This document shows positions 1 to 41,128 of a stretch of 41,128 bases of DNA, piece by piece (the first letter of the stretch is position 1; each line of letters begins with the position of its first letter). The translations under genes and the position numbers were made by a program. Source of the stretch: a virus; the IMG/VR virus record IMGVR_UViG_3300013104_000042, positions 1 through 41,128 of that record. The stretch is one strand, 5' to 3'. The notes under the pieces are model-generated. The model saw only the letters and a list, made by a program, of their open reading frames with translations. It ran no database searches and had not been told where the DNA came from.

Positions 1-58
1 TAATTTTTTGAACTGTAGCTAACTACCCCTTGAAGGTTCGACTCCTTCCCCAACAGCA
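1..58 (+). tRNA. 3' end of a host tRNA (cut by the window edge)
   Basis: A T-arm is visible: stem GAAGG (32-36), loop TTCGACT (37-43), stem CCTTC (44-48), followed by a seven-base acceptor strand CCCAACA (49-55). The 5' half is outside the window, so the amino acid cannot be assigned. A terminator hairpin follows at 87-120 and is the phage integration target. A tmRNA 3' end was considered, but nothing supports it over a tRNA. Confidence 0.5.
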
Positions 59-86
59 TTTTTTATGAATAATAAGTTAGTTAATC

Positions 87-120
87 GAGCAATCCTGGAT
101 AGGTTGCTCTTTTTCTTTTT
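87..120 (+). terminator. Rho-independent terminator used as attachment site
   Basis: GAGCAA (87-92) pairs with TTGCTC (104-109) and is followed by a T-rich tract (110-120). It would end transcription of the upstream tRNA. Most of it lies inside the 35-bp att repeat, so integration keeps a working terminator on the left. The right copy has only the inner GCAA/TTGC pairs plus the T tract. Confidence 0.7.
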
Positions 121-123
121 TAG
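89..123 (+). repeat. attL: attL, 35-bp direct repeat
   Basis: Bases 89-123 are identical to 41009-41043, and the two flanks differ immediately on both sides. The pair encloses a complete phage gene set. The integrase gene starts 114 bp inside the left copy, as expected for attL. The repeat overlaps a tRNA-downstream terminator rather than the tRNA itself. Confidence 0.9.
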
Positions 124-141
124 ACTTTTCCGAAATGCCTC

Positions 142-237
142 TACACTACTTCAAAGCCTTTTTATTATATTTGTTTATCGTTTGATATCGTTTGAGAGCG
201 TTTAAGGTTTACACCGATTTTACACTAAAACTACACC
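142..237 (+). promoter_or_regulatory. Integrase promoter and candidate arm-type integrase sites
   Basis: A -7 box TATATTTG sits at 166-173. Three tandem copies of a 10-bp unit follow at 177, 187 and 197 (ATCGTTTGA, ATCGTTTGA, AGCGTTTAA), one helical turn apart. TACACY motifs occur at 142, 210, 221 and 232. TACACC recurs at 40949 and 40960 beside attR. Tandem short repeats near both att sites are what tyrosine recombinase arm sites look like. The assignment is inferred. Confidence 0.5.
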
Positions 238-1434
238 ATGGCTTCAATAAGAGTAGAACTGTATACATCAAAAGTTTTATCTGATGGTAGGCATCCTATT
301 ACTGTTACCGTTACCAAAGATAAAAAAATTAAACGTAAGACCATCGGACGAGCCTTTGTTAAAGAGTGGGATAAAGTAAATAAGCTTGTAAATAAAAAGA
401 AGCCAACTTACGTTTTCGAGAACCAAGAGATAACAGAACAGCTGCTTTTTTATAAAAAGAAATTTAATGATCTGAAATTTTCTAATACTGATTGGGATGC
501 TGAAGATGTTTTTTTCGAAGAGCCATTAAAGCGCAAAGAGATTGAGCCATCATTTCAAGAATTTGCTAATAATTACCTTGCTACGTTAGATCCTAAAAGC
601 GGCTACTACGATACAGTTAAAGGCCGAGTAAATAAGATTAAAAGATTTAGCCCAAAACCTTTTCTAATCTCAGATATCGATAACCAATGGATAAAGCTAT
701 TTGAGAAGCATTGTAAAACTAGAGAGTTTAATAATCGGGGTGGTCAGGGTAATTCCAATAACACGATCAATGACACGTTTAGCACCATAAAGACTATAGT
801 TAATTTTGCTGGCCAGGTCAATGTACCACTGAATAAGAGAAAAAATAAAGTTGATGAAGTGGTGAAGTTAAAGCTCACTTCAGAAGAAATTATTAAAATC
901 GAACAGCTGGAGTTAGTAGGTGATGCTTTCCATTATCGTAACGCTTTCTTGGTTCAGTACTATGGCAGGGGCATGCGTATTGGTGATGTGCTCAGGCTTA
1001 AAAAGCATAATTTCACCGAGGATAGATTAATTTATAGCACCGGAAAAGGAAATAAACCCCACTCGATCAAAATTGTACCCAAACTTTTGGCGATTATAAA
1101 AGAGTATTTATCCGGTGAAGGATTTTTGTTTCCTTTTATGAAAGGATCTGTTGATCAGTCTAAGGATGATCTTAACAACCAGGTTACTTATAGAACTACT
1201 AAAATTAATGAAACTCTAGCGGACATCATGACCTTGCTAAAAATAGATAAAAAAATCACTACACACAATGCCCGGCATTCATTCGCTGCAATGGCAGATA
1301 AAAAGTTAGGTGGTGATCTTAAGGATGTTCAGGCAATGCTTGGCCACTCCTCCAGGTCTATGACAGAAAGGTACATTAAAGAACTCAGAAAGTCCGATGA
1401 AATGGATGATGTGGCGGATAAAGTGTTTGACTAA
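238..1434 (+). CDS. int: Tyrosine recombinase (phage integrase)
   Basis: This enzyme integrates and excises the prophage by strand exchange between att sites. The 398-aa length and domain order fit Bacteroidota phage integrases: an N-terminal arm-binding region (about 1-95), a SAM-like core-binding domain (about 100-200) and a catalytic domain (about 210-398). Catalytic residues are visible: Arg247 in GRGMRIGD, a Lys near 270-273, His343 and Arg346 in THNARHSF, His370 in MLGHSS and the nucleophile Tyr379 in TERYI. It lies directly inside attL. Its stop overlaps the convergent downstream gene by 4 bp, and no terminator separates them. The start ATG follows TACACC repeats. Confidence 0.95.
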   Translation: MASIRVELYTSKVLSDGRHPITVTVTKDKKIKRKTIGRAFVKEWDKVNKLVNKKKPTYVFENQEITEQLLFYKKKFNDLKFSNTDWDAEDVFFEEPLKRKEIEPSFQEFANNYLATLDPKSGYYDTVKGRVNKIKRFSPKPFLISDIDNQWIKLFEKHCKTREFNNRGGQGNSNNTINDTFSTIKTIVNFAGQVNVPLNKRKNKVDEVVKLKLTSEEIIKIEQLELVGDAFHYRNAFLVQYYGRGMRIGDVLRLKKHNFTEDRLIYSTGKGNKPHSIKIVPKLLAIIKEYLSGEGFLFPFMKGSVDQSKDDLNNQVTYRTTKINETLADIMTLLKIDKKITTHNARHSFAAMADKKLGGDLKDVQAMLGHSSRSMTERYIKELRKSDEMDDVADKVFD

Positions 1435-1988
1435 AATGTATCTTCTTTTGCTTTGATAACTGCCTGGTGGAAAGACTCTAGGTATCCATTGAACAAAGTG
1501 TTGAAGTTATCTATCGTTTTTTTTGCCTTGGCTATTCTACTTGCTCCAGTGATTGGTTTCGAATTTAGAAACACGTCATTGATATAGCTGTCCTGTTGAT
1601 AGCCATTAACATCAACGTGGATGGCGATATCGTAAATCCTCATCCTGTATTTGCCGTCCTTAGTATCAAACTGAACTGTGTATTTGTACTTTTGGTCGCC
1701 TAATAACGCTAGCAATGCCGGTTTATTCGGGATATTCGAAATCCCTTTTGCTATAATCTGGCCAGAGTTGACATCTTCAGATTGAATTACTGATTTTGCG
1801 TTGGAAAAATTATCTGCTATCCATTTTTTACTAACAGCGTAAAGCTTGTCTTTTTTGAGATCAAGTCCGTCAACTGTTTTTTCGTAGACGATCGATCCAT
1901 CTTTAATTGGTAGGTCAGATTTGTAATCGTAATCCTGTGCGAACGCTAAAGCCGGAAACAATAAGAATAAGAAGATTAATTTTTTCAT
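1431..1988 (-). CDS. Secreted DUF4468-type protein (lysogenic cargo)
   Basis: A 185-aa protein with a clear Sec signal peptide (MKKLIFLFLLFPALAFAQ), so it is exported to the periplasm or surface. The mature part matches the DUF4468 pattern (TBP-like fold) known from Bacteroidota exported proteins, with the VDGLDLKKDKLYAVSKKWI region near its N-terminus. Function is unknown. It lies downstream of the repressor and HTH genes on the same strand, so it is probably expressed in the lysogen as a moron-type gene that changes the host envelope. That role is inferred. Confidence 0.75.
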   Translation of the reverse strand: MKKLIFLFLLFPALAFAQDYDYKSDLPIKDGSIVYEKTVDGLDLKKDKLYAVSKKWIADNFSNAKSVIQSEDVNSGQIIAKGISNIPNKPALLALLGDQKYKYTVQFDTKDGKYRMRIYDIAIHVDVNGYQQDSYINDVFLNSKPITGASRIAKAKKTIDNFNTLFNGYLESFHQAVIKAKEDTF

Positions 1989-1990
1989 GG

Positions 1991-2410
1991 TTAGAACTTT
2001 TCGCCGTTGATGATCGGCATTATTTTATGTTGTGTTGCTTTTTCGAATGCATCTTTAAAACTTTGCTTCATATTCTCATTCTTAATCTGATTATAAAACG
2101 CAGTTCTAGAAACATTCATTTCTTTAATTAAATCTACAATTTTTATATCGTTCCGCTTAAGGAAAGCGAGGACGTTTTTTACAATGGACTCTTTATCAAC
2201 TTCTAATTTAGATCCACCTTCATCTACCATAAGATCCTTACCGTCTATGCCTAGTATTTTTCCTAACTCTATAGCAGTTTCCATAGAAAAATTACTTCGA
2301 GTTTCGAGTGCTGAAACATAAGCCTGGTTAGATCCAAATTTCTCCGCAAATTCTCTTTGGGTATAACCAGCAGCTTTTCGGGCCTCTTTGAACTTTTGAT
2401 TCTTCAGCAT
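1991..2410 (-). CDS. Two-domain HTH regulator (XRE N-terminus)
   Basis: A 139-aa DNA-binding protein. Residues about 5-55 form an XRE/Cro-type HTH with the pattern YTQREFAEKFGSNQAYVSALE. Residues about 80-130 contain a second helix-turn-helix-like segment (IVDLIKEMNVSRTAFYNQI). It starts 5 bp after the S24 repressor gene ends and ends 2 bp before the DUF4468 gene, so the three form a lysogeny operon. It may be an accessory repressor or a regulator of the excision decision. No effector domain is visible. Confidence 0.75.
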   Translation of the reverse strand: MLKNQKFKEARKAAGYTQREFAEKFGSNQAYVSALETRSNFSMETAIELGKILGIDGKDLMVDEGGSKLEVDKESIVKNVLAFLKRNDIKIVDLIKEMNVSRTAFYNQIKNENMKQSFKDAFEKATQHKIMPIINGEKF

Positions 2411-2415
2411 TAGAT

Positions 2416-3204
2416 CTACCTTTCTATTGTTACGTTAATCACATTGAATATTTGCTTCACTTCATCTAAGCTGTATTCTTTATCAGGATAGACCCTTTTG
2501 TTGGGATTTAAAGAGTGAAGTGTTATTAATCCGTTTTCTACATCGTGGTGTATCAATCTCTTTATTACAATACCATCCTCAAGGACTACAATAAAATCGG
2601 GCCATTTATGATTGTGGAATTTGCTATTCCAAAGATGTCTGCCAACTTCCCTACCCGTTACGGTAGATCCATGCGGTATACTTTCCTTAGACATTTCTTC
2701 TGTCGTATAGTTTTCCATGCTGTCGCCAACGGCCTCGAATGCAACATAATTGCCGCTATGGATCTTGTCCACAATAATCGAGTGGTAGTCTAAGGTTTCT
2801 ATAAACTCAGGATCTGACCATCCATGCGCATACCCCATTCTGGCCTGTTCTGGAACCTTCCGGATTGTCATCAGCAACTTACCATTACCAAGTTCGACGA
2901 ACTTAGCGTTGTTTTTGTTTTGATATACTTCTAGGGGATCGTTAGTCTGTGTGATCAATTTTGCATTGCTTTCAGGCAAAAACATTTCTCCTTCGCCAGT
3001 TGATAGCCACCTTCTGTTCACATTAAATGTATCTTCTAGTGATAAATATATCGCTGGTGATATATTTTTCTTGCCATTTTCGATATCTGAGACGTAGCTC
3101 TGAACCATTCCGGCTTGCTTAGCGAACTCTTTTTGTCCTAAATCAAGCATTTTCCGAACTAGTCGAAATCTTTTTGAAATTTTTTCTAATTGATTATCAG
3201 TCAT
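2416..3204 (-). CDS. CI-like repressor, XRE HTH plus S24 peptidase
   Basis: A 262-aa master lysogeny repressor. Residues about 5-65 form an XRE HTH (GQKEFAKQAGMVQSYVSDIE). The C-terminal LexA/S24 fold carries Ser162 in VGDSME and Lys215 in IVIKRL, the serine/lysine dyad for RecA-stimulated self-cleavage. The expected Ala-Gly scissile pair aligns with Met123-Gly124 in QARMGYAHGW, which is unusual. About 53 residues separate Ser and Lys, longer than typical, because of an insertion after the Ser motif. It is transcribed divergently from the early operon across 66 bp that hold two palindromic operators. Confidence 0.9.
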   Translation of the reverse strand: MTDNQLEKISKRFRLVRKMLDLGQKEFAKQAGMVQSYVSDIENGKKNISPAIYLSLEDTFNVNRRWLSTGEGEMFLPESNAKLITQTNDPLEVYQNKNNAKFVELGNGKLLMTIRKVPEQARMGYAHGWSDPEFIETLDYHSIIVDKIHSGNYVAFEAVGDSMENYTTEEMSKESIPHGSTVTGREVGRHLWNSKFHNHKWPDFIVVLEDGIVIKRLIHHDVENGLITLHSLNPNKRVYPDKEYSLDEVKQIFNVINVTIER

Positions 3205-3271
3205 TTAACTAAATAAATATATCTATGTATATATTTTATATATAAATATATCTACAGATATATTATATTTG
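3205..3271. promoter_or_regulatory. Repressor/early divergent promoter with two operators
   Basis: Operator 1 (3215-3236) is AAATATAT-N6-ATATATTT. Operator 2 (3245-3264) is a perfect 20-bp palindrome with arms AATATATCT and AGATATATT. Their centres are 29 bp apart, near three helical turns. The rightward -7 box TATATTTG (3264-3271) abuts operator 2. A 7/8 match to the -7 box for the repressor gene (TATATTTA, minus strand, 3214-3221) overlaps operator 1. Repressor binding would therefore control both directions. Confidence 0.75.
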
Positions 3272-3876
3272 TGAACACAAACAAAGATAACAATTTAATA
3301 AACCCAAAAGAATACCTAATAAGTACTAAAATGATCAAAACCTTGCTACCAGGGGGGATGATAGGTGAAAGCGCTGAATTGTACAGTGATAATGAAGTTT
3401 TAATGTGTATCGCGGATAACGGTATACAGCCAGTAATAAAAGTTGAAAGGATAAAAACAAAAATTGTCCGTCACATGAAAAATAGGCCACTAGCTTATAA
3501 AGCCATTAAAAGGCTCGCAGGTGATAATGAGGATGACCAGGTTAACCGATATGGTCAATGCATGTGGGGATCTTTCAATATGTCTCCAGATCTAGATGAA
3601 GATGGAGAGTTGACAGATCCGGAATACGTGCACTGTTCAATAAGAGATAGCTGCCCATATTCCGGGACCATCTGCAAGGCTAACCAAATTTCAAAGGCTG
3701 AGGACAAGCTAATCCCATTGCTTTTATGGCCCGACAGGATTATTGGTGTATTAACTAACCTTTCAGAGTTTACGGTTAAAACTCATTTAAAAAACATTAA
3801 AAAGAAGTTGGGCTTCCAATCAAAGGCACAGCTGATTGATTGGGCAAAAGATAACGGAATAAAATTATGCAAGTAG
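3271..3876 (+). CDS. Early regulator: Cys-cluster domain plus LuxR-type HTH
   Basis: The first gene rightward from the repressor, in the cro/activator position. Residues about 155-200 form a GerE/LuxR-type HTH (LSEFTVKTHLKNIKKKLGFQSKAQLIDWA). The central part has a cysteine series, GQCMWG, then VHCSIRDSCPYSGTICKA, that could bind a metal. No autoinducer-binding or receiver domain is present, so it is not a quorum sensor. The GTG at 3271 overlaps the -7 box, so the true start is probably downstream, for example ATG at 3331. It likely activates early or replication genes. Confidence 0.65.
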   Translation: MNTNKDNNLINPKEYLISTKMIKTLLPGGMIGESAELYSDNEVLMCIADNGIQPVIKVERIKTKIVRHMKNRPLAYKAIKRLAGDNEDDQVNRYGQCMWGSFNMSPDLDEDGELTDPEYVHCSIRDSCPYSGTICKANQISKAEDKLIPLLLWPDRIIGVLTNLSEFTVKTHLKNIKKKLGFQSKAQLIDWAKDNGIKLCK

Positions 3877-4094
3877 ATCCAAACGAATTAAAATTCATCC
3901 AAGAGAATGCACCAAACGGACTTTTCTCTATGGTAGCTGCCAATTTAATCAAAAGCGGCTTTCAGACTACCAGATTTATTGTAGCTAAGGAGGCGAGTTC
4001 TATTAAGCCTGATTATCGGGAAGAGATTATAACCGAGCTACGCAGAGTTTTTGAATTGAACACTGGTTTAACCTACGAAAAAGCATTAGTGTAA
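3867..4094 (+). CDS. Small hypothetical protein in early operon
   Basis: A 75-aa soluble, mainly helical protein of unknown function. Its ATG lies inside the last codons of the regulator (10-nt overlap) and its stop shares TAATG with the next gene, so it is translationally coupled on both sides. The ending EEIITELRRVFELNTGLTYEKALV looks like paired helices. No catalytic motif is seen. Confidence 0.6.
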   Translation: MQVDPNELKFIQENAPNGLFSMVAANLIKSGFQTTRFIVAKEASSIKPDYREEIITELRRVFELNTGLTYEKALV

Positions 4095-4390
4095 TGAACG
4101 TAATAACAATGGAATCGGACACTTTCAAAAACATGATGGTCATGTTTGAAGAAATGAAGGAGCTTGTTAAGAATAATGAGAAATCCTTAAAAAAAGGGAA
4201 TATCACGCTTCTTTCTGCCGAGGAAGTTGCGGAGTGCACGGGATATACCGCCCAAACAATACTAGCCTGGAAAGATGAAATAGGGTATCACACAAAAGGC
4301 AGGTTTATAAGATTCTTCCCTGAAGATGTTGAGCGGTGGATTAAGCTCTATAAAAAGAAATCTATTCTCAATCCTTCAAAAATTAGATAA
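4094..4390 (+). CDS. Excisionase-like / HTH_17 DNA-binding protein
   Basis: A 98-aa protein. Residues about 38-85 match the MerR-like winged helix seen in Xis-type proteins: LSAEEVAECTGYTAQTILAW, a wing with KGRFIRFFPEDVERWI, then a basic tail. The N-terminal 35 residues form a charged helix. Its start overlaps the upstream stop as TAATG. It is a candidate directionality factor for the integrase or a small transcription factor, and the family alone does not decide which. Confidence 0.65.
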   Translation: MNVITMESDTFKNMMVMFEEMKELVKNNEKSLKKGNITLLSAEEVAECTGYTAQTILAWKDEIGYHTKGRFIRFFPEDVERWIKLYKKKSILNPSKIR

Positions 4391-4395
4391 TCAGC

Positions 4396-4445
4396 AACCC
4401 AAAAGAATGAAAATAAAAAAGGGGTCGCTACCAACGATCCCCTTT
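4396..4445 (+). promoter_or_regulatory. Leader hairpin with CTACCAA loop
   Basis: GGGGTCG (4421-4427) and CGATCCCC (4435-4442) form a stem around loop CTACCAA (4428-4434), followed by a short T-rich stretch. A decoy CCAAAAGAATG at 4399-4409 precedes it. The same loop, with different stem bases, occurs at 31931 and 32432, also ahead of AAGA-ATG starts. It could be a terminator, an attenuator or a binding site for a regulator. Confidence 0.55.
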
Positions 4446-4473
4446 CACTTTGACCATTTAAAAAGCCAAAAGA

Positions 4474-4710
4474 ATGAACACAAAAGTAGCAAAAGTAAAT
4501 GACAATCCAAACAGTACGCTAAATGGATTGATCGCCAACCTTACCAATATGCAGAATGATGCTGAATGGCATAGAGCTATAGGTGTTGGCTCGGCTTCTT
4601 ACGCTGAAGGTATTTCTACAGCGATTGAAGCAATAATTGAGTACAGAAATATTTCTGCTCCGATTAGAAGATCACTTAGAATGAGAAGTAATGGAAGGTT
4701 ACACAGATGA
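4474..4710 (+). CDS. Hypothetical protein, small
   Basis: A 78-aa protein of unknown function. The start is set by the phage's recurring leader CCAAAAGAATG. The sequence is helical in the middle (ASYAEGISTAIEAIIEYRN) and ends with a basic tail rich in Arg. The next small gene begins inside its last codons. It follows the CTACCAA hairpin and is probably the first gene of a sub-operon running to the nuclease. Confidence 0.55.
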   Translation: MNTKVAKVNDNPNSTLNGLIANLTNMQNDAEWHRAIGVGSASYAEGISTAIEAIIEYRNISAPIRRSLRMRSNGRLHR

Positions 4711-4825
4711 ACAATTAAAAGCGATTTGGCTACAAGAGGCTAAAGAGCAGGAAAGTCAGGATCGAAGAATAGAATTTGAGGACCTGGAAAACGAATTTGA
4801 AAACCACAATTGGAACTTAAACTAA
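4691..4825 (+). CDS. Small acidic protein (44 aa)
   Basis: A short open frame: ATG 4691, stop TAA 4823-4825. It starts 20 nt inside the upstream gene in another frame and its stop forms TAATG with the next gene. The product is highly acidic and helical (rich in Glu, Asp, Gln), a common profile for small phage effectors. The tight coupling on both sides is the main reason to believe it. Function is unknown. Confidence 0.5.
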   Translation: MEGYTDEQLKAIWLQEAKEQESQDRRIEFEDLENEFENHNWNLN

Positions 4826-5193
4826 TGATCAACCACCTATCAACATCAATCAAAGGGCTTTTGGAAAAGTCCGATGAAATATTAGAAATGTTTTTTGAAA
4901 CAGATCCCACAGCATTAAGAAAAGTACTAGCTGATAAACTTGAAAATGGCGAAAACTTTATCGGTTCAGCTAACTGTGATGGATTTGATCCAGTAACAGG
5001 AAAATGCCCTGGACACGAACCAAAAACATTGCTTCCGTCTAAAATAGCGATAATCATAACAGAATTGGAAAAGCGCAAATCTGACCTTAGAATGTACACC
5101 ATGAATTCTTTGGGAATGAAAACCGCCTATCAAGATGCTATTAATTTGATTAGAGAAATGTACATCGGAGAAATGGAGGTGTCACATGCATAA
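4825..5193 (+). CDS. Hypothetical early protein (122 aa)
   Basis: An unknown protein with helical N- and C-terminal parts and a central segment SANCDGFDPVTGKCPGHEP holding two Cys and one His. A longer reading from TTG 4810 exists, but ATG 4825 in a TAATG overlap is the better start. The end overlaps the next gene by 8 nt, so it belongs to the same chain of coupled small genes. Confidence 0.55.
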   Translation: MINHLSTSIKGLLEKSDEILEMFFETDPTALRKVLADKLENGENFIGSANCDGFDPVTGKCPGHEPKTLLPSKIAIIITELEKRKSDLRMYTMNSLGMKTAYQDAINLIREMYIGEMEVSHA

Positions 5194-5371
5194 AGTAGGT
5201 AACTCGATTTCACAGAATTATAAACAGGAAGTGTACGACAGACTGCTTTCCAACAAAATAAAGGGAGGGAAGATACCAGAGCAGCCAACAGATTATAAGC
5301 TGAGAAACATGCAGATTTTCACAATGCTGCTCTTCATTTTCACCTTATTACACTTAATCGCAAAGTCATGA
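5186..5371 (+). CDS. Small membrane protein (61 aa)
   Basis: The N-terminal 40 residues are basic and polar. The C-terminus is one hydrophobic helix (MQIFTMLLFIFTLLHLIA), so it is probably a tail-anchored inner-membrane protein. Its stop and the next start overlap as ATGA (5368-5371), and that next gene also encodes a single-helix protein. The pair may act together at the membrane. Function is unknown. Confidence 0.5.
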   Translation: MHKVGNSISQNYKQEVYDRLLSNKIKGGKIPEQPTDYKLRNMQIFTMLLFIFTLLHLIAKS

Positions 5372-5451
5372 CAGATTGGGTAAAAGCCGACAGGATTGTT
5401 TATGCGGTCCTAATTATCACAACAATAATATTATCAATTATTTATAACTAA
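5368..5451 (+). CDS. Tiny membrane peptide (27 aa)
   Basis: ATG 5368, stop TAA 5449-5451, coupled by an ATGA overlap to the membrane protein upstream. After a short polar start (MTDWVKADR) the rest is hydrophobic (IVYAVLIITTIILSIIYN), one transmembrane helix. A Bacteroidota-style AAAAGAATG leader for the next gene begins right after it. Confidence 0.45.
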   Translation: MTDWVKADRIVYAVLIITTIILSIIYN

Positions 5452-5463
5452 AAATCCAAAAGA

Positions 5464-5895
5464 ATGAAAAACAACACAACAGAGGTTTCTACCACAACCC
5501 AAAACAGCTTATCCGTAGTTAATCTAAGCGGAAACCTGCCAGATCTTTCAACAGCTGAAGCGTATCCATTTGATTTGATGTCTGATTACTGGACCCCAGA
5601 ATTACCCATGGAGAGTAAAAGGGTGTTCTTTGATAAGATTTCAACCCGTCCGGTACTTGCTCAGGAAAGCGACGAAATTATTGATTTGGAATGTGCCTTT
5701 TTTATTGAGCAGACCAAAGAGGGCATTAAAACAATTTCTAATGGTTCAAAAAGATTGGTTGGTGCGATACAAGCAAGTCAGATCCAACAGGGTACGCCGC
5801 TGTTAATTACTTTCCTTGGAAAGAAAAAGAACAGCACCAACAATTATAAATCCGACAGCTGGTCAGTGAAACCTTTAAGAATTAATATCGGGTAG
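5464..5895 (+). CDS. Conserved-looking recombination-module protein
   Basis: A 143-aa protein whose start is set by CCAAAAGAATG. The N-terminal 35 residues are Ser/Thr/Asn-rich and probably disordered. The rest is beta-rich (FFDKISTRPVL, LECAFFIEQ, GTPLLITFLGKKK, SWSVKPLRI) and could be an OB-like or small beta-barrel fold. It sits 2 bp ahead of the nuclease gene in a nuclease/SSB block, so a role with single-stranded DNA is likely but unproven. Confidence 0.5.
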   Translation: MKNNTTEVSTTTQNSLSVVNLSGNLPDLSTAEAYPFDLMSDYWTPELPMESKRVFFDKISTRPVLAQESDEIIDLECAFFIEQTKEGIKTISNGSKRLVGAIQASQIQQGTPLLITFLGKKKNSTNNYKSDSWSVKPLRINIG

Positions 5896-5897
5896 TT

Positions 5898-7061
5898 ATG
5901 ATTGATCTTAATAATTACGAGGTTGTGGATTTGGAGCTAAATCCACTAGACTTTAATCCGGATGATTATCCGACAGCAACCGATGTAATAGAAGGTATTA
6001 TGATGAAACAGGGGGATGCTCCTGTTTCATTATCGCCGAAAGAACTTTCTGTTTATGGCAAGGTAGCTACTGATAAAATGGAAAAGTACTTGGCTCATCC
6101 AGCCAATTCAAGTTCAGCGCTTAAACAGGTTTTAAAGAATCCTGCAAGTTATTTCTTCTATGTAAACGACAGAGAGAACTTCAAGGAGAAAGACAAAAGT
6201 CATTTTGAATTAGGTACGTTTTGCCACTTAGCTTTTTTAGAACCAGAACTATTTGATAAAGTAGTTGTAGAACCAGAAGCTAGCAGATCAAGCATTGAAG
6301 GGTGCGAAACACTAGTTAGGTTTTGGGAAGGTGTTATTTGCAGCAAATACAAATACCAGGGTGTAGCAGATAAAAAGTTAAACCTTGCAATGAAGCACGT
6401 AGACGAAGCAAAGTTAGATGTTAAAAAGCTTGCTGGCATGAAATATTACATCGACTGTCTTAAGGAAGTATCAGAGCACACAGCAATTCAGGCAAAGCAT
6501 AAAGCGATTATTGATGTGGTTAAAAGAAATTACTACATGTACGGGGGCGGCATTATTCCAATGCTTTTAAAAGGTGCCCATGTAGAGCATTCCTTTTACG
6601 GTAAAGATCCATCGACAAAAATACCTGTGCGTGTTCGTCCTGATGCCTTTAATATCGAAGAAAACATAGGTGTTAATGCAGTGATCAGTTTCAAAACTAC
6701 AAGTGCCGAGGATATGGGAAAATTCATTTACGATAGCGCAAAGTACAAATACGAGCTTTCAGAGGGAATGTACCAAGAAGTTATGTCAAATATAACCGGA
6801 AGGAAGTTCAATGTAACCATAATGGTTGTACTTCAAACCGTAGCGCCTTTCTTACCAGCGGTTTTTATCTGGGATGCCGAAGATCTTGCCAATGGTAAAT
6901 ACAAATACCATTATGCATTGGACACGATAGCGGACTGTAAAGCGACAGGACTTTATCCAGGTTTCGAAGCCTTGGCCGAATCTGGCAATTACGGAATAAT
7001 CAATATGAAGCAACCTGAATGGGCTTCAAAATTATTACAACCAATCGATTTAGAAGATTAA
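5898..7061 (+). CDS. RecE-like PD-(D/E)XK exonuclease (DUF3799-type)
   Basis: A 387-aa protein of the phage recombination exonuclease type that resects double-stranded ends before annealing. Family marks: the N-terminal motif LGTFCHLAFLEPELF (His110), Glu230 in HVEHSF, Asp249 in VRVRPDAF, Lys266 in ISFKTT and a Gln motif near 293. In the canonical motif the residue two before the Lys is acidic; here it is Ser264, so the active site is altered. It is followed at once by an SSB-like gene. Function as a nuclease is inferred from family and context. Confidence 0.75.
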   Translation: MIDLNNYEVVDLELNPLDFNPDDYPTATDVIEGIMMKQGDAPVSLSPKELSVYGKVATDKMEKYLAHPANSSSALKQVLKNPASYFFYVNDRENFKEKDKSHFELGTFCHLAFLEPELFDKVVVEPEASRSSIEGCETLVRFWEGVICSKYKYQGVADKKLNLAMKHVDEAKLDVKKLAGMKYYIDCLKEVSEHTAIQAKHKAIIDVVKRNYYMYGGGIIPMLLKGAHVEHSFYGKDPSTKIPVRVRPDAFNIEENIGVNAVISFKTTSAEDMGKFIYDSAKYKYELSEGMYQEVMSNITGRKFNVTIMVVLQTVAPFLPAVFIWDAEDLANGKYKYHYALDTIADCKATGLYPGFEALAESGNYGIINMKQPEWASKLLQPIDLED

Positions 7062-7072
7062 AATTAAATAAG

Positions 7073-7516
7073 ATGCCAAAAATACAGCTAAACGGATTTC
7101 TACAGGAAATCTCAAATGTGCAGTTCGTAGGAGCGAACGGTACGCCAAAACAGGAAATTATTTTATTAGTTCCTGGCTTTACGAACAACTTCGGTGAAAA
7201 GATCGGACAGGATGATTTGTGGAAGATTTCAATTCTTGGAGAAAGCATAGACAAGTTTAACCTTTATGAGCGACATGCCGGATCTAAAGTTAAAACTGAG
7301 GTTTATATCAGTTCACGCCAATACACTTCTAAAAAGGATAACACAATAGGCTACATGGTTAATGTAAATCTTGCTTCAATTGAATTCCTCACATCAAACC
7401 AACGGGCTTCTTTTAATGAGCCTACACAGTCAGAGAATCGCATACCAGTTGATGATATTCCTAATGAATACCTAGAGCAAAGATCGAATGAAATAGAGCC
7501 GGATTTGCCTTTCTAA
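7073..7516 (+). CDS. SSB-like OB-fold protein (DUF3127-like)
   Basis: A 147-aa protein. Residues about 1-105 are a beta-rich OB-like domain resembling the DUF3127 family (GANGTPKQEIILLV, KISILGESIDKFNLY, KVKTEVYISSRQYT). A disordered linker follows. The last residues, IEPDLPF, are a clear SSB-type acidic tip that recruits replication and repair partners. The first in-frame ATG after the nuclease stop (7073) is the likely start. It probably coats single-stranded DNA in replication and recombination. Confidence 0.75.
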   Translation: MPKIQLNGFLQEISNVQFVGANGTPKQEIILLVPGFTNNFGEKIGQDDLWKISILGESIDKFNLYERHAGSKVKTEVYISSRQYTSKKDNTIGYMVNVNLASIEFLTSNQRASFNEPTQSENRIPVDDIPNEYLEQRSNEIEPDLPF

Positions 7517-7526
7517 AAACTTCAAA

Positions 7527-7554
7527 GCGCTTGCGGAATTCGTAGGCGCATTTT
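7527..7554 (+). terminator. Hairpin between SSB and replication initiator
   Basis: GCGCTTGCG (7527-7535) pairs with CGTAGGCGC (7541-7549), with two G-U pairs and loop GAATT, followed by only four Ts. It is a weak terminator or an mRNA processing/stability element inside the operon. Confidence 0.45.
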
Positions 7555-7588
7555 AAACCAAACAATAGAGAACGATTAGAATAATAAC

Positions 7589-8401
7589 ATGAACATTTAC
7601 AGCCTTAGCAGATACTTTTGGGATTTCTCTTTTGAGAATCCGGATCTTATTAAGCCTACTCACATAGGTATATATTTTTTCGCTATAGAGCATTGTAACC
7701 GTTTAGGGTGGAAAGATAAGTTTGGTTTCCCTACATCAATGGTAATTGAAGCAATAGGGGTTAAATCGTACTCTGTCTATAAAAAACATTTTGATGATTT
7801 AGTTGAATTCGGATTTATTGAAGTACATGAGTATTCAAAAAATCAGTGGTCAAGCAACATAATTGCTTTGAAAGAAAATTGCAAAGCAGATTGCAAAGCA
7901 CTTGATAAAGCACTTACAACGCACACATCAAAGCAATCGGAAAGCACACACGAAAGCACTGATCAAAGCACCAATAGTATAGATATACAAATTTACAATT
8001 CTACAAATCTACAAACTTACCAATCTACAGAGGTAAAACCGGAGCCTGCTCCTGAGATACTCTTGAATTATTCCTTCGATGATTTTTGGGATGATTACGA
8101 TAAAAAACGGGGCAAAAAAGAAAAGTTAATCCCCAAGTGGGAAAAACTAAAAGATTCCGATAGGGAAGAAATTCGAGACTACATCCCTAAATACAAATTG
8201 GCTCAACCGAACAAAAAATTTAGAAAAGACCCCGAAACATTTATAAACAACCACAGCTGGAAAGACGAATTAATTTTTGAGAACGATGGAAAATCAGGAA
8301 ATACAATTGAAGCAAAGCGAACAGAACGTGTTGAGCTTGCTAACTTCGCCGGACAAGTACTTGCAGACATTGCGGCCAAACACCGCATTGGATGTTCTTA
8401 A
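7589..8401 (+). CDS. Phage replication initiator / replisome organiser
   Basis: A 270-aa protein with an N-terminal winged-helix region (about 1-95, containing THIGIYFFAIEHCNRLGW and VKSYSVYKKHFDDLVEFGFIE), a low-complexity Ser/Thr/Gln linker (about 105-148), and a C-terminal basic helical domain (SFDDFWDDYDKKRGKK ... KFRKDPETFINNHSW). The architecture matches phage initiators that bind the origin and load the helicase. The linker coincides with a dense array of DNA repeats (7883-8033), so the origin probably lies in the gene as in lambda O. The last 116 nt overlap the next gene. Confidence 0.75.
   Translation: MNIYSLSRYFWDFSFENPDLIKPTHIGIYFFAIEHCNRLGWKDKFGFPTSMVIEAIGVKSYSVYKKHFDDLVEFGFIEVHEYSKNQWSSNIIALKENCKADCKALDKALTTHTSKQSESTHESTDQSTNSIDIQIYNSTNLQTYQSTEVKPEPAPEILLNYSFDDFWDDYDKKRGKKEKLIPKWEKLKDSDREEIRDYIPKYKLAQPNKKFRKDPETFINNHSWKDELIFENDGKSGNTIEAKRTERVELANFAGQVLADIAAKHRIGCS
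7883..8033. repeat. Candidate replication origin: iterons plus 8-bp AT-rich repeats
   Basis: AAAGCA occurs at 7883, 7895, 7907, 7930, 7941, 7953 and 7965, with a variant AACGCA at 7918: eight sites at 11- or 12-bp spacing. They fall in all three codon phases, so protein coding does not explain them. Directly after, TAC starts at 7986, 7994, 8002, 8010, 8018 and 8026, an exact 8-bp period (consensus TACAAATC, about 75% AT). Iterons beside an AT-rich repeat tract are the layout of theta origins. Confidence 0.7.
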
Positions 8402-9083
8402 AAGCTCATCACCATCGTTTGCGTTGATCCGGGCAACACTTAAAGAAGATGGTCAAACAGCAGTAAAAGCGATTCTTTCAATTCTGGTAACGGATGTAGT
8501 TAATTTTCTGAGTGTCGGCAAAACAATGAATGCTGACCAGGTAATGAAAACCGTTGAGCTAATCCTTGAAGATTACAGTCACTTAAAGCCAGATGATTTT
8601 AAATTATGTTTTAACAGGGCCAAAAAAGGCTATTTCGGCAAGTCCTATGACCGGATAGATGGCATGGTAATTTTCGAATGGTTACAGATGTACGAGTTTG
8701 AAAAATCCGACGAAATCGAACACTACAGAGCTAAGGAAAACCTTTTGTTTAAAAAGCAAGCCTCTGAATTACCGACTGAACAAGAAATTGAACAAGCGGT
8801 TTCTATGCCTGATTGGTTCAAAGAGGGAATGAAAAAAATGTTCGAAAAAAAGACTGTAGTTGAAGCTACTGAGATTCGAAAACCACATCCGGTGAACGAT
8901 ATGGTGCAGGGATGGGTCACCAGGTTTAGAGAAATAAATTTCGAGCAGGAAGATCCAAAAAAGCCAACAAGGTTTATCAAAAAATACGGTAGACATTTCG
9001 ATATAAACGAATACCTCCAGTACAAACAGGATCAGTACAATAGAATCATCGAATACCATGAAAACCTACCATTCGATAAATAA
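8286..9083 (+). CDS. Replication-module protein (DUF6633-like)
   Basis: A 265-aa protein with the block LKPDDFKLCFNRAKKGYFGKSYDRIDG, which resembles the Bacteroidota DUF6633 family. It is all-helical with a basic C-terminus (KKPTRFIKKYGRHFDINEYL). It follows the initiator and overlaps it by 116 nt in another frame, the place where helicase loaders (lambda P type) are encoded. No Walker motif is present, so if it is a loader it is a non-ATPase one. The start at ATG 8286 is preferred over TTG 8277. Confidence 0.6.
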   Translation: MENQEIQLKQSEQNVLSLLTSPDKYLQTLRPNTALDVLKSSSPSFALIRATLKEDGQTAVKAILSILVTDVVNFLSVGKTMNADQVMKTVELILEDYSHLKPDDFKLCFNRAKKGYFGKSYDRIDGMVIFEWLQMYEFEKSDEIEHYRAKENLLFKKQASELPTEQEIEQAVSMPDWFKEGMKKMFEKKTVVEATEIRKPHPVNDMVQGWVTRFREINFEQEDPKKPTRFIKKYGRHFDINEYLQYKQDQYNRIIEYHENLPFDK

Positions 9084-9282
9084 ATTTTCAAGGGTAAACG
9101 CGGAGCAGATGGCCGATATCATTGAACGTTTTTCGAACGGTGAAAGCTTCGAAAGCATAGCAGAATTTTATAAGGTGGCCAGATCAACAATTTTCCATTA
9201 CATCCACAAAAATTTATACGGCATAATCCCGAAGGAAAGGCAAAAAACAATAACACTTAGATCAAAAGTTAATGATGAATAA
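9058..9282 (+). CDS. Small HTH protein (resolvase-type HTH)
   Basis: A 74-aa protein. Residues about 15-55 form a helix-turn-helix like that of Hin/resolvase or homeodomain-like proteins (MADIIERFSNGESFESIAEFYKVARSTIFHYI). It overlaps its upstream gene by 26 nt and its downstream gene by 11 nt. It is probably a DNA-binding regulator of the replication operon. Confidence 0.6.
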   Translation: MKTYHSINKFSRVNAEQMADIIERFSNGESFESIAEFYKVARSTIFHYIHKNLYGIIPKERQKTITLRSKVNDE

Positions 9283-9469
9283 TTTCCGGTCAAACTTCAT
9301 AAAAGAGCGTACAAAACGCAATTTATCACAACATCAAATTGCTAAAGAGTTGCAAATAAATCAAAAAACAATTGGGAGCTATGAAGAGGGGCGAGCTGTT
9401 CCAAGGATTGACGGAATCATCAAAATAGCAGATTACTTCAAAATAACCATAGATCAATTAGTTAAATAA
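9272..9469 (+). CDS. Small XRE-family HTH regulator
   Basis: A 65-aa protein that is almost entirely one Cro/C1-type HTH: FIKERTKRNLSQHQIAKELQINQKTIGSYEEGRAVPRIDGIIKIADYF. The motif order Q-x3-A-x9-I-x2-Y-E is canonical. It starts inside the preceding HTH gene, so two tiny regulators are coupled. It could act as an anti-repressor or late switch. The target is unknown. Confidence 0.7.
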   Translation: MMNNFRSNFIKERTKRNLSQHQIAKELQINQKTIGSYEEGRAVPRIDGIIKIADYFKITIDQLVK

Positions 9470-9479
9470 AACCAAAAGA

Positions 9480-10118
9480 ATGAACAAGTACAATTTAATT
9501 TTATTCTCATGCGTATCTGAATCAGATATCAGACCATGGGCCAGTAAGCCCTTCATTATTGACGAAGTAGCTTATTCTACCGATGCCAGCATTATGGCAA
9601 TTATACCTGCAGCTCTAACCAATGGTTTAGGGGAAATGGAAGGATACGAACATGAAAAATTCCTAACTGTGATACCAAAATTAAGGCTCCATAAAATGCA
9701 CATATCTGTTGCCGAACTTAATCATGCTATTGCTTTGTATCCAATGGTTCCAGAAGAAATCGAATGCGAAGCTTGTGAAGGTGATGGTTGTGTTGACTAC
9801 GAATTTTACTTTGAGAGAAGCAACTACAGTAAGGAACTTGAATGCCCTGTTTGCAAAGGTGAAGGTTCCATTAAAACGGTAGATAACAAGGTTTTAGATG
9901 CAGACAAGCGCATCAAAATTGGAGAATCTATTTTCTCATTCCCATACATTCAAAAGATTACTGATGCAGCCAAATCATTGGATGTAGATAATATTGAGCT
10001 CATACTACAGGAATCAGCTAGAGGCAAAAATATATTTCGTTTTGATCAGGTTGAAATGTTGCTAATGCCTTGTATTCCAGATCCTGACCACGAAATTATC
10101 TACGAAATAAAAGCCTAA
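9480..10118 (+). CDS. Clamp-like protein with inserted DnaJ-type zinc finger
   Basis: A 212-aa protein with a CCAAAAGAATG start. Residues about 97-132 carry two CxxCxGxG-type knuckles (CEACEGDG and CPVCKGEG), a DnaJ-like zinc ribbon. The flanking parts resemble phage relatives of the beta sliding clamp: KPFIIDEVAYSTDASIMAIIP at the start and FRFDQVEMLLMPC at the end. That similarity is a pattern judgement, not a proven homology. It lies between replication genes and the methyltransferase, so a DNA-replication role is reasonable. Confidence 0.5.
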   Translation: MNKYNLILFSCVSESDIRPWASKPFIIDEVAYSTDASIMAIIPAALTNGLGEMEGYEHEKFLTVIPKLRLHKMHISVAELNHAIALYPMVPEEIECEACEGDGCVDYEFYFERSNYSKELECPVCKGEGSIKTVDNKVLDADKRIKIGESIFSFPYIQKITDAAKSLDVDNIELILQESARGKNIFRFDQVEMLLMPCIPDPDHEIIYEIKA

Positions 10119-10138
10119 TAAAATATAATCCCAAAAGA

Positions 10139-10339
10139 ATGAAAGATTTAAAAGCCACTACCAGGGCAAACAGAAGGAGATATTATCTCAAACAGAAATT
10201 AAAGGATGTGTTCAACGTAGATACTCGGCAAAAACAGATTGAGATACCAGTGTTTACAGTTCCGTTATCTGCTCAAAAAAGGAAATGGTTAAACGAGCTG
10301 GGCGAAAAATTTGGCTATAATTTACAGGTATCGTTATGA
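10139..10339 (+). CDS. Small basic hypothetical protein
   Basis: A 66-aa, strongly basic protein (KDLKATTRANRRRYYLKQKLKD) with a CCAAAAGAATG start. The C-terminal half is mixed alpha/beta. Its stop overlaps the methyltransferase start as ATGA, so the two are translationally coupled. It could bind nucleic acid. No known family is recognised. Confidence 0.5.
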   Translation: MKDLKATTRANRRRYYLKQKLKDVFNVDTRQKQIEIPVFTVPLSAQKRKWLNELGEKFGYNLQVSL

Positions 10340-12369
10340 AGCAGCATTATTTACACACTGAAGTAGGTGGCGCAACACATGCGCAAGTAGTTCAATTGCA
10401 GCCTGAAGATGTAGAATTTTTAGTAGTTGATGAATTTGCTGGATTTGGAGGAACTACAAAGGCTTTCGCATTATCAAAAGCAAAGTCAATTGTTATTGCA
10501 GCGATCAACCATGATGAGAAAGCGATTACATCACACTGGTTAAATCATCCAGAGGTTGAGCATTATAATGAAGATATAACTTTGATGTACGGTAAGGTTA
10601 TTAACGGCATTCTTTTCAAGTCACCGGAAATGATGAGGTTGATCCGTTTGGTAGATATTTACCGGGCTTGCTACCCTAATGCAAAACTCATTTTATGGGC
10701 TTCATTGGAATGTACTAACTTTAGTAAAGCAAAGGGTGGCCAACCACGTGATGCGGATAGCAGGGCATTGGCAGATCATATGGATAGATATGTGGAGGCG
10801 TTAGATCCTGACTACTTTAAAATTGAAAATGTGGTAGAGTTCATGAGCTGGGGTCCACTTCGGATTGCTTTAAAGAAAAAGCATAAAGAAAATCTATCAT
10901 TAGGTACTTATGCCAATTGTGAACTTAAAACCGGGATTAGTAAAAAAACAGGTAAAGAGGAATATTTATGGATTCCAGAAAGTAAATACAGCGGCAAAGA
11001 CTATTTAAGGTGGTGTAAGCATATTAGATCATTTGGTTATAATGATCAGTGGAGACAATTAAATAGTGCTGATTTTGGCGCTTATACTTCACGAAATAGA
11101 TTGTTTGGTTGTTTTGCTAAGATTGGTTTACCGATAGTTTGGCCGCAATCTACACATGCTAAGGACCCTATAGATAATGGTTTATTTGGAACACAAGAGA
11201 AGTGGAAAGCAGTTAAGGATGTACTTGATTTTAAGGATGAGGGGAAAAGCATATTTAATAGGAAGAAGCCATTAGTTGATGCTTCATTAGAAAGGATTGA
11301 GGCAGGACTTATAAAGTTTGTTGCTGGCGGAAAAGAGGCTTTTTTATTAAAGTATAATTCAATGGCAGCAAATGGGGATCGTACTCAATCTGTCATGTCT
11401 GTTGATCGTCCCGCGCCAACTATACCTTGCCAGAATAGAACGGGAATGTGTTTTATCTCAAAATATTATAGCGGTAATCCTGAAGGAAAAGTTATTCCGA
11501 TAACTGGCCCGGCGGGAGCTGTTAAATGTAGAGATGGACAATCATTAATAATTACTTCATTTATATCTAAAAATTACAGTGGACGTCCCGCGGGTAAGGT
11601 AACATCCGTTGAATCTCCATCAGGTGCTGTGACTACTTTTGGTGGTGGCTCATTAGTTAATGCCAAGCCGTTTATAATGAATACCAATTATAAGAACGTT
11701 GGTAGTTCAATTGAAAAACCTGCACAAACATTAACAGCTTCGAGGCATCATCCTTATGTTGTAAACCCATGCTTTTTAACTCAATACTATAGCAATGGTG
11801 GTGAGTTATCGAGTATTGATGAACCTGGTAGAACATTAGGCACAAGAGATACGATTGCAAAGTGCCAATGTAAATCTTTTATAACTCAGCAATATAGTGG
11901 AGGGGGGCAATTGGCAAGTATAGAAAAACCTTTAGGGTCAATATTGTCTGTACCTAAAGCGAACATTATAAAATGCCAGCCCTTTATTTTAAATCCTTCC
12001 CATGGCGGACATTGCACAGGCACGGAAGTTCCGTGTGTAGTTATCGTGGCAAGGCAAGATAAAGCACCATTATATTTAATACAATTCCATGTCGATCCTA
12101 ATGTTTCAATACCAATATATGATGATGATAGCGAGGTGATGATCAGGATTAAAAAGTTTATGGCACTATATGGCCTATCTGATATACTGATGCGGATGCT
12201 AAAGGTTTCTGAACTATTACCAATTCAAGGCTTCCCTGTAGACTATAAAATGGTAGGGAATCAAACTGATCATAAAAAAATGATAGGCAATAGTGTGGTT
12301 CCGGAAGTTGTAAAATGTTGGATCGAGGCGTTGGGCGGTAAGCTACAAGAATTGAGGATGGCAGCTTAA
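10336..12369 (+). CDS. C5-cytosine DNA methyltransferase with seven internal repeats
   Basis: A 677-aa Dcm-type enzyme that would transfer methyl from SAM to cytosine C5. Motif I is DEFAGFGGTT (32-41). Motif IV is WASLECTNFS (121-130) with the nucleophile Cys126 preceded by Glu instead of the usual Pro. Motif VI is IENVVEF (163-169), motif VIII NSADFGAYTSRNRLFG (243-258), and IX/X are near 618-660 (GFPVDY, MIGNSVVP). Between VIII and IX (about 335-583) are seven copies of a ~35-aa unit, F-I-x3-YSG ... S-I-E-x-P-x-x-T. It probably protects phage DNA from host restriction. Confidence 0.85.
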   Translation: MKQHYLHTEVGGATHAQVVQLQPEDVEFLVVDEFAGFGGTTKAFALSKAKSIVIAAINHDEKAITSHWLNHPEVEHYNEDITLMYGKVINGILFKSPEMMRLIRLVDIYRACYPNAKLILWASLECTNFSKAKGGQPRDADSRALADHMDRYVEALDPDYFKIENVVEFMSWGPLRIALKKKHKENLSLGTYANCELKTGISKKTGKEEYLWIPESKYSGKDYLRWCKHIRSFGYNDQWRQLNSADFGAYTSRNRLFGCFAKIGLPIVWPQSTHAKDPIDNGLFGTQEKWKAVKDVLDFKDEGKSIFNRKKPLVDASLERIEAGLIKFVAGGKEAFLLKYNSMAANGDRTQSVMSVDRPAPTIPCQNRTGMCFISKYYSGNPEGKVIPITGPAGAVKCRDGQSLIITSFISKNYSGRPAGKVTSVESPSGAVTTFGGGSLVNAKPFIMNTNYKNVGSSIEKPAQTLTASRHHPYVVNPCFLTQYYSNGGELSSIDEPGRTLGTRDTIAKCQCKSFITQQYSGGGQLASIEKPLGSILSVPKANIIKCQPFILNPSHGGHCTGTEVPCVVIVARQDKAPLYLIQFHVDPNVSIPIYDDDSEVMIRIKKFMALYGLSDILMRMLKVSELLPIQGFPVDYKMVGNQTDHKKMIGNSVVPEVVKCWIEALGGKLQELRMAA

Positions 12370-12382
12370 ATTATTAACTTTG
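12352..12382 (+). promoter_or_regulatory. Promoter of a small RNA
   Basis: A perfect -7 box TAACTTTG (12375-12382) with a TTG (12352-12354) 20 bp upstream as the -33 element. It lies directly after the methyltransferase stop and 77 bp before a strong terminator, so the predicted transcript starts near 12388. Confidence 0.55.
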
Positions 12383-12385
12383 TAC

Positions 12386-12488
12386 ATTCCGGTTAGCTCA
12401 AAGAAAGAGGGTTCCACTAGATGGGGCAGATGCATGATTGAAAAGTAGTGCACTGGATAAAGCCATACAGTAATGTGTGGCTTTTTTA
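12386..12488 (+). ncRNA. tRNA-like small RNA with own promoter and terminator
   Basis: Bases 12386-12458 fold as a 73-nt cloverleaf-like RNA. Acceptor-like stem 12386-12393 with 12452-12458 (one bulge). D-like stem CTC/GAG (12397-12399, 12407-12409). Anticodon-like arm of 5 bp (12411-12415 with 12423-12427) with an exact 7-nt loop ACTAGAT. T-like arm 12432-12436 with 12447-12451. The T loop is 10 nt without TTCRA and position 33 is not U, so this is not a normal tRNA. The terminator follows directly. It may be a decayed tRNA or a tRNA mimic. Confidence 0.5.
12459..12488 (+). terminator. Strong rho-independent terminator
   Basis: AAAGCCATACA (12459-12469) pairs with TGTGTGGCTTT (12474-12484) around loop GTAA, 11 bp with one G-U, running into a T tract. 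It ends both the early operon and the small RNA. Confidence 0.85.
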
Positions 12489-12508
12489 TGCTTAGTAAAA
12501 ATTAATAA

Positions 12509-12572
12509 TTACCAAAATTTGGTAAATTGAGATATTATTCCGATACTTGTATTGCCGTTCATCAACGGCAAT
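12509..12572 (+). promoter_or_regulatory. HigBA promoter/operator
   Basis: TTACCAAAATTTGGTAA (12509-12525) is a perfect palindrome with 8-bp arms. Its TTTG half can serve as a -33 box with a weak TACTTG -7 at 12544. A hairpin ATTGCCG/CGGCAAT (12551-12557, 12566-12572) follows in the leader. HigA-type antitoxins repress by binding palindromes in this position. A 12-codon open frame (12617-12655) precedes the toxin start. Confidence 0.55.
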
Positions 12573-12659
12573 ATACATACATACATATATTTATAAACAA
12601 TCAAAAAAATCAGAACATGGCAAAAATCGAAGAAAAAATTCACCTAAAAACTTAATCTA

Positions 12660-12965
12660 ATGAGAGTGAAAATTGAAGATGACCATTTGGATGTGGTTGC
12701 TCAAGCAAAAGAATTAACAGGAAATCAAATCTATCCTGGAGAAGTAATCAAGAAGTTTCAACAGAGACTATCTCAAATTAGGTTTAGAGAAAATATGCAG
12801 GATTTACGAAAAATTAAATCACTACATATAGAGAAATTAGAGCCTAAGTCAACTGGAAAGTATTCAATGCGGATTAATGACTCATGGAGAATCATTTTTA
12901 GGCTTCAGAAGCAATCTGGAAAGACTGTGATGTTTATAGAACAAATAAACAATCACTACGGTTAA
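12660..12965 (+). CDS. higB: HigB/RelE-family toxin
   Basis: A 101-aa member of the RelE/ParE/HigB superfamily of ribosome-dependent mRNA interferases. The C-terminal block TGKYSMRINDSWRIIFRL is the family hallmark, followed by VMFIEQINNHYG. The toxin gene precedes its antitoxin, the HigBA order, unlike most type II modules. In a prophage it likely stabilises the element or aborts superinfection. It is slightly longer at the N-terminus than typical HigB (about 92 aa). Confidence 0.85.
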   Translation: MRVKIEDDHLDVVAQAKELTGNQIYPGEVIKKFQQRLSQIRFRENMQDLRKIKSLHIEKLEPKSTGKYSMRINDSWRIIFRLQKQSGKTVMFIEQINNHYG

Positions 12966-13007
12966 TTTAATGGCAATGGTGCCAATTATTTAACTTTATT
13001 TTAGAGA

Positions 13008-13301
13008 ATGGAAAATCAGATCCTTAGTACGAGAGGTGATGAGTTAGTAATCCCAGCGTATCATCCTGGAGAATTACTGTTGGAGGAGATCGAATACCGT
13101 AAAATGGTTAAAAAGGAAGTAGCAAATGCTTTGGAAATTCTCCCAAATCATCTTAGCGAAATTTTTACAGGTAAGCGTAACATCTCACCAACAATGGCGG
13201 TTAAATTAGAAGAGCTGTTAGATATTAGTGCTGAATATTGGCACGGACTACAAAGTTTCTTCGACATTCAACAAGCAAGAATTGCAAGAAAGAACGGTTA
13301 G
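13008..13301 (+). CDS. higA: HigA antitoxin (XRE family)
   Basis: A 97-aa HigA-type antidote. The core HPGELLLEEIEYRKMVKKEVANALEI with LSEIFTGKRNISPTMAVKLEELL is diagnostic. It binds and neutralises HigB and represses the operon through the XRE HTH. A 42-bp gap separates it from the toxin, with an inverted repeat TGGCA-ATGG-TGCCA near 12970, so a separate antitoxin promoter is possible. Confidence 0.9.
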   Translation: MENQILSTRGDELVIPAYHPGELLLEEIEYRKMVKKEVANALEILPNHLSEIFTGKRNISPTMAVKLEELLDISAEYWHGLQSFFDIQQARIARKNG

Positions 13302-13352
13302 GTTAAACTAATCCTAACTGTTCCTTGTAATTACTTAATGAATTCATGACAT

Positions 13353-13377
13353 TATCGGCTAATTAGCCGATATTTTT
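13353..13377. terminator. Bidirectional palindromic terminator, copy 1
   Basis: The palindrome ATCGGCTAATTAGCCGAT (13354-13371) followed by five Ts lies between higA and the convergent membrane-protein gene. The same 24 bp recurs at 14831-14854 on the other side of the membrane-protein pair. Confidence 0.75.
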
Positions 13378-13379
13378 AT

Positions 13380-13910
13380 TTACTTATACTGCGACCTGAA
13401 CTGATAACCAATCTTTCGCAATATCTCTCGGTTTGATTCGATACTAGCAATAAGGCTCAATCCATATTCGTTTGCTAAATTTCTATTCTTACGCTCGTCT
13501 ACATGCATATGCGCAAACTTTTTAAGGGTGTCTTTTGATTTAAATATAGGATCTGCGACGGCCAGAAAATTTTCCATTTCAAGATCATCTAAAACCATCA
13601 ATAATTTATAGTCTGCTGCGATAAAATCATTCAGAGCTGGCATAACAAATTCGTCAACCTCTTTCAAGTTAATTTTTCCTTCAATTGCACCTTTAAAATC
13701 AACCTGTAATAAAGCGAGTTCTATTTTCGAATAAGTGTCAATAAAATTGTTAATTGCTTGGTTTTTCTGAGTTTGGAAAATGCTTTGCGCGAGTTCCCTT
13801 TGTTTGTCATTTCTCTTAATAAAGTAATCTACTATTATATAAGCAAACCCGGCAATCGCAGTTACTTGCGGCCAATAGGTTGTTAGGACCTCTTTCAGCG
13901 TTAAATTCAT
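13380..13910 (-). CDS. Membrane protein, cassette partner 1
   Basis: A 176-aa protein starting at ATG 13910 (a longer frame upstream runs across the divergent gene and is not credible). One transmembrane helix at about 14-33 (VTAIAGFAYIIVDYFI), then a charged helical cytoplasmic domain of about 140 aa with no recognised family. The start sits in the sequence ACGCTCATG, mirrored exactly at the divergent gene. It is probably part of a two-gene membrane system, for instance superinfection exclusion, which is an inference from context. Confidence 0.55.
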   Translation of the reverse strand: MNLTLKEVLTTYWPQVTAIAGFAYIIVDYFIKRNDKQRELAQSIFQTQKNQAINNFIDTYSKIELALLQVDFKGAIEGKINLKEVDEFVMPALNDFIAADYKLLMVLDDLEMENFLAVADPIFKSKDTLKKFAHMHVDERKNRNLANEYGLSLIASIESNREILRKIGYQFRSQYK

Positions 13911-13977
13911 GAGCGTTATTTTGGTTAAATATAAATAAATAATATTTCTACTTTTATACAAAAAAATTACGCTCATG
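13908..13977. promoter_or_regulatory. Divergent promoter with mirrored start regions
   Basis: The two start codons lie in an inverted repeat: CATGAGCGT at 13908-13916 and ACGCTCATG at 13969-13977, about 50 bp of AT-rich DNA between. Both genes thus share the same initiation context and possibly one operator. A near-consensus -7 (TACTTTTA) lies at 13949-13956. Confidence 0.5.
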
Positions 13978-14844
13978 GACGATTTCAAAGATTTTTTTAA
14001 GGAACTGCGCGAAAGGGTCTCTAATCCATTTATTTCCTCTTTTATTATATCTTGGCTATTCTCAAATTGGCCTATCACAATCGCAGTTCTGTTCTATGAT
14101 CTCAAAGAGGTGAATGCTGATGGCTTTAGATCTCATTATCAATTAATAAATTACCACAGTGGATGGATCCATTCTCTAATATTACCGATAGCCATAGCAA
14201 CAATGTACACCTATTGCTTTCCATATATAAAATCTGCAATTAAGTTGCATAACGCAACTATAAAGTCAAAAAATGAATCCGATATATTATTAGGAACGCA
14301 AGATCAGTCCGTTTCTTTAAAAAAATATATTGAGATGCTCAATGAGAATAAAGCTACTCAGACCAAATTGTCAAGTATCATTACTGAGCAATCAGTTATC
14401 TTTGAAGAGAATGCACAACTTCTTGCAAACCTGAATGAAGAAACCTTGAAGTATAATCAGCAGATTGAAACGAATAATAAACTAATGTCAGCAAACGCAG
14501 CCATGGCTAATAAGTCTATTATTAATATTTTAAAGGGTACATGGGTAGGAAAGAAATCAGGGAGTAGTTTGCATCAGATTTGGTCTTTTGATGAATCGAA
14601 GCTAATTATAAATGATATTGAAAGTTTTAGTGTGCAAAATTTTATTTCAGATCCTTTTTCGCGTAATGTGACGTTTAAACTCGTTCCCATTAAAAATGGA
14701 GTTATAAGTCCCGAAAATTACTTTTTACTTTACTTTAGGACCGATGATACATTTACTTACTTGATACCAGACAGAACTAATAAGAGCTCAATGCAATATG
14801 AACTGAAACGAAAAATTGAAATTCTGGAGATATCGGCTAATTAG
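13975..14844 (+). CDS. Membrane/coiled-coil protein, cassette partner 2
   Basis: A 289-aa protein. An N-terminal amphipathic segment is followed by two membrane helices (about 22-42 and 62-84). A coiled coil follows (about 110-175, with NENKATQTKLSSIITEQ and NEETLKYNQQIETNNKLM). The C-terminus (about 183-289) is a beta-rich domain beginning ILKGTWVGKKSGSSLHQIWSF, reminiscent of lipocalin-like sheets. No family is recognised. It is divergent from the other membrane gene, and its stop codon lies inside the terminator palindrome. A sensor or exclusion role is speculative. Confidence 0.55.
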   Translation: MDDFKDFFKELRERVSNPFISSFIISWLFSNWPITIAVLFYDLKEVNADGFRSHYQLINYHSGWIHSLILPIAIATMYTYCFPYIKSAIKLHNATIKSKNESDILLGTQDQSVSLKKYIEMLNENKATQTKLSSIITEQSVIFEENAQLLANLNEETLKYNQQIETNNKLMSANAAMANKSIINILKGTWVGKKSGSSLHQIWSFDESKLIINDIESFSVQNFISDPFSRNVTFKLVPIKNGVISPENYFLLYFRTDDTFTYLIPDRTNKSSMQYELKRKIEILEISAN

Positions 14845-14880
14845 CCGATATTTTCATTTATCGGGTATTCACCCGATATT
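14831..14880 (+). terminator. Palindromic terminator copy 2 plus second hairpin
   Basis: Copy 2 of the palindrome (14832-14849) overlaps the stop codon of the membrane gene and ends in four Ts. A second hairpin, ATCGGGT/ACCCGAT (14860-14866, 14871-14877), follows. Together they isolate the cassette from the convergent gene. Confidence 0.7.
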
Positions 14881-14901
14881 GTAAGTTCTGAAAATAATGA
14901 A

Positions 14902-15495
14902 TTAATTTTTGAGTGCTTTTTCTTCTTTCTTTCTGGCAATACATTTTGGGCATCTATCTTCGTCATGGCCATAAATATTAAATCCCTTGATTAAGTTATT
15001 TAATCTCGAATATAGATCATCAAACTGTTGAAAATAATCGCCACTGGTCGTCGTATTGTAATTTGTTTCTTCCATACTATTAGGCACAGGATATCTAAAC
15101 TCTGTTACCCATTTATTAGTATTCTCGAACATTAGTTTTTCTGATGATGATATTTCAAATTCTGCAATTTTAGATAAGATAATTAGATCATGAGTTTTTA
15201 ACCTCCTTGAAATTTTTCCGTCAGAAACATATTCCGGGTGTTTCCATATAATGACGCCCTTTAGCAAGCATTCTAATGAAAAACCATACATAGCAAAACA
15301 AGACGAACCAACAAATGGCGGCATGTTATCACTATCGTATGTTTTTTTTTCTAAATCATCATGTAGTTTTTCCAGTTGGATTTCACTTTCTGCTTTTAAA
15401 AGGTCGGCTGCATGTCTCAACTCCTTTGCTTTCCATCTCCAAAAAAAAGGGTTTGCAAATATTTTAAATAATTTTGGATCGGTGATGTGCATCAT
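14902..15495 (-). CDS. HEPN-like protein
   Basis: A 197-aa helical protein. The centre, GFSLECLLKGVIIWKHPEYV, then RRLKTHDLIILSKIAEF and later WVTEFRYPVP, resembles HEPN-family nucleotidyltransferase partners and abortive-infection proteins. An R-x4-H (RRLKTH) is present but lies in the tHdL position rather than the usual RNase site, so toxicity is uncertain. The C-terminus has CPKCIARKKEE, half of a zinc knuckle. ATG 15495 is preferred over TTG 15501. It is probably defence or cargo. Confidence 0.5.
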   Translation of the reverse strand: MMHITDPKLFKIFANPFFWRWKAKELRHAADLLKAESEIQLEKLHDDLEKKTYDSDNMPPFVGSSCFAMYGFSLECLLKGVIIWKHPEYVSDGKISRRLKTHDLIILSKIAEFEISSSEKLMFENTNKWVTEFRYPVPNSMEETNYNTTTSGDYFQQFDDLYSRLNNLIKGFNIYGHDEDRCPKCIARKKEEKALKN

Positions 15496-15540
15496 ATACA
15501 ATAATAAAAATTTATTTTCCTATTATCATATCTTTACGCC

Positions 15541-15750
15541 ATGAACGTACAGGAATTAGAAGATTGGTTTAAAAACAATGAATTACCCAAAGCACCAATA
15601 ATGCTTTTCCCTGGAACGGTAATATCTGACTTAGATAAGTTCTTAGAGGTTCATTTTGCGGCTTTAAAAGCTAATCCTGACAGTAAGGCTAATGTTCCTG
15701 TTTGGCATCGCCTGAAGGCTTTAAAACTGCTGATAGAATCTAATCTATAG
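15541..15750 (+). CDS. Small protein (DUF6965-like)
   Basis: A 69-aa protein with ELPKAPIMLFPGTVISDLDKFLE, which resembles the small Bacteroidota DUF6965 family. Function is unknown. It is divergent from the HEPN-like gene and its end overlaps the next minus-strand gene by 11 bp. The family name is from memory of the pattern, not a search. Confidence 0.5.
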   Translation: MNVQELEDWFKNNELPKAPIMLFPGTVISDLDKFLEVHFAALKANPDSKANVPVWHRLKALKLLIESNL

Positions 15751-16033
15751 ATTCAGGTAATCTAGTATCTGCATATATTCTTTTAACCCTATCTCTTGCT
15801 TTAATATGAGTCTCTAAACTTATATTATTACATTGCTCATTCCACTTTTCCATGACCCTATCTATTTCTTTGATTAATTTTTTAGACAACTTACCAGGTG
15901 GATCTATTCGAAACTTACTAGGAGTATAGGTAAAAATACCTTCAAAATAATTACCAACGGTAAGTGTACAAGTCAGTATATCTGGCTCAATTACAACTTT
16001 ATCACTATCAAACTCAAATTCTATTTTATTCAT
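15740..16033 (-). CDS. Hypothetical protein
   Basis: A 97-aa soluble protein of unknown function. The N-terminal half is beta-rich and acidic (KIEFEFDSDKVVIEPDILTCTLTVGNYFEGIFTY). The second half is helical and basic. It overlaps its upstream partner (16030-16230) by 4 nt, so the two form a translationally coupled pair, possibly a small module. Confidence 0.5.
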   Translation of the reverse strand: MNKIEFEFDSDKVVIEPDILTCTLTVGNYFEGIFTYTPSKFRIDPPGKLSKKLIKEIDRVMEKWNEQCNNISLETHIKARDRVKRIYADTRLPESID

Positions 16034-16230
16034 AACCTGCTTTTTAATTCACTCACAATCATTTCATAAGCATCAATTGGAAGCTTACTAGATTCCTGAA
16101 GACTATAAACTCCATTCTTTTTGAAGATATACCCAACGAATGAGTTATCAATATCAATTGAAAACAAGTGTTTTTCAGATTGGCGTACTGTTATGGTAGA
16201 CTGGTTATATGGAATATCGAACCTTTGCAT
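16030..16230 (-). CDS. Hypothetical protein, partner of downstream gene
   Basis: A 66-aa mainly beta protein (RFDIPYNQSTITVRQSEKHLFSIDIDNSFVGYIF) of unknown function. Both members of the pair begin with a similar beta-hairpin layout, so they may share an ancestor or bind each other. Confidence 0.45.
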   Translation of the reverse strand: MQRFDIPYNQSTITVRQSEKHLFSIDIDNSFVGYIFKKNGVYSLQESSKLPIDAYEMIVSELKSRL

Positions 16231-16275
16231 GCTACAAAGTTTGCTAATATTTTTAGTAATCCAAAATTAATGATA

Positions 16276-16283
16276 TAAATTTG
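16276..16283 (+). promoter_or_regulatory. -7 box TAAATTTG
   Basis: A perfect TAnnTTTG match 20 bp ahead of the ATG of the small cargo gene at 16304. A TTTG at 16240-16243 is too far (32 bp) to be its -33 element. The following CCAGAAGAATG resembles the phage leader motif but opens only a three-codon frame overlapping the real start as ATGA. Confidence 0.45.
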
Positions 16284-16303
16284 TGAACCAGAAGAATGAA
16301 GCC

Positions 16304-16528
16304 ATGAAAAAGAAATTTAAATTTAGAAAAATGTACTTCCATTGTACCGATGGAAAAGTTATCGCTGATAATGTACAAATGACAAATGCATACAGAGAAC
16401 GGAAGGATGCAGAAGCAACGCTGGTTTACAAGGAATCACATCAGATGTGGGATGATAAAACAAAGCCAGTTCCCAAAAAGACCGTCGAAGGATTTTATCT
16501 AGTTCATGAAAGCTTATTCGAAAAATAA
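16304..16528 (+). CDS. Small hypothetical cargo protein
   Basis: A 74-aa basic protein starting at ATG 16304 (a GTG 7 codons upstream lies in the promoter box). It begins MKKKFKFRKMYFHCTDG and ends GFYLVHESLFEK. The pattern suggests a small beta-rich fold. No family is recognised. It converges with the late operon and shares its terminator. Confidence 0.5.
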   Translation: MKKKFKFRKMYFHCTDGKVIADNVQMTNAYRERKDAEATLVYKESHQMWDDKTKPVPKKTVEGFYLVHESLFEK

Positions 16529-16530
16529 AA

Positions 16531-16550
16531 GCCCCTCATTTCTGAGAGGC
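16531..16550. terminator. Bidirectional terminator at the end of the late operon
   Basis: GCCCCTC (16531-16537) and GAGAGGC (16544-16550) form a stem with one mismatch around ATTTCT. Read on the minus strand it is followed by TTTTATTTTT, which suits termination of the 14-kb late transcript. The plus-strand cargo gene ends just before it. Confidence 0.7.
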
Positions 16551-16585
16551 TCTCTTGTGTTGGCATTTTGCGGTATACTAAGATA

Positions 16586-16759
16586 CTAAAATTCCTCTTC
16601 AGGAAGTTCTATCCATTGTTTTTCTTTGAGCATGTTTAAAATTGCATCAACCAAAGCAGCAAGCAAACCTTTAATCAACCACCCTAAGATGCCTTTACCC
16701 TTTGATTTTACAACATCCTCGATATCGTATCTTAACTCTAATTCTCTTCTTCTTCTCAT
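16586..16759 (-). CDS. Small amphipathic protein after the holin gene
   Basis: A 57-aa open frame, last gene of the late operon. It starts MRRRRELELR, then has an amphipathic helix ILGWLIKGLLAALVDAILNML and an acidic end ELPEEEF. Its ATG overlaps the stop of the holin-like gene (TCAT on the plus strand at 16756-16759), so it is translationally coupled. Such a peptide could modulate the holin or associate with membrane. Function is inferred only from position. Confidence 0.55.
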   Translation of the reverse strand: MRRRRELELRYDIEDVVKSKGKGILGWLIKGLLAALVDAILNMLKEKQWIELPEEEF

Positions 16760-16995
16760 TGTCTTTTTACTTTAAGCTCTACACCAAAGAATGGTGCAAT
16801 AGCGGTTATTAACATACCTATTCCTGTTAAATAGTGATTTACACGAACTTTAACAGCATCACTCAGAGCAGGATCGCCAGATATCACGAACTGTATTACC
16901 CCAATTACTATAATAGCGATCGATAAAGTTGGTACAACCCACTTTGGCGCATGCTTGGCGAAGCTGCCAATACCGAATTTTGTTTTTGTTTCCAT
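16756..16995 (-). CDS. Holin-like membrane protein
   Basis: A 79-aa protein with two hydrophobic helices (about 19-38, VVPTLSIAIIVIGVIQFVI, and 55-72, LTGIGMLITAIAPFFGVEL) and a basic C-terminus. Size, topology and position next to a signal-less lysozyme fit a class II holin that would open the inner membrane and release the endolysin. There is no sequence hallmark for holins, so context carries the call. Confidence 0.65.
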   Translation of the reverse strand: METKTKFGIGSFAKHAPKWVVPTLSIAIIVIGVIQFVISGDPALSDAVKVRVNHYLTGIGMLITAIAPFFGVELKVKRQ

Positions 16996-16996
16996 A

Positions 16997-17467
16997 TTAC
17001 TTTAAAAATAAATTTGCTTCTCTTTCTCTTCTGGCTACCAAACCAGGTAAAACAACTTTTTTGCCTTTAACAGTGCCTTTGCACCACACACCGAACCAGT
17101 ATTCAATAGTTGCACGATCCTTGATTCCTGCATTGATCTTTTTAACCAAAGTACTTCCGGCCATTCCATTATTGGTTGTGCCAACGTTATAGGCGAAGGA
17201 TACAAGGGCATCGAACTGGTTTTGCGTCAATGGAACCTTAATAGCTTTAGTAACGGCCGGAGCATACTCTTTTGCAATCTGGTAGGCTAGTAGCTCGCTT
17301 GCTTTTTGAATGGTAATGGCTGGATCTTTAAGCGTTACCTTTTTACCGTTTTCATAATACGTGGTGCCATACCCAATGGTAGGGACACCAACGCTGTCTA
17401 AATATGGTTTGCTTCTAAACCGCTCTTCATTCTTAATGAAAGCAATTCCAGTTGGTGATATGTTCAT
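16997..17467 (-). CDS. Endolysin, GH24 (T4-type) lysozyme
   Basis: A 156-aa muramidase that cleaves the MurNAc-GlcNAc bond of peptidoglycan. The T4-type E-D-T triad is visible with canonical spacing: Glu15, Asp24 (PYLDSVG) and Thr30 (PTIGYGT). The block NQFDALVSFAYNVG and the C-terminal PGLVARREREANLF are family marks. No signal peptide, so release needs the holin encoded 1 bp downstream. Confidence 0.92.
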   Translation of the reverse strand: MNISPTGIAFIKNEERFRSKPYLDSVGVPTIGYGTTYYENGKKVTLKDPAITIQKASELLAYQIAKEYAPAVTKAIKVPLTQNQFDALVSFAYNVGTTNNGMAGSTLVKKINAGIKDRATIEYWFGVWCKGTVKGKKVVLPGLVARREREANLFLK

Positions 17468-17820
17468 TATTGATTGTCAGTTTCTATTTTTGTGATTCTT
17501 AAGGATAATTTTATTTCAAGCGCCTTGATCTGCGCCCTCAACTCCCGTTCCGTTTCTTGGTGGCCGTGAATGATTTTTAAGTATTCAAGCTCCCTTTGTT
17601 GTAAGGCCTTAATTTGGTCACCTTGATATTTAATCTGATCTTTTAAATCCTCAAACATCCTACCATAGGTCTCAGCGATTACATTCGAAGTTTCAGCCGC
17701 AATATTCTTTACTTCGGCTTTGGTTTTACCCCGATTTGCTATCCACACTATGAGTGCTGAGATAACACTACTACCCAACATAGAAACAAGAATTGTTATT
17801 GTATAAGCCTCTATTTTCAT
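17467..17820 (-). CDS. Membrane-anchored coiled coil (i-spanin-like)
   Basis: A 117-aa protein with one N-terminal membrane helix (about 7-28, ITILVSMLGSSVISALIVWIA) and a long helical, coiled-coil domain (about 33-110). Location directly before the lysozyme fits an inner-membrane spanin of the Rz type. No outer-membrane partner with a lipobox is found in the overlapping frame. It could also be a lysis regulator. Confidence 0.5.
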   Translation of the reverse strand: MKIEAYTITILVSMLGSSVISALIVWIANRGKTKAEVKNIAAETSNVIAETYGRMFEDLKDQIKYQGDQIKALQQRELEYLKIIHGHQETERELRAQIKALEIKLSLRITKIETDNQ

Positions 17821-17843
17821 GACTATTTAAGTATAATGGAAGA

Positions 17844-20159
17844 TTACCATGTTGTTAAGGCTGTTCTTACCCACTGATTCGTGGCAATGCAAACATAAAT
17901 GTAGTCAGATGCGACGCGTATTTCCCCTGCGTTTCCGCTATCTGTTGCAGATGATGGTGCAGTTTGTATCGCAGATAAAGTAAACTTATTAGCCTTAATT
18001 TCTGGTGCAGTAATCTGATTAGAAGCTTCTAAATTATAACTAGCAGTAACAGTATAACCGTTTAAATTTATTGCACCTGCACTACCGTTTTGAAGTGTAA
18101 CGGTATTAGTCCCTGAATTATAGTCAAGTGAAGCCTGTCCAGCTTTCAAATAACCATCTACAGTAAAATTTCCTGAATTGGAAACTCCCATTGTAGCAAA
18201 ACCTAAAGCAGATGCCGGAACTTTTCTTAAATAATTCCCTCCATCTTGTACAACTAAGTCGTATCCAGTAACAGGCGCAATTAAGCTGTTAAGCGCAATC
18301 TCGTTGTTGTTGTTTATTCTAATAGCATCAGTTCCATTGCCTTGTATGTGTATATCTCCCGTAACTGGATTAGCGTTCGTGTTTCCTAAATACAAATCGT
18401 AACTATCGTATTTTATAACATCTATAGGGTCACTTGCTCCTGTTTCTATACTAAGTTTTCGGTCGTCTCCGGTATTGTAGGTTATCACCAAGCTGTTAGT
18501 TTTAGTGATACCATCTTCTGTAATATTTACAGACTTACCTGTGTTTACGTTATTAAATATTAAGTTACCATTTGATTGCGTGTTAATGTTCCAAGCATCA
18601 GAGTTGTCATTTGTTGCAAGCCTTGCGTTGCCAGTTAGGTTAACTGTTTCCAGAGTTGCGTTTGAACCTTGTAAATCCCCATATATTTTGTATCCACCAT
18701 CAATGGAAAGGTTACCATGAACATCCCCTCCTGTTGTAGATACAGCATCGCCTTCTACTAATATCTTTTTGAAATCATAAGAATCTGCCTCGGTAGCCCA
18801 ATAAAGACCATTACCCAATTGAGAAGGGGCATAACGTAATTGTCCGTGTCCTGTTGATTCACCGCCAAATGATTCAGCAGGGTTAAATATAAAACCGGAT
18901 ATTACAGACTGAGAGTAATTACCAAACGTTTTAATATTACCTAGTTTAGTTTCGTATTGATTAAAATAACTTTCCGGAGTACTTATGTTATTAGCGGAAA
19001 AATCACCCGTTAAATCTCCGCCAGTTAATTTCAAATACCTTAAATCTGAACTACCCCTTTGCAAATAATCGAAATCATCAACAGGTGTAAAAAGCTCCGT
19101 ACCTACTAAACCTCTATGGTTTATTGCGTCGTTTATTTTAATACCTGAATCATTACTTTGAAAGCTTATACCCGATTGATTTCCAGCACTTGAAACTATA
19201 TACATTTGCATATAGGAATCCGTTCCATCAGTTTGTGTAGACAGGGTAGACTGCGGTGTACCATCACCGCCAGTACCATGACCTATTGTTGCTTGTGCAT
19301 CATTTAATTGTAAGTGCGCCTTTTGTGGATTACCTAAACTTATACCTCCAGCCCCATAATCACCCCCCAATTCTAAATAACCAAAATTATCTACGATACC
19401 ATTACGACTTCTTAACAATGAAGATAATTGTAATTTACCTATATTACCAGTTTCATTATCTCTAGTCAATAATTGAATAGGATCTAACCTACCATTGTCT
19501 GTCAAATTTGGTGAGTTTTCTAACGGTAATGCATCACCTTGTTTTAAAAATGGTATAAGGCTCCCTTGGTTATAGGCGTAAATATCCTCACCATCGAACC
19601 TGATAATTTTTTGAGAGCCTTGCGTAGCCAAATGAAATGCATTTCCTCCATTGTAGCCAAATGTAGCATTTCCGTTTGCACCTCTATTAAAATTAATAAC
19701 AGGGCCATCACCGCTACTATTTTCATTTAAATCAATTTTATTGGTGACTAAATTAGCGGAGTTAACGGCCTGAGAAAAATTAGCATTTTTAAAAAATTCA
19801 ATTTGATTATCCTGATAACTGAATTTAGCTAGTTCTATATCACCCTCTTTGATGGTAACTCCACCATTGTTTAATGCTCCACCTAAGACTAGACGGCCGG
19901 AACTTAAAATCGGTCCTGATACAGTACCCCCTGTTAATGGTAAATATTTATTATCATATATAGTATTTAAACTATCAATATATGATTTAGTGCCGACTAC
20001 ACGATATTTAATAGTAGTTGTACCAGCAATAATTAAACCATCTGGCGTAATGTACAGTTGATTTCCATAAGGTTTTGAACCAGCTGGCAATGAATTTAAT
20101 GTCTGAGCTGAAGCTCCAAGACTGATAAATAAGGATAGGATTAGAATTAACTTTTTCAT
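17844..20159 (-). CDS. Tail fibre / receptor-binding protein with signal peptide
   Basis: A 771-aa protein. It is rich in Asn, Gly, Ser and Thr, with tail-fibre repeats of the type YLPLTGGTVSGPI, YLKLTGGDLTGD and TTGGDVHGNLSIDGG. The ending GEIRVASDYIYVCIATNQWVRTAL is a common fibre C-terminus. Unusually, the first 19 residues (MKKLILILSLFISLGASAQ) form a textbook Sec signal peptide. It is last of the tail genes and likely binds the host surface. How a signal peptide fits a virion fibre is unclear. Confidence 0.75.
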   Translation of the reverse strand: MKKLILILSLFISLGASAQTLNSLPAGSKPYGNQLYITPDGLIIAGTTTIKYRVVGTKSYIDSLNTIYDNKYLPLTGGTVSGPILSSGRLVLGGALNNGGVTIKEGDIELAKFSYQDNQIEFFKNANFSQAVNSANLVTNKIDLNENSSGDGPVINFNRGANGNATFGYNGGNAFHLATQGSQKIIRFDGEDIYAYNQGSLIPFLKQGDALPLENSPNLTDNGRLDPIQLLTRDNETGNIGKLQLSSLLRSRNGIVDNFGYLELGGDYGAGGISLGNPQKAHLQLNDAQATIGHGTGGDGTPQSTLSTQTDGTDSYMQMYIVSSAGNQSGISFQSNDSGIKINDAINHRGLVGTELFTPVDDFDYLQRGSSDLRYLKLTGGDLTGDFSANNISTPESYFNQYETKLGNIKTFGNYSQSVISGFIFNPAESFGGESTGHGQLRYAPSQLGNGLYWATEADSYDFKKILVEGDAVSTTGGDVHGNLSIDGGYKIYGDLQGSNATLETVNLTGNARLATNDNSDAWNINTQSNGNLIFNNVNTGKSVNITEDGITKTNSLVITYNTGDDRKLSIETGASDPIDVIKYDSYDLYLGNTNANPVTGDIHIQGNGTDAIRINNNNEIALNSLIAPVTGYDLVVQDGGNYLRKVPASALGFATMGVSNSGNFTVDGYLKAGQASLDYNSGTNTVTLQNGSAGAINLNGYTVTASYNLEASNQITAPEIKANKFTLSAIQTAPSSATDSGNAGEIRVASDYIYVCIATNQWVRTALTTW

Positions 20160-20160
20160 T

Positions 20161-21042
20161 TTAAATAATTGTTATAGTTCCTGTAAATAAATCTGTGATC
20201 GTTAATGTGTTTATTGTTCCATCTGCATTTAGGGTGTAAGAATAGTTAGGACTGTACGGGGTCATAATTCCGTCTAAATCTTGATGGCCTTGTATATTTG
20301 CTATGCTGTTTCCGTGTTTTTGTGCGTAGGTCACGACATCGTTTGTTACGATATCACTTTGCCAATTGATAATTTTCTCTCCATCGGGCACCGAAAGAGT
20401 AGTTTTACCTAATGAAATATTAGCAGCACTGACTGAACCACTCAATAAGAAAGGAGAGCCGGTAGGGGGAATATAAGCATAGTCAACTATTATGGCATTA
20501 GCTGGTAAAGCTGGTTTCAGTGGAATATTACTTGGAACTCCTGTGCTTAATAGGATTTGATTTGCAGTATTTGCATAAATCAAATCCCATCTACCAAAAT
20601 TTACATCTCTTGGATTTAGAGTTAGCTGTGTTTGATTGGCCTTTGAATACCCGGCATTAGCAATTGCCCAATTTCCAGCCGAAATGGTAACTACATAGGC
20701 GCTTATACTGGTCCGCAATCCAAGTATAATTCCATCAGGATATGATATGCCTAAAGGGATTGTTCCGCTTTGTTCCCAGGCTCCATTTACATTTCGCCAA
20801 ATTTGAATTTCATTAAGATTTGACTTATAGTAAATATCTTTTGGCTGTCCACCTACAGGAATTGCAGTGCCGCCAGTGGCTTTGAAATTGTTAATTTTCA
20901 AAAGTTCAGGCAATATAATATCTGCTAGATCTGTACCGATAGATCCAACTACATCAGGCGCAATACTATTTGGGTCCGATTGAGTCGATACATCGTTGTT
21001 GACCTGCGCTTTGTAAGCATTTATTTGATTTTCAATAGCCAT
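20161..21042 (-). CDS. Tail-tip-associated structural protein
   Basis: A 293-aa protein between the tail-tip and fibre genes. The N-terminal segment is helical (ENQINAYKAQVNNDV), the rest beta-rich with NEIQIWRNVNGAWEQSG and a C-terminal beta region. It probably joins the fibre to the tail tip. No specific family is recognised. It starts 1 bp after the tail-tip gene ends, so the two are co-translated. Confidence 0.55.
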   Translation of the reverse strand: MAIENQINAYKAQVNNDVSTQSDPNSIAPDVVGSIGTDLADIILPELLKINNFKATGGTAIPVGGQPKDIYYKSNLNEIQIWRNVNGAWEQSGTIPLGISYPDGIILGLRTSISAYVVTISAGNWAIANAGYSKANQTQLTLNPRDVNFGRWDLIYANTANQILLSTGVPSNIPLKPALPANAIIVDYAYIPPTGSPFLLSGSVSAANISLGKTTLSVPDGEKIINWQSDIVTNDVVTYAQKHGNSIANIQGHQDLDGIMTPYSPNYSYTLNADGTINTLTITDLFTGTITII

Positions 21043-21043
21043 T

Positions 21044-23455
21044 TTATAAAAATTCTGACGTAAATTCCTTTGTAAATATTCCCTGCGTACTTGGTGTTGA
21101 TGGATTTGGGTTTTGAATTATTGGCGGTGATGTATCCCCTGGATAACTCGGAACTGATATATCGATGGTTTTAGCTGGCTTGCTAAAAATTTCGACATAA
21201 TTTGCATTTGTGACCTCGTTTGTAAAAAGGTTAAAATCTCCGCTCAACAAAGCGAATGTTCTCTTCCCAAAACTTTCGTTATTTGGAAGTTCGACGTTGA
21301 ACACGTCCAAGTACGTGATATCATCACCTAAAAACGTACTTGATAAAAACCTAAATGGCGCTTGATAAGCTTTCATGATACTTTTAGCAAGCATTAACCC
21401 AATGGGGTTTCCGATGCTTGAAACGCCGAATTCGTACCAACCGGTAGAATATGTGCCATCGCTAGTATAGATCGCATATAAATTGTTTAGAATCTTCTGG
21501 TACTCTGTAGCTCTGCTTGGCCTTGAATACCCTGGAGTTGCAGGTTTATCTACTATCTGCGGTACTGCGCTGTCACCAAACCACAATGAAATTTGGTCAG
21601 GTGTTTTGGTGTAAAAACCATCCTGTTGAGATAAGTACAATTGAGCATTTACCTTTTTATCCGAATTATCACTTGTTTTGGTTATAGTAAAAGTATCTAC
21701 AGGAATCGGAGCGTATTGCGTAGGCTGCTGAGTTTCAAAACCATATAGTTGCAGAATCATGTCACCTGATATGGGGGTGGCTGGCATGTCGAAATTTATC
21801 GTATAGTTATCCAATGATCCAGCAGGATTATCTACAGGAATTGTAACTGTTACCAATTGTGTTACCCACTCATAGGCTGTACCGTTGTTTGTTAAACAAT
21901 AATTACCGATCTGAACACGTAGCTTAAACACCGTGTTCAGCCTTTCTGCGGTGCTTCCAGATAACGGACTTGTATTTCCTACGTTGAATGAAAGTTTAAC
22001 CTTGTCAGCATAATCAATAAAAACAGGGATAGCCTCTAACCATTTACCACTATTTGCGATTTCGTTAAATTGAAGCGCAAAATTTCCTGTAGGGAAGGTG
22101 CCCGATGCCGTTTTAATAGTTCTCTCAATTCGGGAAATATTTAACCCCCCGTATTTTGTCCAATAATTAAAGTTTTGGCCATCCCAAGTTTCAAAATCAC
22201 CGTTAAAAATGATAGTTGGTATTTCGCCAAACTGAACCTTTACCTCAGCTCGTTTGTATGCACCCCCAATTCTTAGCGATGGTGATTGGTCCAAAATTGA
22301 AATATCTGAACTTTCACAAGATGCAATACGCGCATTGTGAAATTGGTCTGCATAAAGAAAGAAAGCTTTATTGTTGTATCTCCTTCTCCTAATTACCTGG
22401 TTACTCAATTCCGACTGCCTTACAAAATGCCATGCCCCGTTTGACTGAACTAAGAAAGCTCCAAACTGTAAGCAAAGCTTTTCAATCACGGTGTAACAAT
22501 CGGAAATCTTTCCATTTTCCGACATTCTTAATGGATTTACGGAAGCTTGAGCCAATGGATCATCATTTAATCCATTAGCCATTTTTGACTCATAGAGATT
22601 GCAGATAGTAACGATATCTAGATCTAGATTCGTCATTGCTAAAGCATAGGCTAAAATATCGATAAAACGCTGCTTGATATCTATTTTTGAACCAACAGGG
22701 ACAGGGTATGCTATTTTCTTAAGTGCTCCAATACCATCAGTTGCACGTAATAGAACATCGTATGGCGGCGCGATAAACTCCTCTTCGCTGTTATCTGGAA
22801 TTACAAAACCACTGAATTTTATTACGCCATCTTTTTTTACTACGATTTTAAACTCTCTTTCATCGGTCGTATAAAACTGTTGTAGCGTGAAATTTTCGGT
22901 AGCTACAAGTGTTAAGCGGCATTCGCAAGCCCTTATTGGCGACAACTTATTGTCATCGACATTCTTATAACTTACAATTACTGGACTAGCCCCGGCATGA
23001 TCTATTTTACCAGATACACCATTATATCCACGTCTATAAATAAGCACCTCAACAGGCACATTTTTTACATCACATGCATTAAAGTGTTTGTATTCTCCAT
23101 AGGTAGCCGTTCCGAAAGGATTAGGCGGATCTGCAGGTGTTGGTAACGGTTCTTGATATCCACATTTTGCAGCATTTAAATCCCGTTGCACGTAGGCCCA
23201 AGGCCTACAATCCTGTGCATAAATACGGTAGTTTGTGTGGGTGACTGTGTTACAGAATTCTGTAATTAATTGACCAGCCCAAATGCCGCGATCATTTTTT
23301 TTATAATCGCCTAAGCAATCGAGATTAATTGAGGGCTCTCCGGGCCAATCGCCATAAGTTATGTTACCGTTTTCATCTGTATAAATAATCACACCGCGCC
23401 AATTAGCGAAAACGCCTGAAGGTTTAACTTTAAATCTATTTATTTCCCATGCCAT
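21044..23455 (-). CDS. Tail tip / baseplate hub protein
   Basis: An 803-aa protein directly after the tape measure, the usual place of the distal-tail or Tal-like protein. The N-terminus has six or more cysteines within about 190 residues (LDCLGDY, FCNTV, QDCRPW, AKCGYQ, NACDV, RACECRL). The middle is beta-rich with a gp27-like flavour (FVIPDNSEEEFIAPPYDVLLRATDG). The C-terminus is Pro/Ser/Thr-rich. Its start overlaps the tape-measure stop. Confidence 0.65.
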   Translation of the reverse strand: MAWEINRFKVKPSGVFANWRGVIIYTDENGNITYGDWPGEPSINLDCLGDYKKNDRGIWAGQLITEFCNTVTHTNYRIYAQDCRPWAYVQRDLNAAKCGYQEPLPTPADPPNPFGTATYGEYKHFNACDVKNVPVEVLIYRRGYNGVSGKIDHAGASPVIVSYKNVDDNKLSPIRACECRLTLVATENFTLQQFYTTDEREFKIVVKKDGVIKFSGFVIPDNSEEEFIAPPYDVLLRATDGIGALKKIAYPVPVGSKIDIKQRFIDILAYALAMTNLDLDIVTICNLYESKMANGLNDDPLAQASVNPLRMSENGKISDCYTVIEKLCLQFGAFLVQSNGAWHFVRQSELSNQVIRRRRYNNKAFFLYADQFHNARIASCESSDISILDQSPSLRIGGAYKRAEVKVQFGEIPTIIFNGDFETWDGQNFNYWTKYGGLNISRIERTIKTASGTFPTGNFALQFNEIANSGKWLEAIPVFIDYADKVKLSFNVGNTSPLSGSTAERLNTVFKLRVQIGNYCLTNNGTAYEWVTQLVTVTIPVDNPAGSLDNYTINFDMPATPISGDMILQLYGFETQQPTQYAPIPVDTFTITKTSDNSDKKVNAQLYLSQQDGFYTKTPDQISLWFGDSAVPQIVDKPATPGYSRPSRATEYQKILNNLYAIYTSDGTYSTGWYEFGVSSIGNPIGLMLAKSIMKAYQAPFRFLSSTFLGDDITYLDVFNVELPNNESFGKRTFALLSGDFNLFTNEVTNANYVEIFSKPAKTIDISVPSYPGDTSPPIIQNPNPSTPSTQGIFTKEFTSEFL

Positions 23456-25566
23456 TACCCTAATCCTCCCAATCTCTTTTCAGCACGTTTAAACGAAACA
23501 AAAATATCTTCACCCCTAAGCTTTAGATCCGGAATGAATGTAGTTCCTTCAGCAGATGGCAATAAGGATGTTAACTTATTTAATGGTGCAACTACTTCGG
23601 GATTGCTTGACGCTCCTGCATATTCACCCATAAGACCAACAGTTGGGCCTGATATAATACCGCCATTTGCAAACTGTCTATATTGAGGCGATGATGTATT
23701 GCCCGTTGTTGATGTTCCGGATGAATTTTTCGAATTAGCTAATGCTGTACCGGCACCACCTGCAATTGATAAAGCGCCACCAGCGGCCACTAAGCCAATA
23801 CCTCCAGCTACTTTATTTGCCCCGCTTCCAGGCGCAATAATGTTTAATGCAACTCCCGCTGCAATTGTGGCAATACCTTGCTTAATTAATGCTTTACCGA
23901 GTTCTGAAATAAAGCCCGAGATTGTCCCCAACAATGCAGATCCTGCCGCCTCAATAATGTTTGAACCGTCAACTATCGCGCTCCCAATCGAACCAAAACC
24001 ATTGCCCATTGCCTCAGATACAGTTCCTAATACTGATTGTATTGTGGTTAAGCTGTTAACTTGTGATTCTGCAAACTCTAAGAACTTCTGTGTGTCTAAT
24101 TGGAGTTTTGCTTTTGCTAAGTCGAACGCCAGAAGAGGCGGCATCTGGATAGGTTCAAGCTTACCAACAAATTCAATCTTTGGAACATCAACCTTCAGAG
24201 CATCTAAGCCAGTCAGGTCTTTAAAGTTTTTTGTAAACTCTTTCGCTTCAATGGCCGCACTATTTGGTATCTCAAGCTTAGCAGGTATAGAAACTTTTTC
24301 TTTATCTGTCTTGCTTTTGCCAAAGTTTGCATCAGTATTTTTAGAATCTCTTATGAAGTTTCTTCTGGCATCAATTACGGCATCAATAGCGTTTTGGTAA
24401 ACTTTCTGTATAGCGTTTGCCTCAGCTTTAGTGTCTATGAATAAAGATGGAAGTGATTTTCTTATTTCCTCATAAGATCCCTGTAATCCTTTTTTGTTTA
24501 CTGCTTCAGTGAATTTAGATACTGATGTTAAGCTTCTCGTTAAATCCGATTTGAGTTTTAAATCAGCTAAAGCTTTACCGAAATCATTAGCGCTTTTAGC
24601 ACCTGATATTGTTTTTGAAACTAAATCACCTAAAGCTTTTTCAGTTATATGAATGTTTGCAACCTGCTTTTCAAGTTCTGTTGCGCCTTTATCCGCAAAT
24701 GGATTTATCGCTCGATTTAATTGCCTAGCAAAATCACCTCCTGCCGAACCTAACTTATATTTAGATATTGTATTAAGCTCGTTGTTGTATTGAGTTACCT
24801 TAGAGATTGCTTCACCAATTATATTTATTGAAGCAGTAAATACACCATCTGTATTTTTGCCTACCGAAATAAGCATCTGGTCCCAATTATCACCAAGGTT
24901 TGATATCTTACCGCCTAATGTTTCAGATATCTTGGCCATTGATCCAGATGTTCCGGATGCAGCGCCTAAATTGGTTATGTATTCGCGAATACTACCAGAG
25001 GTTTTTTCAACTTGGGTTTGAACTCCTTTATAGGTGAAAATAACCGAATCTCCAGCATCTTTCGCCCTAACTCCGAACTCTTTTAACCTTTCGAATTCGC
25101 CTGTTTGGGCATCTAAGATTGCTTCAGCTAATTGATCAAAAGATTTACCTGTACTCGATGCTAAATCACCAAGTTTGGTCATTTCAGCACTGGTAGGTTT
25201 AAATCCTGCATTAGCAAGTTTTACGAAGGATGCCGTTAGCTCATTTATTCCGAAAGGTGTCTGAGCCGCAAACGTTGCAATTTCTTGAAGTTTTAGGCTA
25301 GCTAATTGCTGACTACCAAGGGTATTTGAGAGAACCGCATCAAACTTTTGATACTCTGCAGTAGCATCCATTACAGATTTTGCAAAACCTGTAATAGCTG
25401 CTACCGAAAATACGCCGGATAATTTGGAAGTAAATGCATTCGAAATACTATCGGTGACCTTTTCGATTGTGCCCTGTGCTTTGACACTTTCGTTTACGGC
25501 CAACCGCATATTCCGAACGTAGTTGGATACATCGGCTAGTAATTCGGCTTCTAATCTTTCTGACAT
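23455..25566 (-). CDS. Tail tape measure protein
   Basis: A 703-aa protein that sets tail length. The N-terminal tape-measure domain contains SNAFTSKLSGVFSVAAITGF and the conserved block FAAQTPFGINELTASFVKLANAGFKP. A long helical middle follows, then hydrophobic Gly/Ala-rich segments (about 560-640) that could insert in the host membrane, and a C-terminal GLMGEYAGASSNPEVVAPL motif. Its length suggests a tail of roughly 100 nm. Confidence 0.9.
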   Translation of the reverse strand: MSERLEAELLADVSNYVRNMRLAVNESVKAQGTIEKVTDSISNAFTSKLSGVFSVAAITGFAKSVMDATAEYQKFDAVLSNTLGSQQLASLKLQEIATFAAQTPFGINELTASFVKLANAGFKPTSAEMTKLGDLASSTGKSFDQLAEAILDAQTGEFERLKEFGVRAKDAGDSVIFTYKGVQTQVEKTSGSIREYITNLGAASGTSGSMAKISETLGGKISNLGDNWDQMLISVGKNTDGVFTASINIIGEAISKVTQYNNELNTISKYKLGSAGGDFARQLNRAINPFADKGATELEKQVANIHITEKALGDLVSKTISGAKSANDFGKALADLKLKSDLTRSLTSVSKFTEAVNKKGLQGSYEEIRKSLPSLFIDTKAEANAIQKVYQNAIDAVIDARRNFIRDSKNTDANFGKSKTDKEKVSIPAKLEIPNSAAIEAKEFTKNFKDLTGLDALKVDVPKIEFVGKLEPIQMPPLLAFDLAKAKLQLDTQKFLEFAESQVNSLTTIQSVLGTVSEAMGNGFGSIGSAIVDGSNIIEAAGSALLGTISGFISELGKALIKQGIATIAAGVALNIIAPGSGANKVAGGIGLVAAGGALSIAGGAGTALANSKNSSGTSTTGNTSSPQYRQFANGGIISGPTVGLMGEYAGASSNPEVVAPLNKLTSLLPSAEGTTFIPDLKLRGEDIFVSFKRAEKRLGGLG

Positions 25567-25815
25567 TTATCTCATCCTCTCTAAGAAATCGCGGTATTCT
25601 TTTGCCGTGATCCTTTTTCCTCTTCTCTTTACCACTTTTTTAGTGGTGATGCCATCTATTTCTATCGGCCAAAATGCCTGATATGTTTTTGGTCTTTTGT
25701 TTTTATCAGCGTAACCTAAAAGTGTGATCCACGATTGCCGCCTAATAAGATCCTCGGACCTGTTTAATCTTAATTTATAACCTTCGCATGCAGCTTTATA
25801 CTGCCCATAGGTCAT
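25567..25815 (-). CDS. Tail assembly chaperone, frameshift extension (gpT-like)
   Basis: An 82-aa frame (MTYGQYKAACEGYKLRLNRSED ...) with the typical T-part sequence of tail chaperones. The same frame is open upstream as far as the A9 run of the previous gene (minus strand of 25905-25913). It therefore reads as the tail of a -1 frameshift product of about 220 aa rather than a free-standing gene. Its own ATG has no good leader. Confidence 0.7.
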   Translation of the reverse strand: MTYGQYKAACEGYKLRLNRSEDLIRRQSWITLLGYADKNKRPKTYQAFWPIEIDGITTKKVVKRRGKRITAKEYRDFLERMR

Positions 25816-25877
25816 TTTATAATAGTCAGTAAGCGAAATACCTATATCGCCTAAAGCATATTGCCGGATGTTCGAAA

Positions 25878-26228
25878 TTATTTCGTTTGTGCTTGGCTTA
25901 GCTCTTTTTTTTTATCGATCTGCGGCTTTAGTATGTTTTGATACATGTTAGATTGCTCAAAGCATCTTTCAATTTCCGATAGTGTTTCGTTGCCTTCGTG
26001 CGAACAAAACATGTCGTCAATCCAACCGTAAACATCTGCGAAACTGAAATCTACAACTGAATTGTTTACTTCAGCAGCATTAATTAACCCGGCATAAATA
26101 ACTTTTGCATTGCTTTTGATTTTAGAATCTTTTTCCTCAGCAATTTCAAGCAGCTTTTCAAATGCCAGCATACCAAACCTAAGTGGGCGGAGTTTACCGC
26201 CCAGGTTCACGCTAATAATACCGTTCAT
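25878..26228 (-). CDS. Tail assembly chaperone (gpG-like)
   Basis: A 116-aa helical protein between the major tail protein and the tape measure. It binds the tape measure during assembly. The end of the gene has nine A residues in a row (complement of 25905-25913, codons for Lys106-108). A -1 slip there continues without a stop for 30 codons and joins the frame at 25815. This is the classic G/GT arrangement of siphophages. Confidence 0.8.
   Translation of the reverse strand: MNGIISVNLGGKLRPLRFGMLAFEKLLEIAEEKDSKIKSNAKVIYAGLINAAEVNNSVVDFSFADVYGWIDDMFCSHEGNETLSEIERCFEQSNMYQNILKPQIDKKKELSQAQTK
25905..25913 (-). promoter_or_regulatory. Slippery A9 run for -1 programmed frameshift
   Basis: On the minus strand GAT AAA AAA AAA GAG. 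Slipping back one base reads AGA GCT AAG and stays open into the downstream frame. The site is at the expected place, 12 codons before the zero-frame stop. Confidence 0.75.
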
Positions 26229-26230
26229 AA

Positions 26231-26683
26231 TTAAGCTGGTTTTACAATTACTGGAACACCTAAACCATCTAATGTTGCTGTAAAGCTCATTGGATCTTCT
26301 GAATTAGTATCTTCAGAATAGCTGGTAATTAAAATTGTTCCAGCTCTATAAATTGAGCCATCGGCATTGGCCATTTTAGCTTCAACTTTCTCACCCAATA
26401 ATGAAATTTCCAACAACTCCTGAAAGTTCGCTTCAGCTGGAGTTACATCTGAAATTGCTTGGCCAGATCCTTCAAATCCCCACGTACCTTTTCCTGCAAT
26501 ACCATCGCGGTAGCCGCCTGTACATTTGTTAATGATTTCCTTTAATTCGCGGCCATGATTGAATGAGTTTGAATCTAAACACGCTACTGCTCTGAATTCT
26601 GCATCAGCAGGAACAGCCCCGCGCGCACCACGTTTAATAAAAAGAAGCACATCCTTCCCGTCGTAATAATCCCTTGTCGCCAT
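26231..26683 (-). CDS. Major tail (tube) protein
   Basis: A 150-aa protein, the repeating subunit of the tail tube. Features: NSFNHGRELKEIINKCTGGYRDGI near the N-terminus, and the C-terminal SEDTNSEDPMSFTATLDGLG, which is typical of Bacteroidota tail tube proteins. It is directly upstream of the chaperone pair, as expected. Confidence 0.85.
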   Translation of the reverse strand: MATRDYYDGKDVLLFIKRGARGAVPADAEFRAVACLDSNSFNHGRELKEIINKCTGGYRDGIAGKGTWGFEGSGQAISDVTPAEANFQELLEISLLGEKVEAKMANADGSIYRAGTILITSYSEDTNSEDPMSFTATLDGLGVPVIVKPA

Positions 26684-26689
26684 TTCTTT

Positions 26690-27109
26690 TTAATTTAATT
26701 GTCTTATAATATGTTCAAACCTGATAAGCCGTCTGAAAACTCTATCTGTGTCTGTATCTCCGTTTAAATTTCTATCTGAAGTAATCTTAAGATTGACAGA
26801 TTGAAAGTGTTCATCTATTGTAAATACGGTCTTGCTATTTGCTACACCGAATATTTGGTTGGCAATAAGATCTCTCTGTTTGCCTCCACCCACCTGGTTA
26901 ATTGGGGCCTTTGTTACAATATCCAATAGAACAGCAGTTTTGTGACCGAAATCCGTTTTATTGCTATCTTCTTTGCTGTCGATCTCAGAGATTATTACGT
27001 ATGGAGTAACAGCATTTTTCGGAACCGCATCCTTTTCAAAAACAGTCAACCCCAACGCTGTTAGCTTGTCAAAATATGCTGTCTTTAATGGTAGTTGCGG
27101 ATCTCTCAT
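26690..27109 (-). CDS. Tail terminator / completion protein (DUF3168-like)
   Basis: A 139-aa protein between the gp10-like and tail-tube genes. Sequence patterns PYVIISEID and DFGHKTAVLLDIVTKA fit tail-terminator folds that cap the tube. It overlaps the upstream gene by 4 nt. Confidence 0.7.
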   Translation of the reverse strand: MRDPQLPLKTAYFDKLTALGLTVFEKDAVPKNAVTPYVIISEIDSKEDSNKTDFGHKTAVLLDIVTKAPINQVGGGKQRDLIANQIFGVANSKTVFTIDEHFQSVNLKITSDRNLNGDTDTDRVFRRLIRFEHIIRQLN

Positions 27110-27525
27110 GACCTCATGTTTCTTCTAAGTGTTTCTCTCATGGCTTTCAGTAATTCGTCCCTGTGTTTAAAATAGGCAGGAAAGAAAAACGGCCTTGCTG
27201 GTATGTTTATTAACTTATCTCCCTTGCCTTTAAACTGATAAGCATAATCCTTAATTTCATCTGGCACAATTACCTCGGTGCCTGTTCCAAACTCTACATA
27301 AGGGGAGTACTTCGCGCCAACCTCAACAGCTACATCTAAGCCTCCATGCCTTGGGTAATTCCTAATGCTATTTTTCAAATAACCAAGGTCAACAGGAGCA
27401 GCGTTTCCGGCATCTATCACGATTAGATCGGCTGCATCCTGTATATCTGCCTTTATATCATCCTGCACATTTTGAGGCAGTTTTTTTAACTTTCTAATAA
27501 ATGCATCGAAACCCTTAACCTTCAC
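27106..27525 (-). CDS. HK97 gp10-family protein
   Basis: A 139-aa head-tail joining protein. The family block VDLGYLKNSIRNY followed by YSPYVEFGTGT and IPARPFFFPAY is diagnostic for HK97 gp10. It acts in connecting the head and tail. Confidence 0.88.
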   Translation of the reverse strand: MKVKGFDAFIRKLKKLPQNVQDDIKADIQDAADLIVIDAGNAAPVDLGYLKNSIRNYPRHGGLDVAVEVGAKYSPYVEFGTGTEVIVPDEIKDYAYQFKGKGDKLINIPARPFFFPAYFKHRDELLKAMRETLRRNMRS

Positions 27526-27841
27526 GGTCTGTAATAGTTAAAATCCATTCCCTATTTTCTATTTCGTCACTTTCAATGGTCAGTATTACCATTTCTTTGC
27601 CTTTATAGAATACTGAATAATCAGACTGTGGCTCAAACCCTTTTCTCATTCGGAGAACTACTTTATAGACTTTATTTAAAGCCTCTTGTAATGCTTCTAA
27701 AGTCTTTACGCTCTTAACCGAGCTAACCTTTGCCAAGGTTTCTAAAACAGTAACAGGGGTGGCGATTTGCCCGCCTGATCCATCAGATACATAATCGTAC
27801 CTAACGAACTTTATCTTTTGCTTTAGATCCCCGCCGTTCAT
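27515..27841 (-). CDS. Head-tail stopper (phage head-tail joining family)
   Basis: A 108-aa small beta-barrel protein. MNGGDLKQKIKFVRYDYVSDGSGGQ and the C-terminal IENREWILTITDRE fit the SPP1 gp16 / head-tail joining family, which closes the connector after packaging. Overlaps on both sides. Confidence 0.82.
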   Translation of the reverse strand: MNGGDLKQKIKFVRYDYVSDGSGGQIATPVTVLETLAKVSSVKSVKTLEALQEALNKVYKVVLRMRKGFEPQSDYSVFYKGKEMVILTIESDEIENREWILTITDREG

Positions 27842-28278
27842 ATTCCAACCCTTCGCCTAAATCCTTTCGAAGCTTTCTCACATTCCGTATTGATATCTAG
27901 CTCTCTGTTTTCAAAGCAAGCATGTATAACTTTCATCATTGCCACTTGTAAATCATCCGGGCAATTCCCTGGTGTATATCCAACAGTTTGTAAAGCCCCA
28001 ACTTGGTCGTTAATTGGTTCGAATGGCATATAAGCTAAATCACTTTGATAATCGCCCGATAGCTCAATTTTCTTTACACCGATGGCCAATCCTGTCCACC
28101 TTTCGAAACTCTGCCTAACTCCTTTGATCAGCTTGTTTAAAATCCAATCATGATCAGGGAAATCGATAGTCAAATATTCCTTAACATTATCCAGCGATAA
28201 TACTTCAGTGGCCACATCTTCAATTATTTTGAAGGTGATAATTGGCTCCTTTTCTTTTTTTCGCGGATAAATGTTCAT
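27838..28278 (-). CDS. Head-tail connector (gp6-like)
   Basis: A 146-aa protein with LSLDNVKEYLTIDFPDHDWILNKLI and a central SFERWTGLAIGVKKIEL, the gp6/gp15 adaptor family. It forms the ring beneath the portal. Gene order with the stopper and gp10 is canonical. Confidence 0.85.
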   Translation of the reverse strand: MNIYPRKKEKEPIITFKIIEDVATEVLSLDNVKEYLTIDFPDHDWILNKLIKGVRQSFERWTGLAIGVKKIELSGDYQSDLAYMPFEPINDQVGALQTVGYTPGNCPDDLQVAMMKVIHACFENRELDINTECEKASKGFRRRVGI

Positions 28279-28490
28279 TATTTAGTTTCGATATCGGTTT
28301 TCAATTCTTTAGTTGTTACAGGTGCTTTCTCTTCTTTAACTTTCTTCGTTAAATCAGGTGCTTTGCCCCCTTTGTCCACAACTTCCTTGGCAACTTTTAA
28401 TCCTACCAGGTAAATAGCTGTTGGCTCTAGTACATCATACTCGTTTCCTTCTTTGAAATCGAGGTGATCTTTATTAAATCTGATTTTCAT
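28278..28490 (-). CDS. Small head-module protein
   Basis: A 70-aa protein with KIRFNKDHLDFKEGNEYDV at the N-terminus and a charged Lys/Glu-rich tail. It resembles the small protein encoded at 28545-28742, also with a disordered charged C-terminus. Possibly a decoration or accessory capsid protein. Confidence 0.5.
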   Translation of the reverse strand: MKIRFNKDHLDFKEGNEYDVLEPTAIYLVGLKVAKEVVDKGGKAPDLTKKVKEEKAPVTTKELKTDIETK

Positions 28491-28506
28491 AATCTGAAAT
28501 TTTGAA

Positions 28507-28544
28507 GGTAAAGGGGGAATCGAACCCCCTAAGAACCGTTTACC
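28507..28544 (-). ncRNA. tRNA-like acceptor/T-arm minihelix in the head operon
   Basis: On the minus strand: GGTAAA (28544-28539), a 9-nt linker, T-stem GGGGG (28529-28525), loop TTCGATT (28524-28518), stem CCCCC (28517-28513), then TTTACC (28512-28507), which pairs with GGTAAA. The loop is an exact consensus T loop. The whole unit starts at the base after the upstream stop codon. It has no D or anticodon arm. It may be an mRNA processing signal (RNase P or Z) or a mimic. Confidence 0.6.
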
Positions 28545-28742
28545 TTATTCTGAATCTTCCTCTTCAGAATCTGCGCTTTTAGCGGCTGTATATTTTTCGA
28601 TGTATCCTTTTTTAAGGAACTGTTCAGCCACTTTTGGATGAACCGGGAATTTTTCCCCCTTAGTTGCGAAAGGATGTTTGTCGGTAGCTGTAACCGTTAC
28701 TTTATCCTGAAGATTAATTTTTTCTGATTTTGCCTTTGCCAT
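28545..28742 (-). CDS. Small capsid-accessory protein
   Basis: A 65-aa protein downstream of the capsid gene. NLQDKVTVTATDKHPFATKGEKFPVHPKVAEQFLKKGYIEKY is a small beta/alpha domain with a Ser/Glu/Asp-rich tail. A decoration or head-completion role is possible. No family is recognised. Confidence 0.5.
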   Translation of the reverse strand: MAKAKSEKINLQDKVTVTATDKHPFATKGEKFPVHPKVAEQFLKKGYIEKYTAAKSADSEEEDSE

Positions 28743-28758
28743 GATTATTTAAAATTAT

Positions 28759-28776
28759 AGCCCCCGTTAAGGGGCT
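28759..28776 (-). terminator. Hairpin after the capsid gene
   Basis: On the minus strand AGCCCC/GGGGCT with loop TTAACG, followed by an AT-rich stretch without a T run. Probably a partial terminator or 3' stabiliser of the capsid mRNA. Confidence 0.5.
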
Positions 28777-28784
28777 GATTATAA

Positions 28785-30125
28785 CTATCCCTGAGCAATT
28801 AAGATTGCTGCTTTCACTGTCGCGAATGAATCGTAAACGAATGCACCAGTATCAATTGAATTTACGTAAGCATGCAAACGTTGCTCAACGATGATTGTCA
28901 TCATATTTTCTGAGAAATCCTCGCCATTGTAACCAGCTTTCACCTGGATTCCTTTGTACGGACGGATCTTGAAACGCTTCATGTCACCTATCAAGAAATA
29001 ACCTACAGGTATTTCATCAGTTTCTACCAAGGTGATGGAACCGATTTTACGGCCATCAGCAGTAGTGAAAGGTGGCAAAACATATTGACCATTTGCACCT
29101 TTTTTAAGGTCCATATTTGCAGCATCAATAGGGTTGATGTATCCGCGGTTAGGACGGAACTTTAAAGATCTTACCTGAGCAGCTCCGGCACGCAAAGCAC
29201 CATAGTTATCAGGATCTTCGCCTTTGATTGTGGTTAATACATAACCACTAGCGTATTTAGTGATACCTTTTGGTTCATCAGATTGAGCACCGGTACCAGT
29301 ACTGTTTAACAATGCATCGTTTGTTTTACGGATAACGGCATCGATACCATCAGAGTTAATCTCAGAAGCTAAGAAATCTAAATCCTCTAATGCTTCAGTA
29401 GACACATTGAAACGAACAGCAACCTTTTTAGCATTTGAAGTTTCGGCTTTAACTTTGAATGAGCGAAGTGGTTTTAATTCTCCCTCACCAATAAATTCAG
29501 CATTACCTTCAATAGCATATTTGTTGATCCATACGATAGTGGCGGCATTAGTTCCGCTAGTATCTGCATCCTGTAGGATGTTTAAATCGCCTTGTGGTTC
29601 TCTGTTGATTCCAGAAACAACTTCAACAGATCCGATGTATGGACTTGTAGGATTATTAACGCTTCCTACCGTCATCGGGCCAGCAGCTTTTACAACAACT
29701 TCTTGAAATCCGCTTTCGCCTGATTGCAATTTTTTGATGTCTAAACCTTTCACAGCAGCCAATACGGGATGATCTTCTGAATTGCCTTTACCGCCTTTTT
29801 GAAGCTTTACATCCAAAGCATCAACTTGTGTTTTTAATGCTATTGCTGCATCTTTGATTTCCTTCAATTCTGCTGCATTGTCTTTTCCCTCTAAAGCAGT
29901 AATCTTATCACCCAATGATTTTAATTCTGCTTTAGCTGCCTCAACAGCTTTCGCGCCAAGGCTCTTTTTAAGCTTTGCCTCAATGCCCTCTAACAGCTCT
30001 TTAATGCTTGGTGTAGCATTTCCGCCACCACCGCCATCGCTATTCAGTTTTGCTCTGAAAAACATTGATGCTGAAGCAGAGCCGGGTCCCATCAACGCTA
30101 TACGAGGAATGAAATTCTTTTTCAT
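28785..30125 (-). CDS. Major capsid protein (HK97 fold, with N-terminal delta domain)
   Basis: A 446-aa protein. The first ~110 residues form a charged coiled coil (IEAKLKKSLGAKAVEAAKAELKSL) typical of the scaffold-like delta domain removed by the protease. The rest is the HK97 capsid fold (NREPQGDLNILQDADTSG, GEGELKPLRSFKVK, TDEIPVGYFLIGDMKRF). It follows the protease gene by 5 bp. A run of five Gly near residue 32 is unusual. Confidence 0.9.
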   Translation of the reverse strand: MKKNFIPRIALMGPGSASASMFFRAKLNSDGGGGGNATPSIKELLEGIEAKLKKSLGAKAVEAAKAELKSLGDKITALEGKDNAAELKEIKDAAIALKTQVDALDVKLQKGGKGNSEDHPVLAAVKGLDIKKLQSGESGFQEVVVKAAGPMTVGSVNNPTSPYIGSVEVVSGINREPQGDLNILQDADTSGTNAATIVWINKYAIEGNAEFIGEGELKPLRSFKVKAETSNAKKVAVRFNVSTEALEDLDFLASEINSDGIDAVIRKTNDALLNSTGTGAQSDEPKGITKYASGYVLTTIKGEDPDNYGALRAGAAQVRSLKFRPNRGYINPIDAANMDLKKGANGQYVLPPFTTADGRKIGSITLVETDEIPVGYFLIGDMKRFKIRPYKGIQVKAGYNGEDFSENMMTIIVEQRLHAYVNSIDTGAFVYDSFATVKAAILIAQG

Positions 30126-30130
30126 AATTT

Positions 30131-30799
30131 TTAAATAAATGATTTTAGTTCCAATAAAATATTTGCCTCTTTTAAGGCTTGTGCAATCGGCTCTTCTCCT
30201 GAAGTGGTGTCTTTGCCCGGCTCCGTAGAGAGTGATTTTAGAATGTTTTCTATTTGAATAAGTCGTGAATCAGAATATGGAAGGTTATAAGCTTTGGTTA
30301 AAAGCTCCATCACTCCATAGTGTGATTTAATGTTTTTGATATCGCCAACAATAGCTAGTTCGTTTGCGGCCCATGCTGAAAGAAATGAGTATTCACCAAG
30401 CCATCCGTATTCTAATATCCTACGACTGTCCTGTTTGTCTCTGATAGTTGCACCATATCCAATTGACAATTCAGCATTAAGATCGTGCTGTTTTAAAAGT
30501 TGTATATCCGTGAACATGTCCCGGCTAACCTCTTTTTGTAGATTGAATTGAGTAATCGTTCTTAAACCGTAAGAATCCCTTGGATCAATTTCCAACGGCA
30601 CGCCTAATGTGATGGTTTGATTGTGATCTTTTAGTACGCGAATGCGTTTTCGGTTTTCGGTAACAGTTTTGGTAAAGCTACCTGGCATTGAAATGTCATT
30701 ATCGGAATCAGCGTTATGATAAACATTAGCGTATGCCTCAACAACACCCTTTTTTTCGTCGAGATCTTTAACCTCTGTAGCTACATTTTTGAATTCCAT
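30131..30799 (-). CDS. Prohead protease (HK97 / U35 family)
   Basis: A 222-aa serine protease that matures the capsid. His59 in KDHNQTITLG and Ser112 in ELSIGYG are the expected catalytic residues. The N-terminal FTKTVTENRKRIRVLKDHN block is family-typical. It is the first gene of the late operon, with a promoter and an unusual leader containing two copies of a 16-bp repeat. Confidence 0.88.
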   Translation of the reverse strand: MEFKNVATEVKDLDEKKGVVEAYANVYHNADSDNDISMPGSFTKTVTENRKRIRVLKDHNQTITLGVPLEIDPRDSYGLRTITQFNLQKEVSRDMFTDIQLLKQHDLNAELSIGYGATIRDKQDSRRILEYGWLGEYSFLSAWAANELAIVGDIKNIKSHYGVMELLTKAYNLPYSDSRLIQIENILKSLSTEPGKDTTSGEEPIAQALKEANILLELKSFI

Positions 30800-30802
30800 T
30801 TC

Positions 30803-30894
30803 TAATCAACCTCACAAAAAAAGCCTACCTAATTGCGCCCTTTCTCACTAATCATTCTCTGCAATTTGGTAAGCCTCTTAATCAACCTCACAAA
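30803..30894 (-). repeat. Duplicated leader segment of the late operon
   Basis: A 16-bp sequence (plus strand TAATCAACCTCACAAA) occurs at 30803-30818 and 30879-30894 in the 5' leader of the protease mRNA. The inner copy ends 4 nt before the protease ATG. Between them, ACCAAATTGC and GCAATTAGGT (minus strand) can pair with one mismatch and are followed by GGC and a T7 run. It looks like a duplicated initiation region around an attenuator-like hairpin. Confidence 0.5.
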
Positions 30895-30912
30895 TCCATC
30901 TGTATAATGATT

Positions 30913-30976
30913 CAAAGATAAATAATATTTAAATTAAAACAAATGTTTTGAAATAAATATTATTTATGTATGTTTG
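30913..30976. promoter_or_regulatory. Divergent late promoters sharing a palindrome
   Basis: Minus strand: -33 TTTG (30943-30940) and -7 TATCTTTG (30920-30913), 19 bp apart, drive the protease-to-lysis operon. Plus strand: -33 TTTG (30947-30950) and -7 TATGTTTG (30969-30976), 18 bp apart, drive the RNA/tRNA block. The two -33 boxes sit in an inverted repeat AAAACA-AA-TGTTTT (30936-30949). Both fit the Bacteroidota consensus exactly. Confidence 0.7.
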
Positions 30977-31018
30977 TTGTGGAAAGTTTATGTGTGTTTT
31001 TTTTGGGTGGTTTGCTAG

Positions 31019-31057
31019 GGCGGTGTTGATTTAATTATTTGCACCGCTTTTTATTTA
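31019..31057 (+). terminator. Terminator-like hairpin at the head of the RNA block
   Basis: GCGGTG and CACCGC enclose a 16-nt loop and are followed by TTTTTATTT. It lies about 40 nt after the predicted start of the plus-strand transcript, so it could attenuate or define a short leader RNA. It could also serve as insulation of the late operon. Confidence 0.5.
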
Positions 31058-31245
31058 AAAAAATCCTCTTAGCGCTGGGCGATCCAAATGCGGAGGTCAA
31101 AATATTGGACGCACATGCGACCCGATACCTTAACAATCCCCACGAGTTGGGGTGATGTAATAGAAACAAAGAAGGCCAGTAAAACCCTACTGGATGGCGA
31201 GGTCAAAACGTCATGGAAACCCTGGGTTGTTAAGGTTATTTATAT
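31057..31245 (+). ncRNA. Structured RNA domain upstream of tRNA-Gln
   Basis: A long-range helix CCTTAACAA (31128-31136) with TTGTTAAGG (31227-31235) closes a ~90-nt domain. Inside are hairpins CCCCA/TGGGG (31138-31142, 31148-31152) and CCAGTA/TACTGG (31176-31181, 31188-31193). The motif GAGGTCAAAA occurs twice (31093 and 31199). No protein-coding frame is convincing. It ends exactly where the tRNA-Gln begins, so RNase P cleavage would release it. Relation to large phage RNAs such as GOLLD or ROOL is only a hypothesis. Confidence 0.5.
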
Positions 31246-31317
31246 TTTCCGATGGTGCAACGTGCAGCACGTGCGGTTTTGGTCCGTAAGATTCTGGTTC
31301 GAATCCAGATTGGAAAA
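31246..31317 (+). tRNA. tRNA-Gln(TTG)
   Basis: A full cloverleaf: acceptor TTTCCGA/TTGGAAA, D stem GTGC/GCAC, anticodon arm TGCGG-TTTTGGT-CCGTA with anticodon TTG, 4-nt variable loop, T arm TCTGG-TTCGAAT-CCAGA, discriminator A. CCA is not encoded. The D loop AACGTGCA lacks the normal GG pair, otherwise it is canonical for a Bacteroidota tRNA-Gln. Confidence 0.85.
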
Positions 31318-31485
31318 CGCTTCTTTTCGACGTGTACTGCTGAACCGAATCTGATTGCTACGTGTAGCAGAGTAGAAGTAGGGAAAGGGAAACAAGAACA
31401 TCGGTGCTAATGTCGAACATGCATCGGAGCCAACACCGGGCACTTAGCGATTTTTAGGAAAGCGTGAAGAGTGTAAACCTAATGC
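31318..31485 (+). ncRNA. Structured intergenic RNA between tRNA-Gln and tRNA-Met
   Basis: No credible coding frame. Visible stems: TGCTA/TAGCA (near 31358-31370) and a nested element CGGTG ... CACCG (about 31411-31438) with ATGT-CGA-ACAT inside. It continues the same transcript as the domain before tRNA-Gln and ends in a terminator-like hairpin, so the tRNA may be embedded in a larger ornate RNA. Confidence 0.4.
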
Positions 31486-31507
31486 TGACGGGTAAGCCGT
31501 CAATTTT

Positions 31508-31508
<1 letters not shown>
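31486..31508 (+). terminator. Terminator-like hairpin
   Basis: TGACGG (31486-31491), loop GTAAG, CCGTCA (31497-31502), then A and five Ts. The last T is also the first base of the tRNA-Met, so it may instead be a processing structure. Confidence 0.55.
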
Positions 31509-31583
<75 letters not shown>

Positions 31584-31642
31584 TCCTATTAGTTTGCTTG
31601 CAGACGAACGGAACCAAGCGGCAACAGGCTTATTGTTGTGGA

Positions 31643-31765
31643 GAACAGATGGCGGAACTGGTAGACGCTATTCAACAGGTGTTATCTAGGCATTGCATGA
31701 CGATGTAGTGGATGAAAAGAATAAAAATCAGACACCATGCAGGTTCGAATCCTGCTCTGTTCACA
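31643..31765 (+). tRNA. tRNA-Leu-like RNA with a large insertion in the anticodon region
   Basis: Acceptor GAACAGA/TCTGTTC, a class-II-type D arm (GGCGGAACTGGTAGACGC) and T arm GCAGG-TTCGAAT-CCTGC are intact. The region between D and T arms is 70 nt, about 38 more than normal. TATTC (31669-31673) can pair with GAATA (31719-31723) as an anticodon stem with a 45-nt loop. Inside it is a hairpin CATTG-CATGA-CGATG (31691-31705). No standard anticodon is evident. It may be interrupted, degenerate or a mimic. Confidence 0.55.
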
Positions 31766-31767
31766 AA

Positions 31768-31836
31768 GGGAAAGTAGCTCAGTTGGTAGAGCCTGTATTT
31801 ACACAGAGTGCGATGGTTCGATTCCATCCTTTTCCA
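31768..31836 (+). tRNA. tRNA-Val-like RNA with a shortened anticodon arm
   Basis: Acceptor GGGAAAG/CTTTTCC, D arm GCTC-AGTTGGTA-GAGC and T arm GATGG-TTCGATT-CCATC are good. Only 19 nt separate the D and T arms (normally about 23). The text TTTACAC matches the loop of tRNA-Val(TAC), but the flanking bases cannot make its 5-bp stem. A 4-bp stem CTGT/ACAG with a 6-nt loop fits better. Probably a pseudo-tRNA or a mimic. Confidence 0.6.
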
Positions 31837-31898
31837 CACACTTCAATCCTGTTGTACACTTCGATCGGTACACTCGCTAATGGTCACTTAATTGTGGC

Positions 31899-31960
31899 CT
31901 TTGGCAGTAAAAGACAATATTAACCCGCCACTACCAAAGGCATTAAGGAACAAAAGAATG
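31899..31960 (+). promoter_or_regulatory. Leader element with CTACCAA-loop hairpin (copy 2)
   Basis: Loop CTACCAA (31931-31937) flanked by GCC-A and A-GGC, 20 nt before an AAAAGAATG start (31958) that opens only six codons. An outer inverted repeat CCTTTGG/CCAAAGG spans the same region. The upstream stretch GTAAAAGACAATATTAACC matches the leader at 32406 closely. A second hairpin, ATTATTCG/CGAATAAT (31994-32015), follows. Confidence 0.5.
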
Positions 31961-32081
31961 ATCTCTAAACAAAGATAATAAAACATTATAGACATTATTC
32001 GTTGGATCGAATAATAACAGATAAGAAACCACTTCTTACCATGTTGCCTACTCCCGTAAATGGGATGAGGCTTTAGGCAGT

Positions 32082-32363
32082 ATGAAAAATCTATTTATTG
32101 GGCTATTGGCCTTTGCTTTTACACTAGGTGTAAGTTGTAAAAAAGAACAGATTGTGGATCCTGTTAAAAAAGAGTTAACAATTAAAAAGTCGGCAACAGT
32201 TCCTCAGGATCCGATAGGTATTGGCGGTTATCCTGGCGGCGCTAACACATATCCTCACAATACAGGTTTGTGTTATTGTGGTCAATATTCAGTTTGTCAC
32301 CCAACAAAAACAACTTATCCAGATGGATCAGATGGTCCAATTTCGACATGGCCACCATACTAA
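32082..32363 (+). CDS. Small lipoprotein (cargo)
   Basis: A 93-aa protein with a lipoprotein signal (MKNLFIGLLAFAFTLGVSCKK), lipobox GVSC, so exported and lipid-anchored after Cys19. The mature part is short, Gly/Pro/Thr-rich, with CYCGQYSVCHP. The start lies 2 nt after a leader hairpin (TGCCTA/TAGGCA). Lysogenic conversion or surface masking is possible. Function is unknown. Confidence 0.65.
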   Translation: MKNLFIGLLAFAFTLGVSCKKEQIVDPVKKELTIKKSATVPQDPIGIGGYPGGANTYPHNTGLCYCGQYSVCHPTKTTYPDGSDGPISTWPPY

Positions 32364-32373
32364 TTAAAAATCA

Positions 32374-32402
32374 CCCCGCTTGTTTCGATAAGCGGGGATT
32401 TT
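32374..32402 (+). terminator. Strong rho-independent terminator
   Basis: CCCCGCTT (32374-32381) and AAGCGGGG (32390-32397) with loop GTTTCGAT, then ATTTT. It ends the lipoprotein transcript just before the next leader element. Confidence 0.85.
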
Positions 32403-32404
32403 GT

Positions 32405-32461
32405 GGTAAAAGACTATTATTTAACCGACAGCTACCAACTGTCTTAAAAACCAAGAGAATG
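32405..32461 (+). promoter_or_regulatory. Leader element with CTACCAA-loop hairpin (copy 3)
   Basis: Stem GACAG/CTGTC (32427-32431, 32439-32443) with loop CTACCAA, exactly 20 nt before ATG 32459, as in copy 2. CCAAGAGAATG gives the start. Because it follows a strong terminator, it probably contains or overlaps a promoter. Confidence 0.5.
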
Positions 32462-33142
32462 AAAACCGATAAACATTTTGTATCTGAAATCAGAGAATTA
32501 GGCTTATTTGCTCAGGCGATAAGCAACGATGAAATTAAAAAAGAACCTATGTTCTTTAATTGTGATCTAAAATTCGCTTATAGCAATGGCGGCGCAATTA
32601 CAAAATCGTTCATAAACAATCTTCCCAAAGATTGGTGGGATAATGTTGTATTTGACAGCCGGGTGCACATGCTTATGCCTGGTTGGTATCCTGCTATTCC
32701 TGGCTTTCATCATGATGATGTTCCTCGGCCAGAAATTCCAGTTGGTCAGCATTTCATTACCGCGGGCCAACCTGACTATGATACTCCTGCTTATCACTCT
32801 GAGCATATTCTTGGATTAGTTAATGCAGATATTTGTCCTACAGAGTTTGCTATTGGGGAATGCTTGATGCCAAAGGTAGAATGGGGTGATTTAATATACA
32901 GAAAGTGGGATGCTGAAGTTAAATGGCTGATTCAAGCAGGGCAATTACAAAGTGTTTTCGCTAAAGATCGAACCCTAACCATGTTTAACTGCGAAACTTT
33001 CCATAGTGGTCAGAAAGCCACTCGGAGCGGGTGGAGGTGGTTTGGTCGTGTTAGCAGGAACACTGATCGAGTTAACAAAATCACAAATGAAATCAGGCAA
33101 CAGGCACAAGTTTATCTTGAATTTCCAATGGAGGGCTGGTAA
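32459..33142 (+). CDS. 2OG-Fe(II) oxygenase-like protein
   Basis: A 227-aa protein starting at ATG 32459 after a CCAAGAGA leader (a longer frame begins in the previous gene and is rejected). GFHHDDVPR (82-90) provides an HxD, and NCETFHSGQKATRSGWRWFGR (177-197) provides the distal His182 and an Arg (193 or 197) at the spacing expected for a 2-oxoglutarate/iron dioxygenase. The substrate is unknown: DNA bases, nucleotides or protein are all possible. The fold call rests on motif spacing only. Confidence 0.5.
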   Translation: MKTDKHFVSEIRELGLFAQAISNDEIKKEPMFFNCDLKFAYSNGGAITKSFINNLPKDWWDNVVFDSRVHMLMPGWYPAIPGFHHDDVPRPEIPVGQHFITAGQPDYDTPAYHSEHILGLVNADICPTEFAIGECLMPKVEWGDLIYRKWDAEVKWLIQAGQLQSVFAKDRTLTMFNCETFHSGQKATRSGWRWFGRVSRNTDRVNKITNEIRQQAQVYLEFPMEGW

Positions 33143-33144
33143 TC

Positions 33145-33411
33145 ATGAGAAAGCTATTAACAATAATATCACTTGCACTTTTATCATCTTGTAGCACTTA
33201 CAAAAACTATCAACAGGTAGAATTCCCAGCGGAAAAGCTAACTGGTAAAGTAGACACCGTTTATTATACATATCGATGGGAAAAACAATTTAGATGGCTT
33301 TTAATTAAAGGCAAAGCTGTTCATGTTTGGGATTTTAAAATAAAGCAGGGTGATTCTGTTACCATCAACATTAGACGAATGGACCAGAGACTTTGGGAAA
33401 GGAGGAATTAA
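33145..33411 (+). CDS. Small lipoprotein
   Basis: An 88-aa protein with lipoprotein signal MRKLLTIISLALLSSCST; lipobox LSSC. The mature part is beta-rich and basic (DTVYYTYRWEKQFRWLLIKGK). It starts 2 bp after the oxygenase-like gene and ends 1 bp before the ASCH-like gene, so the three form an operon. Confidence 0.6.
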   Translation: MRKLLTIISLALLSSCSTYKNYQQVEFPAEKLTGKVDTVYYTYRWEKQFRWLLIKGKAVHVWDFKIKQGDSVTINIRRMDQRLWERRN

Positions 33412-33412
33412 G

Positions 33413-33961
33413 ATGACATTAGGATTTTCACAAGAGATCAAAGGGGTTAAGAACTTCTTTGTATCCAAAATATGGATGGGATTACTGATAGATGATAAGC
33501 TAAAACAATATGAATATTATTGGGACCGCCATGTTTATAGTTTAGGAAAGCCGTTTGATAATCCGGATGATCCAATTAAACCAAAGTTGCACACAATCCG
33601 TCAAGGCTTAGGCCGATGGCGTGCCGGAATGGATATTCACATGGTCATCAATAACCGAACATCAAACCGTTTCCAGTTTGCGCCAACGATTAAGTGTAAA
33701 AGTGTGCAGGACATCCAGATTAAGAATGTAAACCATTTATCACAACATGATCCTATGGTTTCCGTTGTGGTAGAACATAAATCATCAATGGGCTTTTTTC
33801 TTATGGCATATCAGGTTACAATTGATAATAAAACGATCAACGCTGATACAGTAAAAAGCCTAGCAATTAACGACGGGTTCGATTCTGTAGCGGCTTTCTT
33901 CGATTACTTCAATAAGAACTTTACCGGAACATTAATTCACTGGACTGACCTTAAATATTGA
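33413..33961 (+). CDS. ASCH/PUA-like domain protein
   Basis: A 182-aa protein with KLHTIRQGLGRWRAGMDIHM in the middle and LAINDGFDSVAAFFDYFNKNF ... GTLIHWTDLKY at the end, which is the pattern of Bacteroidota phage ASCH-like (PUA-fold, RNA-binding) proteins. The start ATG 33413 follows the upstream stop directly. It may bind RNA, including tRNA, which is of interest beside the tRNA cluster. Confidence 0.65.
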   Translation: MTLGFSQEIKGVKNFFVSKIWMGLLIDDKLKQYEYYWDRHVYSLGKPFDNPDDPIKPKLHTIRQGLGRWRAGMDIHMVINNRTSNRFQFAPTIKCKSVQDIQIKNVNHLSQHDPMVSVVVEHKSSMGFFLMAYQVTIDNKTINADTVKSLAINDGFDSVAAFFDYFNKNFTGTLIHWTDLKY

Positions 33962-33965
33962 GATT

Positions 33966-33995
33966 TTGAGCCGATTAGCTTATCTATTCGGCTCA
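33966..33995. terminator. Bidirectional hairpin between convergent genes
   Basis: TTGAGCCGA (33966-33974) and TCGGCTCAA (33988-33995) form a 9-bp stem after a T4 stretch. It separates the ASCH-like gene from the convergent small membrane gene and covers that gene's last codons. Confidence 0.6.
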
Positions 33996-34177
33996 ATCAT
34001 CCCAGCCTCATACATTGGAGCTATACAGCTAGGACAATTTTTTATAATAGCATTAATCTCAGCTTCAGTTAGCGGCTTAGGGTTATCTGGAAGAACAGCT
34101 TTGAATACAGTCACAAAAACGTATATGTAAACTTCAACGATTACCAGTAAAATAATAATTTGCTTAAAGGTGATCAT
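33980..34177 (-). CDS. Small membrane protein
   Basis: A 65-aa protein with one N-terminal membrane helix (ITFKQIIILLVIVEVYIYVFVTVF) and a C-terminal segment with CPSC that could bind metal or form a disulfide. Divergent from the next plus-strand gene. Function is unknown. Confidence 0.5.
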   Translation of the reverse strand: MITFKQIIILLVIVEVYIYVFVTVFKAVLPDNPKPLTEAEINAIIKNCPSCIAPMYEAGMIEPNR

Positions 34178-34214
34178 AAATGCAATTTAATTAATTATTA
34201 GTAAATTTACTAGA

Positions 34215-34430
34215 ATGACAGGAAGACAATTATTTGAAAAATATGCTGCTTTTCGTAATCACAGTGGTGACGAAAAAGATGAGTATGCCCAGGTTATACA
34301 AACATCGTTAGCGCTATTTGGCGATAAGGTATACACGATGCTTGAACAAGCCGAAAAAGAGGGCAAAAAAATCGAGCTGGTTGAGGATCTCGAAGTAGAG
34401 GGAGATCCAACCGGAATGAAGCTAGTTTAG
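34215..34430 (+). CDS. Small hypothetical protein
   Basis: A 71-aa acidic helical protein (LFEKYAAFRNHSGDEKDEY, then a long helix and a Glu-rich end). Its last 4 bp overlap the end of the convergent head gene. It closes the plus-strand block. No family is recognised. Confidence 0.5.
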   Translation: MTGRQLFEKYAAFRNHSGDEKDEYAQVIQTSLALFGDKVYTMLEQAEKEGKKIELVEDLEVEGDPTGMKLV

Positions 34431-35815
34431 AGATATTTCTCGATATAGGCAATCATTGCTTTGTACAGATCCGGTGCGGTTTTTTCAAAGTAAGAGTTGC
34501 CTATAAATTTATTCTCAAATGCATGAGCGATAAACTCAGCTTCCTTTCTTCCATCAATAGCAAAGTAAGCCTTCGAGTGCCCAGCACCGAAATTCGGGTT
34601 TAAGGACATTAAAGTATCAGCAAACGATGTTATTTTCTCGATATCATCATGATTGCCGGATCTGAATGCTTCATTTACGTCATCGTAGAATTGATTATGT
34701 AAGTCCTTGTATCCAGCATTTCTGTTCTTAGCTAATTCCTTCCTAAACTCATTCATCAAGGAAGTAGCCACGCCATCAGTACGCATCCCTTTTTGCCAAT
34801 CAATAGCATGGCCGTATTCATGGTAAACTACCTTTTCCGCTTGCCATTTACTTTTCTTAGACCGATCTCCAATTTGAAGGTTTACGGTTTTGGTGTTCGG
34901 GTTGTAATGCGATCCTTCAGCGTTGTTTGTCATCGGAACAATTTCGCTTAAGCTGCTGAAAATGGTTCTATCAACCTTAACACCTGTTCTTTTCTCGTAC
35001 TCTCCCAGATTAATTGGTATTCTTGGATCAGCAGGAGCGGGCTTAACTTCACCTAATAACCTTTTGGCAATACGTTCACTCATGTAGTAAATTCTACACC
35101 TGCAGTTAACAACATTCTTTGCCCCACCAGCTGGATCACCTGGAGCATCCATTGTAACGCCACCTACAATAAATTTTTCGCCTTTGGGGATGATGTGAAG
35201 TACAAGCATTGCCCTATGAGCATCACGCGTGCGGCTGTCATTGGTAGCGCTCCATTGTTTATATGTTTTCTGCCCGGTTTCACGTTCCCATGCCTCGGCT
35301 CCGATCTTGTGGCCCTGTGATGCCGACCTTGTGGCCTCTGTTCTGGCAATAACAGTAGATCTGTACGCGGTAAAAGGCTCTCCAGCTTCTTTGCGAATTC
35401 TACGGGCGATATCGCGCGGGCCTAAACCTTCAGATGTTGCTTCAGCAAAGATTGACCTTATTCTATCGAGCGTAGTATCATTGATTTTGGTAATATGATC
35501 GCCAGTGTTTAGCATTATCCATGCTTGGATCTTTCTTATCCATTCAGTAGAAAGAGCCGTGCCAATGCCAGACTTTACCGGATTGTTTTTTGTTAAATCA
35601 AGGTATTGAAGTTCTGCACTATCAAGCTGTACCAGATAGTGAAATGACCTCATAGCATCGCGTAAAGGGATCGGATATATTTCTAATCCATCGATCTTCC
35701 CGCTCTTTTCTATAAACTTGGCGGCACTATCAAACTGTTTTTTTAAGGCAGCATGAAAAACACGAGCACCTTTGTTCTCGTGTCTATCTGCTAACTTGTC
35801 AATTTGTCTATTCAT
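34427..35815 (-). CDS. Minor head protein (Mu gpF-like) fused to a zinc metallopeptidase
   Basis: A 462-aa protein. Residues about 100-255 match the phage Mu F / SPP1 gp7 minor head family (IARTEATRSASQGHKIG, KQWSATNDSRTRDAHRAM, NCRCRIYY). After a linker, residues about 280-462 carry a metallopeptidase motif VYHEYGHAIDW (HEYGH, 332-336) and a downstream EAEFIAHAFEN that can give the third zinc ligand. Such enzymes act on peptidoglycan or on virion proteins. The fused form suggests it enters the virion. Confidence 0.8.
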   Translation of the reverse strand: MNRQIDKLADRHENKGARVFHAALKKQFDSAAKFIEKSGKIDGLEIYPIPLRDAMRSFHYLVQLDSAELQYLDLTKNNPVKSGIGTALSTEWIRKIQAWIMLNTGDHITKINDTTLDRIRSIFAEATSEGLGPRDIARRIRKEAGEPFTAYRSTVIARTEATRSASQGHKIGAEAWERETGQKTYKQWSATNDSRTRDAHRAMLVLHIIPKGEKFIVGGVTMDAPGDPAGGAKNVVNCRCRIYYMSERIAKRLLGEVKPAPADPRIPINLGEYEKRTGVKVDRTIFSSLSEIVPMTNNAEGSHYNPNTKTVNLQIGDRSKKSKWQAEKVVYHEYGHAIDWQKGMRTDGVATSLMNEFRKELAKNRNAGYKDLHNQFYDDVNEAFRSGNHDDIEKITSFADTLMSLNPNFGAGHSKAYFAIDGRKEAEFIAHAFENKFIGNSYFEKTAPDLYKAMIAYIEKYL

Positions 35816-37181
35816 AGTCTACGGTGCCGACCTTCTGAAAGGCTTTCTCGAAATCTGCCGGATCTGATTGTGATAATGGAGTAATGCCAGCAGGGATAAA
35901 GCATTCATTGAACTCTGGCCCTTTGGCATCGTAATTCATTTGAGCTCGTTTTTCGTTTGGATCGATCCACCAAGCACGTTCCAGCCATTCTGCAAGTGAT
36001 TTCATATCATCCTGCAATTCAGGATAAACACTCGTATCGAAATCAAGAAAATACTTTTTATTATCAGCTTTAGACCAACCAGGTACTAGCCATTGATTTA
36101 AAACATCTCGTAAAGCGGTAAGCTCAGGAAGAACAGCATCGGTAATTGCTGCTTTCCTAGCCTCGATCATGTTATTGTAGGTTTTGTTATCCGGATCATT
36201 AAATAATGCCGAATTAACATGAAACACATTGCACAAGCTTCGAAGATCACATATAATGCTTTCTAAAATACCAAGATCCACAGGAGATTCGCCAATCTGC
36301 AACCAACCGAGTTTAGATGATGCTGCTATGATCTGTTTAAAGTTACCTGGCCCTGTCATTTTCCGATCAATGTGCTTTTGAAGTAACTCTCTTTGCGTTT
36401 CATTGATGGATGTGCCGCCATCTTCGTATAATACACCAGTTAAACCGCCATTTTGAAAGGCCTTAGTTGATGCTTCATAACCGCTGTTGCTTCTCAAAAC
36501 TATATTTGATGCAGCCATAAGCGGTGCCTGACCTACAATATGAGGATTGCTCGTTGAGAAGTCCGGGTTAAAGTAGCGGTAATGGGCAACGTTGGCTTTA
36601 TCAATAGGGTTCTGTACATCATAATCCAGTCGATAAGCCTTTACGCCAAGGTATCTTCCTGCTGATATTGGGTGAGTGTATTGTGATGGTAAAATATGCA
36701 GCTCAACAAATTTTGTTGGCTCAGATTCAGGAGCAAATCCGTGTATGTAGGTATTGCCTGTTAATAAACGATAAACAGCACAAGCATACTTGAACTCTGA
36801 AGCGCTCATTTCATCATTTACCTGAGTGTTTAACAACTTAAGTAATGGATGATCGCCCTCAATTTCAGTCATCGCTTTAGTTCTGATCTGATCCGCTTTT
36901 TGTAAACTTTCCTTAGTTGGATTGCTTGTTAGGGCCTTGTATCTTCTAAATGCTTTTTCGTCTTTTATCTCATATAGCATTGCAGGTGCCATAGCTACCT
37001 TTGCCGCGATGTATGAAACAATACTGTAAACGTCTGCATTCTTTTGATATGCATCTTTAATATATTGACCTACGTTTTCAAAGTGCCCGTAAATCGTATT
37101 ATTCATAAAACTGGCAACTACACCAGCTCTGTACCCCATAAACGCATTAAATGCGCTCTTAATCCCTCTCACTAAATCCAT
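35808..37181 (-). CDS. Portal protein (HK97 family)
   Basis: A 457-aa portal that forms the DNA-translocating ring. Family marks: DVYSIVSYIAAKVAMAPAMLYE, LLTGNTYIHGFAPESEP, and the C-terminal EARKAAITDAVLPELTALRD. It follows the large terminase by 1 bp and overlaps the minor head gene by 8 nt. Confidence 0.9.
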   Translation of the reverse strand: MDLVRGIKSAFNAFMGYRAGVVASFMNNTIYGHFENVGQYIKDAYQKNADVYSIVSYIAAKVAMAPAMLYEIKDEKAFRRYKALTSNPTKESLQKADQIRTKAMTEIEGDHPLLKLLNTQVNDEMSASEFKYACAVYRLLTGNTYIHGFAPESEPTKFVELHILPSQYTHPISAGRYLGVKAYRLDYDVQNPIDKANVAHYRYFNPDFSTSNPHIVGQAPLMAASNIVLRSNSGYEASTKAFQNGGLTGVLYEDGGTSINETQRELLQKHIDRKMTGPGNFKQIIAASSKLGWLQIGESPVDLGILESIICDLRSLCNVFHVNSALFNDPDNKTYNNMIEARKAAITDAVLPELTALRDVLNQWLVPGWSKADNKKYFLDFDTSVYPELQDDMKSLAEWLERAWWIDPNEKRAQMNYDAKGPEFNECFIPAGITPLSQSDPADFEKAFQKVGTVDYE

Positions 37182-37182
37182 C

Positions 37183-38640
37183 TTACCAAAATTTAAAATC
37201 CTTTTGCCCTAATTGGCGTTGTATAGCTTGTGCCAACGCATCGGCAACATCTAATTTCTTTGAGCGAGGGAATTTTAATATTCCCTGTTCAGAATCGTTA
37301 TATAATTTATCTAAAATACTTTTGCGTACATAAACCCGACCTGCCTGTGCGTATGGTGTGGCCATTCTTGCCCTCGCTACCTTATCTCCACCCGTTACCG
37401 GTATTTCGATGGCGGTTATTCCATTTTTCACTAAGGTTTGTTTTGCCGATTTTCCCGAAGCTTTCGCCTCAATATAATGTGGTTCCGGCTGTGTTCTCAT
37501 CCACGCAATCAGATCCGGAAATTCCTTATACACAAAATGGAAATCATCTATGTACATGTTTGAACCAATCTTTCCAGAAACAATGTTTGCAGATGCAGCA
37601 TTAATTTCTTTCTCTGTTAATGCAGTATCCCAATCTGAACCGTAATCGGTCATATCTTCAGGATCAGGGAAAACATTATCCTCAACCGGAATAAACCATT
37701 TTTGCCATATCCCACCATCTTCTGGAGCCGGATCCTGCTGCATTTGACCTGAATAACCGTACTCTCCAAGATCTATCCTTAAATCAGCTAAAACTTCATC
37801 AGTCATCCTTACGGCATCGAGCTTTCCGTCAACATAATGTAGTTTAAGGTGCTCTGGCTTAATTTCGCCTTTATCGGTTGCAGGTAATTTGATATGCTGG
37901 ATCTTTTTACCTTTTTTGTTCAACCAATTGCCGGACGGATCATTTTCATTTAGCCTCTGCATTACCAATATGGTTGGCGTTACAGCTTTATCAACTTTAC
38001 GAGTGGATAGGGTAGTATCCATAAACGTATTAGCAGTTTCTAAAGCTGCTGCGCTTGCCTCTTCTTTGGCGTTTAGTGGGTCATCCACAATAATAATATG
38101 CGCATGAAATCCCGTAATTGTTCCTCCTACAGAGGTTGCATAACGCTCGCCTGTATGCTCATTCTTGTAATGGGTTTTATTGTCCTGGTCTGATTTGATC
38201 GTTAAATCATCAAAGTATAGGCGGTATTTGTCCGAACGAATGATATCACGGCTTTTTAATGCGTGATCTGTCGATAAACTCTGAGAATATGAAGCCGTTA
38301 ATATCCTTAATGTCGGGTCAACAGTCCAAGCCCATGCCGGAAGCATTACTGTACAGATGGTAGATTTAGTTGTACCAGGTGGAATGTTTATTAAGAGATC
38401 CGATAGTTTTGGCTCCCTACGTTTGGTAATTACACCATCTTTATCCTTAATTTGGGAAACACGTATTACGTATTCCTGTAAAACATCACACAGGTATTCG
38501 ATATGCCAGTTCCAAACCGGATCTTCTGCAATGATAACGCTCCAAAACTCCTGTACAAACGTATAGAAGTTCTTTCTGCATAATTCCCCGAAAATATCAG
38601 CTTCGGTTACTTCGAAGTCTTCCGTATCAATGCTCCCCAC
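37183..38640 (-). CDS. terL: Terminase large subunit
   Basis: A 485-aa packaging motor. A Walker A variant is NIPPGTTKST (85-94), and Walker B is HIIIVDDPLN with Asp186-Asp187. The C-terminal nuclease has Asp336 and Asp338 in YGSDWDTA. It is the ATPase and nuclease that packages phage DNA. Overlaps the small subunit by 34 nt. Confidence 0.93.
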   Translation of the reverse strand: MGSIDTEDFEVTEADIFGELCRKNFYTFVQEFWSVIIAEDPVWNWHIEYLCDVLQEYVIRVSQIKDKDGVITKRREPKLSDLLINIPPGTTKSTICTVMLPAWAWTVDPTLRILTASYSQSLSTDHALKSRDIIRSDKYRLYFDDLTIKSDQDNKTHYKNEHTGERYATSVGGTITGFHAHIIIVDDPLNAKEEASAAALETANTFMDTTLSTRKVDKAVTPTILVMQRLNENDPSGNWLNKKGKKIQHIKLPATDKGEIKPEHLKLHYVDGKLDAVRMTDEVLADLRIDLGEYGYSGQMQQDPAPEDGGIWQKWFIPVEDNVFPDPEDMTDYGSDWDTALTEKEINAASANIVSGKIGSNMYIDDFHFVYKEFPDLIAWMRTQPEPHYIEAKASGKSAKQTLVKNGITAIEIPVTGGDKVARARMATPYAQAGRVYVRKSILDKLYNDSEQGILKFPRSKKLDVADALAQAIQRQLGQKDFKFW

Positions 38641-39296
38641 GTTCTCAATTCCTCCACACTAAGCTTTGATAAATCTGGCTTATTACTGTTAATCTCTCCC
38701 GAATGCTCTAACTGCTGCCTATCTCCATACTTCTTTGGATCAAGCTTTGAAAGCACCCATTTACGGGCATCTACCCTTAGTTTACTTCGCTGTACAGCTT
38801 CACCATTAACAACCAATTGTCCCTTTTCTGAGATAACTAAATCAGCGTTGGCTTCGTCTGCAATTTCTATGATATCTTCAAAGATCGATTCCGCTCTAGC
38901 CTCGCACGCGCGCGCGTACCGTTTTACTAAATCAGGAAACTGTTCCATCAATTCATAGAATGTTTTTGATGACATAAACGCACGTACTGCATTTCTAGTT
39001 GCCGCGCCTTTTTCAATCTCCATGCAGATGTATTCGAATTCAAGAAGTTTATTTCTCTCTTCCTTTTCCGATTCATCATCTTTCGGCTGGGCTGTTTTGG
39101 TTTCTTCAGGTTTCTGTGTTAATAAAACTTTGGGCTTGCGTTTCGGCTTTTCTTTAACCATAACGATCTTATCCAATGTAGGAAGTTCTAAATCTTTTAC
39201 CTGGCAATGTAATTTAATCCATGCCAATGCACATGCTTTAGATCCACACTCAGCATGTATGCTATGGATAGTATCTTTGTATAGTTTAAGTTTCAT
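38607..39296 (-). CDS. terS: Terminase small subunit
   Basis: A 229-aa protein. The C-terminal half (from FEYICMEIEKGAATRNAVRAF) matches the terminase small-subunit family with ARACEARAESIFEDIIEIADEAN and KLDPKKYGDRQ. The N-terminal 60 aa are an extra basic region. It recognises the packaging site. Confidence 0.85.
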   Translation of the reverse strand: MKLKLYKDTIHSIHAECGSKACALAWIKLHCQVKDLELPTLDKIVMVKEKPKRKPKVLLTQKPEETKTAQPKDDESEKEERNKLLEFEYICMEIEKGAATRNAVRAFMSSKTFYELMEQFPDLVKRYARACEARAESIFEDIIEIADEANADLVISEKGQLVVNGEAVQRSKLRVDARKWVLSKLDPKKYGDRQQLEHSGEINSNKPDLSKLSVEELRTWGALIRKTSK

Positions 39297-39520
39297 TACT
39301 TATGCTTTAACTTCTCTGAAAAGTTTTTAATCTCTGTTAGGGTTTCGAAATCTAATTCGCTATCGAGTTCACCGATAACTTTGCAATAGCCTAAACCGTT
39401 TTCCTCACAATGCTTCTCAGCCAGCTCTAAAGAATCAGCTTCAATGTATGGCCCCATGTAATTCGTTAATACTCCTTTTATGGGATGAATGGCCTTGATC
39501 TCAGTTACCCAACATTTCAT
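39296..39520 (-). CDS. Hypothetical protein
   Basis: A 74-aa protein (KCWVTEIKAIHPIKGVLTNYMGPYIEADSLELAEKHCEENG) with a small alpha/beta pattern. Its end overlaps the terminase small-subunit start. Function is unknown, a typical small phage gene in this position. Confidence 0.5.
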   Translation of the reverse strand: MKCWVTEIKAIHPIKGVLTNYMGPYIEADSLELAEKHCEENGLGYCKVIGELDSELDFETLTEIKNFSEKLKHK

Positions 39521-39702
39521 AACTTGTAAATTCTTTTCGATCTCACTCTTTTACCAATTGCTATAAACGGGTTTATCCATCCGGTTAAAGGGACAATAAA
39601 ATATAATATCCCATAAGCAACTGTTTTACCTTTGTCCAGTTGTCGAAATATCCTTATACCTAGAAACTGTAATATGTAGTTTGTTAATTGGAGCTTAGTC
39701 AT
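39517..39702 (-). CDS. Small possibly membrane-associated protein
   Basis: A 61-aa basic protein with a hydrophobic middle (VAYGILYFIVPLTGWINPFIAIG) that could be one membrane helix. Overlaps both neighbours by 4-8 nt. Function is unknown. Confidence 0.45.
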   Translation of the reverse strand: MTKLQLTNYILQFLGIRIFRQLDKGKTVAYGILYFIVPLTGWINPFIAIGKRVRSKRIYKL

Positions 39703-39973
39703 TGTTCAAAATGTTTTTTACCTGGTCCATCCAATCTCTTTTTTCTCTCATACTTTTGTCGGCATCGGTAATGTATGTTGTTACCGTTCGAATAAATCCT
39801 TCTTCCGCTAAATCGAGCATGAATTGCCGATCAGCTTTAACCACTTTATTCTTACTCTCTAAGGTCATTTTTAATAACTCTCTTTGATATGCACGAACGT
39901 GATTAACCAAGTATTTTAAACCGATATCAAAAGATTGGTTGAATGCTGTTATATCTTCTTGGATAACTTTCAT
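39695..39973 (-). CDS. Hypothetical protein
   Basis: A 92-aa helical, charged protein (KYLVNHVRAYQRELLKMTLESKNKVV and a C-terminal REKRDWMDQVKNIL). No family is recognised. In the operon between NinG and terminase. Confidence 0.5.
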   Translation of the reverse strand: MKVIQEDITAFNQSFDIGLKYLVNHVRAYQRELLKMTLESKNKVVKADRQFMLDLAEEGFIRTVTTYITDADKSMREKRDWMDQVKNILNND

Positions 39974-39985
39974 TGTAGATCTATC

Positions 39986-40276
39986 TTAATCATCAACTAA
40001 ATCTTTATGTTCGACAACCTCGCATAGAAATTCATCCTTTCCGAATACAAGTATTTGTAATACTGATATTTTAATTTTATCGACACCATTGTAGCCTCGC
40101 TTAACATAAGGAGTAGCGCCATCGGTAGGAAATATGTATTCCGCCATTTTTGAATCTTTGTGGAATCTGATAAAAAAGCTTTTGGGGTTTGATCTTTGCA
40201 TCATTCCGTTCGAAGTTGCATTGAATGTCATATTTGAAGTGTGAGACCCCATTTTGATGTTCGTGGTGTTTAACAT
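39986..40276 (-). CDS. Hypothetical protein
   Basis: A 96-aa protein with a basic middle (KSFFIRFHKDSKMAEYIFP) and an acidic end (FLCEVVEHKDLVDD). It starts at the last base of the NinG stop region. Function is unknown. Confidence 0.5.
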   Translation of the reverse strand: MLNTTNIKMGSHTSNMTFNATSNGMMQRSNPKSFFIRFHKDSKMAEYIFPTDGATPYVKRGYNGVDKIKISVLQILVFGKDEFLCEVVEHKDLVDD

Positions 40277-40698
40277 TATGCTGCTTGTTTAAGTTTTGCT
40301 TTGTAGGTTTCGATAATTGCTATAAGCTCAAGTTTATCCCATTTCATGAATCGGTTTTTTGATTGCTCCAATTCCTGTACAGCGGATTCACCGATCTTTT
40401 TGATCAGGTTTATTCTGTAGTTAATGAGATTGGCTGATAAGTAAAGATTACAGCGGTCACATTGTCCGTGTACGTTGTTTTCATTGAACCTGGTGAATGA
40501 GTGATGACCAGCTGATAAGTAATGGCCAGCGTGATAACAAGTGCCCTGAATTGCTTTAGGCTTCTGGCAAGAAATACAAATGAAGTACCCACCTTGATCA
40601 TCTCGGTTTCGGATGTAGGCGTTAAAGTGTTTTTCCGCTAATTTTATTAATTGCGGTTGCGAATACTTATTGTACTTTTGGAATGTAGCAGAAGTCAT
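40276..40698 (-). CDS. NinG/Rap-like recombination nuclease
   Basis: A 140-aa protein with a zinc-binding HNH-type core: ICISCQKPKAI ... YHAGHYLSAGHHS ... NNVHGQCDRCNLYLSANLINYR. This is the NinG (Rap, Holliday-junction endonuclease) pattern. It could resolve branched DNA before packaging, consistent with its place upstream of terminase. Confidence 0.88.
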   Translation of the reverse strand: MTSATFQKYNKYSQPQLIKLAEKHFNAYIRNRDDQGGYFICISCQKPKAIQGTCYHAGHYLSAGHHSFTRFNENNVHGQCDRCNLYLSANLINYRINLIKKIGESAVQELEQSKNRFMKWDKLELIAIIETYKAKLKQAA

Positions 40699-40701
40699 AA
40701 A

Positions 40702-40739
40702 AATACTTATATCAATACAAATGTACTAAAATAAGTATT
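40702..40739 (-). promoter_or_regulatory. Promoter of the packaging operon with flanking inverted repeat
   Basis: A minus-strand -7 box TACATTTG (40725-40718) lies between AATACTTAT (40702-40710) and ATAAGTATT (40731-40739), a perfect 9-bp inverted repeat. A regulator bound there could control this operon. Confidence 0.5.
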
Positions 40740-40941
40740 AAAATTCCATATCTGTTTGGTTTAGAATTTTTATTTTCTTATCTGCATCGGATTCGCTTAA
40801 ACAGGAATCTATAACGGATAAAAAAGGGTTTCGCTTTTCGGTCCCCACTAAATACCCGCCATGTAGATAATCATATAAATTCATTTTGAAATAAAGCCCG
40901 GTCGAGCTATCAAAAAGAATATTAAAGATGGTTTTTTCCAC
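40738..40941 (-). CDS. Small hypothetical protein next to attR
   Basis: A 67-aa protein (IFNILFDSSTGLYFKMNLYDYLHGGYLVGTEKRNPF) of unknown function. First gene on the right end. Upstream of it is a perfect minus-strand -7 box TATATTTG (40978-40971). Confidence 0.5.
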   Translation of the reverse strand: MEKTIFNILFDSSTGLYFKMNLYDYLHGGYLVGTEKRNPFLSVIDSCLSESDADKKIKILNQTDMEF

Positions 40942-40948
40942 AAATATT

Positions 40949-40978
40949 TACACCATACATACACCAATTTCAAATATA
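40949..40978. promoter_or_regulatory. Right-end TACACC sites and promoter
   Basis: TACACC occurs at 40949 and 40960, 11 bp apart, like those beside the integrase gene. A minus-strand -7 TATATTTG lies at 40971-40978. These are candidate integrase arm sites of the attR side and the promoter of the last gene. Confidence 0.45.
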
Positions 40979-41008
40979 CTATTTATTGTAGTTTAAAGAC
41001 ATAATATT

Positions 41009-41043
41009 GCAATCCTGGATAGGTTGCTCTTTTTCTTTTTTAG
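41009..41043 (+). repeat. attR: attR, 35-bp direct repeat
   Basis: Identical to 89-123. It marks the right end of the prophage. The following 85 bases (41044-41128) are host DNA and show no gene that can be supported. Confidence 0.9.
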
Positions 41044-41128
41044 GCTAGTTTTTTTCATATCCATCATATATTTATAGATATATTGTTATATTACCAATCA
41101 AATTTTATTCGTTCAATGCCTGTGATGA

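Follow-up and report, generated by a model that had tools for sequence, protein, structure and literature searches.

The DNA between positions 7,883 and 8,033 of a phage genome very probably serves, judging from its sequence, as a theta-type replication origin embedded in the linker-coding part of the phage's initiator gene. The window, meaning the whole stretch analysed here, is a virus record of 41,128 bases. HK97-type capsid and portal matches together with an integrase gene indicate a tailed, probably temperate phage. The closest named relatives are the Polaribacter phages Danklef_1-5 and a gene in a Sphingobacteriaceae genome, and there are additional matches in Sphingobacteriaceae genomes. 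Given these nearest relatives, the host would be a member of the Bacteroidota. Upstream of the initiator gene lie one gene resembling exonuclease VIII and one with weak similarity to SSB. Elsewhere in the window, an AT-rich 29-bp tandem repeat (3213-3268) separates a repressor gene (2416-3204, minus strand) from a divergent regulator at 3271 (plus strand), and this region is probably the immunity operator. The features of the initiator locus are listed in Table 1.

Table 1. Features of the initiator gene and its embedded arrays, in window coordinates
Feature	Position	Strand	Basis or remark
Replication initiator gene, 270 aa	7589..8401	+	phrog_270; AlphaFold model; helicase/primase neighbours of homologues
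Winged-helix DNA-binding domain, aa 1-94, predicted iteron reader	7589..7870	+	AlphaFold model; PDB fold matches
Degenerate iteron AAAGAA	7871..7876	+	in register, 12 bp ahead of first exact iteron; L002 has one too
Iteron 1, AAAGCA	7883..7888	+	codon phase 0
Iteron 2, AAAGCA	7895..7900	+	codon phase 0
Iteron 3, AAAGCA	7907..7912	+	codon phase 0
Iteron 4, AACGCA	7918..7923	+	one mismatch, in register; codon phase 2
Iteron 5, AAAGCA	7930..7935	+	codon phase 2
Iteron 6, AAAGCA	7941..7946	+	codon phase 1
Iteron 7, AAAGCA	7953..7958	+	codon phase 1
Iteron 8, AAAGCA, last	7965..7970	+	codon phase 1; start 11 bp before anchor
Anchor AGTATAGAT	7976..7984	+	fixed distance from last iteron; opens AT-rich region
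Second array, six TAC units, putative DNA-unwinding element	7986..8033	+	8-bp steps
C-terminal domain (cluster C1), an exchangeable module and putative contact for helicase/loader	8051..8398	+	77% identity to L005; cluster assortment
DUF6633-like gene (phrog_35728), positional helicase-loader candidate	8286..9083	+	116-bp overlap with 3' end of initiator; PF20338 E=1.2e-5, narrowly missing the curated cut-off

The protein is taken to be an initiator because of its phrog_270 match, the DnaB, primase or helicase genes that neighbour it in relatives, and its winged-helix model. The profile match to phrog_270, 'replication initiation protein', covers residues 63-228 (E=7.5e-15); no family in Pfam (E<=0.1) or NCBIfam was matched. 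In the AlphaFold model, residues 1-80 have block-mean pLDDT values of about 87-97, and the winged helix has the secondary structure H3-16 H23-38 E45-48 H49-56 H61-74 E77-81 E89-94. Most of residues 120-159 are disordered, and the C-terminus is helical at moderate confidence. The arrays encode about residues 95-149, that is, the linker between the N-terminal and C-terminal domains. A Foldseek search of the PDB with the model gave zero matches at E<=0.001. MarR-type regulators rank first by E-value, and the low-rmsd matches include a plasmid initiator (4pt7) and a Rep-DNA complex (5kbj), with rmsd 3.3-3.8, TM 0.53-0.55 by target length and weak E-values of 0.087-0.11. Since the E-values are weak and MarR-type regulators score better, the fold by itself is no proof of an initiator. 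A PDB sequence search with the initiator returned nothing useful and no match to 4pt7 or 5kbj. The winged helix is predicted with good confidence to read the iterons.

The slot after the initiator gene holds replication functions in many relatives, which are referred to below by locus number where needed. A DnaB helicase gene follows in L131 and L135, a primase/helicase gene in L160, L194 and L206, and a member of a helicase-like ATPase family in L158 and L185; the window and L002 have the DUF6633-like gene there. Because the same slot holds DnaB or primase/helicase in relatives, the DUF6633-like gene is a candidate helicase loader, a role that we assign to its protein tentatively.

The initial annotation described eight AAAGCA-type sites at 11-12 bp through all three codon phases, and this description holds, with seven exact AAAGCA copies and one AACGCA. 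The steps are 12,12,11,12,11,12,12 bp, and the codon phases run 0,0,0,2,2,1,1,1. The iterons are direct, head-to-tail and non-palindromic, with the consensus YAAAGCAM. Outside this array, neither strand of the 41 kb window has AAAGCA pairs at iteron spacing, and the 47 kb Danklef genome has none outside its own array.

The array is shared by relatives. The initiator of L002, 83% identical, has one extra iteron through a 12-bp difference and an identical phase path. In Danklef_1 the winged helix is 71% identical and the C-terminus is different; all nine of its sites are exact AAAGCA (9/9) and the spacing series is similar. The Danklef_1 gene (MT732458.1, 29039-29929; in L003 and L389) is annotated 'transcriptional regulator'; it is probably a replication initiator with an embedded origin, and the annotation is probably misleading. 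A search of viral contigs with the winged-helix alignment alone, linker excluded, found at least 521 confirmed relatives. Intact initiators lacking the repeats, which had been named at the outset as evidence against an origin, could be looked for in this set. Among the best 80 of these at least 521 relatives, which are those closest to the window and were found with a seed alignment made from loci originally located through the AAAGCA pattern, all 74 unique sequences carry 4-9 exact AAAGCA copies per linker, against a background of 0.15 copies in 260 bp of the remaining gene sequence. Their phase order is nearly always 0 -> 2 -> 1. A few distant relatives are ambiguous. In 110 non-redundant winged helices, a set that includes loci found through the AAAGCA pattern, 103 arrays exceed all eight of their own synonymous recodings under a simple periodicity detector; the other seven are L197, L326, L280, L083, L320, L322 and L295.

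The AAAGCA pattern alone is unspecific: in 66 of 120 loci from the pattern scan, neither a window-type winged helix nor a window-type C-terminus could be detected in the ORF that spans the pattern, and most of these resemble one-frame KA/AK-rich proteins. L078, L046 and L074 have unrelated N-termini and linkers with their own AAAGCA-like 11-12 bp repeats (AAAGCACAAYR x5 in L078), which could be independent cases or mere low-complexity peptide. L288 and L289 are distant winged-helix genes of 441-466 aa whose long Gly/Ser-rich linkers are unlike those of other relatives, and the periodicity detector picked up no convincing array in them. An initiator-like gene in Riemerella phage CRP34 (L390, about 2290-2430) encodes a winged helix about 31% identical to that of the window, and its linker has 12-bp GATACAGTTTCT/GATACGGTTCTT repeats followed by TAAAC-type repeats. 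It is probably the same architecture with a different iteron word. In Marinitoga phage MPV1 (L391, about 1730-1890), a gene annotated as a DnaD-like replication initiation protein has CAACAGCAACG-type linker repeats and then AAAGATAATAAAGATA repeats, which suggests that the layout extends past Bacteroidota phages. A search of PLSDB plasmids with the winged helix gave no match.

The iterons end at a fixed distance from the anchor, which has the near-invariant consensus AGTATARAT across relatives. The start of the last AAAGCA lies exactly 11 bp before it in 54 of 54 anchored genes, 2 of the 56 genes being without an anchor under the search pattern used. The anchor codons are also fixed: Ser is AGT in 51/51 and Ile is ATA in 53/53, compared with about 41% ATA elsewhere. 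The 11-bp junction (GCA to anchor) is retained in most of the anchored types whose word is not AAAGCA. An AT-rich tract had been reported to adjoin the iterons as an unwinding element. The tract is borne out, with AT content rising from 55% in the 20 nt before the anchor to 81% in the 20 nt after it, and its unwinding role is putative; against a gene-wide AT content of about 70%, this peak is a modest one.

The second array follows in this tract. It had been described as six exact 8-bp repeats starting with TAC. The TAC and the 8-bp step are indeed exact, but the 8-mers at 7986-8033 (TACAAATT, TACAATTC, TACAAATC, TACAAACT, TACCAATC and TACAGAGG) share nothing else, so 'exact repeats' is too strong. 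For the window gene taken singly, comparison with synonymous recoding gives a 5-unit run only borderline significance (P about 0.06). The TAC 8-mers are the local version of a family-wide WAC[A/C] array. In 53 genes, WAC[A/C] chains average 4.58 units, compared with 1.13 under synonymous recoding, and they occupy all three codon phases; of 226 steps from one unit to the next, 196 measure 7 or 8 bp. Autocorrelation rises above the recoding null at lags of 7 (z = 13.5), 8 (z = 17.7) and 16 (z = 11.7). The second array is clearly under DNA-level selection across relatives, and it is probably the unwinding element.

An arrangement of this kind might also be an operator, with the initiator binding the arrays to repress transcription or block elongation of its own operon while replication starts elsewhere. 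The protein does have a winged helix whose fold many MarR-type regulators match, its nearest named-phage relative carries a regulator annotation, and sites within a gene could serve as roadblocks. Against this, 4-9 sites and an AT-rich second array at a fixed distance exceed the needs of an operator, and helicase or primase genes directly follow the initiator gene. An operator in place of an origin is very unlikely, and autoregulation and origin function may coexist. Plasmid iteron arrays can also function in partition and incompatibility. There is a slim chance that the initiator reads the arrays as another cis site, for partition, incompatibility or packaging; the linked helicase/primase genes and the adjoining AT-rich second array suit initiation best.

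The earlier proposal of selection on the DNA, central to the initial annotation, is upheld by codon usage. In 56 non-redundant relatives (winged-helix DNA less than 85% identical), linker codons switch with iteron phase. Lysine is AAA in 164 and AAG in 2 of the linker KA pairs, whereas in KH/KQ pairs it is AAG in 103 and AAA in 1; outside the linker, AAA accounts for about 79% (1056 vs 287). The Fisher P for lysine is 1e-71, a value that assumes an independence which related genes do not have. Alanine is GCA in 161/166 linker KA pairs vs 7/27 KA pairs elsewhere, and serine is AGC in 115/130 linker ES/QS pairs vs 13/67 elsewhere. The base before the iteron is T in 26-32% of cases in phases 0 and 2 and never in phase 1, where a TAA stop would arise and G is found in 38%. 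Between the window and L002, codons at unchanged residues are identical at 29/32 positions in the iteron part and 12/12 in the second array, compared with 51/84 for winged-helix residues and 65/88 for C-terminal ones. The codon choice obeys the iteron, not the protein.

These data bear directly on whether selection acts on the linker as a low-complexity peptide (KALDKAL..., ESTxQST...), the DNA period being secondary. Linkers do have peptide repeats, and the array is single-frame in several distant relatives; however, the peptide varies with phase while the DNA word stays constant. When the window peptide was held fixed and codons were drawn from the other window genes in 20,000 draws, recoded sequences had a mean of 1.19 exact sites and a maximum of 6, and the observed 7 was reached in 0/20,000. 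A protein repeat as a sufficient explanation is ruled out by the phase-dependent codons, and we give it next to no probability. A functionless minisatellite made by replication slippage has an equally negligible probability: the 12-bp difference between L002 and the window indicates that units expand and contract in frame, but the identity of cores (90-98%) versus spacers (33-47%) within arrays contradicts slippage and rules out fresh tandem duplication, diverged genes agree in their 12/11 series of spacings, in the order of phases and in the 11-bp junction, and the iteron sequence follows the winged helix.

This last association holds across the family. L005 combines a C-terminus 77% identical to that of the window with a winged helix that is only distantly related (E=1.2e-20); the word in its linker is GAACCTC-like, at 11-12 bp. 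Other distant winged helices are accompanied by the words GGCAC, RGGCAC, CAAGCACTGATA, YRGCAYTG or ACCTC, again in steps of 11-12 bp. Loci chosen for a similar C-terminus and having an unrelated N-terminus contain no AAAGCA array (0-2 copies). On a tree of the 110 winged helices described above, iteron type requires 16 changes vs 25.7 when shuffled (minimum 23), and C-terminal cluster requires 57 vs 58.7. The iterons thus travel with the winged helix, and C-termini shuffle freely. We give an even chance to a broader reading, in which a family of Bacteroidota phages has a portable origin cassette consisting of the winged helix, its cognate three-frame iterons, the 11-bp junction and a strand-specific melting ruler of 7-8 nt. 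Winged helix and iterons would diverge in step, forming a recognition code. Behind the origin, the C-terminal domains that recruit the helicase would recombine freely, so that exchange would have its boundary at the origin itself and reader and sites would stay joined.

Initiation at such an origin can be pictured as follows. Winged helices would bind the iterons as a head-to-tail row, and the fixed end of the row would place the initiator on the AT-rich element. This element would melt, and the WAC[A/C] units of one strand might then be held by the initiator, as in RK2 or F; by analogy with these plasmids, such one-strand capture is about evenly balanced. The disordered linker may leave the C-terminal domain free to bring in the helicase or loader specified by the neighbouring gene. 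GC skew is uninformative as an origin marker, since almost all genes of Danklef share a strand.

In-gene origins are known in other systems. In lambdoid phages (lambda, P27 and 933W), the origin lies in the middle of the initiator gene, with iterons and then an AT-rich tract in the coding sequence; lambda has 4 iterons and Stx phages have 6, bound by O dimers (PMC7466680). The initial comparison with lambda O stands for the layout, which includes a second replication gene next to the initiator, but not for family membership, since the initiator lacks a Pfam match and its iterons are different. Those of lambda O are longer and partly palindromic, whereas the window family has 4-9 direct words of 6-8 bp at an 11-12 bp pitch and adds an ordered second array at a fixed distance. 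In pSK41/pTZ2162 Rep, an N-terminal winged helix binds Rep boxes located centrally in rep, and the C-terminal domain is separate and host-specific (PMC5703833). pSK41 has four Rep boxes, the origin-encoded linker is dispensable for Rep function, and in the hybrid pPR9 the N-terminus and origin were swapped together (PMC5703833). As in RepA_N plasmids, the origin in the window family encodes the linker between the winged-helix N-terminus and the C-terminal domain; unlike them, it belongs to phage genes and combines 4-9 iterons with a second array of 7-8 bp units across a fixed junction. On the side of the fold, the resemblance to the N-terminal domain of pSK41/pTZ2162 Rep comes down to the PDB entries 4pt7 and 5kbj, whose low rmsd goes with E-values of about 0.1. 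The RepA_N domain PF06970 has no match in the initiator. The window family appears to resemble lambda O and RepA_N in its working, and its Pfam and PF06970 results and its different iterons give no ground for placing it in either. With in-gene origins known for lambda O and the RepA_N plasmid pSK41, the suggestion of a 'new origin type' went too far.

Other likenesses are more limited. In RK2 (TrfA) and F (RepE), the initiator binds duplex iterons and one strand of the unwinding-element repeats, and the RK2 13-mers have the consensus TAAACnTTnTTTT (PMC4081077). This consensus resembles ATAAAC in the second array of the window family. The second-array unit is 7-8 bp here, compared with 13, and the entire origin lies inside the initiator gene. 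DnaD-like initiators such as that of Marinitoga phage MPV1 have a weakly similar winged helix (29%) and a linker of short repeats, with a gene for DnaB helicase nearby, but different repeat words (inspected by eye). What is new in this family is a short iteron array running through three frames, a junction of exactly 11 bp and a second array of 7-8 bp pitch, together with family-wide evidence for reader-site linkage while C-termini shuffle. The literature covered, which was partial and included few subscription journals, held no description of an origin in this initiator family, and the portions of the Danklef isolation paper available to us mention no replication origin.

To our knowledge, most uncultured tailed phages have no known origin. 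In the present family, the origin can be read directly from the gene in more than 100 phages, and the isolated Polaribacter phage Danklef is open to a direct test. The family offers a natural data set of paired DNA-binding domains and sites, and the fixed 11 bp and 7-8 nt pitch provide a geometric hypothesis of strand opening. The arrangement also explains recombination inside the initiator gene, in which reader and sites stay linked and the helicase-contacting half is exchanged. Finally, it is a clean example of two codes on one stretch of DNA, with codons visibly following the DNA word.
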